A DNA stretch of 64,000 nucleotides, taken from assembly GCF_000426185.1 (NCBI RefSeq), contig NZ_AUEW01000008.1, positions 62,001 to 126,000 of the forward strand, given 5' to 3'. Within the stretch, counting starts at the first letter, position 1. Every line of letters begins with the position of its first letter. This document shows, one piece after another, positions 1-64,000 of the stretch. The notes below the pieces were generated by a model. That model saw nothing but the letters and a program-made list of their open reading frames with translations, made no database searches and was not told where the DNA came from. The DNA comes from Cellulomonas sp. URHD0024 (GTDB lineage: Bacteria; Actinomycetota; Actinomycetes; Actinomycetales; Cellulomonadaceae). Made by a program: the position numbers and the translations under genes.

Positions 1-236
1 TTCAACGGCTGGAGGTGCTCGATCAGCCAGCCCAGCCCGGCACTGATCAGCGACCCGAGCGGGTCCACCACCGCCGCGACGGTATCCAGCGCGACCCCGA
101 CCCCGGCCAGGCCCGCCGACACCCAGGACGTGGACTGCAACGCGTCGCACAGGCCGCTCACCGAGTCGAGCAGCCCCGCCCCACCGAACGTCGTGGACGT
201 GTCCACCGGGGCGGCGACCAGCGGGTTGACGCTCAC
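1..236 (-). CDS. Partial T7SS-associated protein, WXG100_2/CpnT-like N-terminus
   Basis: Only the N-terminal 78 residues lie in the window; the gene runs off the left edge. It starts at GTG 236, which overlaps the stop of the upstream gene by 4 bp (GTGA). The stretch reading DPLGSLISAGLGWLIEHL resembles the signature near the start of long type VII secretion-associated proteins of actinobacteria (WXG100_2 domain, CpnT-like), which often carry a C-terminal toxin or effector. Whether a toxin follows cannot be seen. Position behind an EspC-like small protein and a YbaB-like protein supports the family assignment. Confidence 0.6.
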   Translation of the reverse strand, partial: MSVNPLVAAPVDTSTTFGGAGLLDSVSGLCDALQSTSWVSAGLAGVGVALDTVAAVVDPLGSLISAGLGWLIEHLQPL

Positions 237-562
237 CGGTCCAGCGCCCGGGCGATACCGCGCATCAGGTCCTCGACCCGCTCGTCGACCCGGTCGAACG
301 CACCGGCCATCGACCCGAGCTCACGCACCACGCCCTGGGACGCCTCGTGCACCGCGTGCACCGCGTCCCGGGCCGCAGCGTCGACACCGGAGATGACCGG
401 CGGCAAGAACGAGCACAGCACCCCGAACGCCCCGCCGTGCAGATCGGTCGTCCCGGCGGCCGCCCGCGCGGTGGCCAGGTCACCCTCCACCTGCGCGACC
501 CGGGCACCATGGCGGCGCAGCACCTCCGAGTCGACCTCGAACCCCGCGCTCACACCCGCCAC
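233..562 (-). CDS. Small EspC/WXG100-like type VII secretion protein
   Basis: This 109-aa protein is mostly helical and hydrophilic and resembles ESX-associated small secreted partner proteins: an N-terminal VDSEVLRRHGARVAQVEGDL helix, a central loop with GG and P, then a second long helix rich in D, R and V. Such proteins usually form a hairpin and accompany LXG/WXG100_2 substrates. It begins at ATG 562, inside the 3' end of the YbaB-like gene (13-bp overlap), and its TGA overlaps the GTG of the next gene, so the three look like one operon. The family call is by architecture and context, not a diagnostic motif. Confidence 0.55.
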   Translation of the reverse strand: MAGVSAGFEVDSEVLRRHGARVAQVEGDLATARAAAGTTDLHGGAFGVLCSFLPPVISGVDAAARDAVHAVHEASQGVVRELGSMAGAFDRVDERVEDLMRGIARALDR

Positions 563-924
563 CGTGCGTCGAGCTCGCCGCGCAGGTGCGCGCTGATCGT
601 CGACCCCTCGCCGTACGCGTCGTCGGTCACCGCGACCGCCCGGATCCCCGCGTCACGGCCGGCCGCTGCGATCGTCTCGCGGATCAGGCGCGCCAGATCT
701 GCGGCGCGCAGGTTCAGCGCGGCATCGTCCAGGACCAGGTCGGTGATCAACCCGGTCGCGTCCGTCTCGACGACCACCTCACCGCGCGCGCTACGCGCAC
801 GACCCCGCACCCGGTCGATCGACGCCTTCACCTCGACCGCCCGCTCCGCCCGCCGCTGCGCCGCCTCGATATCGGCCGCGACCCGCGCCAACGCCTCATC
901 CGGATCGTCAGAGAACCCCGTCAC
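550..924 (-). CDS. YbaB/EbfC-like protein of a type VII secretion cassette
   Basis: 124 aa from GTG 924. The frame stays open upstream to 1092, but that extension reads as shadow sequence, and VTGFSDDPDEALARV gives a natural start. The protein is an amphipathic helix (residues 10-45, IEAAQRRAERA) followed by a strand-like block (RGEVVVETDATGLITDLVL) and a C-terminal helix. This is the layout of YbaB/EbfC DNA-binding-like proteins that sit at the head of ESX substrate operons in actinobacteria. It is first in a three-gene minus-strand run leading off the window. Confidence 0.6.
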   Translation of the reverse strand: MTGFSDDPDEALARVAADIEAAQRRAERAVEVKASIDRVRGRARSARGEVVVETDATGLITDLVLDDAALNLRAADLARLIRETIAAAGRDAGIRAVAVTDDAYGEGSTISAHLRGELDARWRV

Positions 925-1015
925 GCCCGGCAGCCTAACCGCAATGCCGCGGCCCGTGCCCGAAATCCACCGATCGGCGACCGCGTCCCCGAACGGCACG
1001 CCGCCGCCCCGGAGA

Positions 1016-2569
1016 TCAGCCCCAGACCAGTCCCTGCGCCGGGTCGTGCAGGACTCGGGCGACGTCGGCGAGCACCCGCGAGCCCAGCTCACCGTCGACC
1101 AGACGGTGGTCGAAGCTCAGCGCGAGCTGCGTGACGTGGCGGATCTTGATCTTGTTCTTGTGCACCCACGGCTGCTCGCGGATCGCCCCGAACGCGAGGA
1201 TCGCGGCCTCGCCGGGGTTGAGGATCGGGGTGCCGGTGTCGATGCCGAACACGCCCACGTTGGTGATCGTGATGGTGCCGTCGGACATGTCCGCGGGCGT
1301 GGTGCGACCGGCCCGCGCGGTGGCGGTGAGCTCGGCGAGCGCGACGGCCAGCTCCTTGAGGCTCAGCCGGTGCGCGTCCTTCATGTTCGGCACGACGAGC
1401 CCGCGGGGGGTCGCGGCCGCGATCCCGAGGTTGATGTAGTGCTTGTAGACGATCTCCTGCGACTGCTCGTCCCAGGAGCCGTTGATCTCCGGGTGCCGAC
1501 GGACCGCCAGCATGAGCGCCTTGGCGGCGATGAGCAGCGGGGTGACCCGGACGTCGGCGAACTCGCGGTCGGCCCGCAGGCGCTCGACCAGCTTCATGGT
1601 CGCGGTGACGTCGATCGTCTGGAAGACCGTGACGTGCGGGGCGCTGAACGCGCTGGCGACCATGGCCTCGGCGGTCCGCTTGCGCACCGACTTCACCGGG
1701 ACGCGGGTCTGCCGGCCGTCCGGTGACACGGTCCCGCTGGCCAGCCAGGGCGCGTCGTCGCCGGGGTAGGTGGCCAGCGTCCGGGCCTCCGCCTGGGCCG
1801 CGCGTCCGAGCACGTCCTCACGGGTGACGATGCCGCCGGGACCCGTCGGGGAGACCGAGTCGAGGTCGACGCCGAGCTCGCGCGCGAGCTTGCGGACCGG
1901 CGGCTTGGCCAGTGCGTGGGGCCGGTTCGCCGACCCGTTCGCCGCACGCTCGCGCCGGACGGTGCCCGCCTCCGCCACGCCATAGCCGACGAGGACGGAC
2001 TTCCGCTCGGTGTGAGCGGCCGGCTCGTCCGCGGCCTGGCCGGTCTCGGGTTCCGACGACGCACCGACCGAGGCAGTGTCCGACGCACCGGCCGACACGT
2101 TGGCCGACACGTTGGCCGACGCTGCGGGGGCGGCTGCCGCCTCCACCGCTCGACCCGACCGGGCCGCCGCGATCTCGTCGGAACCCCCGGGCTCGACGCC
2201 CTGGTGACGGTTGGGGCGCCCACGGTGGCCGTGCTCGATGGCGCTGCCGCTGCCCTCGTCGGCGATCCGGGCCTGCGACTCGGGGTACTCCGCACCGTCG
2301 TCGGCCAGGGTGCCGGCGGGGTCCGTGTCGACCTCGATGATCGGCGTACCCACGTCGACGGTCTGCCCGGGCTCGACGAGCAGACGCGTGACGACTCCCG
2401 ACCACGGGCTCGGCAGGTCGACGAGCGACTTCGCGGTCTCGATCTCGACGATGGTCTGGTTGACGGTGACCTCGTCACCGACGGCCACGTGCCAGGCGAC
2501 GATCTCGGCCTCGGTCAGACCCTCGCCTGCGTCGGGGAGCGGGAACTGCTGGTAGGTCGGCACTTTCAC
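1016..2569 (-). CDS. bkdC: Dihydrolipoamide acyltransferase (E2) of a 2-oxo acid dehydrogenase complex
   Basis: The E2 core of a pyruvate or branched-chain 2-oxo acid dehydrogenase transfers the acyl group from lipoyl lysine to CoA. At 517 aa it shows a lipoyl domain (residues 1-80, lipoylated K47 in IETAKS), a long Ala/Ser/Thr/Glu-rich linker (about 95-220), a peripheral subunit binding domain (VRKLARELGVDLDSV) and a catalytic domain ending in HRLVDG with H488 and D492. There is only one lipoyl domain. It starts at GTG 2569 behind GAGGAG; GTG 2563 is an alternative. It is last in a three-gene operon, 16 bp after E1 beta. Substrate is not provable; the PAT neighbour and the mycobacterial parallel favour branched-chain acids. 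Confidence 0.9.
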   Translation of the reverse strand: MKVPTYQQFPLPDAGEGLTEAEIVAWHVAVGDEVTVNQTIVEIETAKSLVDLPSPWSGVVTRLLVEPGQTVDVGTPIIEVDTDPAGTLADDGAEYPESQARIADEGSGSAIEHGHRGRPNRHQGVEPGGSDEIAAARSGRAVEAAAAPAASANVSANVSAGASDTASVGASSEPETGQAADEPAAHTERKSVLVGYGVAEAGTVRRERAANGSANRPHALAKPPVRKLARELGVDLDSVSPTGPGGIVTREDVLGRAAQAEARTLATYPGDDAPWLASGTVSPDGRQTRVPVKSVRKRTAEAMVASAFSAPHVTVFQTIDVTATMKLVERLRADREFADVRVTPLLIAAKALMLAVRRHPEINGSWDEQSQEIVYKHYINLGIAAATPRGLVVPNMKDAHRLSLKELAVALAELTATARAGRTTPADMSDGTITITNVGVFGIDTGTPILNPGEAAILAFGAIREQPWVHKNKIKIRHVTQLALSFDHRLVDGELGSRVLADVARVLHDPAQGLVWG

Positions 2570-2585
2570 GAACTCCTCAGGGGGA

Positions 2586-3608
2586 CTAGAAGGCGAGCGA
2601 GCGGTCCACGGCGTCGAGGACTCGGTCCAGCCCGGGCAGGTAGTCGTGCTCGATCTTGGCGACGGGGTAGGGCGCGTGGAACCCGCCGACCCGGAGCACC
2701 GGTGCGTGCAGGTGGTAGAAGCAGTCCTCTGCGATCCGCGCGGCCACCTCGGCGCCGGTGCCGTACAGCACGGGGGCCTCGTGCACGACGACGCAGCGCC
2801 CCGTCCGCTTCACGGAGGCGGCGACGGTCGCGGTGTCCAGCGGCGACAGCGCGCGCAGGTCGACGACCTCGATCGACGTGCCCTCGGCACCCGCGACCTC
2901 CGCGGCCTTCAGCGCGGTCTGGACGGTCGGGCCGTACGCGACGAGCGTGACGTCCGTGCCCTGACGCAGCACCTTCGCGGTGTCCAGGCCGGGGTGCGGG
3001 GCGCCCATCGCGGCATCGAGATCGACGGGGCCCTTCTCCCAGTAGCGCCCCTTGGGCTCGAAGAAGAGCACTGGGTCCGGCGACGCGATCGCCTGCTGGA
3101 TCATCGTGAACGCCTCGGCCGGGCTTGACGGGCTGACCACCCGCAGGCCGGCGGTGTGCGCGAACAGCGCCTCGGGCGACTCGCTGTGGTGCTCGATCGC
3201 GCCGATGCCGCCGCCGTACGGGATGCGGATGACGACGGGCAGGTTCAGCCGCCCACGCGAGCGGTAGTGCATCTTCGCCAGCTGGGTGGTGATCTGGTCG
3301 AACGCCGGGAAGACGAACCCGTCGAACTGGATCTCGCAGACCGGGCGGTAGCCCGCGAGGGCCAGCCCGATCGCGGTGCCGACGATGCCCGACTCGGCCA
3401 GCGGCGTGTCGACCACCCGGTCTCCGCCGAAGTCCTTCTGCAGCCCGTCGGTCACCCGGAAGACGCCGCCCAGCGCGCCGATGTCCTCGCCCATGAGGAG
3501 CACCTTGGGGCTCGACTCCAGCGACCGTCTCAGACCTAGGTTGATCGCCTTGGCCATCGTGAGCGTCTGCACGCCGGTGGTCGAGGTCGTGTGGACGGGC
3601 GCATTCAT
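2586..3608 (-). CDS. bkdB: 2-oxo acid dehydrogenase E1 component, beta subunit
   Basis: 340 aa, the usual length for the beta subunit of heterotetrameric thiamine-diphosphate E1. It opens with the family block GLRRSLESSPKVLLMGEDIG (activating Glu in GED) and contains FGGDRVVDTPLAESGIVGTA and VVIRIPYGGGIG. With E1 alpha it decarboxylates the 2-oxo acid and reductively acylates E2. ATG 3608 overlaps the alpha-subunit stop by 4 bp (ATGA), which suggests translational coupling for 1:1 subunit supply. Confidence 0.92.
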   Translation of the reverse strand: MNAPVHTTSTTGVQTLTMAKAINLGLRRSLESSPKVLLMGEDIGALGGVFRVTDGLQKDFGGDRVVDTPLAESGIVGTAIGLALAGYRPVCEIQFDGFVFPAFDQITTQLAKMHYRSRGRLNLPVVIRIPYGGGIGAIEHHSESPEALFAHTAGLRVVSPSSPAEAFTMIQQAIASPDPVLFFEPKGRYWEKGPVDLDAAMGAPHPGLDTAKVLRQGTDVTLVAYGPTVQTALKAAEVAGAEGTSIEVVDLRALSPLDTATVAASVKRTGRCVVVHEAPVLYGTGAEVAARIAEDCFYHLHAPVLRVGGFHAPYPVAKIEHDYLPGLDRVLDAVDRSLAF

Positions 3609-4750
3609 CGGTGGCTCCCCTCTCCGGAGTGGCTGGCGTCCAGGAACGACGCCTCGTACTGCTCGAACCAGGCGCGCTCGGCCTCGACGACCGAGTGCGG
3701 AGTGGCGTAGACGTGCTCGAACATCGACGCCGCCGACGGGCGCCCCATCCCGCGCACCGTCGCGCGCAGGCGCTCGCTCAGCTCGTCACCGTCGCGCTCG
3801 AGGCTCGCGACGAAGGCCGCGGACAGCTCGCCGCGCTCCTCGAGGTGGGTGCGCAGGCGGTCGATGGGGTCGCGCTGACGCCAGTGGTCCTCCTCCGCGG
3901 CCGAGCGGTACCGGCTCGGGTCGTCGGAGGTGGTGTGCGCGCCCATCCGGTACGTGAAGGCCTCGATGAACGTCGGGCCACCACCGCTGCGGGCCCGCTC
4001 GAGCGCCTCCGCGGTCACCGCGTAGCTGGCCAGGACGTCGTTGCCGTCGACCCGCACGCTCGGGATCCCGAAGCCGCGACCGCGGTCGGCCAGCGGCACG
4101 CGCGACTGCCTCGTGGTCGGCTCGGAGATCGCCCACTGGTTGTTCTGGCAGAAGAACACGACCGGCGCGTTGTTCACGGCCGCGAAGACGAGGGCCTCGT
4201 TGACGTCGCCCTGCGAGGTGGACCCGTCGCCGAAGTACACGACGACCGCCGAGTCCCTTTCCGGGTCCCCCGTGCCGACCGCGCCGTCGCGCTGCAGCCC
4301 CATCGCGTACCCGGTCGCGTGCAGCGTGTGCGAGCCGATGACCAGCGTGTACAGGTGGAACCGGAACTTCTCGGAGTCCCAGCCACCGTGGTCGATGCCA
4401 CGGAACAGCCGCAGCAGGTCCGCGAGGTCGACGCCGCGCGTGTAGGCGACGCCGTGCTCGCGATAGCTGGGGAACACGTGGTCGTGCTCGGCGAGCGCGC
4501 GGCCCGAGCCGATCTGCGCCGCCTCCTGGCCGAGGCTCTGGGCGAAGAGGGCGAGCTCACCCTGCCGCTGCAGCGAGGTGGCCTCGTTGTCGAACCGGCG
4601 GACCAGCACCATGTCCCGGTAGAGGCCGCGCAGGGCCTCGGCGTCGAGGTGCGCCACCCGGGCGTCGTAGTCGGGATGAGCCGTGCGCCGGCCAGCGGGC
4701 GTCAGCAGCTGGACGAGTCCGTCCTCGGTCACGGGGCCGTTGGGGACCAC
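3605..4750 (-). CDS. bkdA: 2-oxo acid dehydrogenase E1 component, alpha subunit
   Basis: 381 aa. The thiamine-diphosphate motif GDGSTSQGDVNEAL followed by FFCQNNQWAIS is present, as are YREHGVAY and YRMGAHTTSDDPSRYR near the phosphorylation-loop region of eukaryotic homologues. It starts at GTG 4750 with AAGGAG seven bases upstream. First gene of the E1a-E1b-E2 operon; no E3 (lipoamide dehydrogenase) gene lies nearby, so E3 must be shared from elsewhere. A dyad operator candidate (4818-4854) lies about 70 bp upstream. It could equally be annotated pdhA; substrate choice is inference. Confidence 0.9.
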   Translation of the reverse strand: MVPNGPVTEDGLVQLLTPAGRRTAHPDYDARVAHLDAEALRGLYRDMVLVRRFDNEATSLQRQGELALFAQSLGQEAAQIGSGRALAEHDHVFPSYREHGVAYTRGVDLADLLRLFRGIDHGGWDSEKFRFHLYTLVIGSHTLHATGYAMGLQRDGAVGTGDPERDSAVVVYFGDGSTSQGDVNEALVFAAVNNAPVVFFCQNNQWAISEPTTRQSRVPLADRGRGFGIPSVRVDGNDVLASYAVTAEALERARSGGGPTFIEAFTYRMGAHTTSDDPSRYRSAAEEDHWRQRDPIDRLRTHLEERGELSAAFVASLERDGDELSERLRATVRGMGRPSAASMFEHVYATPHSVVEAERAWFEQYEASFLDASHSGEGSHR

Positions 4751-5055
4751 GCGGTTCTCCTTCGCGTGCAGCGGTCGGGGGCCGCTCCGGTGGGTCGGTC
4801 ACGGGCCTCCTGCCGCGTAACCTACGACACCGTAGCCTACGGAACCGTAGGTTATGCCGACAGTTCGTCACCAAGGCTTGTGGCGACGGGTTGTCGGGTC
4901 TCCACATCCGTGGGTTTGCGATGAGGCCGACGACGTCCGACGCCCTCAGGACCGGTGAGTCGAGAACGCCACGGGCGCCGTCGTGGCCCGACAGATCGGA
5001 CGACGGAATGCGGACAGCGCCCCCGCGTGAGGGTTCTCGAGGGGGCCGCCTCGCG
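4751..5055. other. Upstream region of the bkd operon
   Basis: About 305 bp without a convincing gene. It lies between the bkdA start and the stop of the PAT gene, both on the minus strand. The bkd-proximal part holds the operator candidate at 4818-4854. The remaining stretch, 4860-5055, shows no clear terminator hairpin or conserved-looking reading frame. Confidence 0.5.
4818..4854. promoter_or_regulatory. Nested dyad operator candidate between bkd operon and PAT gene
   Basis: Outer arms TAACCTACG (4818-4826) and CGTAGGTTA (4846-4854) are perfect inverted repeats. Inside lie CCTACGG-AA-CCGTAGG (4836-4851) and CTACG-ACAC-CGTAG (4822-4835), so half-sites of the type CCTACG/CGTAGG occur four times at regular spacing. 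Overlapping dyads of this kind typify TetR-family operators controlling acyl-CoA or branched-chain catabolism. The bkd start is 68 bp away. No regulator gene is adjacent, so any cognate repressor would act from elsewhere. Confidence 0.6.
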
Positions 5056-6129
5056 TCAGCGGGCCAGCCAGTCCGCGGTGACCTCGAGGAGCAGGTCGGT
5101 GGCTTCGGGCTCCCCGACGCTGACCCGGACGCCGTCGCCGGCGAACGGCCGGACGAGCACGCCCGAGCGACCCGCGCGCTCCGCGAAGGCCGACGCATGG
5201 TCGCCCAGTGCGAGCCACACGAAGTTGGCCTCGCTGTCCGGCACCGTCCACCCCTGCTTGCGCAGACCCGCCAGCAGGCGAGTGCGTTCGACGACGATCT
5301 GGTCGACCCGTGCCATCAGCTCACGCGTGGCGCGCAAAGAGGCCAGCGCGGCGAGCTGCCCGACGTGGGAGACGCCGAACGGTGTGGACGCCGCCCGGAT
5401 GCCGGCCGCCAGACGAGGTCTCGCCACCGCGTACCCGACCCGCAGGCCGGCCAGACCGTACGCCTTGGAGAAGGTCCGCAGCAGGACGACGTTCGGGCTG
5501 CCGGCGAACGCGGCCAGTCCGTCGGCGGCCTGCGGGTCGCGGACGAACTCGACGTACGCCTCGTCGAGGACGACGAGGACGTGGCTCGGCACGGTCGCCA
5601 GGAAGCTGGCGAGGTCGTCGGCGCGCACGGCCGGGCCGGTCGGGTTGTTCGGCGTGCAGACGAGGACGGCCTTGGTCCGTGGCGTGACCGCGGCAGCCAT
5701 CGCGTCGAGGTCGAGCCGCCCGTCGTCGTCGACGGGCACCGGAACGCCGACCGCACCCGCGAGCGTGATCGCGATGGGGTAGGCCTCGAACGACCGCCAC
5801 GGCAGGACGACCTCGTCACCCGGTTCGCAGACGGCGTTGAGGACGTGGCCGAGCACGGCGACCGACCCGCACCCGGTGACGACGCCCTCGGGCGCGACGC
5901 CCAGAGAGTCGGCGATCGCGCCGACGAGCTCGGTCGCGTACATGTCGGGATAGCGGTTCACGTCCGCGGCGGCGTCCGAGATCGCCATGAGCACCGACGG
6001 CAGCGGCGGGAACGGGTTCTCGTTGGAGGACAGCTTGTAGGCCGCGGCACCGACCGGGACGCGAGCCCCCGGCACGTACGGCGGGAGGTCGGCGAGTGCC
6101 TGGCGGAGGGGTACGCGGCTCACGCGCAC
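5056..6129 (-). CDS. pat: Histidinol-phosphate/aromatic amino acid aminotransferase (HisC/PAT type)
   Basis: 357 aa PLP-dependent fold-type I aminotransferase. Visible are SSNENPFPPLP, RYPDMYATELVGAIA, the CTPNNPTGP block, VLDEAYVEF and the Schiff-base lysine K222 in TFSKAYGL. The N-terminal LPPYVPG is typical of the actinobacterial PAT/HisC2 branch, which transaminates phenylpyruvate/phenylalanine and sometimes histidinol phosphate. A GTG at 6129 starts the longest form and GTG 6123 is an alternative. The gene is not in a his operon, which favours the PAT role over histidine synthesis. Confidence 0.85.
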   Translation of the reverse strand: MRVSRVPLRQALADLPPYVPGARVPVGAAAYKLSSNENPFPPLPSVLMAISDAAADVNRYPDMYATELVGAIADSLGVAPEGVVTGCGSVAVLGHVLNAVCEPGDEVVLPWRSFEAYPIAITLAGAVGVPVPVDDDGRLDLDAMAAAVTPRTKAVLVCTPNNPTGPAVRADDLASFLATVPSHVLVVLDEAYVEFVRDPQAADGLAAFAGSPNVVLLRTFSKAYGLAGLRVGYAVARPRLAAGIRAASTPFGVSHVGQLAALASLRATRELMARVDQIVVERTRLLAGLRKQGWTVPDSEANFVWLALGDHASAFAERAGRSGVLVRPFAGDGVRVSVGEPEATDLLLEVTADWLAR

Positions 6130-6215
6130 AGCATGCCAGTTCCCCGCCGACCGTCCCCGAGGACGTCCCGCGACACTGCCCGGCGCGCGCCCATGCCGGA
6201 TGGCAGGATCGGCGC

Positions 6216-6644
6216 ATGGCCTTCGTGCTTCGGGTGCTCATCAACGGCGTCGCCATCTGGTTCGCGGCCCTCGTACTGCCCGGTCTGTCGATCAAGGGCG
6301 GCGACACGGGTTGGCAGCAGGCGGCGATCATCCTGGCGATCGCTCTGGTGTTCGGCATCATCAACGCGATCGTGAAGCCGATCGTGGCGTTCCTGTCGAT
6401 CCCGCTCTACATCCTCACGCTCGGCCTGTTCCACATCGTCGTGAACGCGCTGATGCTCTGGATCACCGCCTGGATCACGTCGGCGACGCACTGGGGCCTG
6501 GACATCGCCAACTTCGGAACGGCGTGCTGGGCCGGGATCATCGTCTCGGTCGTCAGCCTGGCCCTGTCGGTGCTCCTTCCCGGACCGCGTGGGACGGGCA
6601 CCCAGGTGCAGACCAGCACGTACTACTACCGCAGCGACAGCTAG
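6216..6644 (+). CDS. YvlD/phage holin family membrane protein
   Basis: 142 aa with four hydrophobic segments, roughly residues 4-25, 34-52, 58-82 and 98-120. The blocks INAIVKPIVAFLSIPLYI and LGLFHIVVNALML match the PF04020-type small membrane family (Bacillus YvlD). The exact function is unknown; members are often induced by envelope stress. ATG 6216 is the first start that gives the transmembrane N-terminus. Its end converges on the hydrolase gene, with a 4-bp overlap. Confidence 0.8.
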   Translation: MAFVLRVLINGVAIWFAALVLPGLSIKGGDTGWQQAAIILAIALVFGIINAIVKPIVAFLSIPLYILTLGLFHIVVNALMLWITAWITSATHWGLDIANFGTACWAGIIVSVVSLALSVLLPGPRGTGTQVQTSTYYYRSDS

Positions 6645-8053
6645 GGAACCGGCCGGATCGTCGGCGGGACGGACCGCGCGATCTCCGGGTCGCGGGTCGC
6701 CTGGAACTGCAGCGTGGCCGCCGTCGTGCCGGGCGGCCCCAGCACCGACGTGACGGCCCGGCTGTAGTCGTCCTCCGGCACGGGCAGTGCGGCGGTCGTG
6801 ATGTACCGCCTGATGTCGTGCGCCTGGACGGGGTCGGGCGACCCGGGCAGGTCCTCTCGCAGGACGGTGACGTCCCTGGTCGTGATGTCGGGGGAGCCGT
6901 CGGTCTGCGGTACCACGTCCTCGTCGTGCCGGTAGTTGCGGACCTCGACCCCGGGCCGTGGTCGGTGCGGGATGTCGGGCGACCCGGCTGTCGCGACGAC
7001 GCGGACGCTGTAGCCGGTACCGACCGCGGCCGCGACCGACATGGCGACCATCCCGCCCTGGCTGTGGCCGGCGAGCATGACCGGCTCGTCGGCACCGATG
7101 CCCGCCTGCTGCATGGCCTCCAGGACGGCGTCGGTCATGTCGTCGGGCAGGCCGGCCATGAGGCGGAGGTTGGTGGTCGAGTCCATCGGGTTCGTGTCGT
7201 TGACCGTCCAGACCTCGGTGCCGGGGATCTCGACCACCCACGCCCGGGTGCCGTCAGGGTGCGTGAGCTGCTGGAGGGAGACCATGCCCGCGGGTGTGCC
7301 GGGCGCCGCCGTGTCGTAGGACCTCGCCACGTTGCCGAAGACGTCGGAGGTGTTCCGGGGCGCGGGGAGCTGCGGCGGGTTCACCCGGGGCACCACGACC
7401 GTCGACCCGGCGGCTCCTGGAGCGTAGGCGCCCATCGCCGCGGTCTCGCGTACCGCGTCGAGGGTCGGCACCTGGTGGCCCGACCGCAGCGCCCGGGCGA
7501 ACGAGGCGGCTGCCAGCACCGCCAGCTCGGCCCGACCGTCCGCGCCCGCGGCCCCCAGTCCGTCGAGTGGGCCGCGCCGGTGCAGGACGTGGCTGAGCAG
7601 CTGGAGCCCGACGAGCGCCGGGCCGACGGCGACGACGGTGGACGCGATGCCCGCCGCCGCGGTACCGACCACCGCGGCTCCCAGGAGCGGCCGCTCGCCC
7701 AGCTCGTTGCCGCCCACCGCGGCCGCATGTCGCAGGACCGCGTGGGCCGAGGACTCCGCACCGTCGTACAGCGCGACGACCTGCCGGAGCCGCCGCGCGA
7801 TCCCCCGCACCTCGTCGGCCGCGTGGGCGTGCAGCCTGCGGGCGGCGCTCAGCGCGTGCAGCGCCCTCCCCACCGCCGGATCGTCCAGCGGTCGCCGCAC
7901 GCACGCGCGGACGGCGCGGTCCAGGGCGGAATCGGCCGAGTCGAGGCGGTCGGCCGCACGTGCCAGCACCCGTTCGACGTGCGCGAGCTCCTCGAGGTCC
8001 GCCGCTGTCGGCCCGGTCCCGCCGACGAGCCGGTAGTCGTCTGCGGTGGTCAC
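6641..8053 (-). CDS. Alpha/beta hydrolase-fold protein with helical N-terminal domain
   Basis: 470 aa from GTG 8053, which overlaps the stop of the small upstream gene by 4 bp (GTGA). The N-terminal third is helical and resembles WXG100/PE-like partner regions (HVERVLARAADRLDSADSAL). The C-terminal half has the nucleophile elbow GHSQGG with S331, followed by plausible acid and histidine residues in NYRHDEDVVPQ and QAHDIRRY. It may be a lipase/esterase acting at the envelope, but substrate is unknown. No signal peptide is seen. The architecture (helical domain plus hydrolase plus small helical partner) recalls type VII-linked proteins; that link is inference. Confidence 0.65.
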   Translation of the reverse strand: MTTADDYRLVGGTGPTAADLEELAHVERVLARAADRLDSADSALDRAVRACVRRPLDDPAVGRALHALSAARRLHAHAADEVRGIARRLRQVVALYDGAESSAHAVLRHAAAVGGNELGERPLLGAAVVGTAAAGIASTVVAVGPALVGLQLLSHVLHRRGPLDGLGAAGADGRAELAVLAAASFARALRSGHQVPTLDAVRETAAMGAYAPGAAGSTVVVPRVNPPQLPAPRNTSDVFGNVARSYDTAAPGTPAGMVSLQQLTHPDGTRAWVVEIPGTEVWTVNDTNPMDSTTNLRLMAGLPDDMTDAVLEAMQQAGIGADEPVMLAGHSQGGMVAMSVAAAVGTGYSVRVVATAGSPDIPHRPRPGVEVRNYRHDEDVVPQTDGSPDITTRDVTVLREDLPGSPDPVQAHDIRRYITTAALPVPEDDYSRAVTSVLGPPGTTAATLQFQATRDPEIARSVPPTIRPVP

Positions 8054-8265
8054 GAGCCGTCCACCGCAGCGACCGGCGCGACCGCCGCCTCGGACGCCGA
8101 GCGCGCCCGGTGGACCGCCTGGACCGCGTCGGCGAGTGCCGCACGGTAGAGGGTCGCGGCCCCCGAGGACCACGACACCTGCTGCGCGACGACGAGCGCG
8201 CTGAGCGCCTGGTCGGCGTCCAGGATCGCCGACCGGACCGAGGGACCTGCTGCTGCGTGGTGCAT
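8050..8265 (-). CDS. Small helical protein coupled to the hydrolase gene
   Basis: 71 aa, Ala-rich and almost entirely helical (ILDADQALSALVVAQQVSWSS, then ALADAVQAVHRARSASEAAV). It has no recognised domain. The ATG-to-TGA frame ends in a 4-bp overlap with the GTG of the hydrolase gene, a strong sign of co-translation. Size and helix-turn-helix layout suggest a small partner or chaperone for the hydrolase N-terminal helical region, but that is a guess from context. Confidence 0.55.
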   Translation of the reverse strand: MHHAAAGPSVRSAILDADQALSALVVAQQVSWSSGAATLYRAALADAVQAVHRARSASEAAVAPVAAVDGS

Positions 8266-8376
8266 GGGCTCGACGCTAGGCGCGTCGACCGGGCGCCCGG
8301 CGGGCCGGATCCGCCGGTCCCCGCTGCGGTGGGTTGGGGGCGGCTCGAGCCGACAGCCACCCGCGAGGAGTGGCGG

Positions 8377-8925
8377 TCAGGACTCTCCGCGCGGCAGCAC
8401 CAGAAGCGTCAGGGCGACGGCGCAGACCGCCGCGATCGCGCGCCAGACGTCGTCACCGGAGACCGGGCTGACCAGCGACACCGCCACGACCGCGAGGACG
8501 AGCGCGAACACCTGCACGACGGCCACGTCCCGCAGCCCGCGCCCGATCACCACCCACTCGATCGACGCCCGCCACGAGGTCCGGGCCGCGAGCGCCGCGG
8601 TCCACAGGGTCAGGTGCACGAGGACGACGAGGGCCAGCACCTCGGGCAGCGCGGGCGGGTCGAAGAGCAGCACCCGCACGCCCGCGAGCGCGACGACGAG
8701 ACCGGCCAGCCCGACCGCGGGCCGCAGCACGACGGCGACGGCGACCGCGAAGAGCGCCGAGGCTACGAGTCCGCCCGCACCCGGGCCGGGCCCCCCGAAC
8801 GCGACGACGAAGGTCGCCACGCACAGCGCACCCAGCACGATCCGCACGAACGGGGCGGGGACGCTCGGCCCGATGGGCACGACGACCTCACGGTCCGCCC
8901 GCCGCGTCACGAACGGGAGCCTCAT
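8377..8925 (-). CDS. Hydrophobic membrane protein of the MoxR/DUF58 operon
   Basis: 182 aa from ATG 8925; about five or six transmembrane segments (for example VRIVLGALCVATFVVAF, GGLVASALFAVAVAVVL, VLALVVLVHLTLWTAAL). No catalytic motif is visible. The start overlaps the DUF58 stop by 4 bp, and it is the last gene of a five-gene operon with DUF4129, MoxR and DUF58. Many actinobacterial MoxR operons carry such an extra membrane protein of unknown function. Confidence 0.65.
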   Translation of the reverse strand: MRLPFVTRRADREVVVPIGPSVPAPFVRIVLGALCVATFVVAFGGPGPGAGGLVASALFAVAVAVVLRPAVGLAGLVVALAGVRVLLFDPPALPEVLALVVLVHLTLWTAALAARTSWRASIEWVVIGRGLRDVAVVQVFALVLAVVAVSLVSPVSGDDVWRAIAAVCAVALTLLVLPRGES

Positions 8926-10226
8926 CGCGCCGCCCCCGCCCGCCGCTGCGTCCGTCGCGCGAGGCCGGCCAGCGCGACCGACGGCGCGTCCCGCCACGTG
9001 ACCAGCTCGACGTCCTGGTCGGCGAGGACGGCGAGCCGGTCTTCGCGCGCGATCCGCAGGAGCCGGAGCGCGAGGTGTTCCCGGTCGGTCAGGTGCCCCT
9101 CCCGGACGACCGGCAGGACGTCGACGGCGACCACGCGGTGCCCGGCGCGTCGCCACGTCGACGCCACCAGCGCGGCCCCGTCGTCGAGGAACGTGGAGAA
9201 GAGAAGGACCAGCGCGCCCGACGGGAGCTGCGGCGGCCGCACCCGGAGCGGCGGCTCACCCTCGGGATGGGTGACGGCGAGCGCGTGCCGGATGCGCGAG
9301 AGCTGTCGGCGCCCACCTCCCGGGGGCAGGGGCCGGCGCACGATGCCGAGGTCCTCGAGGCCCACGCGGTCGCCCTGGTCGAGGAACCCCTCCGCAACGG
9401 ATGCGGCGGCCTGCCGGGCGAGGTCCAGCGAGGTCGGGTCCTGCGGCCGCGGCGCCTTCGAGCCGCGCCACGTCGTCGGGTCGGGCCCGACCTCGTCCCG
9501 GGAGTCGACGACGAGCATCACGACGGCCTCGGCGAGCGCGTGCTCCCGCCGCACGTAGAGCTCGTGCAGGTCGGGAGCCCGACGTGCGGTCACCCGCCAG
9601 TCGATGCGGCGCAGCCGGTCACCCGGCGCGTAGGGGTGGACGTCGCGCAGACCGCCGCCCTCGCCGGGTCGTCGCGACTCGTGCGCGCCGGTCAGCCCGC
9701 GCAGGCGGGGCGGCAGCGGGAGCTCGCTCAGCGGTCGGGTCGACGGCAGCACGAGTGCGTTTCGCGACGCGGGTTCGGTCGCCTCCGAGACGCTCGCCGC
9801 GCCCGGCCCGACGCCCTGCACCTCGACCTCCGCGACCTGCTGCGGCCCGGTGCGGACGGTGTGCACGACGACCGGGACCGTCCTCGAGCCGTCGACGGCG
9901 ACGAGGACCTCGACGAGCGCTCGCGGGCCTCGTCGGGCGTCGAAGAGTGCTCGCGGTCCTCGTCGGACCCCTACGAGCGCAGCGACGCCCTCCGTCCGGA
10001 TCGCGATGTCGGCCCGGAGCGTGCCGGCCGTCTGCGGCAGGTCCGACGCGCGCAGGTGCACCGCGGGGCCCTGTGTCGGTCGTCGCCGCCAGTCCCGGAA
10101 GCCGGCGACCACCGGTGCCGCGCCGAGGACGGCCACGTCCGGGCGACCCGCGAACGCACCGGCGACGACGAGCGCGGCGCCGACGCAGACCCCGACGAAC
10201 GCCGTGTTCGAGCGGACCCAGTCCAT
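8922..10226 (-). CDS. DUF58 domain-containing protein
   Basis: 434 aa from ATG 10226. Two N-terminal transmembrane segments (residues 8-24 and about 28-42) anchor it. The DUF58 signature YAPGDRLRRIDWRVTARR is present, followed by a von Willebrand A-like region (VVMLVVDSRDEV). DUF58 proteins partner MoxR ATPases in envelope or protein-complex maturation; the exact client is unknown. An in-frame 30-bp duplication (9919-9936 against 9949-9966) produces a repeated RRGPRAL motif near residues 87-103. The gene starts 3 bp after the moxR stop. Confidence 0.85.
   Translation of the reverse strand: MDWVRSNTAFVGVCVGAALVVAGAFAGRPDVAVLGAAPVVAGFRDWRRRPTQGPAVHLRASDLPQTAGTLRADIAIRTEGVAALVGVRRGPRALFDARRGPRALVEVLVAVDGSRTVPVVVHTVRTGPQQVAEVEVQGVGPGAASVSEATEPASRNALVLPSTRPLSELPLPPRLRGLTGAHESRRPGEGGGLRDVHPYAPGDRLRRIDWRVTARRAPDLHELYVRREHALAEAVVMLVVDSRDEVGPDPTTWRGSKAPRPQDPTSLDLARQAAASVAEGFLDQGDRVGLEDLGIVRRPLPPGGGRRQLSRIRHALAVTHPEGEPPLRVRPPQLPSGALVLLFSTFLDDGAALVASTWRRAGHRVVAVDVLPVVREGHLTDREHLALRLLRIAREDRLAVLADQDVELVTWRDAPSVALAGLARRTQRRAGAAR
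9919..9966 (-). repeat. In-frame 30-bp duplication inside the DUF58 gene
   Basis: The 18-bp segments at 9919-9936 and 9949-9966 differ at one base and are spaced by 30 bp, encoding RRGPRAL twice, ten residues apart. It keeps the frame, so the protein has a tolerated internal duplication between the membrane anchor and the DUF58 core. Confidence 0.7.
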
Positions 10227-10228
10227 GG

Positions 10229-11203
10229 TCAGGCCGCGCGCCTCGTGGTGGTCGGGCCCGCAACCCGCTGGAGCACCTGGGCGACGACACCCTCCGGCGC
10301 CGCACCCGTCGCCCACGCCTGCGGCGTCAGCGACAGCCGGTGCGCGAGGGCCGGCACCGCGACGGCCTTGACGTCCTCCGGCGTCACGAAGTCGCGTCCG
10401 TTGAGGACCGCGAGCGCCCGCGCGACCAGCACGAGCGCCTGCGACCCGCGCGGCGACGCACCGACCTCGACGGCGTCGTGCGCACGGGTGGCCGCGGCCA
10501 GGTCGACGCAGTACCGCAGGATGTCGCCCTCGACGCTGACGGCCTCGACGCCGGCCTGCATGGCCAGCAGGGTCTGCGCGTCCACGATCGTGCGGACGGC
10601 GCCCACCTCCTGGCGGCGCGCCAACCGCCGCTCCAGCACGTCGACCTCGCCGTCCCGGTCCGGGTACCCGACCGCCAGCCGCACCATGAACCGGTCCAGC
10701 TGGGCCTCGGGCAGCGGGTACGTGCCCTCGTACTCGACGGGGTTGGACGTCGCGACCACGTGGAACGGCGCCGGGAGCGGGTACGTCGTCCCGTCGACCG
10801 TCACCTGCCGCTCGGCCATCGCCTCCAGCAGCGCCGACTGCGTCTTGGGGGCGGTCCGGTTGATCTCGTCGGCCAGGAGGAGTCCTGCGAAGACGGGACC
10901 CGGCCGGAACGTGAAGCTCGCGGTGGCGGGGTCGAACACGCTGGAGCCCGTGATGTCGGACGGCAGCAGGTCGGGCGTGCACTGCACCCGTCGGAACGTC
11001 AGCCCGAGCGCCGTCGCCAGGCTGCGCGCCGCCAGCGTCTTGCCGAGACCCGGCACGTCCTCGAAGAGCACGTGGCCGCCGGCGAGCACGGCCGCGAGCG
11101 CGGCCTTGAGCGGGTCCCGCATCCCGACGACGAGCGTCGAGACCTCGTCGAGGATCGCCGCGCCCTTCTCGGCAACCTGGGCGACGGTCAGTGTCTCGGT
11201 CAT
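10229..11203 (-). CDS. moxR: MoxR family AAA+ ATPase
   Basis: 324 aa from ATG 11203. Walker A is VPGLGKT within LFEDVPGLGKTLAARSLA, Walker B is LLLADEINR, followed by TQSALLEAMAERQVTVDG and the sensor region VVATSNPVEYEGTYPLPEAQ. This is the core MoxR pattern. MoxR ATPases act as chaperones for VWA-domain partners; here the partner is likely the adjacent DUF58 protein. The start overlaps the preceding stop by 4 bp (ATGA), placing it mid-operon. Confidence 0.92.
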   Translation of the reverse strand: MTETLTVAQVAEKGAAILDEVSTLVVGMRDPLKAALAAVLAGGHVLFEDVPGLGKTLAARSLATALGLTFRRVQCTPDLLPSDITGSSVFDPATASFTFRPGPVFAGLLLADEINRTAPKTQSALLEAMAERQVTVDGTTYPLPAPFHVVATSNPVEYEGTYPLPEAQLDRFMVRLAVGYPDRDGEVDVLERRLARRQEVGAVRTIVDAQTLLAMQAGVEAVSVEGDILRYCVDLAAATRAHDAVEVGASPRGSQALVLVARALAVLNGRDFVTPEDVKAVAVPALAHRLSLTPQAWATGAAPEGVVAQVLQRVAGPTTTRRAA

Positions 11204-11673
11204 GTGTCCCTGTTCTTCCTCGTGGTGCCGATCCGGTCGAGCGCGTCGACGGCGCGCTTGATGTCCGCCATCTTGGGGTGCGGCGACGTGGTGCGGGTGA
11301 GCGTCCGGAAGACCTGGCTGCCGACGAGCTCCTCGATCGCGCGCCCGTCCGCCGGGTCGGACAGGTCCAGCCCGTGGCGGGCGAGCCGACCCGCGCCGAT
11401 CACACGGATCCGCCGCATCATCCGCTCGCTCACCCGACCGTCGCGCGCGACCATCCCCCACGCGAGCTCCTGCAGCTCACCGCGCGCACCGTGCCGCCTG
11501 TCGTGCCGAGCCTGGGTGGACGGGGGGTCGGGCCGCACGTCGAACCGGGTCAGGACGAGGACGCCGGCGAACGCCGCGGCACCGACGAGCGCGAGCGTGA
11601 CGTAGGAGAGCCCGGTGAGGAGCGCGAGCCCAGCGGCCACGGCGAACGCGACCCAGGGCCGCCAGTCCCTCAC
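11200..11673 (-). CDS. Small membrane protein between DUF4129 and MoxR genes
   Basis: 157 aa from GTG 11673, overlapping the DUF4129 stop by 4 bp. Two transmembrane helices lie at about residues 5-24 and 26-42 (WVAFAVAAGLALLTGLS, LALVGAAAFAGVLVLTRF), followed by a soluble helical tail with RMMRRIRVIGAGRLARHGL. I do not recognise a named family; its fixed place in a MoxR operon suggests an accessory part of the same complex. Confidence 0.7.
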   Translation of the reverse strand: MRDWRPWVAFAVAAGLALLTGLSYVTLALVGAAAFAGVLVLTRFDVRPDPPSTQARHDRRHGARGELQELAWGMVARDGRVSERMMRRIRVIGAGRLARHGLDLSDPADGRAIEELVGSQVFRTLTRTTSPHPKMADIKRAVDALDRIGTTRKNRDT

Positions 11674-12410
11674 GACCGCAGCCCTTCGGCGATCGTCGCG
11701 AGGCTCTCCCGGGCGTGCTGGACGTCCCTCTGCGTGATCCGGTGCTCGCTGAACCGGGCGGCCAGGTACAGGTCGAGCAGCTCCTGCGCCGCCTGCGGGT
11801 CCGCCGGCGTGCTCCCGAGGACCTCGAGCGTGAACTCGGTCGCCGTCTGGGCGCGGTCCCGGTGGATTCCGGACTTGTCCGCCGACGCCTCCAATGCCAC
11901 CCATGCCGCGATCACGGCGTCGCCAGGTGGCCCCTCGTCCTCGAGCGCCCGGGCCGCGCTCTGCGCTCCGGCACGCATCGCGCGGGTCGCGACGTCAGCC
12001 GCGTCACCCTCGAGGGCCCCGCCCGGGTCGGCCGCATCGAACTCCCGCAGGGCCCGCTGCTCGCGCCTCTTCTGCAGCAGCCAGCGCAGCAGGAAGGCCA
12101 GGGCAAGGACGACCACGAACCCGACCACAGCGAAGGCCACCAGGAGCAGCCATGGCTCCTCGGTGATCGGGGTCCCTTTGTGCGTCGCGACGGGCGAGGG
12201 GTCCGCCCTCGCCGTGTGCGGCGGTGGCCGGAAGTTCCTGTCCAGCTGCAGCACGAACCGGTGCCGGATCTGCCACGGCCCGGCGAGCGCCGCCATCAGC
12301 ACGACCACCGACACGAGCGCACCGACCAGCAGCACGGGTGCTGGCCTGGGCGCGGGCGTCACGACGCTCCCCCTGTCGCGTTGCTCCATCGGTCCGCCGG
12401 CTGCCGGCAT
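11670..12410 (-). CDS. DUF4129 domain-containing membrane protein
   Basis: 246 aa. Two transmembrane helices, residues about 25-43 and 87-109, flank an extracytoplasmic loop. The cytoplasmic C-terminal half carries the DUF4129-type helical region (RAQTATEFTLEVLG...LLDLYLAARFSEHRIT). In some actinobacterial proteins DUF4129 is attached to transglutaminase domains; here it stands alone and heads a five-gene operon with MoxR and DUF58. The start at 12410 is the longest; an ATG seven codons in (residue 8) is also possible. Confidence 0.75.
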   Translation of the reverse strand: MPAAGGPMEQRDRGSVVTPAPRPAPVLLVGALVSVVVLMAALAGPWQIRHRFVLQLDRNFRPPPHTARADPSPVATHKGTPITEEPWLLLVAFAVVGFVVVLALAFLLRWLLQKRREQRALREFDAADPGGALEGDAADVATRAMRAGAQSAARALEDEGPPGDAVIAAWVALEASADKSGIHRDRAQTATEFTLEVLGSTPADPQAAQELLDLYLAARFSEHRITQRDVQHARESLATIAEGLRS

Positions 12411-12551
12411 CCGGACAGGTTACTGAGCGAAGCGTGCTCGTCTGAGCCTTTCGGGAATCTGGGTGCCGGCCGGTTCGTGAGCGGAACGCCGCGGGCGGGT
12501 GGGCACGTCTGCGACCATGGCTGCCCTCTGGCGCCGAGGATGGGAGATCGC

Positions 12552-12917
12552 GTGACCACGGACCTGCGGGCACGCCCGGGTCGGAGTGTCGCGGTAGGCC
12601 TGGCCGTCGCGATGTTTGTGGTGGCCCTCGTCGGCGGCACCCTGGCCGTCGGAGCGTGGAGCACCACCACGGCGACCCGCGACGGCGGCGCCTGCGGGAG
12701 CGCGTTCCACTACCACCCGGGCAGCGCGTTCGAGGTCCACGGCGGCGAGATGTCGGATGCCGAACGCACCAGGCTCAGCGACGAGTGCGACGCGGACGGC
12801 GCAGTGCCGTGGCGCGTCGGCATCACCACGCTCGCGGTGACCGGCGCTCTGCTGGTCGCACTGGCCGGCCGGCTGCTCGTGCCCGTCTCCCGCCGAGGCC
12901 GGCCCGTCAGCCGCTGA
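12552..12917 (+). CDS. Small two-helix membrane protein of unknown function
   Basis: 121 aa from GTG 12552, chosen because GGGAG lies a few bases upstream; ATG 12540 in the same frame adds four residues. One hydrophobic segment at residues 14-35 and another at about 92-111 enclose an extracytoplasmic loop with two cysteines (GGACGS and SDECDADG) that could form a disulfide. No family recognised. It sits divergent from the DUF4129 operon and 45 bp upstream of purB. Confidence 0.65.
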   Translation: MTTDLRARPGRSVAVGLAVAMFVVALVGGTLAVGAWSTTTATRDGGACGSAFHYHPGSAFEVHGGEMSDAERTRLSDECDADGAVPWRVGITTLAVTGALLVALAGRLLVPVSRRGRPVSR

Positions 12918-12962
12918 CGGACAGTCACTCACCCTCGCGCGACCCGATGGGATGATGGACGC

Positions 12963-14411
12963 ATGGCCACCCCGAACGAGCACGTCGTCCCTGCGCGCGT
13001 GCGGCTCGCCGACGTCACTCCGCCGATCGCCCTCGGTCCGCTGGACGGCCGGTACCGTTCCGCCGTCGCGCCGCTCGTCGACCACCTGAGCGAGGCCGCA
13101 CTGAACCGCGAGCGGGTGCACGTCGAGGTCGAGTGGCTGATCCACCTCACGAGCCACGGCGTCGTCCCGGGCGCACCGACGCTGACCGACGACGACAGGG
13201 CCTACCTCCGCAACGTCGTCGCGACGTTCGGGCCCGACGAGGTCGCTGAGCTGGCCGAGATCGAGCGGGTCACGGTCCACGACGTCAAGGCGGTCGAGTA
13301 CTTCGTGAAGAAGCGGCTCGCGGACGCGCCTGCCGACTCGACCCTCCGGACCGTCGGCGAGCTGGTCCACTTCGCCTGCACCAGCGAGGACATCAACAAC
13401 CTGTCGTACGCGCTGATGGTGCGCGGCGCCGTGACGCAGGAGTGGCTGCCCAGGGCCCAGGCCCTGGCCGACCAGGTCGCCGCGCTCGCGCACGAGGAGA
13501 AGGACCAGCCCCTCCTCGCCCTCACCCACGGGCAGCCGGCGACGCCGACGACGCTCGGCAAGGAGCTCGCCGTCCTCGCGCACCGGCTCCAGCGGCAGCT
13601 CAAGCGCATCGCGGCCGACGAGTACCTCGGCAAGCTCAACGGCGCGACGGGCACGTTCGGCGCGCATGTCGTCGCGGTGCCCGGGGCCGACTGGCCGGCC
13701 GTGTCCCAGAGCTTCGTCGAGCACCTCGGCCTCACCTGGAACCCGCTGACCACCCAGATCGAGTCGCACGACTGGCAGGCCGAGCTGTACGCGGACGTCG
13801 CCCGGTTCAACCGCGTGCTGCACAACCTGGCCACCGACGTGTGGACGTACATCTCGCGCGGCGTCTTCATCCAGATCCCGGTGGCCGGCGCCACCGGCTC
13901 CTCGACCATGCCGCACAAGGTCAACCCGATCCGGTTCGAGAACGCCGAGGCCAACCTCGAGCTCTCGTCGGCACTCCTGGACACCCTCGCCTCCACGCTG
14001 GTGACCAGCCGGCTCCAGCGCGACCTCACCGACTCCACCACGCAGCGCAACATCGGGCCCGCGTTCGGGCACTCGCTGCTGGCCATCGACAACGTGGCGC
14101 GCGGGCTGCGGGCGCTGTCCGTGGATCGGGCGCTCCTCGCGCGCGAGCTGGACGAGAACTGGGAGGTCCTCGGCGAGCCCGTCCAGTCGGCCATGCGCGC
14201 GGCCTCCGTCGCGGGCGTCACCGGGATGGAGAACCCGTACGAGCGGCTCAAGGAGCTGACACGCGGGCGACGCCTCACGGCCGACGACATGCGCGAGTTC
14301 ATCGGTGGCCTCGGGCTTCCCGACGACGTCGCGGCGCGCCTCGCCGAGCTGACGCCGGCGTCGTACACGGGCGTCGCCGCGGCGCTGGTGGAGACCTACC
14401 TCGACGCCTGA
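12963..14411 (+). CDS. purB: Adenylosuccinate lyase
   Basis: 482 aa. It catalyses two fumarate-eliminating steps of purine synthesis (SAICAR to AICAR, adenylosuccinate to AMP). The fumarase/aspartase superfamily signature is clear: GSSTMPHKVNPIRFENAEAN, preceded by TSEDINN and THGQPATPTTLGKEL. The opening IALGPLDGRYRS is typical of the PurB subgroup of this length. ATG 12963 follows the preceding gene by 45 bp. There are no other pur genes nearby. Confidence 0.95.
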   Translation: MATPNEHVVPARVRLADVTPPIALGPLDGRYRSAVAPLVDHLSEAALNRERVHVEVEWLIHLTSHGVVPGAPTLTDDDRAYLRNVVATFGPDEVAELAEIERVTVHDVKAVEYFVKKRLADAPADSTLRTVGELVHFACTSEDINNLSYALMVRGAVTQEWLPRAQALADQVAALAHEEKDQPLLALTHGQPATPTTLGKELAVLAHRLQRQLKRIAADEYLGKLNGATGTFGAHVVAVPGADWPAVSQSFVEHLGLTWNPLTTQIESHDWQAELYADVARFNRVLHNLATDVWTYISRGVFIQIPVAGATGSSTMPHKVNPIRFENAEANLELSSALLDTLASTLVTSRLQRDLTDSTTQRNIGPAFGHSLLAIDNVARGLRALSVDRALLARELDENWEVLGEPVQSAMRAASVAGVTGMENPYERLKELTRGRRLTADDMREFIGGLGLPDDVAARLAELTPASYTGVAAALVETYLDA

Positions 14412-14456
14412 GCCGCGCATCGTGTGATCGGATCCGGCCCTCTCCGGGGGTCGTGA

Positions 14457-14479
14457 GGCGGGCCCTGTCGAGACCCGCC
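14457..14479 (+). terminator. Possible terminator after purB
   Basis: A GGCGGG / CCCGCC stem with an 11-nt loop begins 46 bp after the purB stop and is followed within about 15 bases by CCCCTTTTG. The stem is short and the T-run weak, so support is modest. Confidence 0.4.
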
Positions 14480-14686
14480 CCTCCGCATGACCCCTTTTGT
14501 CCGACTTTCAGCAGAAGTTTCACTCGTTCGAGCGCGCGTTCATGAGACGCCGACAGCGCTCTGACCTGCTACGTCACCCGGATGCGTGTCGCCATCTGGA
14601 CAGGCGCCCGGTAGGGCCTGCACAATCGTGCACCGAACCGTCCTTTTCATCCGGTTCATCCCCTCGATTCATCCTGTTATCCCCTC

Positions 14687-15568
14687 ATGGCAAGGATGCC
14701 CATCGTGACGCTCATGCAGAAGGCGATCACGCCAGCGCTGACCCGCGCGCATCTCACCGCAGGTCACGACCGCTTGGCGGGGTATGTGGTGCGCGCCGAG
14801 GACGTCGCCTTCGCGACCACCCCGGCCCAGCTGTTCGAGGTCCACGGCCTCGGCTACGAGGGCTCTCCGTTCAGCCCTTACGACCGCTCCATCGACGTCC
14901 TGCGCTTCGAGAGCTCCCCCCAGCTCCAGTACCGCGACGTCCCCGGCTACATCCTCCCGCTGTGGTGGCTGCGCCACTCGCGGATCCCCCCGGGGGCCGA
15001 GCTGGTCCGCATCTACGACAACGGCACGTCCACGCTCCTGGCGCGCTACGGCGACGTCGGCGCCGGCTGGACCGTGACGCAGCTCGGGGCACCTCGCCCC
15101 TCGCTCGCCTCGCTGTCCCGCTGCGTCGGACCGGTCGCCAAGTGGCACGGCGCCTACCTCGAGGCCGACGTCGTCGACAACGGCCACACGGTCGTCCTCG
15201 CGCTGGCCAACCCGCCGCTCGCCGAGACCGGGTTCCACCAGTCGGCGTCCGGCCGCTGGTTCCGTCGCGTCGCCCGTGACGAGGTCAGCGAGCTGTTCGA
15301 GCTCGACCTCACCGCACGGTGGAACGGCCTGCACGTGCGGGTGGTGGACCAGTGGCAGGACGCGCAGCGCTACGTCGTCGCACGGATCTCGCACCTGGGC
15401 GACGACATCGAGCGTGCCGAGCGCCTGCAGCTCAACCGCGTCGAGGCCGGCGTCTACGAGGGAATCGTCTACGCTGCCGAACTGACGGACATCCAGACCA
15501 ACCAGGTGGTGCCCCACACGTGGGCACCCGGGCCGGCTGCCCAGCAGCAGGTGGTCCGAACCAACTGA
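14687..15568 (+). CDS. Hypothetical protein, 293 aa, no recognised domain
   Basis: A well-formed coding region with strong GC3 bias but no family I recognise. It has no signal peptide or membrane segment. Aromatic-rich blocks stand out (PGYILPLWWLRHSRIPPG, RYGDVGAGWTV, LEADVVDNGHTVVLALANPP, VVPHTWAPGP), suggesting a beta-rich soluble fold. ATG 14687 is used; GTG 14705 and a Met two codons further on are alternative starts. It is monocistronic: 275 bp after purB and followed by a perfect 15-bp hairpin. It may be a lineage-specific actinobacterial protein. Confidence 0.7.
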   Translation: MARMPIVTLMQKAITPALTRAHLTAGHDRLAGYVVRAEDVAFATTPAQLFEVHGLGYEGSPFSPYDRSIDVLRFESSPQLQYRDVPGYILPLWWLRHSRIPPGAELVRIYDNGTSTLLARYGDVGAGWTVTQLGAPRPSLASLSRCVGPVAKWHGAYLEADVVDNGHTVVLALANPPLAETGFHQSASGRWFRRVARDEVSELFELDLTARWNGLHVRVVDQWQDAQRYVVARISHLGDDIERAERLQLNRVEAGVYEGIVYAAELTDIQTNQVVPHTWAPGPAAQQQVVRTN

Positions 15569-15637
15569 ATGCGCAGCAGCTAGCTGCGAACATCCCCGGA
15601 CTGGGGTCACGACGACGACGTCGCGGCTCCGACGGGC

Positions 15638-15680
15638 GCGTGCCGGGCCAGACCCTCCCCCCCGTTCTGGCCCGGCACGC
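15638..15680. terminator. Bidirectional terminator, perfect 15-bp stem
   Basis: Arms 15638-15652 and 15666-15680 are perfect inverted complements (GCGTGCCGGGCCAGA and its reverse) around a 13-nt C-rich loop. It lies between the convergent genes ending at 15568 and 15711 and can serve both. Confidence 0.85.
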
Positions 15681-15710
15681 TCCATGTCACGGCCGCTGCA
15701 CCGGTCGTCG

Positions 15711-16865
<1,155 letters not shown>

Positions 16866-16985
16866 GACGGGCCCCCCAGCTCATCGGGCGGGCGCGACCC
16901 CGCCTTCGCCCCCGAGCCTGGATCGGTGATGCCGCCATTGAGCACCGTCGACTAGATCGCGAGCGATCGTGTTTGTCACCCAAAG

Positions 16986-17001
16986 TGTGACACGGGTCAC
17001 T
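16986..17001. promoter_or_regulatory. Crp/GlxR-type binding site candidate
   Basis: TGTGA-CACGGG-TCACT matches the Crp consensus TGTGA-N6-TCACA at nine of ten positions. It lies 121 bp upstream of the surface-protein start (16865) and downstream of no gene on the other strand. A separate palindrome GATCGC-GA-GCGATC is at 16955-16968. Confidence 0.5.
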
Positions 17002-17132
17002 AATTGCCGCGCGCCGGACAATACGGGCGTCCTGTCGCCGCTCGTCCGATCCGCAGGCGCCGCGGGCGGGCTGCACGGTGATGTCCTCACGGCAGAAGAG
17101 CGGAAGGTGGCCGGGAGACGGCCCGTGCTGGG

Positions 17133-17651
17133 TCAGCGCTCGAGCCGCTCCACCAGGTCAGCGAGCCCCGCGACGGACTCCCCGATCTCAGCGACCGGCG
17201 CGCCGGCGAGCTCGTCGGCGCTGGCGCGTGTCAGCGCGGCCGTGGTGCCCTCGCCTCCAGGGAGGGTCCACCGGACCTCGTCGGCGTTGCCGATGGTGGC
17301 CAGCAGGAGAGCCGCGCGGTCCGTCATGAGCTGGTCCACGAGGGCGGGCGTCGCGCCGTCGGCGAGCGAGGTGAACTCGATCGTCAGGGCATAGGGGCGC
17401 GCGTCGGTCGAGAGCGCGAGCGTCTGGTCCCCCAGCGATCCGACGTCGACCGCTGCTGTGAGTGCTGCCACCTTGCTGGCATCGCCTATGTAGGCACTCC
17501 GGTGCGCATCCAGGGCGACAAGGTCCACCGACTCGCTCAGGGGCGCCGTGGGCTCGCTCACGGCTGGGTGCGTCACCGAGCAGCCGCCGAGCAGAGCGAT
17601 CGAGGCAACGGCAACGGCGAGCCCGACACGCGGGACGGTGAACAGCAGCAC
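17133..17651 (-). CDS. Lipoprotein, possible DUF4825-like
   Basis: 172 aa from GTG 17651, chosen because GAGAGGA lies seven bases upstream and the start gives a proper type II signal peptide with lipobox LLGGC. The longer open frame back to 17711 lacks a signal peptide at its N-terminus. The mature part contains SAYIGDASKVAAL and an amphipathic C-terminal half, somewhat like DUF4825 lipoproteins of Firmicutes and Actinobacteria. Function unknown; presumably membrane-anchored outside the cell. Confidence 0.65.
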   Translation of the reverse strand: MLLFTVPRVGLAVAVASIALLGGCSVTHPAVSEPTAPLSESVDLVALDAHRSAYIGDASKVAALTAAVDVGSLGDQTLALSTDARPYALTIEFTSLADGATPALVDQLMTDRAALLLATIGNADEVRWTLPGGEGTTAALTRASADELAGAPVAEIGESVAGLADLVERLER

Positions 17652-17819
17652 AGAAGCATCCTCTCGCCCCTGCGGCCTTGGCGGGGGTCGGTGTAGCGCG
17701 ATCTCACTCACGGCCTTCCAGGCTAGGGCACCTGCACACCCGGTCGTCGGTCGTTGTTCCTGCGAGGGGCAACATCACCCTCCGACCTGGTGCTAACCCA
17801 CAGCCCTTGGGGTGTCTTG

Positions 17820-18010
17820 CTCCGGCTCAGTCCTCCTACTGGTGGTCGGACCGAGCCTGCGCTCCGTTCCAGGCGGGTGCGCTGGCGCGCCCCCACCTTC
17901 CACTGCGCTCCGGCTCAGTCCCCCTACTGGTGGTCGGACTGAGCCTGCGCTCCGTTCCAGGCGGGTGCGCTGGCGCGCCCCCACCTTCCACTGCGCTCCG
18001 GCTCAGTCCT
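17820..18010. repeat. 88-bp tandem repeat, two full copies and a partial third
   Basis: Copies start at 17820, 17908 and 17996 with the anchor CTCCGGCTCAGTCC. Copies one and two differ at only a couple of positions. The partial third copy includes the last codons and stop of the response-regulator gene (stop at 18003-18005). Each full copy carries an inverted repeat: GGCTCAGTCC (17912-17921) with GGACTGAGCC (17936-17945) is perfect in copy two, and copy one (17824-17833 and 17848-17857) has one mismatch. The unit may have arisen by tandem duplication of the gene end and its terminator-like hairpin. Confidence 0.85.
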
Positions 18011-18659
18011 CCGAGTCGTGGACGATGCGGGCCACCTGGACCCGATTCGTCACGCGCAGCTTGGTGAACAGGCTGCCGACGTGCGTCTTGACCGTCGCGA
18101 CGCCCATGTAGAGGTCGCGTGCGATCTCGGAGTTCGTCTTGCCCTCGCTGACCGCGATCGCGACCTCACGCTCGCGGTCGGTCAGCCGGGCCATCGCGGT
18201 GCGTCCTGCTCGTCGGCGCTCGTCGTCCTGAGGCTTCGTGACGGCGGCGATCAGCTGGGACGTGACGCTCGGCGAGAGCATCGGGTCGCCGGCTGCCACG
18301 CGCCGGACGGCATCGATCAGCTCGACCGGTGGCGTGTCCTTGAGCAAGAACCCCGAAGCACCGTTCTGCAGCGCCGTCAGCACCATCTCGTCGGTGTCGA
18401 ACGTGGTCAGGACGATGACCCGGGTGCTCGACCCGCGCAGCGCACGCGTCGCCTGCAGACCGTCCATCCGCGGCATCCGGATGTCCATGAGCGTCACGTC
18501 GGGGGACTCCCGCTCGACGAGGTCGATCCCGGCCTGCCCGTCCCCCGCCTCGCCGACGATCTCCAGGTCCGGGGCGCCACCGAGGATCATCCGCAGGCCG
18601 GCGAGGACCAGCTGGTCGTCGTCGACCAGCACGATGCGGATCGGCTTCAGGAGTTCCAC
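18003..18659 (-). CDS. NarL/LuxR-family response regulator
   Basis: 218 aa. The receiver domain has the acidic pair DDD (13-15), phospho-acceptor D59 in LMDIRMPRMDG and the TTF switch/KD motif (LKDTPP). The C-terminal LuxR-type helix-turn-helix reads LTDREREVAIAVSEGKTNSEIA and ATVKTHVGSLFTKL. The ATG at 18659 overlaps the kinase gene end by 13 bp, so the pair is co-transcribed. It probably regulates nearby or envelope-related genes; target unknown. Confidence 0.92.
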   Translation of the reverse strand: MELLKPIRIVLVDDDQLVLAGLRMILGGAPDLEIVGEAGDGQAGIDLVERESPDVTLMDIRMPRMDGLQATRALRGSSTRVIVLTTFDTDEMVLTALQNGASGFLLKDTPPVELIDAVRRVAAGDPMLSPSVTSQLIAAVTKPQDDERRRAGRTAMARLTDREREVAIAVSEGKTNSEIARDLYMGVATVKTHVGSLFTKLRVTNRVQVARIVHDSED

Positions 18660-19915
18660 GGCAGCCTCGCTCTCACCAGGAACGACCCATCCGGTTGTCC
18701 TCCGTACGTCAGTGCCCCACCGGCCAGCTCGGCCCGTTCGGTCATGCCGGTCAACCCGACGCCCGGCGGCGCGCCCGACGTGCCGGTGGCTCCCACTGCG
18801 ACACCCACCCGGTTGCGCACCTCGACCTCGAGGATGCCTGCCGGCTCACCCGACAGCCGCACGGACACCGGCTCGCCCGGCGCGTGCTTACGGGCGTTCG
18901 TCAGCGCCTCCTGGACGATCCGGAACGACGTCCGCGACACCGTCACCGGCAGCTTGGACAGGTCGCACTCGCCGAGCCCGAGAACGTCGAGCTGCACCTG
19001 CGACCCGGCCTCGCGGACGTCGGCCAGCAGGGCGGGCAGCTCGGCGAGGGTCGGTTGAGGTGCCTCGACCCCGTCGCTCACCCGTCCGGCCCGCAGCACG
19101 CCGAGCACCTGGCGCAGCTCGGCCAGGGCGAGCTGGGCGTTCGCCTGGATGGTCGCGGCCGTCTCGGCGGTCTGCTCACGGGTGAGGTCCTCGCGGTAGG
19201 CCAGCGCGCCGGCGTGCATCGCGACCAACGAGATGCGGTGGGCGAGCACGTCGTGCATCTCGCGCGCGATGCGGGTGCGCTCGGCGTCCCGCGCGGCCTC
19301 CGTCGTCAGAGCCTGCTCCCGCTCCGCCGTCAGGAGCCGCTCGTGCAGGGACGCGACGAGCTCGCGCCGGGCCCGGACATAGAAGCCGGTGACGATCGCG
19401 AGGCCGAAGAAGACGAGACTCAGCAGCTGGTTGGCCGCCTGGGCGTACAGGTTGTCGTCTGTCGGTGCCAGGCCGCGGGCCCGGTAGACGAAGGCGGACA
19501 CGAGCCCGGAGACGAACCAGGCGAGAGCCGTGACGACGACCCACCGGCGCCGGCGCCAGGTGGCCATCGAGACGACGGCCAGCGTCGCGGCGCCGAACGT
19601 CGCGGTCGAGAACGAGCTGATGGCGATGGTGACGCAGGCGACGAGGAACGGGTGCTTGCGCCGCTGCGGGAGCAGGGCCACGGCGAAGGCGCCCAGCAGG
19701 AGGTCGGCCACGAGCCACATCCCGATGAGGTCCTGGCGCGGCCCGCTCGGCATAGCGCTCAGCTGCTCCACCGACGTCGCCGACCACGCGACCAAGCCGC
19801 CGAGCACCGCCAGCAGGTACCGCCACGTGCGCGACCACGGCTGCAGCGCCGGGTGCAGCAGCTCCTCCGGCACGGGGGTGACCCGTGCCTGGGCAGCGCT
19901 GACCGGTGTGGACAT
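18647..19915 (-). CDS. Sensor histidine kinase, HisKA_3 type
   Basis: 422 aa with five or six N-terminal transmembrane segments (residues about 32-180), a short coiled coil, the dimerisation/phospho-acceptor box with H221 in AREMHDVLAHRIS, and a HATPase_c domain with an N-box (RIVQEALTNARKHAPGE) and G-box (GVGLTGMTERAELAGG). This is the kinase class that pairs with NarL-type regulators, here immediately downstream. The membrane-embedded sensor has almost no extracellular loop, suggesting it senses something in or at the membrane. Confidence 0.92.
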   Translation of the reverse strand: MSTPVSAAQARVTPVPEELLHPALQPWSRTWRYLLAVLGGLVAWSATSVEQLSAMPSGPRQDLIGMWLVADLLLGAFAVALLPQRRKHPFLVACVTIAISSFSTATFGAATLAVVSMATWRRRRWVVVTALAWFVSGLVSAFVYRARGLAPTDDNLYAQAANQLLSLVFFGLAIVTGFYVRARRELVASLHERLLTAEREQALTTEAARDAERTRIAREMHDVLAHRISLVAMHAGALAYREDLTREQTAETAATIQANAQLALAELRQVLGVLRAGRVSDGVEAPQPTLAELPALLADVREAGSQVQLDVLGLGECDLSKLPVTVSRTSFRIVQEALTNARKHAPGEPVSVRLSGEPAGILEVEVRNRVGVAVGATGTSGAPPGVGLTGMTERAELAGGALTYGGQPDGSFLVRARLPWNS

Positions 19916-20012
19916 GCCAGCAGCCTAGGCAGCCCGGGGGTGCGCGCGGATCAGCCGCTCGGGCTGCGCCGGGTCCACCCGGCGGTGGAGCCCGGATCGC
20001 CCGCGGCCGACG

Positions 20013-20050
20013 GGACCGCCACGATGGACGGGCGGACCGCCACGATGGAC
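20013..20050. repeat. Short direct repeat upstream of the ClC gene
   Basis: The 17-bp sequence GGACCGCCACGATGGAC occurs at 20013-20029 and 20034-20050, a 21-bp period equal to about two helical turns, ending 21 bp before the channel start codon. It might be a paired binding site or a small duplication of a former start region. Confidence 0.5.
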
Positions 20051-20071
20051 CAGTCCGGACGAAGGAGGACG

Positions 20072-21352
20072 ATGAGCGAGCCGACCGCGGTCCGCGTCCC
20101 GGTCCGTGACCTGCTGCGCATGGCTGTGCCCGCCGTGGTGATCGGCGCCGTCTGCGCCGTGACGCTGGTCGCGTTGAGCGAACTCGCGGCTGTGCTCGAA
20201 CGCTGGCTCTGGGGCGGTCTCGCCGACCGCGTCGGCGTCGACCCCGACTCAGCCCCGTGGATCGTCGGCGTCCTCACGCTGACCGGCCTGGCCGTAGGTC
20301 TCGTCGTCCGGTTCGCGCCCGGGCACGCCGGCCCGGACCCGGCGACCCACGGCCTGGTGTCGGTCCCGCTGGCGCCGCGGGTGCTGCCCGGGCTGGCCGT
20401 CGCGATGGTGCTCACGCTCGCGGGCGGTGTCAGCCTCGGCCCGGAGAACCCGATCATGGCAATCAACGCCGCGCTCGTCGTCACCGTCGGCGCGCGGGTC
20501 ATGCCGCGGGTCCACGTGCCCGCGTGGGTCGTGATGTCGACAGCGGGGACGCTCGGGGCGATGTTCGGCACGCCGGTCGCGGCGGCGCTCATGCTCTCCG
20601 AGATCAGCCCGGGCGACCGGCGGGCGCCGCTCTGGGACCGACTGTTCGCGCCGCTCGTCGCCGCCATCGCCGGCGCCCTCACCTCCGCCCGGCTCGCGGA
20701 CCACACCTTCGACGTCGAGCTGCCCCCCTATGTGTGGGGCGGTGTGCGCGACGTCGCCCTCGCCGTCGCCATCGCCCTGGCTGCCGGCGGGCTCGGGCTC
20801 GGCGCCTCCTACGCGTTCTCCCCGCTGCACCGGCTGTTCCACCGGGTCCAGAACCCCGTGCTCCTGCTCACGCTCGGCGGCCTGGCGCTCGGGGTGCTCG
20901 GCGTCGTGGGCGGCCCGATCACCCTGTTCAGGGGCCTGGACCAGATGAAGGTGCTGCCCGAGCGGGTCGGCACGACGACGGCCCTCGGGTTCCTCGGCCT
21001 GGCGGTGGTCAAGCTGGCCGCCATGCTCGTGGCCAGCACGACGGCGTTCCGGGGGGGTCGCATCTTCCCCGTCGTGTTCGTCGGCGTGGCACTCGGCTTC
21101 GCCGTCGGGACCGCGTTCCCCGGGGTGCCGATGGCGCTCGCGGTCGGGGCGTCGACCACCGGGATCCTGGTCGCGGCGACGCGCAGCGGCTGGCTGAGCG
21201 TCTTCATCGCCGTCGCGGTCGTCTCGGACGTCACGCTGCTGCCGGCCCTCATCGCCGCGATGCTCGCGGCCTGGGTGCTCGTCGCGAACCGTCCCGAGCT
21301 CGTCGCGACGCCGTCGGGCCCGCCACCTGCGCAGGACCCGACGACGACCTGA
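20072..21352 (+). CDS. ClC-family ion channel/transporter, YfeO-like
   Basis: 426 aa with about ten hydrophobic segments. The selectivity-loop block GVSLGPENPIMAINAAL matches the variant ClC branch typified by E. coli YfeO, in which the classical GREGP is altered but the Glu is retained. Later blocks (MFGTPVAAALMLSEI, ASTTAFRGGRIFPVVFVGVALG) are also typical of ClC. It probably moves chloride or another anion across the cytoplasmic membrane. ATG 20072 has a strong GAAGGAGGAC just upstream. It diverges from the two-component genes and converges on hemA. Confidence 0.82.
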   Translation: MSEPTAVRVPVRDLLRMAVPAVVIGAVCAVTLVALSELAAVLERWLWGGLADRVGVDPDSAPWIVGVLTLTGLAVGLVVRFAPGHAGPDPATHGLVSVPLAPRVLPGLAVAMVLTLAGGVSLGPENPIMAINAALVVTVGARVMPRVHVPAWVVMSTAGTLGAMFGTPVAAALMLSEISPGDRRAPLWDRLFAPLVAAIAGALTSARLADHTFDVELPPYVWGGVRDVALAVAIALAAGGLGLGASYAFSPLHRLFHRVQNPVLLLTLGGLALGVLGVVGGPITLFRGLDQMKVLPERVGTTTALGFLGLAVVKLAAMLVASTTAFRGGRIFPVVFVGVALGFAVGTAFPGVPMALAVGASTTGILVAATRSGWLSVFIAVAVVSDVTLLPALIAAMLAAWVLVANRPELVATPSGPPPAQDPTTT

Positions 21353-21354
21353 GG

Positions 21355-22599
21355 TCAGACCGCGTCGGTCAGGGACGGGACGGGGATGGACGCCAGCTCG
21401 GCGAGCGCCTGCGCGTACGTGGTCGCGTCACCGGCGCGGGCGGCCTCTCGCGCACGCACGGTGGGCCCGTGCAGGGTTGCGCGAGTGCGCCGACGCAGGG
21501 CCCGGACCGCACGTTCGTCGGACAGGTCGACGAGCTCGTTCTCGAGACCGCCCAGCACACGAGTGCGTTCGGCGACGACCGCGGGGTTCCAGTCCCGCAC
21601 GCGGCGGTCCGCCTCGTAGGCCTCGGCGGCGGCGGTGACCACCTCGTGCGCGGCCTCGACGGCGGCGTGCTCGGCCGGGGCGTACTCGCTGACGGTGTGC
21701 AGGCTGACCAGGCGCACGCCGGGGAGCGACCGGACGCCGGGGTCCACGTCGTGCCGCAGTGCGAGGTCGACGACGGTCAGCGGGCGAGCGGCAGCGGTGC
21801 GGGCGACGGCCAGGGCGTCGACACCGAGGACCGCGCCGGCGGCGCCGCTGCACGCGACGACGAGGTCGACGTCCGAGACCTCGGCAGCCAGGTCCGCGCT
21901 CGTCGGCAGGGCTCGGACCCCGCGAGCGGCGGCGAACGCCCGCGCGCGGCCCGAGGTCGAGTAGACGCGGACGTCGGTGCACCCGCGAGCCTTCAGCTGG
22001 GCCAGCGACGCGCCGGCGTACGAACCGGTTCCGACGAGCACGCAGCGGACCTGCGACCAGTCCGGCAGCTCGGACTCGGCGATGTCCAGGGCGACGCCGA
22101 CGACCGACCGTCCGGTGGCACCCAGCCCGGTGCGCGCCTCGACGTCGCGCGAGACGCGCGACGCCGCCTGGAACAGGGACTCCAGACCGCTCGTCGTGGT
22201 GTGGTCGCGGCGCGCGGTCGTCAGCGCCCGACGCACCTGGCCGGCGATCTCGCGCTCGCCGACGACCATCGAGTCGAGCCCGCTGGCGACGGCGAACAAG
22301 TGCTCGGCGGCGTCGGTGCCGGCGCGCAGCCGCAGGTGAGAGGCGACCTCGTCCGCCGTGTACCCCGAACGCTGGGCGACGGTCGCGGCGGCCGCGGCAC
22401 GGGCCTGCGGGGCGTCCTGCGCGTCGCCGACCTCCAGGTACAGCTCGAACCGGTTGCACGTCGCGAGGACGATCGCACCGGACACGGACGCGGCGGAGTG
22501 CACGAGCTCGGACGCGACGGCCTGCACGTCCGAGGAGAGACGTTCCAGCACATCGAGGTCGAGGTCGTGGTGACTAGCGGCGAGGGACAGCAGCACCAC
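21355..22599 (-). CDS. hemA: Glutamyl-tRNA reductase
   Basis: 414 aa. It reduces glutamyl-tRNA(Glu) to glutamate-1-semialdehyde, the first committed step of the C5 route to heme. The catalytic Cys is C48 in ATCNRFELYL; the block GLDSMVVGEREIAGQVRRAL and the NADP-binding LVGTGSYAGASLAQLKARG follow. Oddly, it is transcribed divergently from hemE-hemG rather than leading hemC. The short AT-rich spacer at 22600-22645 must hold both promoters. Confidence 0.95.
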   Translation of the reverse strand: MVLLSLAASHHDLDLDVLERLSSDVQAVASELVHSAASVSGAIVLATCNRFELYLEVGDAQDAPQARAAAAATVAQRSGYTADEVASHLRLRAGTDAAEHLFAVASGLDSMVVGEREIAGQVRRALTTARRDHTTTSGLESLFQAASRVSRDVEARTGLGATGRSVVGVALDIAESELPDWSQVRCVLVGTGSYAGASLAQLKARGCTDVRVYSTSGRARAFAAARGVRALPTSADLAAEVSDVDLVVACSGAAGAVLGVDALAVARTAAARPLTVVDLALRHDVDPGVRSLPGVRLVSLHTVSEYAPAEHAAVEAAHEVVTAAAEAYEADRRVRDWNPAVVAERTRVLGGLENELVDLSDERAVRALRRRTRATLHGPTVRAREAARAGDATTYAQALAELASIPVPSLTDAV

Positions 22600-22645
22600 G
22601 TGGCCGATTCAATCATCTGTTCATTTGTCCGGCACAATCGCACCT
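22600..22645. promoter_or_regulatory. Divergent hemA/hemE promoter region
   Basis: This 46-bp spacer is much richer in A/T than its surroundings. On the plus strand CACAAT (22633-22638) stands seven bases before GTG 22646, which would place the transcription start at or next to the hemE start codon, a leaderless mRNA as is common in actinobacteria. hemA must be expressed from the same small region in the other direction. Confidence 0.45.
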
Positions 22646-23710
22646 GTGAACCTTCCTTCCGCGCACCCGCTGGTCGACGGCCGCACGACGCATTCTTCGC
22701 TGGTTCGCGCCTATTCCGGCGAGCGCCCGTCGACGCTGCCCGTGTGGTTCATGCGACAGGCGGGGCGGTCCCTGCCCGAGTACCGCGCCGCCCGCCAGGG
22801 CACCGCGATGCTCGACGCGTGCCTCACGCCCTCGCTGGCCAGCGAGATCACCCTGCAGCCGGTCCGCCGGCACGGTGTCGACGCCGCGATCTTCTTCTCG
22901 GACATCGTCGTGCCGCTCAAGCTCGCGGGCGTCGACGTCGAGATCAAGCCCGGTGTCGGGCCCGTCATGGGGTCGCCGGTGCGCACGGCCGACGACGTGG
23001 CGCGGCTGCGAGCGCTGGGACCGCTCACGCCCGAAGCCCTCGCGCCCGTCTCCGAGGGCGTCGCGCTGACGGTGGACGCGCTCGGCAGCACCCCGCTCAT
23101 CGGGTTCGCGGGGGCCCCGTTCACGCTGGCCGCCTACCTGGTCGAGGGCGGACCGTCGCGCGACCACCTGGCGGCCCGCACCCTGATGCACTCCGACCCG
23201 GTCACGTGGGCCGAGCTGACCGACTGGGCCGCCGACGTCACGGGTGCGTTCCTGCGGGCGCAGGTGCTCGCCGGGGCCAGCGCTGCGCAGCTGTTCGACT
23301 CGTGGGCCGGGTCGCTGGGGGTGTCGGACTACACCGCGCACGTCGCCCCCGCCTCGGCGCGCGCCCTGCACCACATCGGGGACCTCGGTGTGAAGAAGGT
23401 CCACTTCGGCACCGGGACCGGCGAGCTGCTGGTCGCGATGCGTGACGTGGGCGCGGACGTCATCGGCGTCGACTACCGCCTGCACCTCGACGAGGCGAAC
23501 CGCCGGCTCGGTGGCACGACTCCGCTGCAGGGCAACATCGACCCGGCCCTGCTCGCGGCGTCCTGGCCCGTGCTGGAGGCCCACGTCCGGGACGTCGTGG
23601 CCCGGGGCGCGAGCGCACCGGCGCACGTGGTGAACCTCGGCCACGGAGTGCCTCCGGGCACGGACCCTGCCGTCCTGACGCGCGTGGTCGAGCTGGTCCA
23701 CGGGCTCTGA
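22646..23710 (+). CDS. hemE: Uroporphyrinogen decarboxylase
   Basis: It converts uroporphyrinogen III to coproporphyrinogen III. The hallmark WFMRQAGRSLPEYRA is at the N-terminus, IFFSDIVVPLKLAGVDVEI holds the conserved Asp, and IGFAGAPFTLAAYLVEGG, YRLHLDEA and NLGHGVPPGTDP follow. GTG 22646 gives 354 aa; an in-frame TTG at 22625 would add seven residues but overlaps the likely promoter. hemG starts 7 bp after its stop. Confidence 0.95.
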   Translation: MNLPSAHPLVDGRTTHSSLVRAYSGERPSTLPVWFMRQAGRSLPEYRAARQGTAMLDACLTPSLASEITLQPVRRHGVDAAIFFSDIVVPLKLAGVDVEIKPGVGPVMGSPVRTADDVARLRALGPLTPEALAPVSEGVALTVDALGSTPLIGFAGAPFTLAAYLVEGGPSRDHLAARTLMHSDPVTWAELTDWAADVTGAFLRAQVLAGASAAQLFDSWAGSLGVSDYTAHVAPASARALHHIGDLGVKKVHFGTGTGELLVAMRDVGADVIGVDYRLHLDEANRRLGGTTPLQGNIDPALLAASWPVLEAHVRDVVARGASAPAHVVNLGHGVPPGTDPAVLTRVVELVHGL

Positions 23711-23717
23711 CCCGCCG

Positions 23718-25079
23718 ATGGACTGGGACGCGATCGTCGTCGGCGGGGGTGTCGCCGGACTGGTCGCCGCCCGTTCGCTGGCGTCCGACGGTCTGCGCAC
23801 CCTGGTCCTCGAGGCCCGGGACGAGCCCGGCGGAGCGGTCCGGGGGCACACCGTCGCCGGTCTGCGGCTGGATGCCGGCGCGGAGTCGTTCGCCACGCGT
23901 GGCGGCGCGGTCAAGGCCCTCGCCGACGAGCTGAGCCTGCCGGTGGTCGCTCCCGAACCCGTCGGGTCGTGGGTGCACCTGGCGTCCGGCGACGGGCCGC
24001 TGCCGCGCACCGGACTCCTCGGCATCCCGTCGCAGCCCTGGTCGGCACGGCGGACGATCGGCGTCCTGGGAGCACTGCGGGCCTCCCTCGACCTCGTCCT
24101 GCCGCGGTCCGCCGACCCGGCGACCCTCGGTGCGCTCGTGCGGCAGCGCATGGGTTCCCGCGTGCTCGACCGGCTCGTCCGGCCCGTCGTCGGCGGCGTG
24201 CACGCGGCCGACCCCGACGACCTGTCCGTCGATGCGGTCGCGCCCGGGCTGGCCGCCGCCCGGAGCCGCGGGTCGCTCGCGCGGGCGGTCCGGTCGATGC
24301 GCGCGTCGGCGCCGGCCGGGGCCGCCGCACTCGGGATCGACGGCGGCATGCACCTGCTGGTCGACGCTCTCCTCGCGGACCTGCGGGCGCGGGGCTGCGA
24401 GGTGCGCACGGGAAGCACGGTGAGCACGGTGAGCCCGATGAGCCCGGCGACCGGGGCGCAGCCGTCCGACGCCGGCTGGAGAGTGCTCGTCACGACGGGG
24501 TCAGACGGGCCGGCGCCGGAGTCGGCGCCCCGCTTGGTCCTCGCCACCCCCGGGGCGCCGGAGCTCCTCGGCCTCCCGACCGGCGACCCGGACCCGGGCG
24601 CCGAGGTCACGCTCGTCACGCTGGTGCTACGGGCGCCTGCGTTGGACCACGCGCCCCGCGGGACCGGCGTCCTCGTCGCGCCGGAGGCCGCGGACGTCGT
24701 CGCGAAGGCCCTCACGCACGGCACCGCCAAGTGGGCGTGGTTGGCGCGTGAGGCCGGTCGTGGCACGCACGTCGTCCGCCTCTCCTACGGCCGGGCGGGT
24801 GCTGCGGTCACGGAGCTGCCAGACGTCGCCCTGGCCCTGCGCGACGCCTCCCGGCTGCTCGGCGTGCCCCTCCACGACGACCAGCTCCTGGGCTCTGCGA
24901 CGGTGCGCTGGACGCAGGCGCTCCCGCGCCCGAGCGAGGCGCACCGCGCGGTCGTCGCGGCGGTCCGGTCAGCGGTCGCGGAGCTGCCCGGCGTGGCGGT
25001 CTGCGGGGCATGGGTGGCCGGCAACGGGCTCGCGTCGGTGGTGCCGGACGCGCGAGCGGCGGCGCGTTCGCTCGTCTGA
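23718..25079 (+). CDS. hemG: Protoporphyrinogen/coproporphyrinogen oxidase, HemY type
   Basis: 453 aa FAD enzyme. The dinucleotide-binding motif VVGGGVAGLVAARSLASDG and LEARDEPGGAVRG open the protein; AGNGLASVVPDARAAARSL closes it, as in HemY/CgoX. In Actinobacteria this enzyme normally oxidises coproporphyrinogen III to coproporphyrin III in the coproporphyrin-dependent heme pathway. The partners CpfC (hemH) and ChdC (hemQ) are not in this window. It is co-transcribed with hemE. A Ser/Thr/Val-rich insertion near residues 233-250 looks like low-complexity expansion. Confidence 0.92.
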   Translation: MDWDAIVVGGGVAGLVAARSLASDGLRTLVLEARDEPGGAVRGHTVAGLRLDAGAESFATRGGAVKALADELSLPVVAPEPVGSWVHLASGDGPLPRTGLLGIPSQPWSARRTIGVLGALRASLDLVLPRSADPATLGALVRQRMGSRVLDRLVRPVVGGVHAADPDDLSVDAVAPGLAAARSRGSLARAVRSMRASAPAGAAALGIDGGMHLLVDALLADLRARGCEVRTGSTVSTVSPMSPATGAQPSDAGWRVLVTTGSDGPAPESAPRLVLATPGAPELLGLPTGDPDPGAEVTLVTLVLRAPALDHAPRGTGVLVAPEAADVVAKALTHGTAKWAWLAREAGRGTHVVRLSYGRAGAAVTELPDVALALRDASRLLGVPLHDDQLLGSATVRWTQALPRPSEAHRAVVAAVRSAVAELPGVAVCGAWVAGNGLASVVPDARAAARSLV

Positions 25080-25391
25080 CGACGTGTTATTCGTCACGTA
25101 TTCCCGGCGCATTTTCTGACAACTCGTCGGCAACGGGCGCACAATGTCGTCCGCAACATTCTTGGCGCGTGTTCTGACAGATTGTCAGGACAGGTTCGCG
25201 ACCAATAATCACGCAGGCACAGGCGGTCGCGCGCTGGGCATCGTGACGCCGGGCCCGGCTCGTCCGCTCCCGACGGCGGTCGCCACCACCGGACGCGGTC
25301 GGCGCACTCGCCCTCGCCACACCGGCTCCGGTCGCGCGACCACCTCTCGGGTTTTCGACATCGCCCCCGAGACCGGAGGACACTGGACCAC
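25080..25391. other. Upstream region of the hemC operon
   Basis: This 312-bp gap has a stretch (25085-25215) of lower GC than the genes and holds the repeated motif described at 25106-25188. An open frame running from 25144 into hemC lacks a ribosome site and family features, so I treat the gap as regulatory. Confidence 0.6.
25106..25188 (+). promoter_or_regulatory. Repeated TTCTGACA element upstream of hemC
   Basis: Two copies of GGCGC-N4/5-TTCTGACA lie at 25106-25121 and 25164-25179, 58 bp apart. The second copy is part of a perfect dyad CTGACA-GAT-TGTCAG (25174-25188). The pair lies 200-290 bp upstream of the hemC start. The arrangement suggests two binding sites for one regulator, or duplicated promoters. 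Confidence 0.5.
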
Positions 25392-26312
25392 ATGCCCCAG
25401 CACGTCGTCGTCGGCACCCGCGGCAGCGCCCTCGCGCTCACCCAGACCGGGCACGTGGTCGACGCGCTCGCGGCGGCCGGGGACCTGACGCTGGAGACCG
25501 TCCGGGTCCGCACCGACGGCGACCGTCTGACCGGCTCGCTCGCGAGCCTCGGCGGCACCGGCGTGTTCGTGACCGCCCTGCGGGAGGCGCTCCTCGACGG
25601 CCGGTGCGACCTGGCCGTCCACTCGCTGAAGGACCTGCCCACCGGCGACCCGCCGGGTCTGGTCCTCGGCGCTGTCCCGGTTCGCGAGGACCCCGCCGAC
25701 GCCCTCTGCGCACGTGACGGCCTCAAGCTCGCCGACCTCCCCGTCGGCGCGCGGGTCGGGACGGGCTCGCCCCGTCGCAAGGCGCAGCTGCTCGCCGCCC
25801 GGCCCGATCTGGAGGTCGTCGACATCAGGGGCAACGTCGACACGCGGCTCGGTCGCATCGCGTCCGACCTCGACGCCGTGGTCCTGGCGCGCGCCGGGCT
25901 CGCCCGGCTGGGCCGCCTCGACGCGGTGACCGAGGCGTTCGGGCCGGACGTGATGACCCCGGCGCCCGGCCAGGGCGCGTTGGCGATCGAGGTCCGTGCC
26001 GGGGTCGACGGTCCACTCGCCCGCGCACTCGAAGCCCTCGACGACCGGCCCACCCGTCTCGCGGTCGCCGCCGAGCGGGCGCTCCTCGAGCGGCTCGAGG
26101 CCGGCTGTGCGGCACCGATCGGCGCCCGGGGGGTGCTCAGCGGCTCCACCCTGCGGCTCGACGCCGTGGTGGCACGCCCGGACGGCACGGCCACGCTCAG
26201 GCGCGGCCTGAGTCTCGAAGCCCACGCCGAGGTCGACGCCCGCGACCTGGGCACCCGACTCGCCGACGACCTGCTGGCGAACGGCGCCGCGGAGCTGGCG
26301 GACCTGCGATGA
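25392..26312 (+). CDS. hemC: Porphobilinogen deaminase (hydroxymethylbilane synthase)
   Basis: 306 aa. It polymerises four porphobilinogen units into hydroxymethylbilane. Visible: VGTRGSALALTQTGHV, VHSLKDLPT, GTGSPRRKAQL, DIRGNVDTRLGR, and the dipyrromethane cofactor cysteine C239 in LEAGCAAPIGA. GGAGGA lies upstream of ATG 25392. It is first in the hemC-D-B-L operon and overlaps hemD by 4 bp. Confidence 0.96.
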   Translation: MPQHVVVGTRGSALALTQTGHVVDALAAAGDLTLETVRVRTDGDRLTGSLASLGGTGVFVTALREALLDGRCDLAVHSLKDLPTGDPPGLVLGAVPVREDPADALCARDGLKLADLPVGARVGTGSPRRKAQLLAARPDLEVVDIRGNVDTRLGRIASDLDAVVLARAGLARLGRLDAVTEAFGPDVMTPAPGQGALAIEVRAGVDGPLARALEALDDRPTRLAVAAERALLERLEAGCAAPIGARGVLSGSTLRLDAVVARPDGTATLRRGLSLEAHAEVDARDLGTRLADDLLANGAAELADLR

Positions 26313-27100
26313 CGGCCCTCCCGCTCACCGGCTGGCGCGTGCTGGTCCCACGCCCTACCGCGGGGCGGAGCCCGGCCGTCGTCGCGCTGGCAGCCGCGGG
26401 CGCCGAGGCCGTCGTCGTCCCTCTCATCGAGACCGTGGCCCCCGAGGACCCCACGCCGCTCGCCGACGCCCTGCTCGCCCTCGAGGTGGGCTGGTACGAG
26501 TGGCTGGTGGTGTCCAGCGCCGCCGCGGTGCCGATCCTCGTCGAGCACGGGCTCCCGGTGGAGCGGACCAAGGTCGCCGCCGTCGGACCCGGGACGGCCC
26601 GCGCCCTGCGCGACGTCGGCGTGCACGTCGACCTCGTCCCGCTCAGTGAGTCCACCGCCCGCGCTCTCGTCGCGCAGTTCCCCGCACCCGCCACCACCGG
26701 GCGGATCCTCTTTCCGCGCGGCGACCTCGCCGCCCCGACGCTCGCGGACGGCCTACGCGCCCGCGGCTGGCAGGTCGACGACGTCGTCGCCTACCGGACC
26801 GTCTCGGCGGAGGCGCCCAGCGCGGAGGTCCGCGAGGCGTGGGTCGACGGGACGATCCGCGGCGCCCTGCTCACGTCGGCCAGCACGGTCCGCGAGCTCA
26901 ACACCCAGCTCGGTCCCCCGCCGACGAGCACGCTGCTGGTCGGCATCGGCCCGACGACCGCCGCGGAGGCCGCCCGACTGGGCCTTCCGCTCGCGGGCGT
27001 GGCCACCGAGCAGACGATGACCGGGCTGGTCGACGCACTGGCCAAGGCGGCGAACACGGCGATGCCCGAACAGATCCCCAGCCCCGAGGAGCTTCCGTGA
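26309..27100 (+). CDS. hemD: Uroporphyrinogen-III synthase
   Basis: 263 aa. It closes and flips ring D of hydroxymethylbilane. HemD sequences diverge strongly, but the two-domain pattern is visible: [21 protein letters not shown], a [17 protein letters not shown] block, [17 protein letters not shown], then [19 protein letters not shown] with VAYRTV, and the C-terminal [15 protein letters not shown] 26309 overlaps the hemC stop (ATGA), and its own stop overlaps hemB's GTG. Confidence 0.92.
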
Positions 27101-28077
27101 ACCGCCGTATCCGCCCTCGCCGGTTGCGCCAGACGCCGGCGATGCGGCGACTCACCGCCGAGACACGCCTGCACGCCTCCCAGCTGGTGCTGCCCCTCTT
27201 CGTCAAGGAGGGGCTCACCGAGCCGCGCCCGATCGCGTCCATGCCGGGCGTGGTCCAGCACTCGCGTGACTCGCTGCGCAAGGCGGTCGCCGAGGCCGCG
27301 GGCGTGGGACTCGGTGGCGTGATGCTCTTCGCGATCCCTCTCGAACGGGACGCGATCGGCTCGCAGGCCACGTCGGAGACCGGGATCCTCAACGTCGCCA
27401 TCGCCGACACCGTCGCCGAGGTGGGCGGCGCGCTCGTCGTGCAGGCCGACCTGTGCCTCGACGAGTTCACCGACCACGGCCACTGCGGCGTGCTCACCCC
27501 TTCGGGTGTCGTGGACAACGACGCGACGCTGGTCCGGTACGCGGAGATGGCCCTGGCCCAGGCATCGGCGGGCGCTCACCTGGTGGGCCTCAGCGGGATG
27601 ATGGACGGCCAGGTGGGCTACGTCCGGGACGCGCTCGACGACGCGGGTCGCGACGACGTCGCCGTGCTGGCCTACGCGGCGAAGTACGCCTCCGCGTTCT
27701 ACGGCCCGTTCCGCGACGCCGTGGAGTCCCAGCTCGAGGGCGATCGGCGGACGTACCAGATGGACCCGGCGAACCGTCGTGAAGCCGTCCGCGAGGTCGC
27801 CCTGGACATCGCCGAGGGCGCCGACATCGTCATGGTCAAGCCCGCCCTCGCCTACCTCGACATCCTCGCCGACGTGGCCGCGACGAGCACGGTTCCGGTC
27901 GCCGCCTACCAGGTCTCGGGGGAGTACGCGATGATCGAGGCTGCCGCCGAACGGGGGTGGATCGAGCGCAGACGGGCGATCCTTGAGTCTGTGCTCAGCA
28001 TCCGCCGCGCGGGTGCCGATCACGTGCTTACGTACGCCGCGACTGAGCTGGCCGGATGGCTGGCAGAGGAGATCTGA
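27097..28077 (+). CDS. hemB: Delta-aminolevulinic acid dehydratase (porphobilinogen synthase)
   Basis: 326 aa from GTG 27097, which overlaps the hemD stop (GTGA). It condenses two aminolevulinates into porphobilinogen. Catalytic lysines are K196 ([16 protein letters not shown]) and K248 ([11 protein letters not shown]). The metal region reads [15 protein letters not shown]120 and C130 are present but the middle Cys of the three-Cys zinc site is D122, an intermediate form between zinc and magnesium types. Confidence 0.95.
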
Positions 28078-29420
28078 TGAGTGTCCACGCCACGACCTCG
28101 GACCTGACGACGAGTGTCGCTGCCTTCGAGCGTGCGCAGGCGGTCATCCCCGGAGGGGTGAACTCGCCGGTGCGGGCGTACGGCAACGTCGGTGGGACAC
28201 CGCTCTTCCTCGCTTCCGCCCGTGGCGCGTACGTCACGGACGTCGACGGCAACGAGTACGTCGACCTCGTCGGCTCGTGGGGCCCCGCGCTGCTGGGGCA
28301 CACGCACCCGGACGTGGTCCAAGCCGTGCGCGACGCCGCCGGTCTCGGCCTCAGCTTCGGCGCTCCGACGATCACCGAGGTCGAGCTCGTCGACGAGATC
28401 CGGTTCCGTGTTCCCCCGGCCGAGAAGGTCCGGCTGGTGTCCACCGGTACCGAGGCGACGATGACCGCCCTGCGCCTCGCCCGCGCGTTCACCGGTCGCG
28501 ATCTGGTCGTCAAGTTCGCCGGCAACTACCACGGGCACGTCGACGCGCTCCTGGCTGCTGCCGGTTCCGGCGTCGCGACGCTCGGCCTGCCCGACTCGGC
28601 GGGGGTCTCCGCCGCGGTCGCCGCCGAGACGATCGTCCTGCCGTACAACGACGTCGCGGCGATCGAGGCGGCGTTCGCCTCGCACGGCGACCGGATCGCC
28701 GCCGTCATCACCGAGGCGTCGCCCGCCAACATGGGGGTCGTCCCGCCGCTGCCCGGGTACAACGCCGCGCTGCGTCGCCTGACCCTGGCGCACGGCGCCC
28801 TGCTCATCCAGGACGAGGTGCTGACCGGGTTCCGGGTGGGCTACTCCGGCTGGTGGGGGCTCGAGGGCCTCCGCGAGGGCTGGTCCGCAGACCTGTACAC
28901 GTTCGGCAAGGTCATCGGGGGTGGCCTCCCGGTCGCCGCGGTCGGCGGTCGGCGCGACGTCATGGCCCAGCTGGCCCCCGTCGGCCCCGTCTACCAGGCG
29001 GGCACGCTCTCCGGGAACCCGGTCGCCACCGCGGCGGGCCTCGCGACACTTCGCCTTGCCGGCCAGGACGTCTACGCCCGGATCGACGCCGTGGCGTCGC
29101 AGCTGCGCACCGAGCTCAGCAGCGCGCTCGTCCGCGAGGGTCTGCCGCACACGATCCAGTGGGCGAGCAACCTGTTCAGCACGTTCTTCGGCGAGGAGGC
29201 CGCCCGCCACGGCGCCCGCGACTACGCCTCGGTGCTGGCCACCGAGTCGTGGCGGTACGCGCCGTTCTTCCACTCGTTGCTGGAGTCGGGCGTCTACGCG
29301 CCGCCGTCGCCGTTCGAGGCCTGGTTCGTCTCGGCCGCGCACGACGACTCCGCCGTCGACCAGGTCGTCAGCGCCCTCCCCGCCGCCGTCCACGCCGCCG
29401 CGAGCGCGACGAAGCCGTAG
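28077..29420 (+). CDS. hemL: Glutamate-1-semialdehyde 2,1-aminomutase
   Basis: 447 aa PLP enzyme making 5-aminolevulinate, the product of the HemA/HemL pair. [17 protein letters not shown] is diagnostic of HemL, and the PLP lysine is K278 in [17 protein letters not shown] 28077 shares a base with the hemB stop (TGATG), indicating coupling. It ends the operon; no clear terminator follows before the GC-rich low-complexity tract at 29591. Confidence 0.95.
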
Positions 29421-29590
29421 CTCGTCGGGCGGCGGGCGAATCGCTGCCCGTCCACGTTCACGTGCGGCGCCAGCTGTCCGCACCCGTTCGCGCCTAGCTC
29501 CACCTGTGACGCGTGACGACTCCTGAGGCGTCGCGACCACCTCACCTGGTCACTCGTGCCGCACGTGCCGCTAGGTCGGCACGTCCGGGC

Positions 29591-29646
29591 GGCGCGGGCG
29601 CGGGCGCGGGTGTGCGTGCGCGAGCGCGGGCGCGCGTGCGGGCGCA
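29591..29646. repeat. GC-only low-complexity tract after hemL
   Basis: About 55 bp made of GCGCGG/GTGCGT-type hexamers fills the space between the convergent hemL and Rrf2 genes. It encodes nothing convincing on either strand and may form strong secondary structure or Z-prone DNA. Confidence 0.6.
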
Positions 29647-29684
29647 CCGTGGGGTCGCCGACGAGAGGGTGCTCTGCGCGACGG

Positions 29685-30143
29685 CTACGGGTTGACCCAG
29701 GCGTCGTGCCGGGCGGCGAGGTCGCGGACGCTCGGCGGGAGGTCCCCGGCGACCAGACCTGCGAGGGTCACGCGGTCCAGGACGTCGCGGACGCTGACGC
29801 GCAGCGCGACCCAGACGTCGAGCAGCGCCTCGGCCGACCCTGCGTACTCGAGCGCGGTCGGGCGCTCGTCGCGGACGGTGACCAGGGGACCGTCGACCGC
29901 GCGGATGATGTCCGCGAGCGTGATCTCCTCTGCGGGCCGCGCCAGCCGGTAGCCGCCCGAGCGGCCGCGCACCGAGACCACCACGTCGCCGCGGCGCAGG
30001 TCGCCGAGGATCCGCTCCAGGAACGCCACCGGAAGCTGCTGCCCGACCGCCAGGTCGTCCGCCCGGACCGGGTCCCCGTGCGGGGACGCCGCCAGCTCGG
30101 CGCACGCGCGCACTGCATAGTCCGCCTTCGCCGATACCCGCAT
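29685..30143 (-). CDS. Rrf2-family transcriptional regulator without iron-sulfur cysteines
   Basis: 152 aa. The winged helix opens with RVSAKADYAVRACAELA and continues LPVAFLERILGDLRRGDVVVSVRGRSGGYRLARP, the classic Rrf2 pattern with the RGxxGGY wing. The three cysteines that bind a cluster in IscR/NsrR/RsrR-like members are absent from the region after residue 85, so this member probably senses something else or nothing redox-related. It is divergent from csoR, sharing a 93-bp intergenic region. Confidence 0.88.
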   Translation of the reverse strand: MRVSAKADYAVRACAELAASPHGDPVRADDLAVGQQLPVAFLERILGDLRRGDVVVSVRGRSGGYRLARPAEEITLADIIRAVDGPLVTVRDERPTALEYAGSAEALLDVWVALRVSVRDVLDRVTLAGLVAGDLPPSVRDLAARHDAWVNP

Positions 30144-30175
30144 GCCGTCGATTGTGCCGCTTCCCGGCGTCTGGA

Positions 30176-30192
30176 ATACCCCCTAGGGGTAT
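30176..30192. promoter_or_regulatory. CsoR operator
   Basis: ATACCCCCTAGGGGTAT is a perfect 17-bp palindrome of the G/C-tract type bound by CsoR copper repressors. It lies 44 bp upstream of csoR ATG 30237 and 32 bp upstream of the divergent Rrf2 gene, so it could also affect that promoter. Copper binding to CsoR is expected to release the operator and induce csoR-copZ-copA. Confidence 0.88.
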
Positions 30193-30236
30193 GGTCGTTG
30201 CAGACGACGAGCAACCTTCACCCTCTGGAGACCCCG

Positions 30237-30518
30237 ATGCACGGTTACACCGACGCCAAGGACGACTACCTCAAGCGGCTGCGACGGGTCGAGGGGCAGG
30301 TCCGCGGCATCGCCCGGATGGTGGACGAGGACGTGTACTGCATCGACGTCCTCACCCAGATCGCGGCGGTGACCAAGGCCCTGCAGGCCGTCTCGATCGG
30401 CCTCGTCGAGGACCACCTCTCGCACTGCGTCGTCGACGCCGCCCGGAAGTCCCCCGAGGAGGGAGCGGCCAAGGTCCGCGAAGCCTCGGACGCCATCGCA
30501 CGTCTCGTCCGTTCATAA
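30237..30518 (+). CDS. csoR: Copper-sensing transcriptional repressor CsoR
   Basis: 93 aa all-helical repressor (DUF156 family). The copper-binding triad is C35 (VYCIDVLTQ), H60 and C64 (EDHLSHCVV), the C-H-C pattern that separates copper-responsive CsoR from RcnR or FrmR relatives. [15 protein letters not shown] is the DNA-binding helix. ATG 30237 is the natural start; the upstream open frame is shadow. It is first in an operon with copZ (11 bp later) and copA. Confidence 0.95.
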
Positions 30519-30529
30519 GGAGCAGCACG

Positions 30530-30756
30530 ATGTCCATCACCACGTTCGGCGTCGACGGCATGACCTGCGCGCACTGCGTCTCCGCGGTCACCTCCGAGCT
30601 GTCCGCGCTGCCCGGCGTCCACGACGTCGTCATCCAGCTGGCGGTCGGCGGCTCGTCGACCGTCTCGGTCACCTCCGAGACGCCCCTGTCCGAGACGGAC
30701 GTGAACGACGCCGTCGTCGAGGCGGGCTACGCGGTGACGCCCCGGCGGTCCTTGCT

Positions 30757-30760
<4 letters not shown>
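30530..30760 (+). CDS. copZ: Copper chaperone CopZ-like, HMA domain
   Basis: 76 aa single heavy-metal-associated domain with GMTCAHC, copper ligands C13 and C16. It delivers Cu(I) to the CopA ATPase encoded next. AAGGAGC precedes ATG 30530, and its TGA overlaps the copA GTG start by 4 bp, ensuring coupled synthesis. The chaperone has the usual His between the cysteines. Confidence 0.93.
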
Positions 30761-33162
<2,402 letters not shown>

Positions 33163-33220
33163 GCGCCACCGTTCAGCGGGCGTCCAGCGCACGCCCAGGG
33201 ATCGGCCCTACCCTTCCACC

Positions 33221-34084
33221 ATGACAGCGCCGTCGACGCCGCCCGTGGGGCTGCCGCCCGAGGACGACCGGGCCGCATTTCGCGACGCCCCCGGCACGCT
33301 CGTCGCCCCGCCGCCGGTCAGCGACAAGGCCTACCGCCGGCGCCTCACCACCGAGATCTGGATCGTCCTCGGGCTGTCGCTGGGCCGGTCCGGGCTGTAC
33401 GCGGTGGTCAACATCATCGACCGGCTCACCGCCGGGCCACCGCTCGGCTCGCAGTCGACGACGCTCAACCCCAGCCGCTCGGCGCGCCCGTGGCTCGACC
33501 TGACCTACCAGCTGCTGCAGATCGGCTTCGCGCTCATCCCGGTCTTCCTCGCGCTGTACCTGCTGTCGGCCAACGGTCGCTCCGCGGTCCGTCGCATCGG
33601 GCTGACCTTCACGCGGCCGCTGCGCGACCTGGGCGTCGGCGTCGCGCTCGCCGCCTGCATCGGCATCCCGGGCCTCGGCCTGTACGTCGGCGCGCGGGCG
33701 TTGGGGCTCGCGGTCGACGTCCAGGCCTCCGGTCTGAGCGACCACTGGTGGACCGTCCCGGTCCTGCTCTTCGCGGCGCTCCAGAACGCGCTGCTGGAGG
33801 AGGTCATCGTGGTGGGCTACCTCATGGAGCGGCTGCGCGAGCTGCGCTGGAAGGTCCCGATGATCATCGCCGCGAGCGCCCTGCTGCGCGGCTCGTACCA
33901 CCTCTACCAGGGCTGGGGCGGCTTCGTCGGCAACGCGATCATGGGTGTGCTGTTCGCGTTCTACTACACCCGCAGCCGACGGGTCATGCCGCTGGTCGTG
34001 GCGCACACGATCATGGACATGGTCGTGTTCGTCGGCTACTCGTTGATCCCCGCCGCCTGGCTGGCGGCCCTGCACTTCAGCTAG
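33221..34084 (+). CDS. CPBP-family intramembrane metalloprotease
   Basis: 287 aa with about seven or eight transmembrane segments. The CPBP (Abi/CAAX protease) motifs are present: EEVIVVGYLMERLR (motif 1 with paired Glu), RGSYHLYQG (motif 2) and a final conserved His in VVAHTIMDMV. Members cleave in the membrane or act in bacteriocin self-immunity; the substrate here is unknown. The N-terminal 40 residues are soluble. It lies 58 bp after copA and may be an independent unit. Confidence 0.85.
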   Translation: MTAPSTPPVGLPPEDDRAAFRDAPGTLVAPPPVSDKAYRRRLTTEIWIVLGLSLGRSGLYAVVNIIDRLTAGPPLGSQSTTLNPSRSARPWLDLTYQLLQIGFALIPVFLALYLLSANGRSAVRRIGLTFTRPLRDLGVGVALAACIGIPGLGLYVGARALGLAVDVQASGLSDHWWTVPVLLFAALQNALLEEVIVVGYLMERLRELRWKVPMIIAASALLRGSYHLYQGWGGFVGNAIMGVLFAFYYTRSRRVMPLVVAHTIMDMVVFVGYSLIPAAWLAALHFS

Positions 34085-34129
34085 CCCGTGTCTCCCGTCG
34101 TTGCGAGGCCTCGTGGGGAGGGTTGTCCG

Positions 34130-34417
34130 GTGACCAGCGGGTACTTCCAGCGTGTGCGGTGGTTGCACGACGTCGACGAGGATCCCGTCGTGCTGTGGGC
34201 GCAGGTCGTCGATGGTTGCGAGGTGCGGAAGGTCGACGAGTTCGCCGATGGGCGCCTGGTGTGGGCCGATGGTGAGCGCGAGTCAGGTAGTACACGGTTG
34301 AGCCAGGTGCCGTTGCCGACGCTCGAGGAGATCGCCAGCGATCGGCAGTTCGTGGTCGAGGTCGTCGAAGCGTCCGTGTTCGAGCAGGTCTGGGCGCGCG
34401 CCCACGCCGGTTCGTGA
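34130..34417 (+). CDS. DUF6881-like small protein
   Basis: 95 aa from GTG 34130 with GGGGAGGG seven bases upstream; a start at 34088 is possible but lacks such a site. The pattern YFQRVRWLHDVDEDPVVLW, DGCEVRKVDEFADGRLVWAD and PLPTLEEIASDRQFVVEVV matches a small alpha/beta family (DUF6881) found scattered in Actinobacteria, sometimes in toxin-immunity neighbourhoods. No toxin is adjacent here. It follows the CPBP gene by 45 bp. Confidence 0.65.
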   Translation: MTSGYFQRVRWLHDVDEDPVVLWAQVVDGCEVRKVDEFADGRLVWADGERESGSTRLSQVPLPTLEEIASDRQFVVEVVEASVFEQVWARAHAGS

Positions 34418-34443
34418 TCTCGTGACGCGCGGGCCGGCCCGAG

Positions 34444-35037
34444 CTACGCCTCGATGATCTTCGCGGACGCCGCGAGATCCTTGGCGGCGCTCTTCGCAGC
34501 GAAACCGCCGACCACCAGCAGCACACCCGCGACGAACGCGAACAGACCGAGGATCACCACGACGACCTTGACCGACGTCTGCGGGTGCGTGATGAGCAGC
34601 AGACCGATGAGGAACGAGACCAGACCCGACGTCAGCAGCCACATCCACACGGCGTCCTTGGCCCGGTAGCGGACCACCGCACCGATGATCTGCAGGATGC
34701 CGACCAGCAGGACCCAGATGGCGATCAGCCAGAAGATGAAGGTCGCCGTCCCGCTGGTCCGGAACACGGCCACGAGTCCGAACGCCAGACTGATGAACCC
34801 GGTCAGGAACCACCAGCCCGCGCCTGCCTCCTTGCGGTTCGTGAACGCCTCGAACAGCGCGATGAGGCCGTCGAGGATGGCGAAGATCCCGAAGATCCAG
34901 ATGACGGCGGTGACGGACCACAACGGGTTGGCGAGCATGATCCCGCCGAGGATGAGCAGGAACACGCCGCGGGTCACGGGTACCCACCAGATCCGCTGGA
35001 CGACGGCGGCAGTTTCGGCGGCGGACATGTCGGACAT
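34444..35037 (-). CDS. HdeD-family (DUF308) membrane protein
   Basis: 197 aa, six transmembrane helices in three pairs (residues about 20-60, 74-120, 132-180). The pattern VTRGVFLLILGGIMLANP and IFGIFAILDGLIALFEAF is the DUF308 repeat of HdeD acid-resistance proteins. In E. coli HdeD helps tolerate acid; in Actinobacteria the role is not established. It converges with the DUF6881 gene, 26 bp apart, and diverges from the flippase-like gene. Confidence 0.85.
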   Translation of the reverse strand: MSDMSAAETAAVVQRIWWVPVTRGVFLLILGGIMLANPLWSVTAVIWIFGIFAILDGLIALFEAFTNRKEAGAGWWFLTGFISLAFGLVAVFRTSGTATFIFWLIAIWVLLVGILQIIGAVVRYRAKDAVWMWLLTSGLVSFLIGLLLITHPQTSVKVVVVILGLFAFVAGVLLVVGGFAAKSAAKDLAASAKIIEA

Positions 35038-35232
35038 CGTGGCCTCCAGTCGGAGCGACGACGCCCTCGCGCCGGCTCGTCCGCCACGCTAGTGGAACGT
35101 TCCCGACAAATCTCGCATCCGGGCCCGGCGCGATCGCAGGTCCGAGCGCCCGCCGCCGTGTGTGCCGCACCACGCCCGGACTCGGGCCGCAACGGCCGGG
35201 CGATCGAGGCCCGGCTGCCTAGACTCGCCCCT

Positions 35233-37842
35233 ATGTCCGCGACGCCGTCCGCACGTCGCGCGGCGGCCAAGGACCCCGCCGTCGCGGAGTCCGTCGCGGG
35301 CGCCGCGGGCTCCGTCGCGGGTGCCGACGACGCGCCGGCGGTCCTCGCCGACGAGACGGTCGACGGTCTGGTGGCGGACGAACGCCCGGCCAGCCGGATC
35401 GAGATCGTCGACATCCCGAGCGCGCGCGTGCACCACCCGAGCGACCTGCTCGGCATGATCCTGTCCGCGCTGGCCGTCGTGCTGGTCATGGCGATGGCCA
35501 CCTACGCGCACAACACCACGACCGGTGTGGCCGAGGACGTCCAGGGGTTCGCGACCCTGCTGTCCCAGATCCTGTTCGTGCCGGTGCAGGTGCTCGAGGG
35601 CTTCGTGACCCTGGTCGTGCCGCTGGCCGTGATCACGGAGCTCGCGTTCCGACGGCTCGGGCGGCAGCTGCTCGAAGGTCTGCTCGCAGCGCTCGTCGCC
35701 GTGCTGCTCAACGAGATCGTGCGCTACGGCGTGGAGCACCTGGCCACCGACGCGCTCGCGGTCGGTCTGTCGATCCGCGAGGCCGGCGAGTGGGTCGTGA
35801 CGCTCCCCGGCTACGTCGCGATGCTCGTCGGGCTGCTGACCGTCGTCGGTCCCCGCTCTCGTCGGCGGACCGTGAAGTGGTCGTGGAACCTGCTGTGGGT
35901 CGCGACGGGCGTGCTGCTGATCACCGCGGGCGTCTCGCTGCCCGGCCTCCTGGTCTCGTTCTTCCTCGGGCGCGTGGCCGGTCTGGGTGTGCGGTACCTG
36001 TCGGGGGTCCAGTCCGAGCGGGCCTACGGCGAGAGCCTGGTCTCGGGCGTCCGGCGTGCGGGGTTCGAACCGGCCCGCATCGTGCGCGTCGCCGATCCGA
36101 CCACCGACGCCGAGGCTGCCGACTCCAAGGTGCCGGTCCCGGACCTCGGCACCGATCCCGCTGCACGCGCCCTGACCCGCTCCACCCGCGACCGCGTGTA
36201 CGCCCTCACCACGGACTCGGGCGACGACCTCGACCTCGTGGTCATCGACGGCGACCGCCAGGTGGTCGGCATGCTCACCCGACTGTGGCGGACGCTGCGG
36301 ATGCGGGGCATCGAGGGCCGCTCGGTGGTCTCGCTGCGACAGGCGGCGGAGCGTGCGGCGCTCCTCGCCTACGCCGCTCGTGCCGCCGGGGTGCGCACCC
36401 CCAAGCTGTTGAGCCTGGCCGAGGCTGAGGACTCGATGCTGCTGGTCCAGGAGCAGCCCGGGCGTGCCGTGCCGCTGGGGTCGTTGGAGCCGGAAAGGTT
36501 CACCGACGACCTGCTGGCGGAGATCTGGGCCCAGCTGCGCCTCGCGCACGAGGCAGGGATCGCGCACCGCGCGCTGACCAGCGACGTCATCCTCGTCGAG
36601 GACGTCGTCGGCCGACCGGTCGTGTGGATCACCAGCTGGGAGCTGGGGGACGTCGCGTCCTCGGAGCTGGCACGGCGCATGGACGTCACCCAGCTCGTCG
36701 CGCTCCTGGCGCTGCGGGTCGGGGCGGCGCGGGCGGTCGGCTCAGCGGCGGACGTGCTCCCTGACCAGGACATCGGCGCCATCGGACCACTCCTGCAGAC
36801 GATCTCGCTGCCGCGCCTGACCCGCGACGAGATGCGCGCCCACAAGGAGGTGCTGACCGAGCTGCGGTCGGCGCTCGTCGCGCGGCTGCCCGAGGCTGAC
36901 GTCGAGCCCCAGCAGCTGATCCGGTTCGGCGCCCGCTCGGTGCTGACCGTCGTCGTGCCCATCGTCGCGCTGCTGTTCGTCATCACGACCATCAACATCG
37001 ACGAGATCTCGCACGCCCTGTCCAAGAGCGACTGGCGCTGGACCGCGCTGGCCTTCGCCCTGGGCATGCTCACGCTCGTGGGTGCCGCGCTGGCGTTCGT
37101 GGCGTTCTCGCCGGTCAAGCTCCAGCTCTGGCGGACCATCCTGGTGCAGACCGCCGCCGCCTTCGTCGCGCTCGCGGCGCCGGCAGGCCTCGGTCCCGCT
37201 GCGCTCAACCTGCGGATGCTCACCAAGCGCGGCGTCTCGGCCACCCTGTCCGCCGCGACGGTCGCACTCGTGCAGGTCAGCCAGCTGATCGTGACCCTCG
37301 GGCTGGTGGTCGTCCTCACGCTCGCGTCGGGCAACAACGAGTCGCCGCTCCCGATCTCGCCGGCCGTGCTCATCGTCGTCGGCATCGTCGCCGCACTCGT
37401 CGCGGCGTCCCTGCTGATCCCGCGCGTCCGCCAGTGGGTGCTCGCCAAGACCCTGCCCACGCTGCGCCAGACCTGGCCCCGGCTCATCGAGGTGGTGGGC
37501 CAGCCGTGGCGCCTGATCCTTGCCCTCGCCGGCAACCTGCTCATGACGCTCGGGTTCATCTTCGCGTTCTACGCCTCGATGGAGGCCTTCGGGCAGCACG
37601 CGACGCTCATCCAGGTCGCGCTGGTCTACCTCCTGGGGAACACGACCGGAGCACTCGTCCCGACGCCCGGCGGGGTGGGCACCATCGAGTTCGCTCTTGC
37701 CGCGTACCTTGCCAGCGTGACGGGCATCAACGCCGGTGTCGCCACCTCGATCGCGATCGTCTTCCGCGTCGTGACGTACTGGCTGCGCATCCCGATCGGC
37801 TGGGTGGCCATGCAGTACCTGCAGAAGCGCGGCGAGCTCTGA
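35233..37842 (+). CDS. Pseudokinase-flippase fusion (UPF0104/LPG synthase TM domain)
   Basis: 869 aa from ATG 35233. After a hydrophilic N-terminus and about five to six transmembrane segments (residues 75-260) comes a kinase-like soluble region (about 290-560), then a C-terminal seven- or eight-helix UPF0104/flippase-like domain with PTPGGVGTIEFALAAYL. The kinase-like part has HEAGIAHRALTSDVILV where HRDLKxxN is expected and ITSWELG where DFG is expected, so it is probably inactive. Such fusions are thought to move or modify lipid-linked substrates at the membrane, as in lysyl-phosphatidylglycerol or polyprenol-linked systems; the substrate is unknown. Confidence 0.82.
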   Translation: MSATPSARRAAAKDPAVAESVAGAAGSVAGADDAPAVLADETVDGLVADERPASRIEIVDIPSARVHHPSDLLGMILSALAVVLVMAMATYAHNTTTGVAEDVQGFATLLSQILFVPVQVLEGFVTLVVPLAVITELAFRRLGRQLLEGLLAALVAVLLNEIVRYGVEHLATDALAVGLSIREAGEWVVTLPGYVAMLVGLLTVVGPRSRRRTVKWSWNLLWVATGVLLITAGVSLPGLLVSFFLGRVAGLGVRYLSGVQSERAYGESLVSGVRRAGFEPARIVRVADPTTDAEAADSKVPVPDLGTDPAARALTRSTRDRVYALTTDSGDDLDLVVIDGDRQVVGMLTRLWRTLRMRGIEGRSVVSLRQAAERAALLAYAARAAGVRTPKLLSLAEAEDSMLLVQEQPGRAVPLGSLEPERFTDDLLAEIWAQLRLAHEAGIAHRALTSDVILVEDVVGRPVVWITSWELGDVASSELARRMDVTQLVALLALRVGAARAVGSAADVLPDQDIGAIGPLLQTISLPRLTRDEMRAHKEVLTELRSALVARLPEADVEPQQLIRFGARSVLTVVVPIVALLFVITTINIDEISHALSKSDWRWTALAFALGMLTLVGAALAFVAFSPVKLQLWRTILVQTAAAFVALAAPAGLGPAALNLRMLTKRGVSATLSAATVALVQVSQLIVTLGLVVVLTLASGNNESPLPISPAVLIVVGIVAALVAASLLIPRVRQWVLAKTLPTLRQTWPRLIEVVGQPWRLILALAGNLLMTLGFIFAFYASMEAFGQHATLIQVALVYLLGNTTGALVPTPGGVGTIEFALAAYLASVTGINAGVATSIAIVFRVVTYWLRIPIGWVAMQYLQKRGEL

Positions 37843-37890
37843 GCCCACCGGCCGGGCGTCGTCACCGCTACCGCGACCGGAATCGTCCGT

Positions 37891-37965
37891 GGCTCCCGGA
37901 CCAGACCGCTTCCGGACAGACCGCTTCCGGACAGACCGCCTCCGGACAGACTGCCTCCGGACAGA
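37891..37965. repeat. 15-bp tandem repeat, five units
   Basis: CCGCTTCCGGACAGA occurs at 37906-37920 and 37921-37935, variants at 37936-37950 and 37951-37965, and a more degenerate unit at 37891-37905. The unit is a multiple of three, so it reads as a repeated pentapeptide on either strand, but no gene covers it convincingly. It sits between the flippase stop and a strong terminator hairpin. Confidence 0.9.
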
Positions 37966-37968
37966 CGT

Positions 37969-38001
37969 CCGGGCCGGTACGCGATGTGCGTACCGGCCCG
38001 G
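37969..38001. terminator. Bidirectional terminator, perfect 14-bp stem
   Basis: CCGGGCCGGTACGC (37969-37982) and GCGTACCGGCCCGG (37988-38001) form a perfect stem with a GATGT loop. It separates the convergent flippase gene and the PLDc_N/SHOCT gene. The 15-bp tandem repeat abuts its left side. Confidence 0.85.
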
Positions 38002-38025
38002 AGGTCACTGCTCTACTGCTGAGGG

Positions 38026-38409
38026 TCAGGCGAGGGCCTTGGCCTTCAGCGCCTCGAACTCGGCCTGCGAGATCGTGCCCGAGTCGAGAAGCGCCTTGGC
38101 TTCGGTGATGTGGTCTGCCGGAGACTTCCCGGACCCTGCGACTGTCCTGATGTACGAGTCCGTGTTGGCCTGCGCCGCCTGGACCGCCTTCAGCTGGCGC
38201 TCCGCCATCCCATTGCCCCGGGCGATGATGTAGATCAGCGCGACGAGGAACGGGATGAAGATCAGGCCGATGATCCAGACCGCCTTCCACCACCCGCTGA
38301 GGGCGTGGTCGCGGAAGAGGTCACCGATGATCTGGAACAGGATCATCAGGTAGACGACGAACAGGAACCACCAGATCAGCAGCCAGAACCACTGTGAAAA
38401 GTTGCTCAT
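38026..38409 (-). CDS. PLDc_N/SHOCT membrane protein
   Basis: 127 aa. Two N-terminal transmembrane helices (residues 5-28 and about 40-62) with WWKAVWIIGLIFIPFLVALIY match the PLDc_N membrane anchor; the C-terminus ends with a SHOCT-type short helical motif (ITEAKALLDSGTISQAEFEALKAKAL). Proteins of this design are widespread in Actinobacteria and poorly understood; SHOCT is often an oligomerisation motif. Upstream, the region 38410-38533 is more AT-rich and may hold its promoter. Confidence 0.85.
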   Translation of the reverse strand: MSNFSQWFWLLIWWFLFVVYLMILFQIIGDLFRDHALSGWWKAVWIIGLIFIPFLVALIYIIARGNGMAERQLKAVQAAQANTDSYIRTVAGSGKSPADHITEAKALLDSGTISQAEFEALKAKALA

Positions 38410-38533
38410 GCGACCCTCTCTTCACCTGGGCCTGCTCTGAACGGCCGACCCACTGCGCTGAGGCTAAACCACAAAGCACTCAATCTGTACAGGTCCCCCC
38501 CAAAGGGTCATCCGATGTTTGCTCCGGACGCGA

Positions 38534-38567
38534 CAAGACCCCCGGTCAACGGTGACCGGGGGTCTTG
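38534..38567 (-). terminator. Terminator of the riboswitch-controlled ORF, 15-bp stem
   Basis: CAAGACCCCCGGTCA (38534-38548) pairs perfectly with TGACCGGGGGTCTTG (38553-38567) around a 4-nt loop. It lies 22 bp downstream of the 51-codon ORF on the minus strand. There is no long T-run, as is usual in high-GC actinobacteria. Confidence 0.8.
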
Positions 38568-38589
38568 ACGACTGCGAGCGGGAAGGCGC

Positions 38590-38745
38590 TCAGGCAGCGG
38601 CGTGATCGCGCTGCGCTGGGATCAGCTCGATCGCCTTGCCACGCGCCGCGAGTCCTGCCCACGCCTGGAGGCGGGTGACGGGGAAGACGTTGGTGACGGG
38701 GATCGATGCCTCGGACGGGTCAACTGAGTACCCACGCTGGTCCAT
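38590..38745 (-). CDS. Short ORF (51 aa) downstream of a c-di-GMP riboswitch
   Basis: Reading the minus strand from ATG 38745 gives a 51-codon frame ending in TGA at 38590. It begins MDQRGYSVDPSEASIPVTN and ends IPAQRDHAAA. AGGA lies seven bases before the ATG. There is no signal peptide or membrane helix; it is mildly amphipathic with one Trp. I recognise no family. Support comes from context: a cyclic-di-GMP-I riboswitch directly upstream, a ribosome site at the right spacing and a strong hairpin 22 bp after the stop. The 3' flank of the riboswitch contains the AGGA in a small possible hairpin (CAGU-CAGG-ACUG), so translation may be switched. Confidence 0.65.
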   Translation of the reverse strand: MDQRGYSVDPSEASIPVTNVFPVTRLQAWAGLAARGKAIELIPAQRDHAAA

Positions 38746-38759
38746 GTTGCAGTCCTGAC

Positions 38760-38832
38760 TGTTCGGTAGCCCGGCTGACCGTGTAGGTCCCGTGGCTTTG
38801 CGTCCCCTCCTTGCAGAGGGTTTGCCGTTTCG
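38760..38832 (-). promoter_or_regulatory. Cyclic-di-GMP-I (GEMM-I) riboswitch
   Basis: The minus-strand RNA reads, in order, CGAAACGGCAAACC, a short stem capped by a GCAA GNRA loop (CUCU-GCAA-GGAG), then GGGACGCAAAGCCACGGG, a short second stem (GACC..GGUC) and AGCCGGGCUACCGAAC. These are the conserved P2 tetraloop, ACGCAAAGCC core and P3 receptor/terminal CUACCG of the GEMM-I class, compared with the well-known Vibrio aptamer. P1 is weak, which is common. It precedes the 51-aa ORF by 14 nt and has a candidate -10 (TAATGT, 38845-38850) just upstream. Confidence 0.88.
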
Positions 38833-38844
38833 CTGACAAGTCCG

Positions 38845-38850
38845 ACATTA
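38845..38850 (-). promoter_or_regulatory. Candidate -10 element of the riboswitch transcript
   Basis: TAATGT on the minus strand would place the RNA start at about 38837, a few bases before the conserved riboswitch core. No convincing -35 is visible. Confidence 0.4.
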
Positions 38851-39345
38851 GACGACAGGTGTCCGGGACGGAAGTGATCGGACCCGCTCAACTTCGGACA
38901 CGACCCCTTTTCACCCGGATGGCGGTATCAGACGGCACCTGGAGGGCGCGTTTCGGTCTCACCCGGTGCAATCCGGACGGTCGACCATCTCAAGTGGCGG
39001 ATCCATGCCCTGTGAGAGTGAACACCTCGGCACCCTCGTTCCCACGCAGCTCGAGCCGCCCGGCTGGCGTAGCCATGCGGGCTGACCAGCCAAAACGCGC
39101 CCGCGCTTGGCAAGACCTCGCCAGCCGGCCGTCCAGCGCCCTCCCCTAACGTGTGAAGCCGTCCGACTGTGACGTGCCCCACAGCGAGTGGTCGCCGGGG
39201 GCATGGATTCCGCGTGATAGCGCAACCGGAACGCGGAGCGGGGCGGGTGTTTGCGCGCAAAGTAGGCGGATGTCCATGTTTCGCGGAGTTCGATCGTGTT
39301 CGTTTGCGCCCAGGCTCGCGGGCCGGTGTCCGCCGAGCCCTCAAC

Positions 39346-39361
39346 CGCCCTCGCGAGGGCG
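39346..39361. terminator. CGCCCTCGCGAGGGCG palindrome, terminator-like
   Basis: A perfect 16-bp palindrome followed by CCTTTCC on the plus strand, eight bases before the TetR-type dyad. It may terminate a plus-strand transcript, but no gene ends here. Confidence 0.35.
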
Positions 39362-39369
39362 CCTTTCCG

Positions 39370-39389
39370 CTTACTGACCGCTCAGTAAG
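39370..39389. promoter_or_regulatory. TetR-type operator candidate, orphan
   Basis: CTTACTGA-CCGC-TCAGTAAG is a perfect 8-4-8 inverted repeat of the form typical of TetR/AcrR family operators (TTACTGA..TCAGTAA). Neither a TetR gene nor any other gene lies within about 250 bp on either side, which is unusual for this operator class. Confidence 0.6.
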
Positions 39390-39590
39390 TGTTTTCGTGG
39401 CGATTTCAGCCGGGTTGGTGTCCGGCGCAACGGGGCGGCGCCGACGCTGATCCGGACAGATCGACCACCTTCGCCGGACCCGGGATGAGCGTTTCTGTGT
39501 GGTTGCCGTGCCGGACCCGTCAGGCGAGCTCGGAGCGTCGTGGAGTCACCACCAGCCGGGCTCGCCGAGCGCCAAAGACCGCACAAGCAA

Positions 39591-39625
39591 GGCCCCCGCC
39601 TCTCGGTCATCGAGAGACGGGGGCC
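39591..39625 (-). terminator. Terminator after the CsbD gene
   Basis: GGCCCCCGCCTCTCG and CGAGAGACGGGGGCC pair with a single C/A mismatch around GTCAT. On the minus strand it follows the CsbD stop by 20 bp and is trailed by TTGCTTGTG. Confidence 0.8.
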
Positions 39626-39645
39626 GGGGTGCGTGGACAGGCGCG

Positions 39646-39816
39646 CTACTTGAACGCGTCCTTGACCTTCTCGCCCGCCTGCTTGAGGTCGGCACCGGCC
39701 TGGTCGGCCTTGCCCTCCGCCTCGAGCCGTTCGTCGTCGGTCACCTTGCCGGTGGCCTCCTTGACCTTGCCCTTGGCGTCCTGTGCGGTGTTCGAGATCT
39801 TGTCGTCGAGACCCAT
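39646..39816 (-). CDS. CsbD-family stress protein
   Basis: 56 aa from ATG 39816 with AAAGGAG upstream; a longer in-frame start at 39888 has no such site. MGLDDKISNTAQDAKGKVKEA and the repeated AEGKADQAGADLKQAGEKVKD are typical of the small, highly charged CsbD proteins, general-stress proteins of unknown biochemical role. It is followed closely by its own terminator. Confidence 0.88.
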   Translation of the reverse strand: MGLDDKISNTAQDAKGKVKEATGKVTDDERLEAEGKADQAGADLKQAGEKVKDAFK

Positions 39817-39865
39817 GAGAAACACTCCTTTCGGGTTGGCAACGTCTTCGACGCTACGTCCGTCC

Positions 39866-40300
39866 TCACGGATGCGCATCCGGAGCAACCGAGGCGGCCA
39901 GCGCGTCGAGCACCTGCCGCCAGAGCCCCTCGGCGTGCTCGACCTCGTCGGTCGAACCGTTGCCGTCCTGCTCCAGGGTGACCGTGGTCGACCCGTCGGA
40001 CTCCTCGAGCATGAACGTCAGGTGGTGGTAGCTCTCCGGCACGTCGGGCTGTCCGGACAGCGGCGAGTAGTGGGTGTAGCGCAGGAGTCGCGGGCGGTCG
40101 ACCTCGACGATCTCGCCGTGGTCCTGGAACGGTGTGCCCTCCCACTCGCCGTCGAACGTGATCGGGTCGCCGACGACGTACGTGCTGCTCACACGCGATC
40201 CGACCATCCACCGCGCGGACGGGTCCACCAGCACCGACCACACCTCGTCGGCCGAGGCCGGCACCTCGACGACGGCACGTGCCACCAGGTTCCCAGCCAT
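39866..40300 (-). CDS. SRPBCC-family (polyketide cyclase-like) protein
   Basis: 144 aa START/Bet v1-like fold: an N-terminal strand VARAVVEVPASADEVWSVLVDPSARWMV, a central WEGTPFQDHGEIVEVDRPRLLRYTHYSP and a C-terminal long helix. Family members bind hydrophobic ligands or serve as stress-related AHSA1-like proteins. No catalytic motif. It precedes the CsbD gene by 49 bp on the same strand but each seems to have its own signals. Confidence 0.75.
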   Translation of the reverse strand: MAGNLVARAVVEVPASADEVWSVLVDPSARWMVGSRVSSTYVVGDPITFDGEWEGTPFQDHGEIVEVDRPRLLRYTHYSPLSGQPDVPESYHHLTFMLEESDGSTTVTLEQDGNGSTDEVEHAEGLWRQVLDALAASVAPDAHP

Positions 40301-40343
40301 GCGACGAACCTCCGATCCTCAGCCGGTCAGCACGATGTCGGAG

Positions 40344-40961
40344 TCAGCCACGGAAACCCGCTCGGTGCAGGTCCGTGAGCGTGAAGATCTCCGAGCCGTG
40401 GTGGATGATCTCGCGGTTGACGTGCAGGACGAGCTGCGCGAAGGGTGCGGCCGCGTCGATGCTCGTGGCCTGGCTCAGCCCGACGGTGAAGATCTCGGCG
40501 TCCGGCAGCTCCGCGATCCCCGACCGCCACGCGTCCGCGACACGCGTCAACGCCGTGACCGCCGGGCCGACCTCGCCGGAGTAGCTGAGGTCCGGTCGCC
40601 TCAGACGGTGCCCGCCGAAGGTCCAGTCGTACCGTTCGGTCAGGACCTCGGTCAGGTGCGCCACGAGCCACGCGACCGTGCGCGGTCCCGGCGAGTCCGG
40701 CCCCTCGGGCCACTCGACCACCCAGTCGCCGACCCCGAACGTGCGGGCCGCGACGGACTCGGAACGCCGGCGCACGGAGAGTGCGCCCGGTACGGGCTCC
40801 CAGACGAACTCGTCCTGCGTCACGGAGACCAACCGCCGCCTGAGCTCCATCCAGGAGAACTCCAGCTGGCTGCGCAGGGCCGCACGCGGGGTGGGGATCT
40901 CGGTCAGGGACCAGTCGAACTCGTCGGTGGATGCCACCCGAGCGACGCTAGCGAAGGGCAC
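40344..40961 (-). CDS. DinB/YfiT-like metal-dependent helical-bundle protein
   Basis: 205 aa. Candidate metal ligands appear where the DinB four-helix bundle places them: His in VAWLVAHLTEVL and the pair in LHVNREIIHHGSEI, a typical third-His motif. Many DinB-fold proteins act as thiol S-transferases with mycothiol or bacillithiol. ATG 40961 is the longest start; a GTG at codon 9 is possible. Substrate unknown. Confidence 0.72.
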   Translation of the reverse strand: MPFASVARVASTDEFDWSLTEIPTPRAALRSQLEFSWMELRRRLVSVTQDEFVWEPVPGALSVRRRSESVAARTFGVGDWVVEWPEGPDSPGPRTVAWLVAHLTEVLTERYDWTFGGHRLRRPDLSYSGEVGPAVTALTRVADAWRSGIAELPDAEIFTVGLSQATSIDAAAPFAQLVLHVNREIIHHGSEIFTLTDLHRAGFRG

Positions 40962-40985
40962 CGACAGGCACGAGGCAGCCAGTGG

Positions 40986-41558
40986 TCACACCGACTCCTC
41001 CCGCAGCCGCGGCTCGGTCCGGCGGGAGGGCTTGAGACCGGACTTGTCGGCGTAGAACGCGCGGATGACGTCCATGTCGGCCGGGATGTCGCCGGTCAGC
41101 TCGATCGTCGGGCCGAGTCCGGTGGTCATCGTCGTGCGGTCGACGTAGCCGAGCGTCACCGGCAGGCCGGTGGCGCGCGCGATCCGGTAGAACCCCGACT
41201 TCCAGCCGTCACCGCTGCGGGTTCCCTCGGGCGTCACGACGAGGTAGAACCGGTCGCCGTCCTTGATCCGCGCGATGAGCTCGTCGACGAGACCGGCGGG
41301 GTTGGCTCGGTCGACGGGGATGCCGCCCAGGCCTCGCATGACCGGCCCGGCGACGCCGCGGAAGAGGCTGTTCTTGCCGAGCCAGCGGAAGCGCATCCCG
41401 CCCTCACCGGCGATCGCGAGCATCAGGACGAAGTCCCAGTTGGACGTGTGCGGCGCACCGATGAGCAGGCCCGCGCCGTCCGTCGGAACCCGTTCGGTCT
41501 TCAGGGTCCACCGGCTCACGCGCCAGAATCCCCGGGCCAGGGCGTGTCGAACCGTCAT
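40986..41558 (-). CDS. 1-acyl-glycerol-3-phosphate acyltransferase-like (PlsC family)
   Basis: 190 aa from ATG 41558. The H-x4-D catalytic motif is H37-TSNW-D42, and VVTPEGTRSGDGWKSGFYRIA provides the PEGTRS acceptor motif, both diagnostic of lysophosphatidic-type acyltransferases. There is no strong transmembrane helix. It follows the FAD oxidoreductase gene by 7 bp and ends the three-gene operon with the acyl-ACP reductase homologue, so a lipid role is consistent. Confidence 0.82.
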   Translation of the reverse strand: MTVRHALARGFWRVSRWTLKTERVPTDGAGLLIGAPHTSNWDFVLMLAIAGEGGMRFRWLGKNSLFRGVAGPVMRGLGGIPVDRANPAGLVDELIARIKDGDRFYLVVTPEGTRSGDGWKSGFYRIARATGLPVTLGYVDRTTMTTGLGPTIELTGDIPADMDVIRAFYADKSGLKPSRRTEPRLREESV

Positions 41559-41565
41559 CGTCTGC

Positions 41566-42720
41566 TCACCCAGGAACGGTAGCCGACACCTTCTGCGGGG
41601 CACGGAGCCGGGCGCTCGACACGAGCGCACCCGGGACGCGCACGGCCCGGGACCTCGACGGCATGAACCGGACGAAGAACCCGATCCGCATCAGCCACGC
41701 CGCCCACCCGGTGATCGGCAGCCCGTAGAGGTCGGCGATCCCGTGGCCGACGCCGAACGACGCCGCCTGCCCGAGCCCGAGGTAGCGGAAACGACCGCCC
41801 GACCGTCCACGCAGGGCGCGGACCACGTTCCTCCCGATCTGGTCGCCCGCCTTGATCGCCCACAGCGCGTTCGCGGTGACGGGCTCTCCCGACCGTGGGT
41901 GCAGCACCCGCGCCGCGTCGCCGGCCGACCACACGTCCGGTGAGACCTGCAGGTCCGGCGCGGTGATCAGCCGCCCGACCTCGTCGCGCGGCAGGTCGTC
42001 GAGACCCGGCAACGGGACCGCTCGCTGACCGGTGGTGGCGAGGACGACGCGGGCGTCGAGCCGTGCTCCGTCCGAGAGGAGGACGCCGTCCGCGGAGACG
42101 TCGACCGCTCGGACACCGGTGCGGACCACCACGCCGAGCCGGTCGAGCTCACGCTCGCAGCGGTCCGCGAGCCTCGGCTGGCCCGCGCGCAGCGCCGGAA
42201 CCACCCGGTCGCCGGAGTGCACGAGCGTCACAGGTGCCCCGCGCCGCACGAACGCAGCCGCGAGCTCGACGCCCGCGAGGCCACCGCCGATGACGACGAC
42301 CGGACCCTCGGAACCACTCCCGACGAGGGCCCGGAGGTCGCCGGGCGAGCGCAGGGTCGACGCATCCCCGAGGCCGTCGACGGGTTCCCGGGCTCCCGTG
42401 CCGACGACGAGCGCGTCGTAGGTGAGGACCGACCCGTCCCCGTAGGTCACGCGACGGTCGTCGAGCGACACGTCGGTCACCCGCGCGTGGACGACCCGCG
42501 CCCTCGGCATCGCCTCGGCGAGCGGCGTCTGGGCCAGGTCGATGGGCAGCAGACCGGCGACGACCTCGCCCGTGAACCCGTGGAAGTTGTGCACGGTGTC
42601 GGCACTGATCACCACGATCTCGACCTCGCCCCGACGCAGCTCACCGCGTAGCCGCCGCGCGATCGCCCCGTACGCGTGCAGGGAGACGTAGCCTCCGCCG
42701 AGCAGCACGACGCGCCTCAT
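41566..42720 (-). CDS. FAD-dependent NAD(P)H oxidoreductase (NDH-2-like)
   Basis: 384 aa from ATG 42720, overlapping the upstream gene stop by 4 bp (ATGA). Two dinucleotide-binding motifs are seen: VVLLGGGYVSLHAYGAI at the N-terminus (FAD) and VVVIGGGLAGVELAAAFVRRG mid-protein (NAD(P)H), plus VWSAGDAARV near the C-terminus. This is the pattern of type II NADH dehydrogenase-like enzymes. No quinone-type membrane helix is clear, so it may pass electrons to a soluble or membrane partner. Confidence 0.8.
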   Translation of the reverse strand: MRRVVLLGGGYVSLHAYGAIARRLRGELRRGEVEIVVISADTVHNFHGFTGEVVAGLLPIDLAQTPLAEAMPRARVVHARVTDVSLDDRRVTYGDGSVLTYDALVVGTGAREPVDGLGDASTLRSPGDLRALVGSGSEGPVVVIGGGLAGVELAAAFVRRGAPVTLVHSGDRVVPALRAGQPRLADRCERELDRLGVVVRTGVRAVDVSADGVLLSDGARLDARVVLATTGQRAVPLPGLDDLPRDEVGRLITAPDLQVSPDVWSAGDAARVLHPRSGEPVTANALWAIKAGDQIGRNVVRALRGRSGGRFRYLGLGQAASFGVGHGIADLYGLPITGWAAWLMRIGFFVRFMPSRSRAVRVPGALVSSARLRAPQKVSATVPG

Positions 42721-43751
42721 GAGACGACCACCGACAGCTCCGCGAGCGGGCGTCCGAAGCTCGTCGGAGGGGCTGCTGCGAAGCCGAGGTGCGCGAACCG
42801 TCGTGCGAGCTCGCGCACGTGGTCCACCTGGTCGAGCGTCGGGACGCCGATCGAGAAGTGGCCACGGTGGCCGGCAAGCCCGAGCAGGAAGGTCTCGGCG
42901 AAGCACGCGTAGCCGCGACGAGGAGGCAGCCCGATCGCGGAGCCGCGCAGCCGCATCGTCGGGATCTCGACGACGCCGCCGTCGACCACCGTGACGTCCG
43001 GGCGTCGCGTCACGAGGTCCGGGTCGGTGTTGCGCGGCTGGGTGGCGTCGAGCACGAGCGCCCCGGGAGCGAGATGCTCCGGGCCGAGCAGGGCGTCGCT
43101 CGACGCGGTCAGGAGCACCACGGCGTCGGCCTCGCGGACGTCGCCGATGTCCGTCGAGATCGTCGTCGGCACCCGGCCCCCGACCTCCCGCTGCAACGCG
43201 GCGAGCTTCGGTGCACCGCGCGCGACGAGCGTCAGCGAGTCCACCGACGCTTCACGGGCGAGCAGCCGGACCAGGGTGGTGCCGACGCTGCCGGTGGCGC
43301 CGACGACCGCGACCCGGCGCCGATCGCCCAGCATCGCCATGAGCTGGTCCTCGACGATCGCCGCGGTGTACGCGTTGCCGTTCGTGACGCCGACGTCGGT
43401 CCGACCGCGCAACGACACGCCTCCGGCGGTCACGGTCGCGGTCAGTGCGCCGAGGCCCACCACACCGGCGCCGATCGACGCCGCGTAGTCGACGCACCGC
43501 GTGACGCGGGCCTTGCCCTCGCCCGGTTCGCTCAGCAGGTGGCGCGCGCCGTACGGCACGAAGACCACGTCGCCGGCCACCCGATCGCCCAGCACGACCC
43601 GGGACATCGAGAACGGCTTCAAGGGGAGCTTGCGCACCGCGGCGTCCGCGAGCGGTTCGGGAAGGTGGCGGAGCGGACCCCAGACCAGCCCGAGATCCTC
43701 GGCGATCCTGACGCGCGGGTGGATGAGGAACGCGAACGGTGTGGCGCTCAT
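42717..43751 (-). CDS. Long-chain acyl-ACP reductase-like (AAR) protein
   Basis: 344 aa from ATG 43751, close to the about 341 aa of cyanobacterial acyl-ACP reductases. VTNGNAYTAAIVEDQL mirrors the TTGNTHTAY block, VAVVGATGSVGTTLVRLL (147-164) is the NADPH Rossmann motif, and GYACFAETFLLGLAGHRGHFS places C283 at the position of the catalytic Cys that forms the acyl-enzyme. The family reduces acyl-ACP or acyl-CoA to fatty aldehyde. Co-transcription with an FAD oxidoreductase and an acyltransferase suggests a lipid pathway using fatty aldehyde or alcohol. Activity is inferred, not shown. Confidence 0.72.
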   Translation of the reverse strand: MSATPFAFLIHPRVRIAEDLGLVWGPLRHLPEPLADAAVRKLPLKPFSMSRVVLGDRVAGDVVFVPYGARHLLSEPGEGKARVTRCVDYAASIGAGVVGLGALTATVTAGGVSLRGRTDVGVTNGNAYTAAIVEDQLMAMLGDRRRVAVVGATGSVGTTLVRLLAREASVDSLTLVARGAPKLAALQREVGGRVPTTISTDIGDVREADAVVLLTASSDALLGPEHLAPGALVLDATQPRNTDPDLVTRRPDVTVVDGGVVEIPTMRLRGSAIGLPPRRGYACFAETFLLGLAGHRGHFSIGVPTLDQVDHVRELARRFAHLGFAAAPPTSFGRPLAELSVVVS

Positions 43752-44127
43752 GGGCTGGCTCCCGTCGGACCACGCGCGGGAGCAGGCCCGCGTCGTTGGT
43801 GGAGGGTGCACGACCCGTGCGGCCGCACGAGAACTATGGGTCCGGACGAGCGTGTCCGAATACGCCGCCGTGGGTGAATTGGGCGCCTGACCAGCCGGAG
43901 CGCGACCCGGGACGCGACGCGGCGGACCGGCAGGGAGGCCACTGCGACCCGGTTCGCCTACGGATCCGCGATGGTCGTCGCGTACCCGGTGCACCGCTCT
44001 CGGTGCACCGGGTACGGGGGCGGGCCGTCCCCACGGGCTCGTGGGCGGACGACACACCGCGACGTCTCGCCGGGATCGCGTCTGTCAGATCAGGGACGAC
44101 GAACCCGTCGCGAGGTAGAACAGCCGT
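43752..44127. other. Intergenic region with terminator hairpin
   Basis: 376 bp between the AAR-like gene and the orphan secreted protein gene, both on the minus strand. It contains the 15-bp hairpin at 43982-44015 and probably the AAR operon promoter near its start; no gene is supported. Confidence 0.6.
43982..44015 (-). terminator. Terminator, perfect 15-bp stem
   Basis: GTACCCGGTGCACCG (43982-43996) and its perfect complement (44001-44015) enclose CTCT. It lies 113 bp beyond the stop of the secreted-protein gene at 44128, on the way to the AAR operon. Confidence 0.75.
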
Positions 44128-44526
44128 TTAGGCGATGCATTTGTCCAGCGCGGACGACACTTTGCCGCCCGAGGCAGCGATGCTCAAGAGCTTCCACTCC
44201 CAGGTGAAGACCACAGCCATCCCCTTGACAAGGCCGTAATAGCACTGGAGGGAGCTGTACTTCGGCACCTTCGCGACCGTGCCGTAGCCGGTGAGCTGGG
44301 TGACGTGGATCAGCGTGCCATTGATGTACGTGCGCAGGGCGGAGCCCTTGCACGTGCTCAGCGCGTCGCCCGGCTTCAGGAAGTAGTGCGCGCCGGCAGA
44401 CGAGATGCACTCGTACTGGTAGTTCCCCGCGGCCTCCGCCTGGGCAGCGGTCGGAGCTCCGACCGAGAACAGAGCGGCTGCCATGATTGCCGCAATGAGG
44501 ACGGTGAGCCGTTTAATGCGTCGCAT
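44128..44526 (-). CDS. Small secreted protein, four cysteines, unknown family
   Basis: 132 aa from ATG 44526. A classical signal peptide (MRRIKRLTVLIAAIMAAALF, cleavage near TAAQAEA) precedes a mature domain of about 100 residues with four cysteines (YECISS, STCKG, LQCYYG, DKCIA) that could form two disulfides, and several aromatic residues. AAAGGGA lies upstream of the start. Codon use is less GC-biased than in neighbours and the 5' region (44527-44660) is distinctly AT-richer, suggesting recent transfer or a special expression class. No family recognised. Confidence 0.75.
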   Translation of the reverse strand: MRRIKRLTVLIAAIMAAALFSVGAPTAAQAEAAGNYQYECISSAGAHYFLKPGDALSTCKGSALRTYINGTLIHVTQLTGYGTVAKVPKYSSLQCYYGLVKGMAVVFTWEWKLLSIAASGGKVSSALDKCIA

Positions 44527-44764
44527 GAAACATTCCCTTTCATTTTGGGCTCGCGTATCGCGAAGAGAAATGCACGTCGCGGCAGACGTTACCCGCTTGC
44601 GGCGGCCCAGATGCGACATAGGGGTCGTGCGCCACTTTCGGGTGACATATCGCGCTAAATGGGACATGCCTGCGTCGCATGTGCTAAGCGTCCGGACCTC
44701 CATCCGCGGAAGCCCGAACGGGGCGTTCACGGCCCGACGTCGACAACGTCCTGGCCGAGCGCCC

Positions 44765-45625
44765 CTAGCCGGCGTGGTTGCGCCAGGTGTGGCTCGGGTC
44801 GAAGCCCAGCAGGCTGCGCGCCTTGTCGATCGACAGGAGCGTCTCCGTGCCGCTGACCGGCCGTGTGAGCGGGACGTCGGGGAAGTAGCGCGCCAGCAGG
44901 TCCGCCGACGGCGTCGTCATGACGGTGTCCGGGGACGCGACGATGAACGCCTCGGCACCGGTGAGGTCGCTCTCCAGCGCCCTCTGGACCGCGAGGGCGC
45001 CGTCGCGCGCGTCGATGTAGCCCCAGAGGTTCCAGATCCGCCGCCGCGGGTCCTGCTCGAACGACGGGAACTCGGCGTAGTCCTCGACCTCCATCACGTT
45101 GGAGAAGCGGAGGCCGATCAGCTTGGCGGTCGGGTCCCAGCGCGCGAAGTGCCGGGCCATCTCCTCCTCGACCGCCTTGCCCAGCGAGTAGGTGCTCTCC
45201 GGGCGGACCGTGTACTCCTCGTCGACGGGCGCGTACGGCGGGGGCGTCTCGAAGGGCAGGCCGAGGACCGTCTCGCTCGACGCCCAGACCACGTTGCGGA
45301 TGCCCGCCCTTCTCGCTGCGCTGAACACGTGGTGCGTGCTCAGCACGTTGTTCGCGAACGTCGCGCCGCTCGGCCGCAGGCCCGGCGCGGGGATCGCCGC
45401 GAGGTGCACGACCGCGTCGACCCCGTCGTACCGGTCGTCGATCCCGGTCAGCGCCTCGGTCACCTGACCGAGGTCAGTCAGGTCGACGCGCGTGAACCGT
45501 GCGGGCTGACCGGGGGGCGGCGGTGCGGTGTCGACGTTGACCACGTCGTACCCGTGTTCGGCGAGGTGCGTGACCACCGCTCGCCCGAGCTTGCCGCTGC
45601 CGCCCGTGACCACCACTCGACTCAT
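44765..45625 (-). CDS. NAD-dependent epimerase/dehydratase family protein
   Basis: 286 aa short-chain extended SDR. VVVTGGSGKLGRAVVTHLAEHG is the NAD-binding motif and STYSLGKAVEEEMAR contains the Tyr-x3-Lys catalytic pair. HLAAIPAPGLRPSGATF and SNVMEVEDY fit sugar-nucleotide or related substrates. It overlaps no neighbour; the O-acetyltransferase gene lies 10 bp upstream on the same strand and could be co-transcribed. Substrate unknown. Confidence 0.85.
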   Translation of the reverse strand: MSRVVVTGGSGKLGRAVVTHLAEHGYDVVNVDTAPPPPGQPARFTRVDLTDLGQVTEALTGIDDRYDGVDAVVHLAAIPAPGLRPSGATFANNVLSTHHVFSAARRAGIRNVVWASSETVLGLPFETPPPYAPVDEEYTVRPESTYSLGKAVEEEMARHFARWDPTAKLIGLRFSNVMEVEDYAEFPSFEQDPRRRIWNLWGYIDARDGALAVQRALESDLTGAEAFIVASPDTVMTTPSADLLARYFPDVPLTRPVSGTETLLSIDKARSLLGFDPSHTWRNHAG

Positions 45626-45635
45626 GGGGACGACG

Positions 45636-46202
45636 CTAGACGTCCTTGACCACCCGTGCGGGGTTGCCCACGGCGACGACGTCCGCCGGCAGGTCCTTGG
45701 TCACCACGGAGCCCGCACCGACGACCGTGTTGTCACCGATGGTCACTCCGGGGCAGACGATCACGCCGCCGCCGAGCCAGACGTTGTTGCCGATCGTGAT
45801 CGGCTTGGCACTCTCGAGCTTGGCGCTGCGCGCCTCGGGATCGATCGGGTGCACCGGCGTGAGCAGCTGGACGTTCGGGCCCAGCAGCACGTCGTCGCCG
45901 ATGCGAATCGGGGCCACGTCGAGCGCCACCAGACCGAAGTTCACGAACGTGCGCGCTCCGATGTGGAGGTGCACGCCGTAGTCGACGTACAGCGGCGGGC
46001 GGATGGTCGTGTCGTGGCCGAGGGTTCCCAGCAGCGACCGGAGCTCCACCTGGGCGGCGTCGGGGTCGACGCGGAACGCGTCCGCGTACCGGTGGGCGCG
46101 TTCCTGGGCCTCGTTCGTCATGGTGACCAGGTCAGGGGTCGCCTCGTACCAGTCGCCGGCGACCATGCGCTCGTACTGGGACCTCGTGTCGTCGTCGCTC
46201 AC
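45636..46202 (-). CDS. Sugar O-acetyltransferase (maltose/galactoside type)
   Basis: 188 aa hexapeptide-repeat acetyltransferase. The N-terminal YERMVAGDWYEATPDLV and the left-handed beta-helix signature (IRIGDDVLLGPNVQLLTPVHPID, ITIGNNVWLGGGVIVCPGVTIGDNTVVGAGSVVTKD) match LacA/NodL/Maa enzymes, with the catalytic His in the TPVHP motif. It lies 13 bp downstream of the Pnkp stop on the same strand, so it may be the last gene transcribed after the repair cassette, or part of a separate unit with the epimerase. Confidence 0.92.
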   Translation of the reverse strand: MSDDDTRSQYERMVAGDWYEATPDLVTMTNEAQERAHRYADAFRVDPDAAQVELRSLLGTLGHDTTIRPPLYVDYGVHLHIGARTFVNFGLVALDVAPIRIGDDVLLGPNVQLLTPVHPIDPEARSAKLESAKPITIGNNVWLGGGVIVCPGVTIGDNTVVGAGSVVTKDLPADVVAVGNPARVVKDV

Positions 46203-46215
46203 GGGTACGACGCTC

Positions 46216-48738
46216 TCACAGTCGCGGGTCCACAGGTTCGCTCTCCAGCGCGAGCACCGCGAAGACCGGTTCGTGCACGCGCCACAGCGGCTCCCCCGTG
46301 GCGAGGCGGTCGAGCGCCTCCAGGCCCAGCGCGTACTCGCGCAGCGCCAGCCCTCGCTTTCGGCCGAGCGAGCGCACCTTGAGCCGGTCGAGGTGACGCG
46401 TGTAGTCGGGGCCGTAGATGATCCGCAGGTACTCCCGACCGCGCACCTTCAGGCCGGGCTGCACCAGCCCGCGGCGCCCGTGCACCAGGTTGGCGAACGG
46501 CTTCACGACCATCCCCTCGCCGCCCGCAGCCGTCAGCTCCTCCCACCAGGCGACGCCCTCCGCTGGATCCGCGGCGTCCACCTCCAGCCGTCGGGTCGTG
46601 CGCAGGAGGCTCGGTTCTGCGGCCACGAGCCGGTCTGCCACGGAGAGGTGCCACCCGTGATCGCGTTCGTTCCACGTGGAACCTTCGCTCGCCAGGACCT
46701 GGAAAGGGGCGAGCTGGACGCCGTCGAGCCCGTCCGTCGGCCAGACGTAGCGACGGTAGGCCGCTCGGTACAGGTCGGCGTCGTCGCGACGAGCCCGCGT
46801 CCGCTCGTCGAGAGGGCCGACGTCCAGACCGCGCGCGGCCGCCCGCGCGAGCGCGTCGACGGCCACCGGAAGCATCGCGCCCGCGGCCGCGCCCGTCGCC
46901 GCGTACTGCTCGCGCAGCAGCGGACCCGCCTTCAGCGACCAGGGCAGCAGCTCGCCGTCCAGGACCAACCAGTCGGTGCCCAGCTCGTCCCAGAGGCCCG
47001 CGGCGGTCACGGCGTGGCGCAGGCGCTCGAGAAAGACCTCGGTGAGCGGACGGTCGAAGAACGCGCGCCCCGTCCGCGTCCACAAGGACCCCGTCTCCCC
47101 GGGCGGCGCCCCGAACCGTCGGGCAGCCGTGTCGTCGTCGCGACACACGAGCACCGACGCCCGGGAGCCCATGTGCTTCTCCTCGCAGATCACGTGCGAG
47201 GCCCCGGACGCGAGGAACGCCGAGAACGCTTCCGCCGGGTGCTCGAGGATCCCGGGCAGCGGCGAGGTCGCCACCGGCGCCATGGTCGGCGGGAGGTAGG
47301 GCACCCAGCGCGGGTGCTGCGCGAACCGGCTCATCACCTCGAGCGCGGCGGCGGCGTTCTGCTCGTCGATCGTGATGCGCCCGTGGTGCTTCGTCTCGAC
47401 GGAACGCCTCCCCTGGACGTCCTGGATGTCGAGGACGTCGTCCGGACGGGTCGGGGCGGCCTGGAACGGCTTGGCCGGCTCGTACCAGACCTGCTCGGCC
47501 GGGACCTGAACGAGCTCCTTGGACGGGTAGCGCAGCGCCGTGAGGTGCCCCCCGAACACGCAACCCGTGTCCAGACACATCGTCTTGTTCGTCCACTGCG
47601 GCACCGGGGTCGGCGTGTGCCCGTAGAGGACCATCGCCGAGCCGCGGTAGTCGTCGGCCCACGGCAGCCGGACCGGCAGCCCGTACTCGTCGGTCTCGCC
47701 CGTGGTGTCGCCGTACAGCGCGAAGCTGCGCACGCGTCCCGACGTGCGCCCGTGGTACGCCTCCTTCAGGCCGGCGTGCGCGACGACGAGGCGGCCCTCG
47801 TCGAGCACGAGATGGCTGACGAGGCCGTCGAGCCACTCACGGACCGCGATGCTGAACGACGGGTCCTGGGCGGAGAGCTGCGCCAGCGTCGTCTCGAGCC
47901 CGTGGCTGACCGTCACCGCGCGACCGTCGAGGGCGCGCACGAGCTTGTTCTCGTGGTTGCCCGGGACGACGAGCGCGTGCCCGGCGGCGTGCATCCCCAT
48001 CGCCAGGCGCAGCACGCCCGGCGAGTCAGGTCCGCGGTCCACGAGGTCGCCGAGGAACACGACGGTCCGCCCGTCCGGGTGCACGGCGTCGACCGGCCTC
48101 CCCTCGGGATCGCGGAGCACCGCGTAGCCCAGCAGGCCCAGCAGCGACTCCAGCTCCGACCGGCAGCCGTGCACGTCGCCGACCACGTCGAACGGACCCG
48201 TCATCGAGCGCAGGTCGCTGCGCAGCGGGACGCGGCTGATCACCGCCGCCTCGACCTCCTCCGGCGTGCGCAGCACGTGCACGTGGCGGAAGCCCTCGCG
48301 CTGCAGACCGCGCACGGCCCGGTGCACCAGGTCGGCCTGCCGCTTGACCACCCGCGCCGGAACCCCCCGCTCTCCGCGGCCGGTGTTGCGCTCCAGGCAC
48401 ACGGCCTCGGGCAGGTCGAGCACGATCGCGACCGGTAGGACGTCGCTCGCGCGGGCAAGGTCGATCACGTGCTTGCGGGAGTCGCGCTGGGCGTTCGTCG
48501 CGTCCACCACCGTCAGCCGCCCGCGGGCCAGCCGCTTCCCGACGATGGCACCGAGCACGTCGAACGCGTCGGCCGTGGCGTCCTGGTCGGTCTCGTCGTC
48601 GGAGACCATGCCGCGGCAGACGTCGCTCGACACGACCTCGTACGCGCCGAACCGTTCGCGCGCGAACGTCGACTTTCCCGACCCGGACGCCCCGACGAGG
48701 GCGACCAGTGACAGCTCGGGGATCTCCAGGGTGCTCAT
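46216..48738 (-). CDS. pnkp: Polynucleotide kinase-phosphatase-ligase (RNA repair Pnkp)
   Basis: 840 aa three-domain RNA-end healing and sealing enzyme. The 5'-kinase P-loop is GASGSGKST (16-24), the 2',3'-phosphatase has GDVHG (187-191), GDLVDRG (230-236) and GNHE (260-263), and the ligase nucleotidyl-transfer lysine is K521 in EEKHMGSRA. With Hen1 it repairs RNA cut by ribotoxins and makes the 3' end resistant. ATG 48738 overlaps the hen1 stop by 4 bp. All catalytic motifs look intact. Confidence 0.95.
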   Translation of the reverse strand: MSTLEIPELSLVALVGASGSGKSTFARERFGAYEVVSSDVCRGMVSDDETDQDATADAFDVLGAIVGKRLARGRLTVVDATNAQRDSRKHVIDLARASDVLPVAIVLDLPEAVCLERNTGRGERGVPARVVKRQADLVHRAVRGLQREGFRHVHVLRTPEEVEAAVISRVPLRSDLRSMTGPFDVVGDVHGCRSELESLLGLLGYAVLRDPEGRPVDAVHPDGRTVVFLGDLVDRGPDSPGVLRLAMGMHAAGHALVVPGNHENKLVRALDGRAVTVSHGLETTLAQLSAQDPSFSIAVREWLDGLVSHLVLDEGRLVVAHAGLKEAYHGRTSGRVRSFALYGDTTGETDEYGLPVRLPWADDYRGSAMVLYGHTPTPVPQWTNKTMCLDTGCVFGGHLTALRYPSKELVQVPAEQVWYEPAKPFQAAPTRPDDVLDIQDVQGRRSVETKHHGRITIDEQNAAAALEVMSRFAQHPRWVPYLPPTMAPVATSPLPGILEHPAEAFSAFLASGASHVICEEKHMGSRASVLVCRDDDTAARRFGAPPGETGSLWTRTGRAFFDRPLTEVFLERLRHAVTAAGLWDELGTDWLVLDGELLPWSLKAGPLLREQYAATGAAAGAMLPVAVDALARAAARGLDVGPLDERTRARRDDADLYRAAYRRYVWPTDGLDGVQLAPFQVLASEGSTWNERDHGWHLSVADRLVAAEPSLLRTTRRLEVDAADPAEGVAWWEELTAAGGEGMVVKPFANLVHGRRGLVQPGLKVRGREYLRIIYGPDYTRHLDRLKVRSLGRKRGLALREYALGLEALDRLATGEPLWRVHEPVFAVLALESEPVDPRL

Positions 48739-50120
48739 GCGGCATCACGCGCCGTGAACACGACCAGCTGCGTCGGCGGTCCGACCTCGTCGTCGACCGG
48801 ACCGATCGCGGCCACCCGGAACGTGTAGCCGTACGCCGCCTGCACACGAGCCGCCCAGTCGGCCAGCTCCGCACGGGTCCACTCGAACCGGTGGTCGGTG
48901 TGCCGCAGGCCCCCGGCGTGCAGGTGCGGATAGCGCACGTTGTGCTCCGCGTTCGGCGTGGTCACGACGACGGTCCGCGGCCTGGCCTCACCGAACACCG
49001 ACCGCTCGAGCGCGGGCAGCCTGTCCAGGTCGACGTGCTCGATCACCTCCATCAGCACCACCGCGTCGGCCCCGGCGAGGCGCTCGTCACGGTAGGTGGC
49101 CGACGACTGGAAGAGGCTCAGCCGGGCGCGCACCGAGTCAGGCATCCGGTCGAGCCCCGCGGCGGCCTTCTTGAGCTCCCGCACCGAGACGTCCACACCG
49201 ACCACGCGCGTGAACGTCGGGTCGGCGAGCAGCGCCCGCACGAGCGCACCCTCTCCGCAGCCGAGATCGACGACCGAGCGCGCTCCGCTGGTCCGTAGGG
49301 CATCGAGCACCGCGTCGCGACGATCCACCGCGAGCGGCCGCGCGACTGCCTCGTCCTTCGCAGCCTCCGGGTCCGGGTCGGCGGTCTCCTCGACCGTCAG
49401 CCCGTCGAGCACGGTGAGCCGTTCGACCGCGTCGGCGACGTACTCCCGCCGGTGCGCCAGCGTCCGACGCAGGATCCAGTCCCGCTCGGGATGCCCACCG
49501 AGCCAGTCCCCGGCCGCCCGGACCAGCTTGTCGACCTCGTCGGGACCCACGAAGTAGTGCTTGCCGCCGTCGAGCGCGGGCAGCAGGACGTACAGGTGCC
49601 GCAACGCCTCCGCGACCGTGAGGGACCCGGTCAGCCGGACGTCGCCGTAGGGTGCCGGCCCCCACGACGGCACCTCCGGGTCGAGGGCCGGGACGTCGAC
49701 GTCGACCGACCACCCGAGCGGCCCGAACAGCCGCGCCACCATGGACGGTTCCGGCATCGCCGGGACGCGGACCTCGAGCGGCATCGTGACGCCCTCCAGG
49801 TCCGGCCGGTTGACGCAGGTCCCCGTCATCGCCGTGCGGAACACCCGCCCGAGCGCCACCGCGAGCAGCGAGCTGGCCGCGTAGGGGCGGTCGTTCACGT
49901 AGTCGGTCAGCGCCTCGCCCGACCGACGTCCGCGCACGAGGTCGATCGGGTCGACCTCCACCAGCAGCGCGACCGTGCACCGCTGCGGCGACGCCTCCGG
50001 GTAGAAGACGTGCGCCTGCCCGACGGACAGGTCGAACGTCTGCGCGCGGTCGGGATGCTTGTGCAGCAGGAACCCCAGGTCGGTCGCATCCGGAGCCGTC
50101 GAGGTCAGGGTGAGGAGCAC
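48735..50120 (-). CDS. hen1: Hen1 RNA 3'-terminal 2'-O-methyltransferase
   Basis: 461 aa. The N-terminal half is the bacterial Hen1 ligase-activating domain; the C-terminal half is a SAM methyltransferase with VVDLGCGEGALV (about 284-294), the metal-binding EVIEH (358-362) and GLRHTDHRFEWTR, whose His residues complete the site. It methylates the 2'-OH of the 3' nucleotide before sealing by Pnkp, protecting the junction from re-cleavage. It leads the two-gene operon; no toxin gene is adjacent. Confidence 0.95.
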   Translation of the reverse strand: MLLTLTSTAPDATDLGFLLHKHPDRAQTFDLSVGQAHVFYPEASPQRCTVALLVEVDPIDLVRGRRSGEALTDYVNDRPYAASSLLAVALGRVFRTAMTGTCVNRPDLEGVTMPLEVRVPAMPEPSMVARLFGPLGWSVDVDVPALDPEVPSWGPAPYGDVRLTGSLTVAEALRHLYVLLPALDGGKHYFVGPDEVDKLVRAAGDWLGGHPERDWILRRTLAHRREYVADAVERLTVLDGLTVEETADPDPEAAKDEAVARPLAVDRRDAVLDALRTSGARSVVDLGCGEGALVRALLADPTFTRVVGVDVSVRELKKAAAGLDRMPDSVRARLSLFQSSATYRDERLAGADAVVLMEVIEHVDLDRLPALERSVFGEARPRTVVVTTPNAEHNVRYPHLHAGGLRHTDHRFEWTRAELADWAARVQAAYGYTFRVAAIGPVDDEVGPPTQLVVFTARDAA

Positions 50121-50149
50121 CCCGTCATTGTGTCGGGCGGCGCCAGCAA

Positions 50150-52144
50150 TTACCCCTGCGGTTGCGCCGCCTCCAGGAACGCCTTCAGCAGCGGACCCGC
50201 AGTCGTCGAGCCGTACTCGCCCTCGTCGACGAACACCGCGACGGCCAGGTCACCCTGGGTCGCGATCATCCACACGTGGTTCTTGAGGTTGCCGGCATCG
50301 CCGAACTGCGCCGTGCCGGTCTTCGCAGCGACGTCGCCGCCGGGCACATCCTGCAGGAACGGCGCGCCGCCCTCGGTCACCACGCTGCGCATGAGCGACT
50401 GGAGGGTCGCCGCCTCGTCGGCGGTCAGCGGCACGGCGGGTCGCCCCGTCGGGGTCGCTGTCGCCGTCTCCGTCTCGCTGGGTTCGGGCGCCGCCGCACC
50501 GTCGGCGGGCACGACGAGGTGCGGCACCACGGTCGACCCCTTGGCCACCGACGCGGCGACCGTCGCCATCCCGAGCGGGGAGGCGAGCACCCGGCCCTGA
50601 CCGATCATCGAGGCCGCGTGGTCGGTCCCGTCCGAGTCACCGGGCACGGCACCGAGGAAGGCGGGGAACCCGAGCGACGCGTCGGGGTCGAGCCCGAGCG
50701 AGCCGGCCGCGTCGATGAGGGCGTCCTGCGTCGCCGAGTCCCGGGCCGAGATGAACGCCGTGTTGCACGAGTTGGCGAACGCGGTCCGCAGCGGCACGGT
50801 GCCGAGCTTGTCGGCGGGATATCCCGGGAAGTTCTGGAACGCTCGACCGTCCACCGTCACCGTCTCGGGACAGGTGACGGGCGAGTCGGGTGTCAACCCG
50901 GACCGCAGCAGCGCGAGCGCGCTCGCCACCTTGAACGTCGATCCCGGAGCGAACTGGCCGAGCGTGGCGGTCGACAGGTTCTTGCCGCCGGCGCCGCTGG
51001 CCGCCGCGAGCACCTCGCCGGTCGAGGGTCGGATGGCGACGATGGCACTGGCGGGCTGGACGCCCTCGATGGGCACCACGCCGGTCAGCACGTTCTCCGC
51101 GGCCTGCTGGAGGTTGAGGTCGAGCGTCGTCTGCAGCGGTGTACCAGGCACCGGCTCCTGCTTGTACAGCTCGCGCACCGCGGCACCGTCCGGCGACGAC
51201 GCGTCGATGGTCAGGCCGGGGAACCCGCGCAGCTGCGCGTCGTACTGCCGCTCGAGACCGGACAGGCCCGTGAGGTCACCGGCCGCGATGGCGCCGTCGG
51301 ACCGGTCGATGATCTCCGCGGTCGCGTCGCCGACCGTCCCCAGGATCGGGCGCGCGAACGAGCGGGTCGGTGCGAGCGGGATGGTGTCGGGGACGATGTT
51401 GACGCCGGCGATCTCGCCCAGCTCGCCGAGGTCGTACCCCGGGTCCCCGTCGCGCACCACGATCGCCTCGACGAAGGCCTTCGCCCCGGCGGCGGCGACC
51501 TTCGCCGCATAGGCGGCTGGATCCATCTCGAGCCGGGTCGCGAGCGCCTGCGCCGAGGCGGCCTGCGCCGCAGGATCGGTCAGGTGGGTCTTGTCGATGC
51601 CGATGCGGTTCACGGGCCGCGGCTGCACGATCGGCGTGCCTCCTGCGCCGAGCACCTCGGCCCGTGGGGCCGTCGTCCGCTTGACGTGGAGCTCCTCGGC
51701 TGGACTGAGGTCGGGGGCGAGAAGCGTCGGAGACCAGGAGGCCCGCCAGAGGTCGTCGTCGCCCCGGGTCAGCCTCGCGTGCGTCTCGTAGGTCCAGTCC
51801 TGGTCGCTGGCGTCCACGTCCCACGTGAACCGCAGGACCGCCGTGGCGGCGTCCTTGTCCTTCGCGTCGACCGTGCTGGACGCGACCGCGACGGTCGGCT
51901 TCCACGGGTCGAGACCCTTGTACGCGGCGGCCCACTGGGATGCGGCCGTGCTCGCGTCCGCGGGCGCCAAGGGCGCCGAGGTGAACTTCCCCGACGACAG
52001 CGCGGCCGCCAGCGCCTTGCTCGCCGCCTCCGGGCCCGGCGGATCCGCCGAGCACGCCGCCAGCCCGAGCGTCAGCCCGACGGCCGCAGCCAACGCCCCC
52101 GCGGCGCCTCGCAACGCCCTGCTTCGTTCCCCTGCGAACGTCAT
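50150..52144 (-). CDS. Class B penicillin-binding protein, lipoprotein type
   Basis: 664 aa from ATG 52144. It has a lipoprotein signal with LGLAAC (Cys around residue 31), a NTF2-like MecA_N region, a PBP dimerisation region and a transpeptidase domain. The active-site motifs are SxxK (GSTFKVA), SCN (FANSCNTAF) and KTG (AAKTGTAQFG). It cross-links peptidoglycan outside the membrane. The open frame continues upstream to 52684 but lacks a signal peptide there. A Thr/Pro/Glu stretch near the C-terminus (TETATATPTG) lies between the motifs. Confidence 0.9.
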   Translation of the reverse strand: MTFAGERSRALRGAAGALAAAVGLTLGLAACSADPPGPEAASKALAAALSSGKFTSAPLAPADASTAASQWAAAYKGLDPWKPTVAVASSTVDAKDKDAATAVLRFTWDVDASDQDWTYETHARLTRGDDDLWRASWSPTLLAPDLSPAEELHVKRTTAPRAEVLGAGGTPIVQPRPVNRIGIDKTHLTDPAAQAASAQALATRLEMDPAAYAAKVAAAGAKAFVEAIVVRDGDPGYDLGELGEIAGVNIVPDTIPLAPTRSFARPILGTVGDATAEIIDRSDGAIAAGDLTGLSGLERQYDAQLRGFPGLTIDASSPDGAAVRELYKQEPVPGTPLQTTLDLNLQQAAENVLTGVVPIEGVQPASAIVAIRPSTGEVLAAASGAGGKNLSTATLGQFAPGSTFKVASALALLRSGLTPDSPVTCPETVTVDGRAFQNFPGYPADKLGTVPLRTAFANSCNTAFISARDSATQDALIDAAGSLGLDPDASLGFPAFLGAVPGDSDGTDHAASMIGQGRVLASPLGMATVAASVAKGSTVVPHLVVPADGAAAPEPSETETATATPTGRPAVPLTADEAATLQSLMRSVVTEGGAPFLQDVPGGDVAAKTGTAQFGDAGNLKNHVWMIATQGDLAVAVFVDEGEYGSTTAGPLLKAFLEAAQPQG

Positions 52145-52245
52145 CCGACCCTCATGTTCGTCGTGCGCGCGCGTTTCCGGCGCAGCGCGGGCACAGCCTC
52201 GCAGACCAGGCGCCTGCGAGTGAGGCAATTCCGCCGATCGGACGA

Positions 52246-53163
52246 TCAGGACGGGAGCGTGGTCTCCGTCAGCTCCTGCGCCACGCCCCAGAGGCGGGCG
52301 GCGGTCTCGTCGTCGCGCATCCGGCGGTTCAGCCGCGCAGGTCCCGCCGGGCCGACGAGCGCGAGGGGGCCCGTCGGCCCGTAGTACCCGCCCTGGGCGG
52401 CCTGCAGGCTGGTCGCTCCGACCAGCATCGGCTCGGCTCCCTGCGGGGGCAGCTGGGACGGAACCAGCGGCAGCGTCGCGATCCACGCCGTGTGCACCCC
52501 TTCGCGCCCGAGGGAGGCTCCCGCGGTCTGCAGGTTGGTCCGCGTGTAGCCCGGGTGTGCGGCGTTGCTCATCAGGGGCCAGCCACGGCGGTCGGACACG
52601 TGCGCCAGGTGCCGAGCGAGCAGCAGGTCGGCCAGCTTGGACTGCGCGTACGACCGCGACGGGCTGTACCGGCGCCGGGTCCACTGCAGGTCGTCGAACC
52701 GGATGCGCCCGACGTTCGCCATGCCGCTGCTCATCGTCGTGACGCGCGGGGCCGGCGCCGCCAGCAGGAGCGGCAGCAGGCGGTTGGTGAGCGCGAGGGG
52801 GCCCAGGAAATTGGTGCCCAGCTGCAGCTCGAAGCCGTCGTCGGTCTCCAGGCGGACCGGAGGCGTCATGACGCCGGCGTTGTTGAGCAGGACATCAAGG
52901 TGGGGCAGGTCACGCGCGAGCCCGTCGGCGAACGTGGCGACCGACGCCAGCGACGCGAGGTCGAGCAGCCGGACCTCGGCGCGGGCGTCGGGGTGGGCGC
53001 CCCGGATCTCCGCGAGCGCATGCTCCCCCTTCGCCGCGTCGCGCACGGCGAGCACCACGTGGGCGCCCGCGGCGGCCAGGCGTTCGGCGGCCTCCCGGCC
53101 GGTTCCGCTGTTCGCTCCGGTGACGACGACGGCGCGGCCTGTCAGGTCCGGAACGGTGTACAT
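52246..53163 (-). CDS. Short-chain dehydrogenase/reductase
   Basis: 305 aa from ATG 53163. [15 protein letters not shown] is the coenzyme-binding TGxxxGxG, NNAGVM and [12 protein letters not shown] supply the Asn and Tyr-x3-Lys catalytic residues. It resembles retinol-dehydrogenase-like SDRs of Actinobacteria. Substrate unknown. It lies back-to-back with the aldo/keto reductase gene, 74 bp apart. Confidence 0.88.
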
Positions 53164-53237
53164 GGGGGCACGGTATGCCCCGCGGCTCGGGTGGTCACCC
53201 AGAGGCACGCGACGCCCATCGGCGGTGTGATGGATGC

Positions 53238-54077
53238 ATGAGCACCGTTCCGCACCTCACCCTGAACAACGGCGTCGAGATCCCGCAGCTCGGCTTCGGC
53301 GTCTTCCAGATCCCGCCCGAGGACACCAAGGACGCGGTGCTCCAGGCGTTCGACGTGGGCTACCGGCACATCGACACGGCGCAGAGCTACCGCAACGAGG
53401 ACGGCGTCGGCGAGGCGCTGCGGGAGTCCGGTCTGGCCCGCGAAGACGTGTTCGTCACGACCAAGCTGAACAACGGTGCCCACGCTCCGGAGGCGGCCGT
53501 GGAGGCGTTCGAGCGGTCGCTGGAACGGCTCGACACCGACTACGTCGACCTGTTCCTCATCCACTGGCCGCTGGCGATGCTGAGCGACTTCGTCGACACC
53601 TGGAAGGCCCTCGAGGACATCTACGGCTCGGGACGGGCCAAGGCGATCGGCGTCTCGAACTTCCAGCTCCCCCACCTGCGGCGGCTGCTGGTGGAGACGA
53701 CGATCCTTCCGGCCGTCAACCAGATCGAGGTGCACCCGTACCTGACGCAGCGCGAGCTGGCGGCCTTCGGGCGCGAGCACGGCATCGTCATCGAGGCCTG
53801 GTCGCCGATCGGCCAGGGCACGGTGCTCGACGACCCCACGCTCCAGCGGATCGCCCGCGACCACGACCGGTCGGTCGCCCAGGTCACGCTGCGCTGGCAC
53901 GTGCAGCGCGGCCACGTCGTCTTCCCGAAGTCGGTGACACGCTCGCGGGTCGAGGAGAACTTCGCCCTCTTCGACTTCGAGCTGTCCGACGAGGACCTGG
54001 CGGACATCGACGCGCTGAACCGGGACGAGCGCACCGGCCCGGACCCCGACACGTTCGACAGGGTTCCGCCGGCGTGA
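53238..54077 (+). CDS. Aldo/keto reductase
   Basis: 279 aa from ATG 53238. The catalytic tetrad is visible: Asp in [12 protein letters not shown], Tyr in the same block, Lys in VTTKLNN and His in LIHWPL; IGVSNF and [13 protein letters not shown] follow. This is the 2,5-diketo-gluconate/xylose reductase-like AKR branch, NADPH dependent. A second possible ATG four codons upstream exists. Divergent SDR and AKR genes often serve related carbonyl detoxification. Confidence 0.9.
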
Positions 54078-54176
54078 TCCCGTCTGCCTGAGGACGCTGT
54101 CGATCCGGACGGCCTCCGTCCGTACAGAGGGTGAGACGCTGGCCGACGGTCGGCGACACACATCGAGGAGGACGCC

Positions 54177-54518
54177 ATGACCCGCTACCTGCTGAGCGTG
54201 ATCGAGCCCGACGGCCCGATGCCCGCTCCCGAGTTCCTGGAACCGATCATGAAGGCGGTCGGTGTCGTCGACGACGCCATGCACGACGCCGGCGTCTGGG
54301 TCTTCTCGGGTGGCCTGCACAACCCGAGCACCGCGACCGTCCTGCGCGCGAACGACGGGCAGGTGCTCACCACCGACGGCCCGTACGTCGAGGGCAAGGA
54401 GCACCTCGGGGGCTTCACCGTCATCGACGTGCCCGACCTCGACGAGGCGATGTCCTGGGGCGGCCAGCTGGCTCAGGCCACGACGCTCCCGATCGAGGTC
54501 CGGCCGTTCCGGGAATGA
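54177..54518 (+). CDS. YCII-like DGPF-domain protein, partner of ECF42 sigma factor
   Basis: 113 aa ferredoxin-like YCII fold. The [16 protein letters not shown] stretch is the DGPF signature (here DGPY) of the small proteins that always accompany ECF42 sigma factors. ATG 54177 follows GAGGAGG, and the gene overlaps the sigma gene by 4 bp (ATGA). Its role in controlling the sigma factor is not known in detail. A second, independent copy of this pair lies at 56567-58248. Confidence 0.88.
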
Positions 54519-55717
54519 CGATCTCCGACGACGACATCGCGGCCGTGTTCCGCACGGAGCACGGCCGCGCCGTCGCGGTGCTGACCCGGGCGTTCGGGTC
54601 GCTGGACGTGGCCGAGGAGGCCGTCCAGGACGCGTTCGTCGCGGCGGTCCGGCACTGGCCGAGCGAAGGGCTGCCCCCGAGCCCCGCCGGCTGGATCCTC
54701 ACGACCGCCCGGCGCAAGGCGCTCGACCGGCTGCGGCGGGAGGCATCGCGCCACGACCGGCACGCCCAGGCCGCGTTGCTGTTCGCCCAGGAGCACGTGG
54801 AGGTGGGACCGGTGCGCGACGACCAGCTCCGGCTCGTGTTCACGTGCTGCCACCCCGCGCTCTCGCCCGAGGCGCAGGTGGCGCTGACGCTGCGGATGGT
54901 GGGCGGGCTGACGACCGAACAGATCGCGCACGCCTTCCTGGTGCCGGTCTCGACGATGCAGCAGCGGCTGGTGCGGGCCAAGGGCAAGATCCGCGACGCG
55001 CACATCCCCTACCGCGTGCCGTCGGACGCGGACCTGCCTGACCGGCTGCGCGCCGTGCTCGTGGTGGTCTACCTGGTGTTCACGGAGGGCCACCAGGCGT
55101 CCAGCGGGCCGTCGGTGGTGCGTGACGACCTCTGCACGGACGCCATCCGGCTCGGTCGGCTCCTCGTCGAGCTCATGCCCGACGAGCCCGAGGCGGCCGG
55201 CCTGCTGGCCCTGATGCTCCTGGTCGACGCGCGCCGGGCTGCCCGCCCCACGCTCGTCCTGCTCGCCGACCAGGACCGGTCGTTGTGGGACCGCGCGATG
55301 ATCGACGAGGGGCTCGCCCTGCTCCGAGAGTCCCTGCGCCGCAACCAGCCCGGGCCGTACCAGCTGCAGGCGGCGATCCAGGCCGTGCACACGTCGGCTG
55401 AGTCCACCTCGGACACCCCGTGGTGGCAGGTCGTCGCGCTCTACGACCAGCTGCTGACGATCGCGCCGAGCCCAGTCGTCGAGCTGAACCGGGCGGTCGC
55501 GGTCGCGGAGGTCGAGGGACCGGCCGCGGGGCTCCGCCTCGTCGACGACCTGCCGCTGCAGTCGTTCGCGCTCTTCCACGCGGTACGCGCCGACTTCCTG
55601 CGCCGGCTGTCCCGCCGGGCCGAGGCCGCCGACGCCTACGCCCGGGCGGCCGCGCTCACCGGGAACGCCGCCGAACGCACGTTCCTCGACTCCCGTCGCG
55701 CCGCCGTCCTCACCTGA
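54515..55717 (+). CDS. ECF42-group RNA polymerase sigma factor
   Basis: 400 aa, about twice the size of a classical ECF sigma. Region 2 is [34 protein letters not shown] with [20 protein letters not shown]; region 4 is [20 protein letters not shown] long C-terminal TPR-like helical extension (from about residue 190) is the hallmark of ECF42 and replaces a classical anti-sigma factor. Co-translated with the DGPF protein upstream. Confidence 0.92.
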
Positions 55718-55729
55718 GCTCTGAACCCG

Positions 55730-56362
55730 TCACCCCAACCGGCCCACCAGACCTGAGCGAACCTGCGGCCACTCGGAGGCGACGATCGAGTAGTACGCCG
55801 AGTCGCGCACCGTGCCGTCGGTCGCGACCGTGTGCGCGCGCCGGACGCCCTCGAACCGGCCGCCTATCCGCTCGATCGCCGTGCGGGACGCGCTGTTGCG
55901 CGCATCGGTCTTGAGCGTCACGCGCAGCACCTTCCAGACCTCGAACGCGTGCGTGAGGAGCAGCAGCTTGGTCTCGGTGTTGACCGCCGTCCGCTGCGCC
56001 GACGCGGCGTACCAGGTGCTGCCGATCTCGGCGACCGACGGCGGACGCTCGTCGCTCGGCTCGATGCCTCCGACCACCCCGGGAGGCCAGGGCGCGGGCG
56101 TCTGGAACACCTCGAGGTCCAGGAAGCGCGTGCTGCCGACGACCGCATCGTCGGCCATCCGCCGAACGGCGAACGGCACCGACCGTGGCAGCTCGAGCGC
56201 GCCGCGCACGTAGCGCTCGGCGTCGTCGCGCCCCGCGGGAACCCAGGTGTACCCGAAGCTCCCGCGCTCCCCGGACGCAGCCTCCGCGAGCGCGTCCGCG
56301 TGGTCAGGGGTGAGCGGCTCGAGCCGCACGTGGCGGCCCTGGAGGACGAATGGCGCGATCAC
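55730..56362 (-). CDS. GNAT-family acetyltransferase
   Basis: 210 aa from GTG 56362. RHVRLEPLTPDHADALAEAA opens a RimJ/RimL-like GNAT; the later WYAASAQRTAVNTETKLLLLTHAFEVW and RVTLKTDARNSASRTAIERIGGRFEGV hold the acetyl-CoA P-loop-like and Asn region of this branch. The open frame continues upstream to 56542, but GTG 56362 matches the start of the conserved domain. It sits between the two ECF42 modules and converges with the first. Confidence 0.85.
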   Translation of the reverse strand: MIAPFVLQGRHVRLEPLTPDHADALAEAASGERGSFGYTWVPAGRDDAERYVRGALELPRSVPFAVRRMADDAVVGSTRFLDLEVFQTPAPWPPGVVGGIEPSDERPPSVAEIGSTWYAASAQRTAVNTETKLLLLTHAFEVWKVLRVTLKTDARNSASRTAIERIGGRFEGVRRAHTVATDGTVRDSAYYSIVASEWPQVRSGLVGRLG

Positions 56363-56445
56363 GGGCTCATCCTGCCCCGGCTCTCGCGCCGAGCCCCACC
56401 AGATTGAGCCGCCCCCGTCGGCGGCGCCCTCGAGTTCGTGCGTTC

Positions 56446-56483
56446 GAACCGAGTTCGTCTGTTGGAACGAACGAACTCGGTTC
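56446..56483. terminator. 13-bp perfect inverted repeat after the second ECF42 gene
   Basis: GAACCGAGTTCGT (56446-56458) and ACGAACTCGGTTC (56471-56483) flank a 12-nt loop that itself contains GAACGA. It is 84 bp beyond the minus-strand sigma gene stop. The arms look partly LexA-like (CGAAC..GTTCG with three instead of four bases), but the long perfect stem favours a structural role. Confidence 0.5.
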
Positions 56484-56566
56484 AGACGCACGCACTCACC
56501 GACCGACGCTGCCACCGCCGTAGGTGCGTCGGGAACCTCCACCGGGCTCGTGACCGGTTCACGGCC

Positions 56567-57799
56567 CTAGTCCGCGACCGCCGCAGCGGCCCGCTCGAGC
56601 AGCAGGTTCCGTTCGCGCTGCGTCGGCGCCAGGTCGGCGGCGCGCTCCAGCTCGGCGGCGGCTTCGTCCGGTCGGCCGAGCTGCGAAAGGACCTCGGCAC
56701 GGACGGCGCCGAACAGGTGGTACCGCGCCATCCGGGGGTCCCCGGCGATCGCGTCGAGGGCGTCCAGGGCCGCCCGCGGGCCGTCGGCGTGCAGGACCGC
56801 GACGGCGCGGTTGAGCCCGACGACGGGGCTCGGCGCCAGCTGGGCGAGCGCGTCGTAGAGCGCGACGACCGCCTCCCAGTCGGTGCTCTCGAACGACGGC
56901 GCACGGCTGTGGCACGCCGCGATCGCGGCCTGCACCGTGTACGGACCGAGCGGCCGACGCAAGGCGATCGCGGCCTCCAGTGCCCGTAGACCGTGCTCGA
57001 TCAGGGCGCGGTCCCAGAAGCGGCGGTCCTGGTCCTGCAGCAGCGTGCCGGCACCGCGAGCGTCGAACCGCGAGGCCTGCAGCTCCATGAGCGCGACCAG
57101 CCCGTGCACCTCGGGCTCACGCGGCAGCAGCCCGGCGAGCACGCGGCCCAGGCGCATCGCCTCGTCGGCGAGGTCGCGGCGCACCCAGTCGTCGCCCGAG
57201 GTTGCCGCGTACCCCTCCGTGAAGATCAGGTAGACCACCTCGAGCACCGAGCCGATGCGCGAGGGCATCTCGTCCGCCTGCGGGATCTCGAACGGGACGT
57301 GCGCCTCGGCCAGCGTGCGCTTGGCGCGGGAGATCCGCTGCCCGATCGTCGGCGACGGGGTCAGGTAGGCCCGGGCGATCTCGTCGGTGGTCAGCCCGCC
57401 GAAGAGGCGCAGCGTCAACGCGATCCGGGACTCCTTGGGCAGCACCGGGTGGCAGGTCAGGAAGACGAGGCTGAGCAGGTCGTCGCCGACGGGGTCCTCG
57501 ACGATCCCGTCGGCCGGCACCTCGTCCGTGAGCTCCCGCACCAGGACCGCGTACTTCGCGTCACGGTTCCGCTCCCGCCGGACCACGTCGATGGCCCGGC
57601 GCCGGGCGGTGGTCATCAGCCAGGCGCCGGGCTTGTCCGGGACGCCGTGCGTGGGCCACTGCTCGAGCGCCGCGACGAAGGCGTCCTGGGCGAGCTCCTC
57701 GGCCAGGCCGACGTCCCTGACCAGACGGGTGAGCGAGGCGATCACCCGCGGCGACTCGATGCGCCACACGACCTCGACGGTGCGCCGCGCGTCGGCCAT
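56567..57799 (-). CDS. Second ECF42-group RNA polymerase sigma factor
   Basis: 410 aa from ATG 57799. It matches the first ECF42 gene in layout: region 2 with LVRDVGLAEELAQDAFVAALEQW and PGAWLMTTARRRAIDVVRRE, region 4 with ALTLRLFGGLTTDEIARAY, and the same long C-terminal extension. By eye the two share similar motifs but differ throughout, so this is not a very recent duplication. The DGPF partner gene (57823-58248) lies immediately upstream, 23 bp away. Confidence 0.92.
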   Translation of the reverse strand: MADARRTVEVVWRIESPRVIASLTRLVRDVGLAEELAQDAFVAALEQWPTHGVPDKPGAWLMTTARRRAIDVVRRERNRDAKYAVLVRELTDEVPADGIVEDPVGDDLLSLVFLTCHPVLPKESRIALTLRLFGGLTTDEIARAYLTPSPTIGQRISRAKRTLAEAHVPFEIPQADEMPSRIGSVLEVVYLIFTEGYAATSGDDWVRRDLADEAMRLGRVLAGLLPREPEVHGLVALMELQASRFDARGAGTLLQDQDRRFWDRALIEHGLRALEAAIALRRPLGPYTVQAAIAACHSRAPSFESTDWEAVVALYDALAQLAPSPVVGLNRAVAVLHADGPRAALDALDAIAGDPRMARYHLFGAVRAEVLSQLGRPDEAAAELERAADLAPTQRERNLLLERAAAAVAD

Positions 57800-57822
57800 C
57801 GCCCCACTCCTCGCCCGGTCGC

Positions 57823-58248
57823 TCAGGCGTTGGACCTGGACCGCTCGATGATGTCCTGCTCCTTGGCCAGGATCTCCGGCGAGACGACCTGCGCGAAGTC
57901 CTCCATCTCGAAGAACGGCCGCACCTCGAGCACGGATCGCATCCCGGGCGTCGAGGGGCAGCGCTTCGCCCACTCGAGCGCCTCGTCCATCGAGCCGACC
58001 TGCCAGATCCAGTAGCCGGCGACGATCTCCTTGGCCTCGGTGAACGGCCCGTCCACCACCGACGTCTCGCCGTGCTCGAACACCACCTTCGCGCCCTGTG
58101 AGCTCGGCTTGAGGCCCTCGCCGCCGAGCATGATCCCGGCACTCACCAGCTGCTCGTTGTAGGCGTTCATGGTCTCGAACATCTCCTGCGTGGGCGCGAC
58201 CTTGGCCTCGTCCGCGCCGTCACCCTTGATCATGACCAGGACCTTCAT
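57823..58248 (-). CDS. Second YCII-like DGPF-domain protein
   Basis: 141 aa. VVDGPFTEAKEIVAGYWIWQV is the DGPF signature in canonical form. The N-terminus KVLVMIKGDGADEAKVAPTQEMFETM and the C-terminal EVRPFFEMEDF are usual for this family. It precedes the second ECF42 sigma gene, as in the other module where the small gene also comes first. Confidence 0.9.
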   Translation of the reverse strand: MKVLVMIKGDGADEAKVAPTQEMFETMNAYNEQLVSAGIMLGGEGLKPSSQGAKVVFEHGETSVVDGPFTEAKEIVAGYWIWQVGSMDEALEWAKRCPSTPGMRSVLEVRPFFEMEDFAQVVSPEILAKEQDIIERSRSNA

Positions 58249-58359
58249 GGCTAGCTCCTTCGCTGTGGATGCCGTCTCGACGCTAGTGCCGGGACCAGGC
58301 CTTCACCACTACGTCGAACGGGCGGCCAAGTTCTTCGACACGGCCGCCCCGCGGGTTCC

Positions 58360-59031
58360 TCAGGCGTGCGACGCGCCGGCGACCTCGAGGATCCACGGCG
58401 GGGTCGCGGCACCCAGGGCCACGTCGGTCGCCACACGCAGTCGAGCCGCCGCGACCTCGTCCCGCCCGACCGCAACGTGCTGGGTCTGGCTCGTGACGCG
58501 CGACGGCCCGTCGGGTGAGTCGTCCAGCGCGAACGGACCCGCGCCCCGCGACCGCACACCCGTGAGCGGCTCGAGCGTCAGCCCGCGCAGGAACTCCACG
58601 TCTCCCGGGCCGGCCAGCCGCGACCGCGCCAGGAGCACGAGCGCCTCGAACCCGACGGTCCGCCGGTGCCGTTCCTCGTCGAACGACAGGTCCACGGCCC
58701 ACTGCACCCGCGACCACCACTGCGCCTGCGCGTCCGAGCTGGCCCGTTGCCGGATCGTGAAGATCCCGACGACGATCGCGCCGATCGCCCCGAGCGCCGC
58801 GACGAGGGTCGCGATCGTGGCCGCGACCTCGTACCAGGGTTGCGACGACGCCGGCAGGAGCCGGGCGACCACGTGGCTCTCGGCGCTCGCGATCCGTGCG
58901 CCGGTGCGCAGAGCGAGGCTCGCCACGGACTCGATCCCGGTGCTGGATGCGGCGTCCGCGAGCACGCGTGTCACCGTGCCCACCGTCGCCTCCGCCATCG
59001 AACCGAAGTCCATCGCCGCTGCCCCCGACAT
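58360..59031 (-). CDS. Membrane-anchored hypothetical protein
   Basis: 223 aa. One clear transmembrane helix near residues 68-90 (YEVAATIATLVAALGAIGAIVVG) separates an N-terminal helical region from a cytoplasmic domain containing AQWWSRVQWAVDLSFDEERHRRTVGFEALVLLARSRL. The latter block recurs in uncharacterised actinobacterial proteins. No catalytic motif is seen. It is monocistronic as far as can be told. Confidence 0.6.
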   Translation of the reverse strand: MSGAAAMDFGSMAEATVGTVTRVLADAASSTGIESVASLALRTGARIASAESHVVARLLPASSQPWYEVAATIATLVAALGAIGAIVVGIFTIRQRASSDAQAQWWSRVQWAVDLSFDEERHRRTVGFEALVLLARSRLAGPGDVEFLRGLTLEPLTGVRSRGAGPFALDDSPDGPSRVTSQTQHVAVGRDEVAAARLRVATDVALGAATPPWILEVAGASHA

Positions 59032-59284
59032 CGTTGCCCACCCTGGCCCCTACGCCTCGCGTAGCGTAGCGGTGAGCCGCTGACCTCGACGTCTGTTCCG
59101 CGCCCGCGCGAGGCACCGGGGCGGAGGTCGACAGTGGTCCCGTGCCCGGTGCGGGCACCGGCGAGACGGAGCGCACACCATGACCGGCACCGGGAGCGAG
59201 GGTCCGCGGCAGCGCACGACCGCGCCCGGCTCGTCGGCGTACCCGATGGACCCCGACGAGGCCGCGTACCCACGCGCCCGCGGC

Positions 59285-60097
59285 TCAGTCCGCGACCAGG
59301 GTCCCGACGATCGCCGTCGCCTCCCGGTCGACATCCACGGCCACCCGCGCGGTGAGGCCCACGGCCTCGAAGATCGCGCGTGCCTCCTCGGCCTGCGCGT
59401 CGCTCGTCTCGACGAGCACGTGGGCGCCAGGCGCGAGCCATCGGGGCGCGAGCGCGGCGACGCGGCGCAGCACGTCGAGCCCGTCGGGACCGCCGTCGAG
59501 CGTCACCCACGGCTCGTGCAGCCGGGCCTCGGCAGGCATGCTCCCGATCACGCCGCTGGGCACGTACGGCACGTTGGCCAGCAGCACCTCGACGCGCCCG
59601 CGCAGGTGCTCCGGCAGCGGCGCGTCGAGGTCACCTTGGAGCACCAGCCCACCGACCGGCTCCGTGTTGCGGCGCGCGCACTCGACCGCCGCCGGATCGA
59701 TGTCGACGGAGTACAGCTCGACGTCCGTGTCGAGGGTCTCGGCCAAGGCGACACCGAGGGCGCCGGAACCGCAGCACAGGTCGAGGACCACGACCGGCTC
59801 GTCGGAGGGCAGGACGAGCCGCACGAGCTCGACGAGCCGGGCAGACTCGTCCACCAGGAACTCGGTGCGCATGCGGGGGACGAACACCCCGGGGTCGATC
59901 TCGATCCGCAGCCCGCAGAACTCCGCCCACCCGACGACCACCTCGAGCGGCTCTCCGGACACCCGCCGCTCGACCATCCTGGTCAGCTCGCCCGCGGACT
60001 GCGCGGAGGCGAGCAGGAGGGTCGCCTCGTCCTCGGCGAACACGCAGCCGGCTGTGCGCAGCATCCGCACGACCACCTCGTACGACAGCTCTGTCAC
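59285..60097 (-). CDS. Putative protein N5-glutamine methyltransferase (PrmC-like)
   Basis: 270 aa SAM methyltransferase. VVVLDLCCGSGALGVALAETL is motif I, DIDPAAVECARRN is the acidic loop, and the signature that in PrmC reads NPPY appears as LANVPYVPSG; FVPRMRTEFLVDESARLV corresponds to the N-terminal domain end. This NVPY variant is known in actinobacterial paralogues; the substrate may not be a release factor. The true prmC is expected elsewhere next to prfA. Confidence 0.82.
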   Translation of the reverse strand: MTELSYEVVVRMLRTAGCVFAEDEATLLLASAQSAGELTRMVERRVSGEPLEVVVGWAEFCGLRIEIDPGVFVPRMRTEFLVDESARLVELVRLVLPSDEPVVVLDLCCGSGALGVALAETLDTDVELYSVDIDPAAVECARRNTEPVGGLVLQGDLDAPLPEHLRGRVEVLLANVPYVPSGVIGSMPAEARLHEPWVTLDGGPDGLDVLRRVAALAPRWLAPGAHVLVETSDAQAEEARAIFEAVGLTARVAVDVDREATAIVGTLVAD

Positions 60098-60183
60098 GAC
60101 TTCCTCTCACGCCTGGGCCGGCCCACATTGTCCACGAGTTCGACGCGGACCGTGCCCGATCCTTCGACGACCCTGGAGGCCAG

Positions 60184-60981
60184 GTGACCGACGACTGGGG
60201 CGCCAGCCGGCTCGACCTCGACGCGTACCTCGACCGCATCGGTCTGCCCCGCGGCGGTTCTCTCGACGAGATCCATCGGGCCCACCTCGCCACGATCCCG
60301 TTCGAGAACCTCGACGTCCTCCTCGGTGCGGGCGTGAGCGTCGACCTGCTCGACATCGAGCGCAAGCTCGTCCACGGTCGACGCGGTGGCTACTGCTACG
60401 AGCACGCGCTGCTGCTCGGGGCGGCCCTGGAACGCCTCGGCTACCGGGTGCGACGGCGGCTGGCTCGGATCGGCGACCCGGCCGTGACTCCTCGCCCGCG
60501 TTCGCACCTGACCGTCTGGGCGCTCGTCGACGACGAGTGGTGGCTGGCCGACACCGGCTACGGCAGCGGTCTGCTCTCCCCGGTGCCGCTGCGCGACGGC
60601 GCAGAGGCGACCCAGGGCAGCGGCTGGACGTTCCGCACGGTCCTGCTCGCCGACGGTGGATGGCAGCTGCACGAGCGGCGGTCGGGCCACTGGTTCACGC
60701 ACTACACCCTGCCGCCCGAGGAGACGTTCCTGGTCGACGTCGTCGCCGCCAACTGGGTCACGTCCACCGCGCCGAACTCCCGGTTCACGGCGCAGATCGT
60801 CGTGCAGCGCAAGGACGAGCACGTCGCGCACCTGCTCACGGGTCGCGAGCTGGTGGTCGAGGACCCCGCCGGCCGGCAGTCCACCACCACGGTCGCCGAC
60901 GACGAGCTGGGTGCCGTCCTGCGCGAGATGGGCCTGGACCTGACCCCGGAGCAGCTGGCGGTGCTGGTCGCCAGGTTCTAG
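60184..60981 (+). CDS. nat: Arylamine N-acetyltransferase
   Basis: 265 aa from GTG 60184 (GGAGG four bases upstream). The NAT catalytic triad is complete: C71 in GRRGGYCYEHALLL, H108 in RSHLTVWAL and D123 in WLADTGYG. NAT acetylates arylamines and related compounds with acetyl-CoA and in mycobacteria also affects lipid metabolism. The plus-strand stop shares the palindrome CTAG with the minus-strand stop of the diacylglycerol kinase gene. Confidence 0.92.
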   Translation: MTDDWGASRLDLDAYLDRIGLPRGGSLDEIHRAHLATIPFENLDVLLGAGVSVDLLDIERKLVHGRRGGYCYEHALLLGAALERLGYRVRRRLARIGDPAVTPRPRSHLTVWALVDDEWWLADTGYGSGLLSPVPLRDGAEATQGSGWTFRTVLLADGGWQLHERRSGHWFTHYTLPPEETFLVDVVAANWVTSTAPNSRFTAQIVVQRKDEHVAHLLTGRELVVEDPAGRQSTTTVADDELGAVLREMGLDLTPEQLAVLVARF

Positions 60982-61925
60982 GGCGAGCCCGTCGCCAGGT
61001 CCTGCGACTCCTCCGGCTGGTAGACGCACACCAGCAGAGCACCGGGGCGGACCGTGACCTCCAGGGAGTCGGAGGAGTCGATCACGTCACCGTCGAGCTG
61101 ACGCGGCTGGCGGCGGTCGGTGGTCACCACGATCCGCGAGCCGCGCAGCTTCTCCATGTTCGGCACGCGACGCCGGCGTCGCAGCACGCCGGCGACGAGC
61201 TGGAACCAGTGCCCGATGTTCTGCGGGGCGAGCACGGCCACCTCCATCTGCCCGCTCTCCGGATCCGCCTCCGGCAGCAGGTTCACACCACCTTGCAGAC
61301 GACCGACATTGGCGACGAGGACGCTGCGTGCACGCCGCCGCAGCACCGGGAGGTCGTCCACCTGGACCTCGACCCGCATCTCGTCGTCGGCGAGGTGGCG
61401 CAGCGCCGAGTACACGTACGCCAGCGCTCCGACCTTGGCCTTGAGCGCGGTCGGGGCGTCGTCGACCATCGCGGCGTCCAGCCCCATGCCCGCCATCACC
61501 GCGAACACCTGCCCGTCCACCTCGCCCACGTCGACCGTGCGCCGGCCACCCTCGAGGGCGACCCGCACGCCGTCGGTCGTCTCGGTCGGGATGCCGAGAT
61601 TGGCGGCGAGCAGGTTCCCCGTGCCGCCCGGGAGCACCACGAGGGCGACCCCGGTGTCGACCAGGCCTTCGATGCAGGCGCGCACCGTGCCGTCACCGCC
61701 GGCGACGAAGACCACCTCGGCGCCTTCCTCGACCGCCTGCCGGGCCTGGCCCGTGCCGGGGTCCTCGGCGGTCGTCTCGTGCCAGACCGGCGCGGGCCAC
61801 CCGGCGGCCGTCAGCTGCTCGTCGACCGTCGCGCGGAGCTCGTCGAGACCCTCGACGCGGTTGGGGTTCACGATCACTGCGGACCGCTGCGGCTCGGAAG
61901 GTCGGGGGGAGGGTTCGGAGGTCAC
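60978..61925 (-). CDS. Diacylglycerol/lipid kinase (YegS/DagK family)
   Basis: 315 aa from GTG 61925. VIVNPNRVEGLDEL opens the catalytic domain, GGDGTVRACIEGL is the nucleotide-binding motif, and LVVLPGGTGNLLAANLGIP and GMGLDAAMVDDAP are typical lipid-kinase blocks. It phosphorylates diacylglycerol or a related lipid at the membrane. The start is chosen because upstream codons lack coding character. Ends tail-to-tail with nat, sharing a 4-bp CTAG. Confidence 0.88.
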   Translation of the reverse strand: MTSEPSPRPSEPQRSAVIVNPNRVEGLDELRATVDEQLTAAGWPAPVWHETTAEDPGTGQARQAVEEGAEVVFVAGGDGTVRACIEGLVDTGVALVVLPGGTGNLLAANLGIPTETTDGVRVALEGGRRTVDVGEVDGQVFAVMAGMGLDAAMVDDAPTALKAKVGALAYVYSALRHLADDEMRVEVQVDDLPVLRRRARSVLVANVGRLQGGVNLLPEADPESGQMEVAVLAPQNIGHWFQLVAGVLRRRRRVPNMEKLRGSRIVVTTDRRQPRQLDGDVIDSSDSLEVTVRPGALLVCVYQPEESQDLATGSP

Positions 61926-62013
61926 CGGGCGAGTCTGACGGCGGAAGCACGCCTCGGCCACCGGACGTCCGAGCCCGAGCGCCGGCGCGTGCCGCCGCTC
62001 TTGTTGCACCGAA

Positions 62014-62047
62014 TGGTTCAGTGTCGTATGGTGAACCACATGGTTCA
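62014..62047 (+). promoter_or_regulatory. ArsR autoregulatory operator overlapping the start codon
   Basis: TGAACCA-CA-TGGTTCA (62032-62047) is a perfect 7-2-7 dyad that includes the arsR start codon at 62040-62042, and another TGGTTCA half-site lies at 62014-62020. Such repeated half-sites around the start are usual for ArsR/SRPBCC operons that repress themselves. Confidence 0.65.
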
Positions 62048-62384
62048 GCAACTTGACCGGCTCTACTCCGCGCTCGCCGACGCGACTCGTCGCGACATCC
62101 TCGTCCGGCTGGGCGCGGGTCCCGCGACGATCGGCGAGCTGGCGGAGCCGCACCAGATGAGCCTGACCGGCATGAAGAAGCACGTACAGGTGCTCGAGGA
62201 CGCCGGTCTGGTGGCCACGGAGAAGGTCGGCCGGTCGCGGCAGTGCCGCCTCGGCACCGAGCGACTGGACGACGCCATGGCCTGGATCACGTTCTACCAG
62301 CGGCTCTGGGAGCGTCGTCTCGACGGCCTGGACGCCTACTTCACCCTCGAGAACGGCACCTCCCAGGAAGGCACGGACCCATGA
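62040..62384 (+). CDS. ArsR-family transcriptional regulator
   Basis: 114 aa winged helix. LDRLYSALADATRRDILVRLGAGPATIGELAEP and SLTGMKKHVQVLEDAGLVATEKVGRSRQCRL form the helix-turn-helix and wing. No metal-binding CxC is present, so it probably responds to a non-metal signal. ATG 62040 lies within its own operator dyad. Its stop overlaps the SRPBCC gene by 4 bp. In-frame ATGs at 62028 and 62013 would add residues but lie over the operator. Confidence 0.9.
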   Translation: MVQQLDRLYSALADATRRDILVRLGAGPATIGELAEPHQMSLTGMKKHVQVLEDAGLVATEKVGRSRQCRLGTERLDDAMAWITFYQRLWERRLDGLDAYFTLENGTSQEGTDP

Positions 62385-62866
62385 CGACCATGCGTACCAC
62401 GACAGACGACGACACCCTCGAGCTGCGCCTGACGCGCGTCCTGCCCGCGACGCCCGACAGGGTCTTCGACGCCTACACCGACGCCGAGAAGCAGCGGATC
62501 TGGTTCTCGATCCTCGACGCGACGCCGGGCATCGTCGAGATCGAGGTCGATCTGCGCGTCGGCGGGCAGCAGACGGCCGTCTGGGGTCCTGACCGCGACA
62601 CCCTCTTCCGCGAGACGCAGACGTTCCTCGTGATCGAGCGGCCCACCGCGGACGGCGTCGGGCGGTTGGTCACCGAGTCGGCCGGCAGCAGCCCCGACGG
62701 GCTGACGATGACGACGCACATCGACGTCACGTTCGAGCCGGTCGACGGCGGCACCCTGATGACCGTCGTGCAGAGCGGCTTCCCGTCCGTCGACGTGCGC
62801 GACTTCTTCGCCTCGACCGCCTGGGTCGGGGCCCTCGACCGGATCGAGGCGTTCCTCACGCGCTAA
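62381..62866 (+). CDS. SRPBCC/AHSA1-family protein
   Basis: 161 aa. LRLTRVLPATPDRVFDAYTDAEKQRIWFS is the N-terminal AHSA1 pattern, followed by VGGQQTAVWGPD and a C-terminal helix VGALDRIEAFL. It partners the upstream ArsR gene, a very common actinobacterial pair of unknown ligand. Its end overlaps the AI-2E transporter gene stop by 4 bp (convergent). Confidence 0.88.
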   Translation: MTTMRTTTDDDTLELRLTRVLPATPDRVFDAYTDAEKQRIWFSILDATPGIVEIEVDLRVGGQQTAVWGPDRDTLFRETQTFLVIERPTADGVGRLVTESAGSSPDGLTMTTHIDVTFEPVDGGTLMTVVQSGFPSVDVRDFFASTAWVGALDRIEAFLTR

Positions 62867-63996
62867 GCGGTCGCCTCGGCGGCGGCAGAGGGCCGGTCCT
62901 CGGGGCCGGCGATCTCGGGGACCGGGTCCGGGACCGCGTCGTCCGGACTGGCCAGCTCCTTGGGCCCGGTCTCGCCGGAGATCCAGAAGTAGAAGGCGTT
63001 CGAACCGGTCTTCTGCAGGAGCATCGCGCGAGTCAGCAGAGTCATCGGGACGGCCAGGATCGCGCCCAGCGGGCCGATGATGAACGTCCAGAAGACGACC
63101 GAGACGAAGCTGAGCGTCAGCGTGATGTTCACGGCGTCGGAGACGAACCGCGGCTGCACCATCACCTGGAGCGTGACGTTGACCAGGCAGTAGACGACCA
63201 GCACCGCGAGCGCCAGCTGCCAGCCGCCCACGACGAACGCGAGCAGCATCGGCGGGATGAGCCCGATGACGAAGCCGATGTTCGGGATGAAGTTGGTGAC
63301 GAACGCGAGGATCGCCCAGACGACCGCGGCCGGGACGCCGAGAAGGTAGAGCGCAACGCCGTCGATGACGGCGACGATGGCACCGAAGGTCGCGCTGACG
63401 ACGAAGTAGCTGCGCACGCCGCGGTTGAAGATCGTGGCCCGCTCGAGGATGTCGGACTTGGTCGGGGTGAACGCCGGGCGTCCGCGGTCGTACCGGGCGG
63501 CGTCGACGCCCATGAAGATCACGTACGCGAGGACGAAGAAGAACGACCCGGCGATGCTCAGCGCGGTGCTCGCGACCGAGGCCGCCGCGTTGACGACCTG
63601 CGTCGGGTTGATCTCCTTCGTGATCGAGCTCGCCGTGTCCTCGTCGACACCGATCGAGGCGAGCCACGTGGTGACGTCGGCCAACGACTTCTGCAGGTCG
63701 TCCTTGTAGTCGCCGATCAGGTCCGCGAACCGGATGCCGGCGAACACGAGCATCGCGACGAGGACCGCGAGGATCAGGTAGACGAGGACGATCACGGCGG
63801 TCGTGGCCATCCACGGCTTCCAACCGCGCCGCTCCAGGGGGATGCGGATCGGGTGGCAGATGATGACCAGCACCGCGGCGAGGATGATCGGCGCCAGGAA
63901 GCCGCCGGCCGCGTGCAGTCCGGCGAGGGTCACGACGAACGCGGCGAGGGTGATCAGCGTGCGTGTGGCGGGCGCGAGGCCCAGAGGCGAAGCCAT
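62863..63996 (-). CDS. AI-2E family transporter
   Basis: 377 aa with about eight transmembrane segments. FLAPIILAAVLVIICHPIRIPLERRG, IPNIGFVIGLIPPMLLAF and PRFVSDAVNITLTLSFVSVVFWTFIIGPLGAILAVP are characteristic blocks of the AI-2E/YdbI-type permease family, often cation/sodium antiporters or exporters. A Glu/Pro/Asp-rich tail of about 40 residues ends the protein. The start at 63996 is almost at the window edge, so an upstream start cannot be excluded. Confidence 0.88.
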   Translation of the reverse strand: MASPLGLAPATRTLITLAAFVVTLAGLHAAGGFLAPIILAAVLVIICHPIRIPLERRGWKPWMATTAVIVLVYLILAVLVAMLVFAGIRFADLIGDYKDDLQKSLADVTTWLASIGVDEDTASSITKEINPTQVVNAAASVASTALSIAGSFFFVLAYVIFMGVDAARYDRGRPAFTPTKSDILERATIFNRGVRSYFVVSATFGAIVAVIDGVALYLLGVPAAVVWAILAFVTNFIPNIGFVIGLIPPMLLAFVVGGWQLALAVLVVYCLVNVTLQVMVQPRFVSDAVNITLTLSFVSVVFWTFIIGPLGAILAVPMTLLTRAMLLQKTGSNAFYFWISGETGPKELASPDDAVPDPVPEIAGPEDRPSAAAEATA

Positions 63997-64000
63997 CGGG

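Follow-up and report, generated by a model that had tools for sequence, protein, structure and literature searches.

In an analysis based on sequence comparison, we find that a 51-codon reading frame located behind a cyclic-di-GMP-I (GEMM-I) aptamer in Cellulomonas is a real gene and that selection keeps its protein. A first-pass annotation of this DNA had inferred that a tiny protein is under c-di-GMP control in an actinobacterium, and the comparison supports this main inference. What is new is the conservation and coding evidence, the subclass of the riboswitch and its connection with bldC, with whiG and with a further FliA/WhiG-type sigma gene. The presence of the aptamer 5' of the small gene as well as 5' of developmental regulators hints at an undescribed control circuit.

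The locus lies in the window, i.e. the whole 64-kb stretch of a Cellulomonas genome analysed here; the genus is given by the named relatives, and the host is, as annotated, an actinobacterium. On the minus strand from 38850 to 38531, reading of the sequence, the ORF and the inverted repeat recovered every element that had been named, in the order -10-like TAATGT, aptamer, AGGA, 51-codon frame and hairpin:

38845..38850, minus strand: -10-like element TAATGT, from sequence reading
38835..38840, minus strand: possible 5' arm (CUUGUC) of a P1 extension, which can pair with the ribosome-site region
38762..38836, minus strand: c-di-GMP-I (GEMM-I) aptamer (RF01051 67.7 bits; RF03167 60.4 bits; canonical core A)
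38753..38756, minus strand: AGGA ribosome-binding site, from sequence, 7 nt 5' of the ATG
38750..38761, minus strand: small candidate hairpin CAGU-CAGG-ACUG enclosing the ribosome site, from sequence, with modest support across relatives
38590..38745, minus strand: 51-codon gene (MDQRGYSVDPSEASIPVTNVFPVTRLQAWAGLAARGKAIELIPAQRDHAAA), from the ORF, relatives and selection
38531..38570, minus strand: terminator-like hairpin with a perfect 15-bp core and no T run, from the inverted-repeat search

Transcription would be expected to start near 38839. A loose -10-like pattern is present 17-19 nt 5' of aptamer P1 at 57 of 71 class A loci, i.e. the relatives of the window's locus type with aptamer and small gene (a count made without a chance control), and at a nearly fixed distance also at 22 of 25 bldC-type loci; a scan for sigma-70 consensus promoters returned 0 promoters at the locus. 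At the other end, the annotated perfect 15-bp hairpin is the core of an 18-nt inverted repeat of 94 percent identity (38531-38548/38553-38570). The terminator scan does not list this hairpin, and a T run is absent. Among the relatives, a stem of at least 9 bp, G-U pairs excluded, is located in the 110 nt after the stop codon in 35/71 cases, compared with 2/71 in a control of one mononucleotide shuffle per relative.

The next sense gene lies ~180 nt beyond the small gene, with the hairpin between them; it encodes a SHOCT-domain protein with apparent membrane segments (38026-38409, minus strand). The frame had been called isolated. This description fits in that the hairpin parts the gene from its sense neighbour, but it does not fit the regulatory setting, in which the frame shares its type of riboswitch with bldC and, in certain species, with whiG or a different sigma gene of the FliA/WhiG type. 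Downstream, an antisense LPG_synthase_TM neighbour is present in 70/77 small-gene genomes (76 of the genus plus G088; stretches of unequal length), and the locus is therefore largely syntenic.

To assign the aptamer to a class, we compared it with both Rfam models of c-di-GMP-I riboswitches. A covariance-model search of the genome with RF01051, the model that had been proposed for a check, gave 67.7 bits against a cut-off of 35 (E 6.7e-13 over the whole genome), and direct reading detected the GCAA tetraloop, which is of the GNRA type, and the ACGCAAAGCC core, in agreement with the annotated GEMM-I aptamer. By contrast, cmscan at gathering thresholds over the 64 kb gave one RNA match, to RF03167 (c-di-GMP-I-GGC; 60.4 bits, cut-off 59); the two models share one Rfam clan, and clan competition reports the better-scoring model only, here RF03167. 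The RF03167 consensus reads ACGCGAAGC where the window reads ACGCAAAGC, i.e. in the ACGCxAAGC core the model has G and the window has the canonical A. The same base is A in 100/100 distinct aptamers gathered by a pattern permitting A or G; the G and C of the core were fixed by that pattern, and across relatives only the core A is informative. We take this base to be A47 in crystal numbering and the canonical core set to be G20, A47 and C92, and all three are present in the window aptamer.

Because this core base is the canonical A, the aptamer should bind c-di-GMP in the ordinary way, and c-di-GMP is the ligand that we infer. The window's genome encodes six GGDEF domains, and thus c-di-GMP is probably made. 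That the aptamer is instead the GGC variant, sensing another ligand, is very improbable: it resembles RF03167 in overall sequence, slightly exceeds its cut-off and is assigned to it by clan competition, but we rejected membership on the core base, the consensus G being absent from the window and from all gathered aptamers, and the other two copies in the genome score 56.9 and 55.5 bits, below the RF03167 cut-off, while all three exceed that of RF01051. The aptamer thus has the sequence, fold, core bases and 5' leader position of RF01051 riboswitches, and differs from them in that its target is an unnamed small protein. Weak matches to Hammerhead_1, mir-2235 and sbcD in the region scored under the respective cut-offs and were disregarded.

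When the 51-residue product was used as query against 148 related genomes, among them that of the window, 45 matched, i.e. 44 of the genus and G108, whose weak match (E 5.2e-4) was taken as chance. The annotation had asked whether the product always follows the aptamer, and the aptamer is present at 30/30 loci retrieved by protein similarity, the window being one of the 30. Conversely, RF01051 was detected in 91/148 genomes (79/81 within the genus and 12/67 outside it), and downstream of 100 distinct aptamer places there are 71 small genes, 25 bldC genes and 4 other genes, with no broken small gene among these 100 places. Taking all retrieved loci and reading each protein, the pair of aptamer and small gene is present in 76/81 genus genomes. 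The five without it are G049 (completeness 100), which has neither an aptamer nor a small-protein match; G053, which is 61 percent complete and has no aptamer match; G012 and G056, which each have one aptamer match, 5' of bldC; and G064, for which 1/3 aptamers was retrieved. Because the complete G049 lacks both parts, the module can be lost. In an order-wide scan, 17 of 396 genomes matched, 15 of them from the genus and two marginal (E 5.3e-4 and 9.7e-4) and taken as chance. Outside the genus, a 49-residue relative lies behind the aptamer in G088, a genome of the same family, and G085 has a 62-residue frame ending FVPAQIR.

Sequence change in the frame is mostly synonymous. Neither of the two outcomes that the annotation had named as refuting, a missing RF01051 match or loss of the frame beside a retained aptamer, was seen. 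The 134 close pairs compared, which are mutually non-independent, give a pN/pS of 0.27, and an identical protein is encoded in five genomes with 3-9 synonymous differences per pair. Moreover, R25, W29, A33 and P43 are invariant in an 84-row alignment, and M1, Q3, R4, G5, A34 and Q45 are each present in at least 90 percent of the 84 proteins. The product had been called unrecognised, and indeed neither Pfam nor NCBIfam gave a match at E<=1; among 85 database relatives, many are nameless and the names shown are all 'hypothetical' or 'uncharacterized' protein.

These data also bear on whether the product could be unimportant and the frame serve as a leader or for translation coupling. The frame is short and immediately follows a riboswitch, its stop codon in G006 and G011 is 5 nt 5' of the ATG of a sigma gene (or overlaps a GTG start), and a sense SHOCT-domain gene lies downstream at 32/85 small-gene loci (stretches of unequal length). 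However, the distance to the next gene and the intervening hairpin in the window, the strong selection against amino-acid changes and the four invariant residues all argue against this, and we regard it as improbable.

The window's genome has three aptamer targets, i.e. the window gene, a paralogue (45 percent) and bldC. The product of this bldC scores 100.9 bits with the HTH_BldC model (cut-off 77). At G000:C1:896727-896801 (L003/L006), the aptamer is directly 5' of bldC. Aptamer plus bldC was seen in 53/81 genus genomes, second aptamers having been sampled in part, and also in G081, G085 and G088 from other genera of the family. In G006 and G011 (L100, L101), one apparent operon comprises the aptamer, a small gene of 48 residues and an additional sigma gene of the FliA/WhiG type; a 277-residue piece of this sigma factor scores 169.2 bits with TIGR02479, below the cut-off of 189.6. 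Finally, whiG itself is behind the aptamer in G058 and G061 (L214, L226). The start of the G058 WhiG (MAQHGS) resembles the first residues of the small protein, which we read as the aptamer plus the first few codons having moved 5' of whiG; the likeness is no proof of domain fusion. With this WhiG as query, a match at E<=1e-20 is present in 81/81 genus genomes; the best match is only a distant paralogue in G007, G013, G049 and G053, and a fragment in G056. In the window's genome, flagellin genes adjoin a second FliA-like sigma gene.

The aptamer also precedes genes of other kinds. One copy in G088 is 5' of a gene for an EAL protein, and another in the same genome (L205) is 5' of a 30-residue frame, MSSTLPVRSGSTPLCHDAARVPLGLGLPAS. 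At L199, L201 and L124 (G013, G077, G078) and at L216 (G061), the aptamer is 5' of genes for apparently secreted proteins, as judged from the protein starts. A protein encoded near the aptamer in two families matches DUF7793 at L229 (G058), and the one at L219 (G131) is alike by eye.

The small proteins have 38-63 residues with a loose N-terminal arm that in most cases starts with MDQRG, a central helix RxxAWAxLAAR and a tail VPxQR...AA. AlphaFold2, run on the 84-row alignment, predicted helices at 23-36 and, shorter, at 43-49, and no compact fold (mean pLDDT 67, pTM 0.31, i.e. low confidence). By sequence reading only, a signal peptide or membrane segment is not evident. A short, mostly unfolded one-helix peptide of this predicted kind would be less suited to act as an enzyme than as an adaptor or competitor.

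The proteins end in [VIL]PxQ, mostly VPAQR, followed by a few residues and then mostly AA; those preceding the sigma gene in G006 and G011 have a degenerate tail, LPTPNRGA. Similar motifs are present in two regulators. BldC ends in VPTQR, in VPQQR or in VPQQ without R, some tails lacking the R being VPQQA/V and VPHQM. In the N-terminal extension of WhiG, [VI]Px[QP]R is present at one site in 21/22 read loci, 10 of them with the strict form [VI]PxQR; the anchor read 22 of the 30 retrieved loci. The WhiG of the window's genome (L189) has IPQPR, not IPQQR, at the first site and VPTQR at a second site, where L190 also has the strict VPTQR. Among the 43 gene-like frames of the window (15988 residues), [VIL]P.QR is absent. 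In profile comparisons with hhalign, the small protein aligned with BldC (probability 1.4 percent, E 0.037) and with the WhiG N-terminus (2.8 percent, E 0.016) over an 11-column motif only, and homology to either is unsupported beyond these 11 columns. VPxQR may thus be a lead to a shared partner rather than a mark of homology, and it may also be a coincidence.

The C-terminal -AA is present in 45/61 distinct small proteins compared with 2/43 window frames (Fisher p 2e-13, a value that is overstated as orthologues are not independent), and 16/61 distinct small proteins lack it. The tmRNA tag ends in ALAA at 22/22 genus loci examined.

Alternatively, the small protein could act in an unrelated process at the envelope, in stress or at the cell surface, sharing only the c-di-GMP input with bldC, in which case VPxQR would be a chance likeness. 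This would agree with the limited extent of the motif (11 columns), with the SHOCT-domain and LPG_synthase_TM neighbours and with the apparently secreted proteins encoded behind the aptamer elsewhere. The order of aptamer, small gene and FliA/WhiG-type sigma gene in two genomes speaks against it, as does the lack of an evident signal peptide or membrane segment, and we consider it rather unlikely.

The distance from aptamer to start codon is 14-20 nt at class A loci, a very short leader compared with those of RF01051 riboswitches, and 17-22 nt at bldC loci; an SD-like site (loose pattern) is present at 96/96 loci, including 71/71 of class A. Because a terminator would hardly fit into this spacing, control should be translational. 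The region of the ribosome site has two rival candidate pairings: it could pair with the RNA 5' end in a P1 extension, or it could form a small SD hairpin. The P1 extension is imperfect in the window's genome, and the full 6-bp CUUGUC/GACAGG is present in a number of relatives. In 56 class A leaders it has a mean score of 14.8 versus 13.7 for permuted partners, and 1/300 permutations is as good; in 23 bldC leaders the values are 14.3 and 14.7, with 232/300 as good, i.e. no support. The SD hairpin has a mean score of 7.5 versus 6.9 in 50 class A spacers, with 8/1000 permuted 3' arms as good, and of 7.2 versus 6.9 in 15 bldC spacers, with 21/1000 as good. The suggestion in the annotation that the AGGA sits in a small hairpin is thus upheld to the extent that the native pairing beats most permuted arms; the gain over them is small and lends it modest support.

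To determine how formation of the aptamer might affect the ribosome site, we calculated the accessibility of the SD with ViennaRNA at 30 C and an assumed 5' end. When the P1 core was forced, mean accessibility went from 0.45 to 0.36 over 63 class A leaders, of which 37 fell and 11 rose, and from 0.42 to 0.28 over 24 bldC leaders, of which 18 fell and 3 rose. In predicted free folds, the first codons (GGACC) pair with aptamer P3; these codons vary in other members. The accessibility results lean to an OFF switch, and as evidence on polarity they are weak. An ON switch, in which c-di-GMP raises synthesis of the small protein, is a possibility that we consider less likely: 11/63 class A leaders gain accessibility under forced P1, and a published pair of highly homologous cyclic-dinucleotide riboswitches is reported to comprise one ON and one OFF switch (PMC9262584), but the falls in 37/63 class A and 18/24 bldC leaders point the other way.

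Altogether, we give slightly better than even credence to a translational c-di-GMP-I riboswitch, probably OFF, that controls a short helix-plus-tail regulator in the BldC/WhiG circuit acting by motif docking; promoter, polarity, partner and turnover are the parts that we infer. A housekeeping-type promoter would give a transcript of roughly 300 nt, probably with a single gene, and the leader would consist of a canonical c-di-GMP-I aptamer, with a switch that includes the ribosome site. When bound, c-di-GMP would stabilise P1, and the P1 extension would bring the ribosome-site region into a pairing with the RNA 5' end, resulting in less translation. When c-di-GMP drops, the 38-63-residue protein would be made. 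Most likely it would be a regulatory adaptor with a short lifetime and would belong to the c-di-GMP-controlled circuit that also includes BldC and WhiG/FliA-type sigma factors. It would dock through the VPxQR tail, which is alike to the BldC C-terminus and the WhiG N-terminal-extension motif, and the terminal -AA could serve as an ssrA-like degradation signal.

In the sources consulted, the c-di-GMP controls described in Actinobacteria act through proteins. In Streptomyces, BldD, a c-di-GMP effector, represses bldC and whiG (PMC4255298), and both BldD and WhiG are acted on by c-di-GMP (PMC9530166). The BldD system shares with the locus described here a c-di-GMP input to bldC and whiG (PMC4255298, PMC9530166); BldD is a DNA-binding protein, whereas here the element is an RNA leader. 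If the riboswitch is OFF, RNA would therefore impose the same sign as BldD repression of bldC and whiG. Similarly, the actinobacterial RsiG-(c-di-GMP)-WhiG anti-sigma switch brings together WhiG, its partner protein and c-di-GMP, with the RsiG motif E(X)3S(X)2R(X)3Q(X)3D (PMC8325347). By contrast, c-di-GMP would here act through RNA, and reading of the 51 residues showed that this motif is absent from the small protein. In common with the BldC family (PMC5859096), the locus has the aptamer, and the small protein ends in a VPxQR-like tail. Unlike BldC, the small protein lacks a MerR-like winged helix-turn-helix, as judged from Pfam, NCBIfam, the hhalign probability of 1.4 percent and the low-confidence model, and has no profile similarity to it past the tail. 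Among the literature matches listed, the titles and beginnings of abstracts contain no c-di-GMP riboswitch linked to bldC, whiG or the small protein.

A bolder version, which we consider speculative and unlikely to hold in full, is that Cellulomonas shifted c-di-GMP control of Bld/Whi from protein sensors to RNA, and that the small protein, via VPxQR, competes with BldC and WhiG for a common partner and is quickly cleared because of its AA end. If true, BldC and the small protein would have their levels set by one type of riboswitch, which in some species would do the same for WhiG or a different sigma factor of the FliA/WhiG type, and VPxQR would be an undescribed docking motif connecting a sigma factor with a regulator of the BldC type.

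The locus adds a conserved family of uncharacterised small proteins, for which the second-messenger riboswitch is the clearest handle. Moreover, it ties a c-di-GMP-sensing RNA to bldC and whiG, genes for which the actinobacterial c-di-GMP control described in the sources consulted is exerted by the proteins BldD and RsiG. Finally, it opens the use of Bld/Whi regulators in flagellated Cellulomonas to direct testing.
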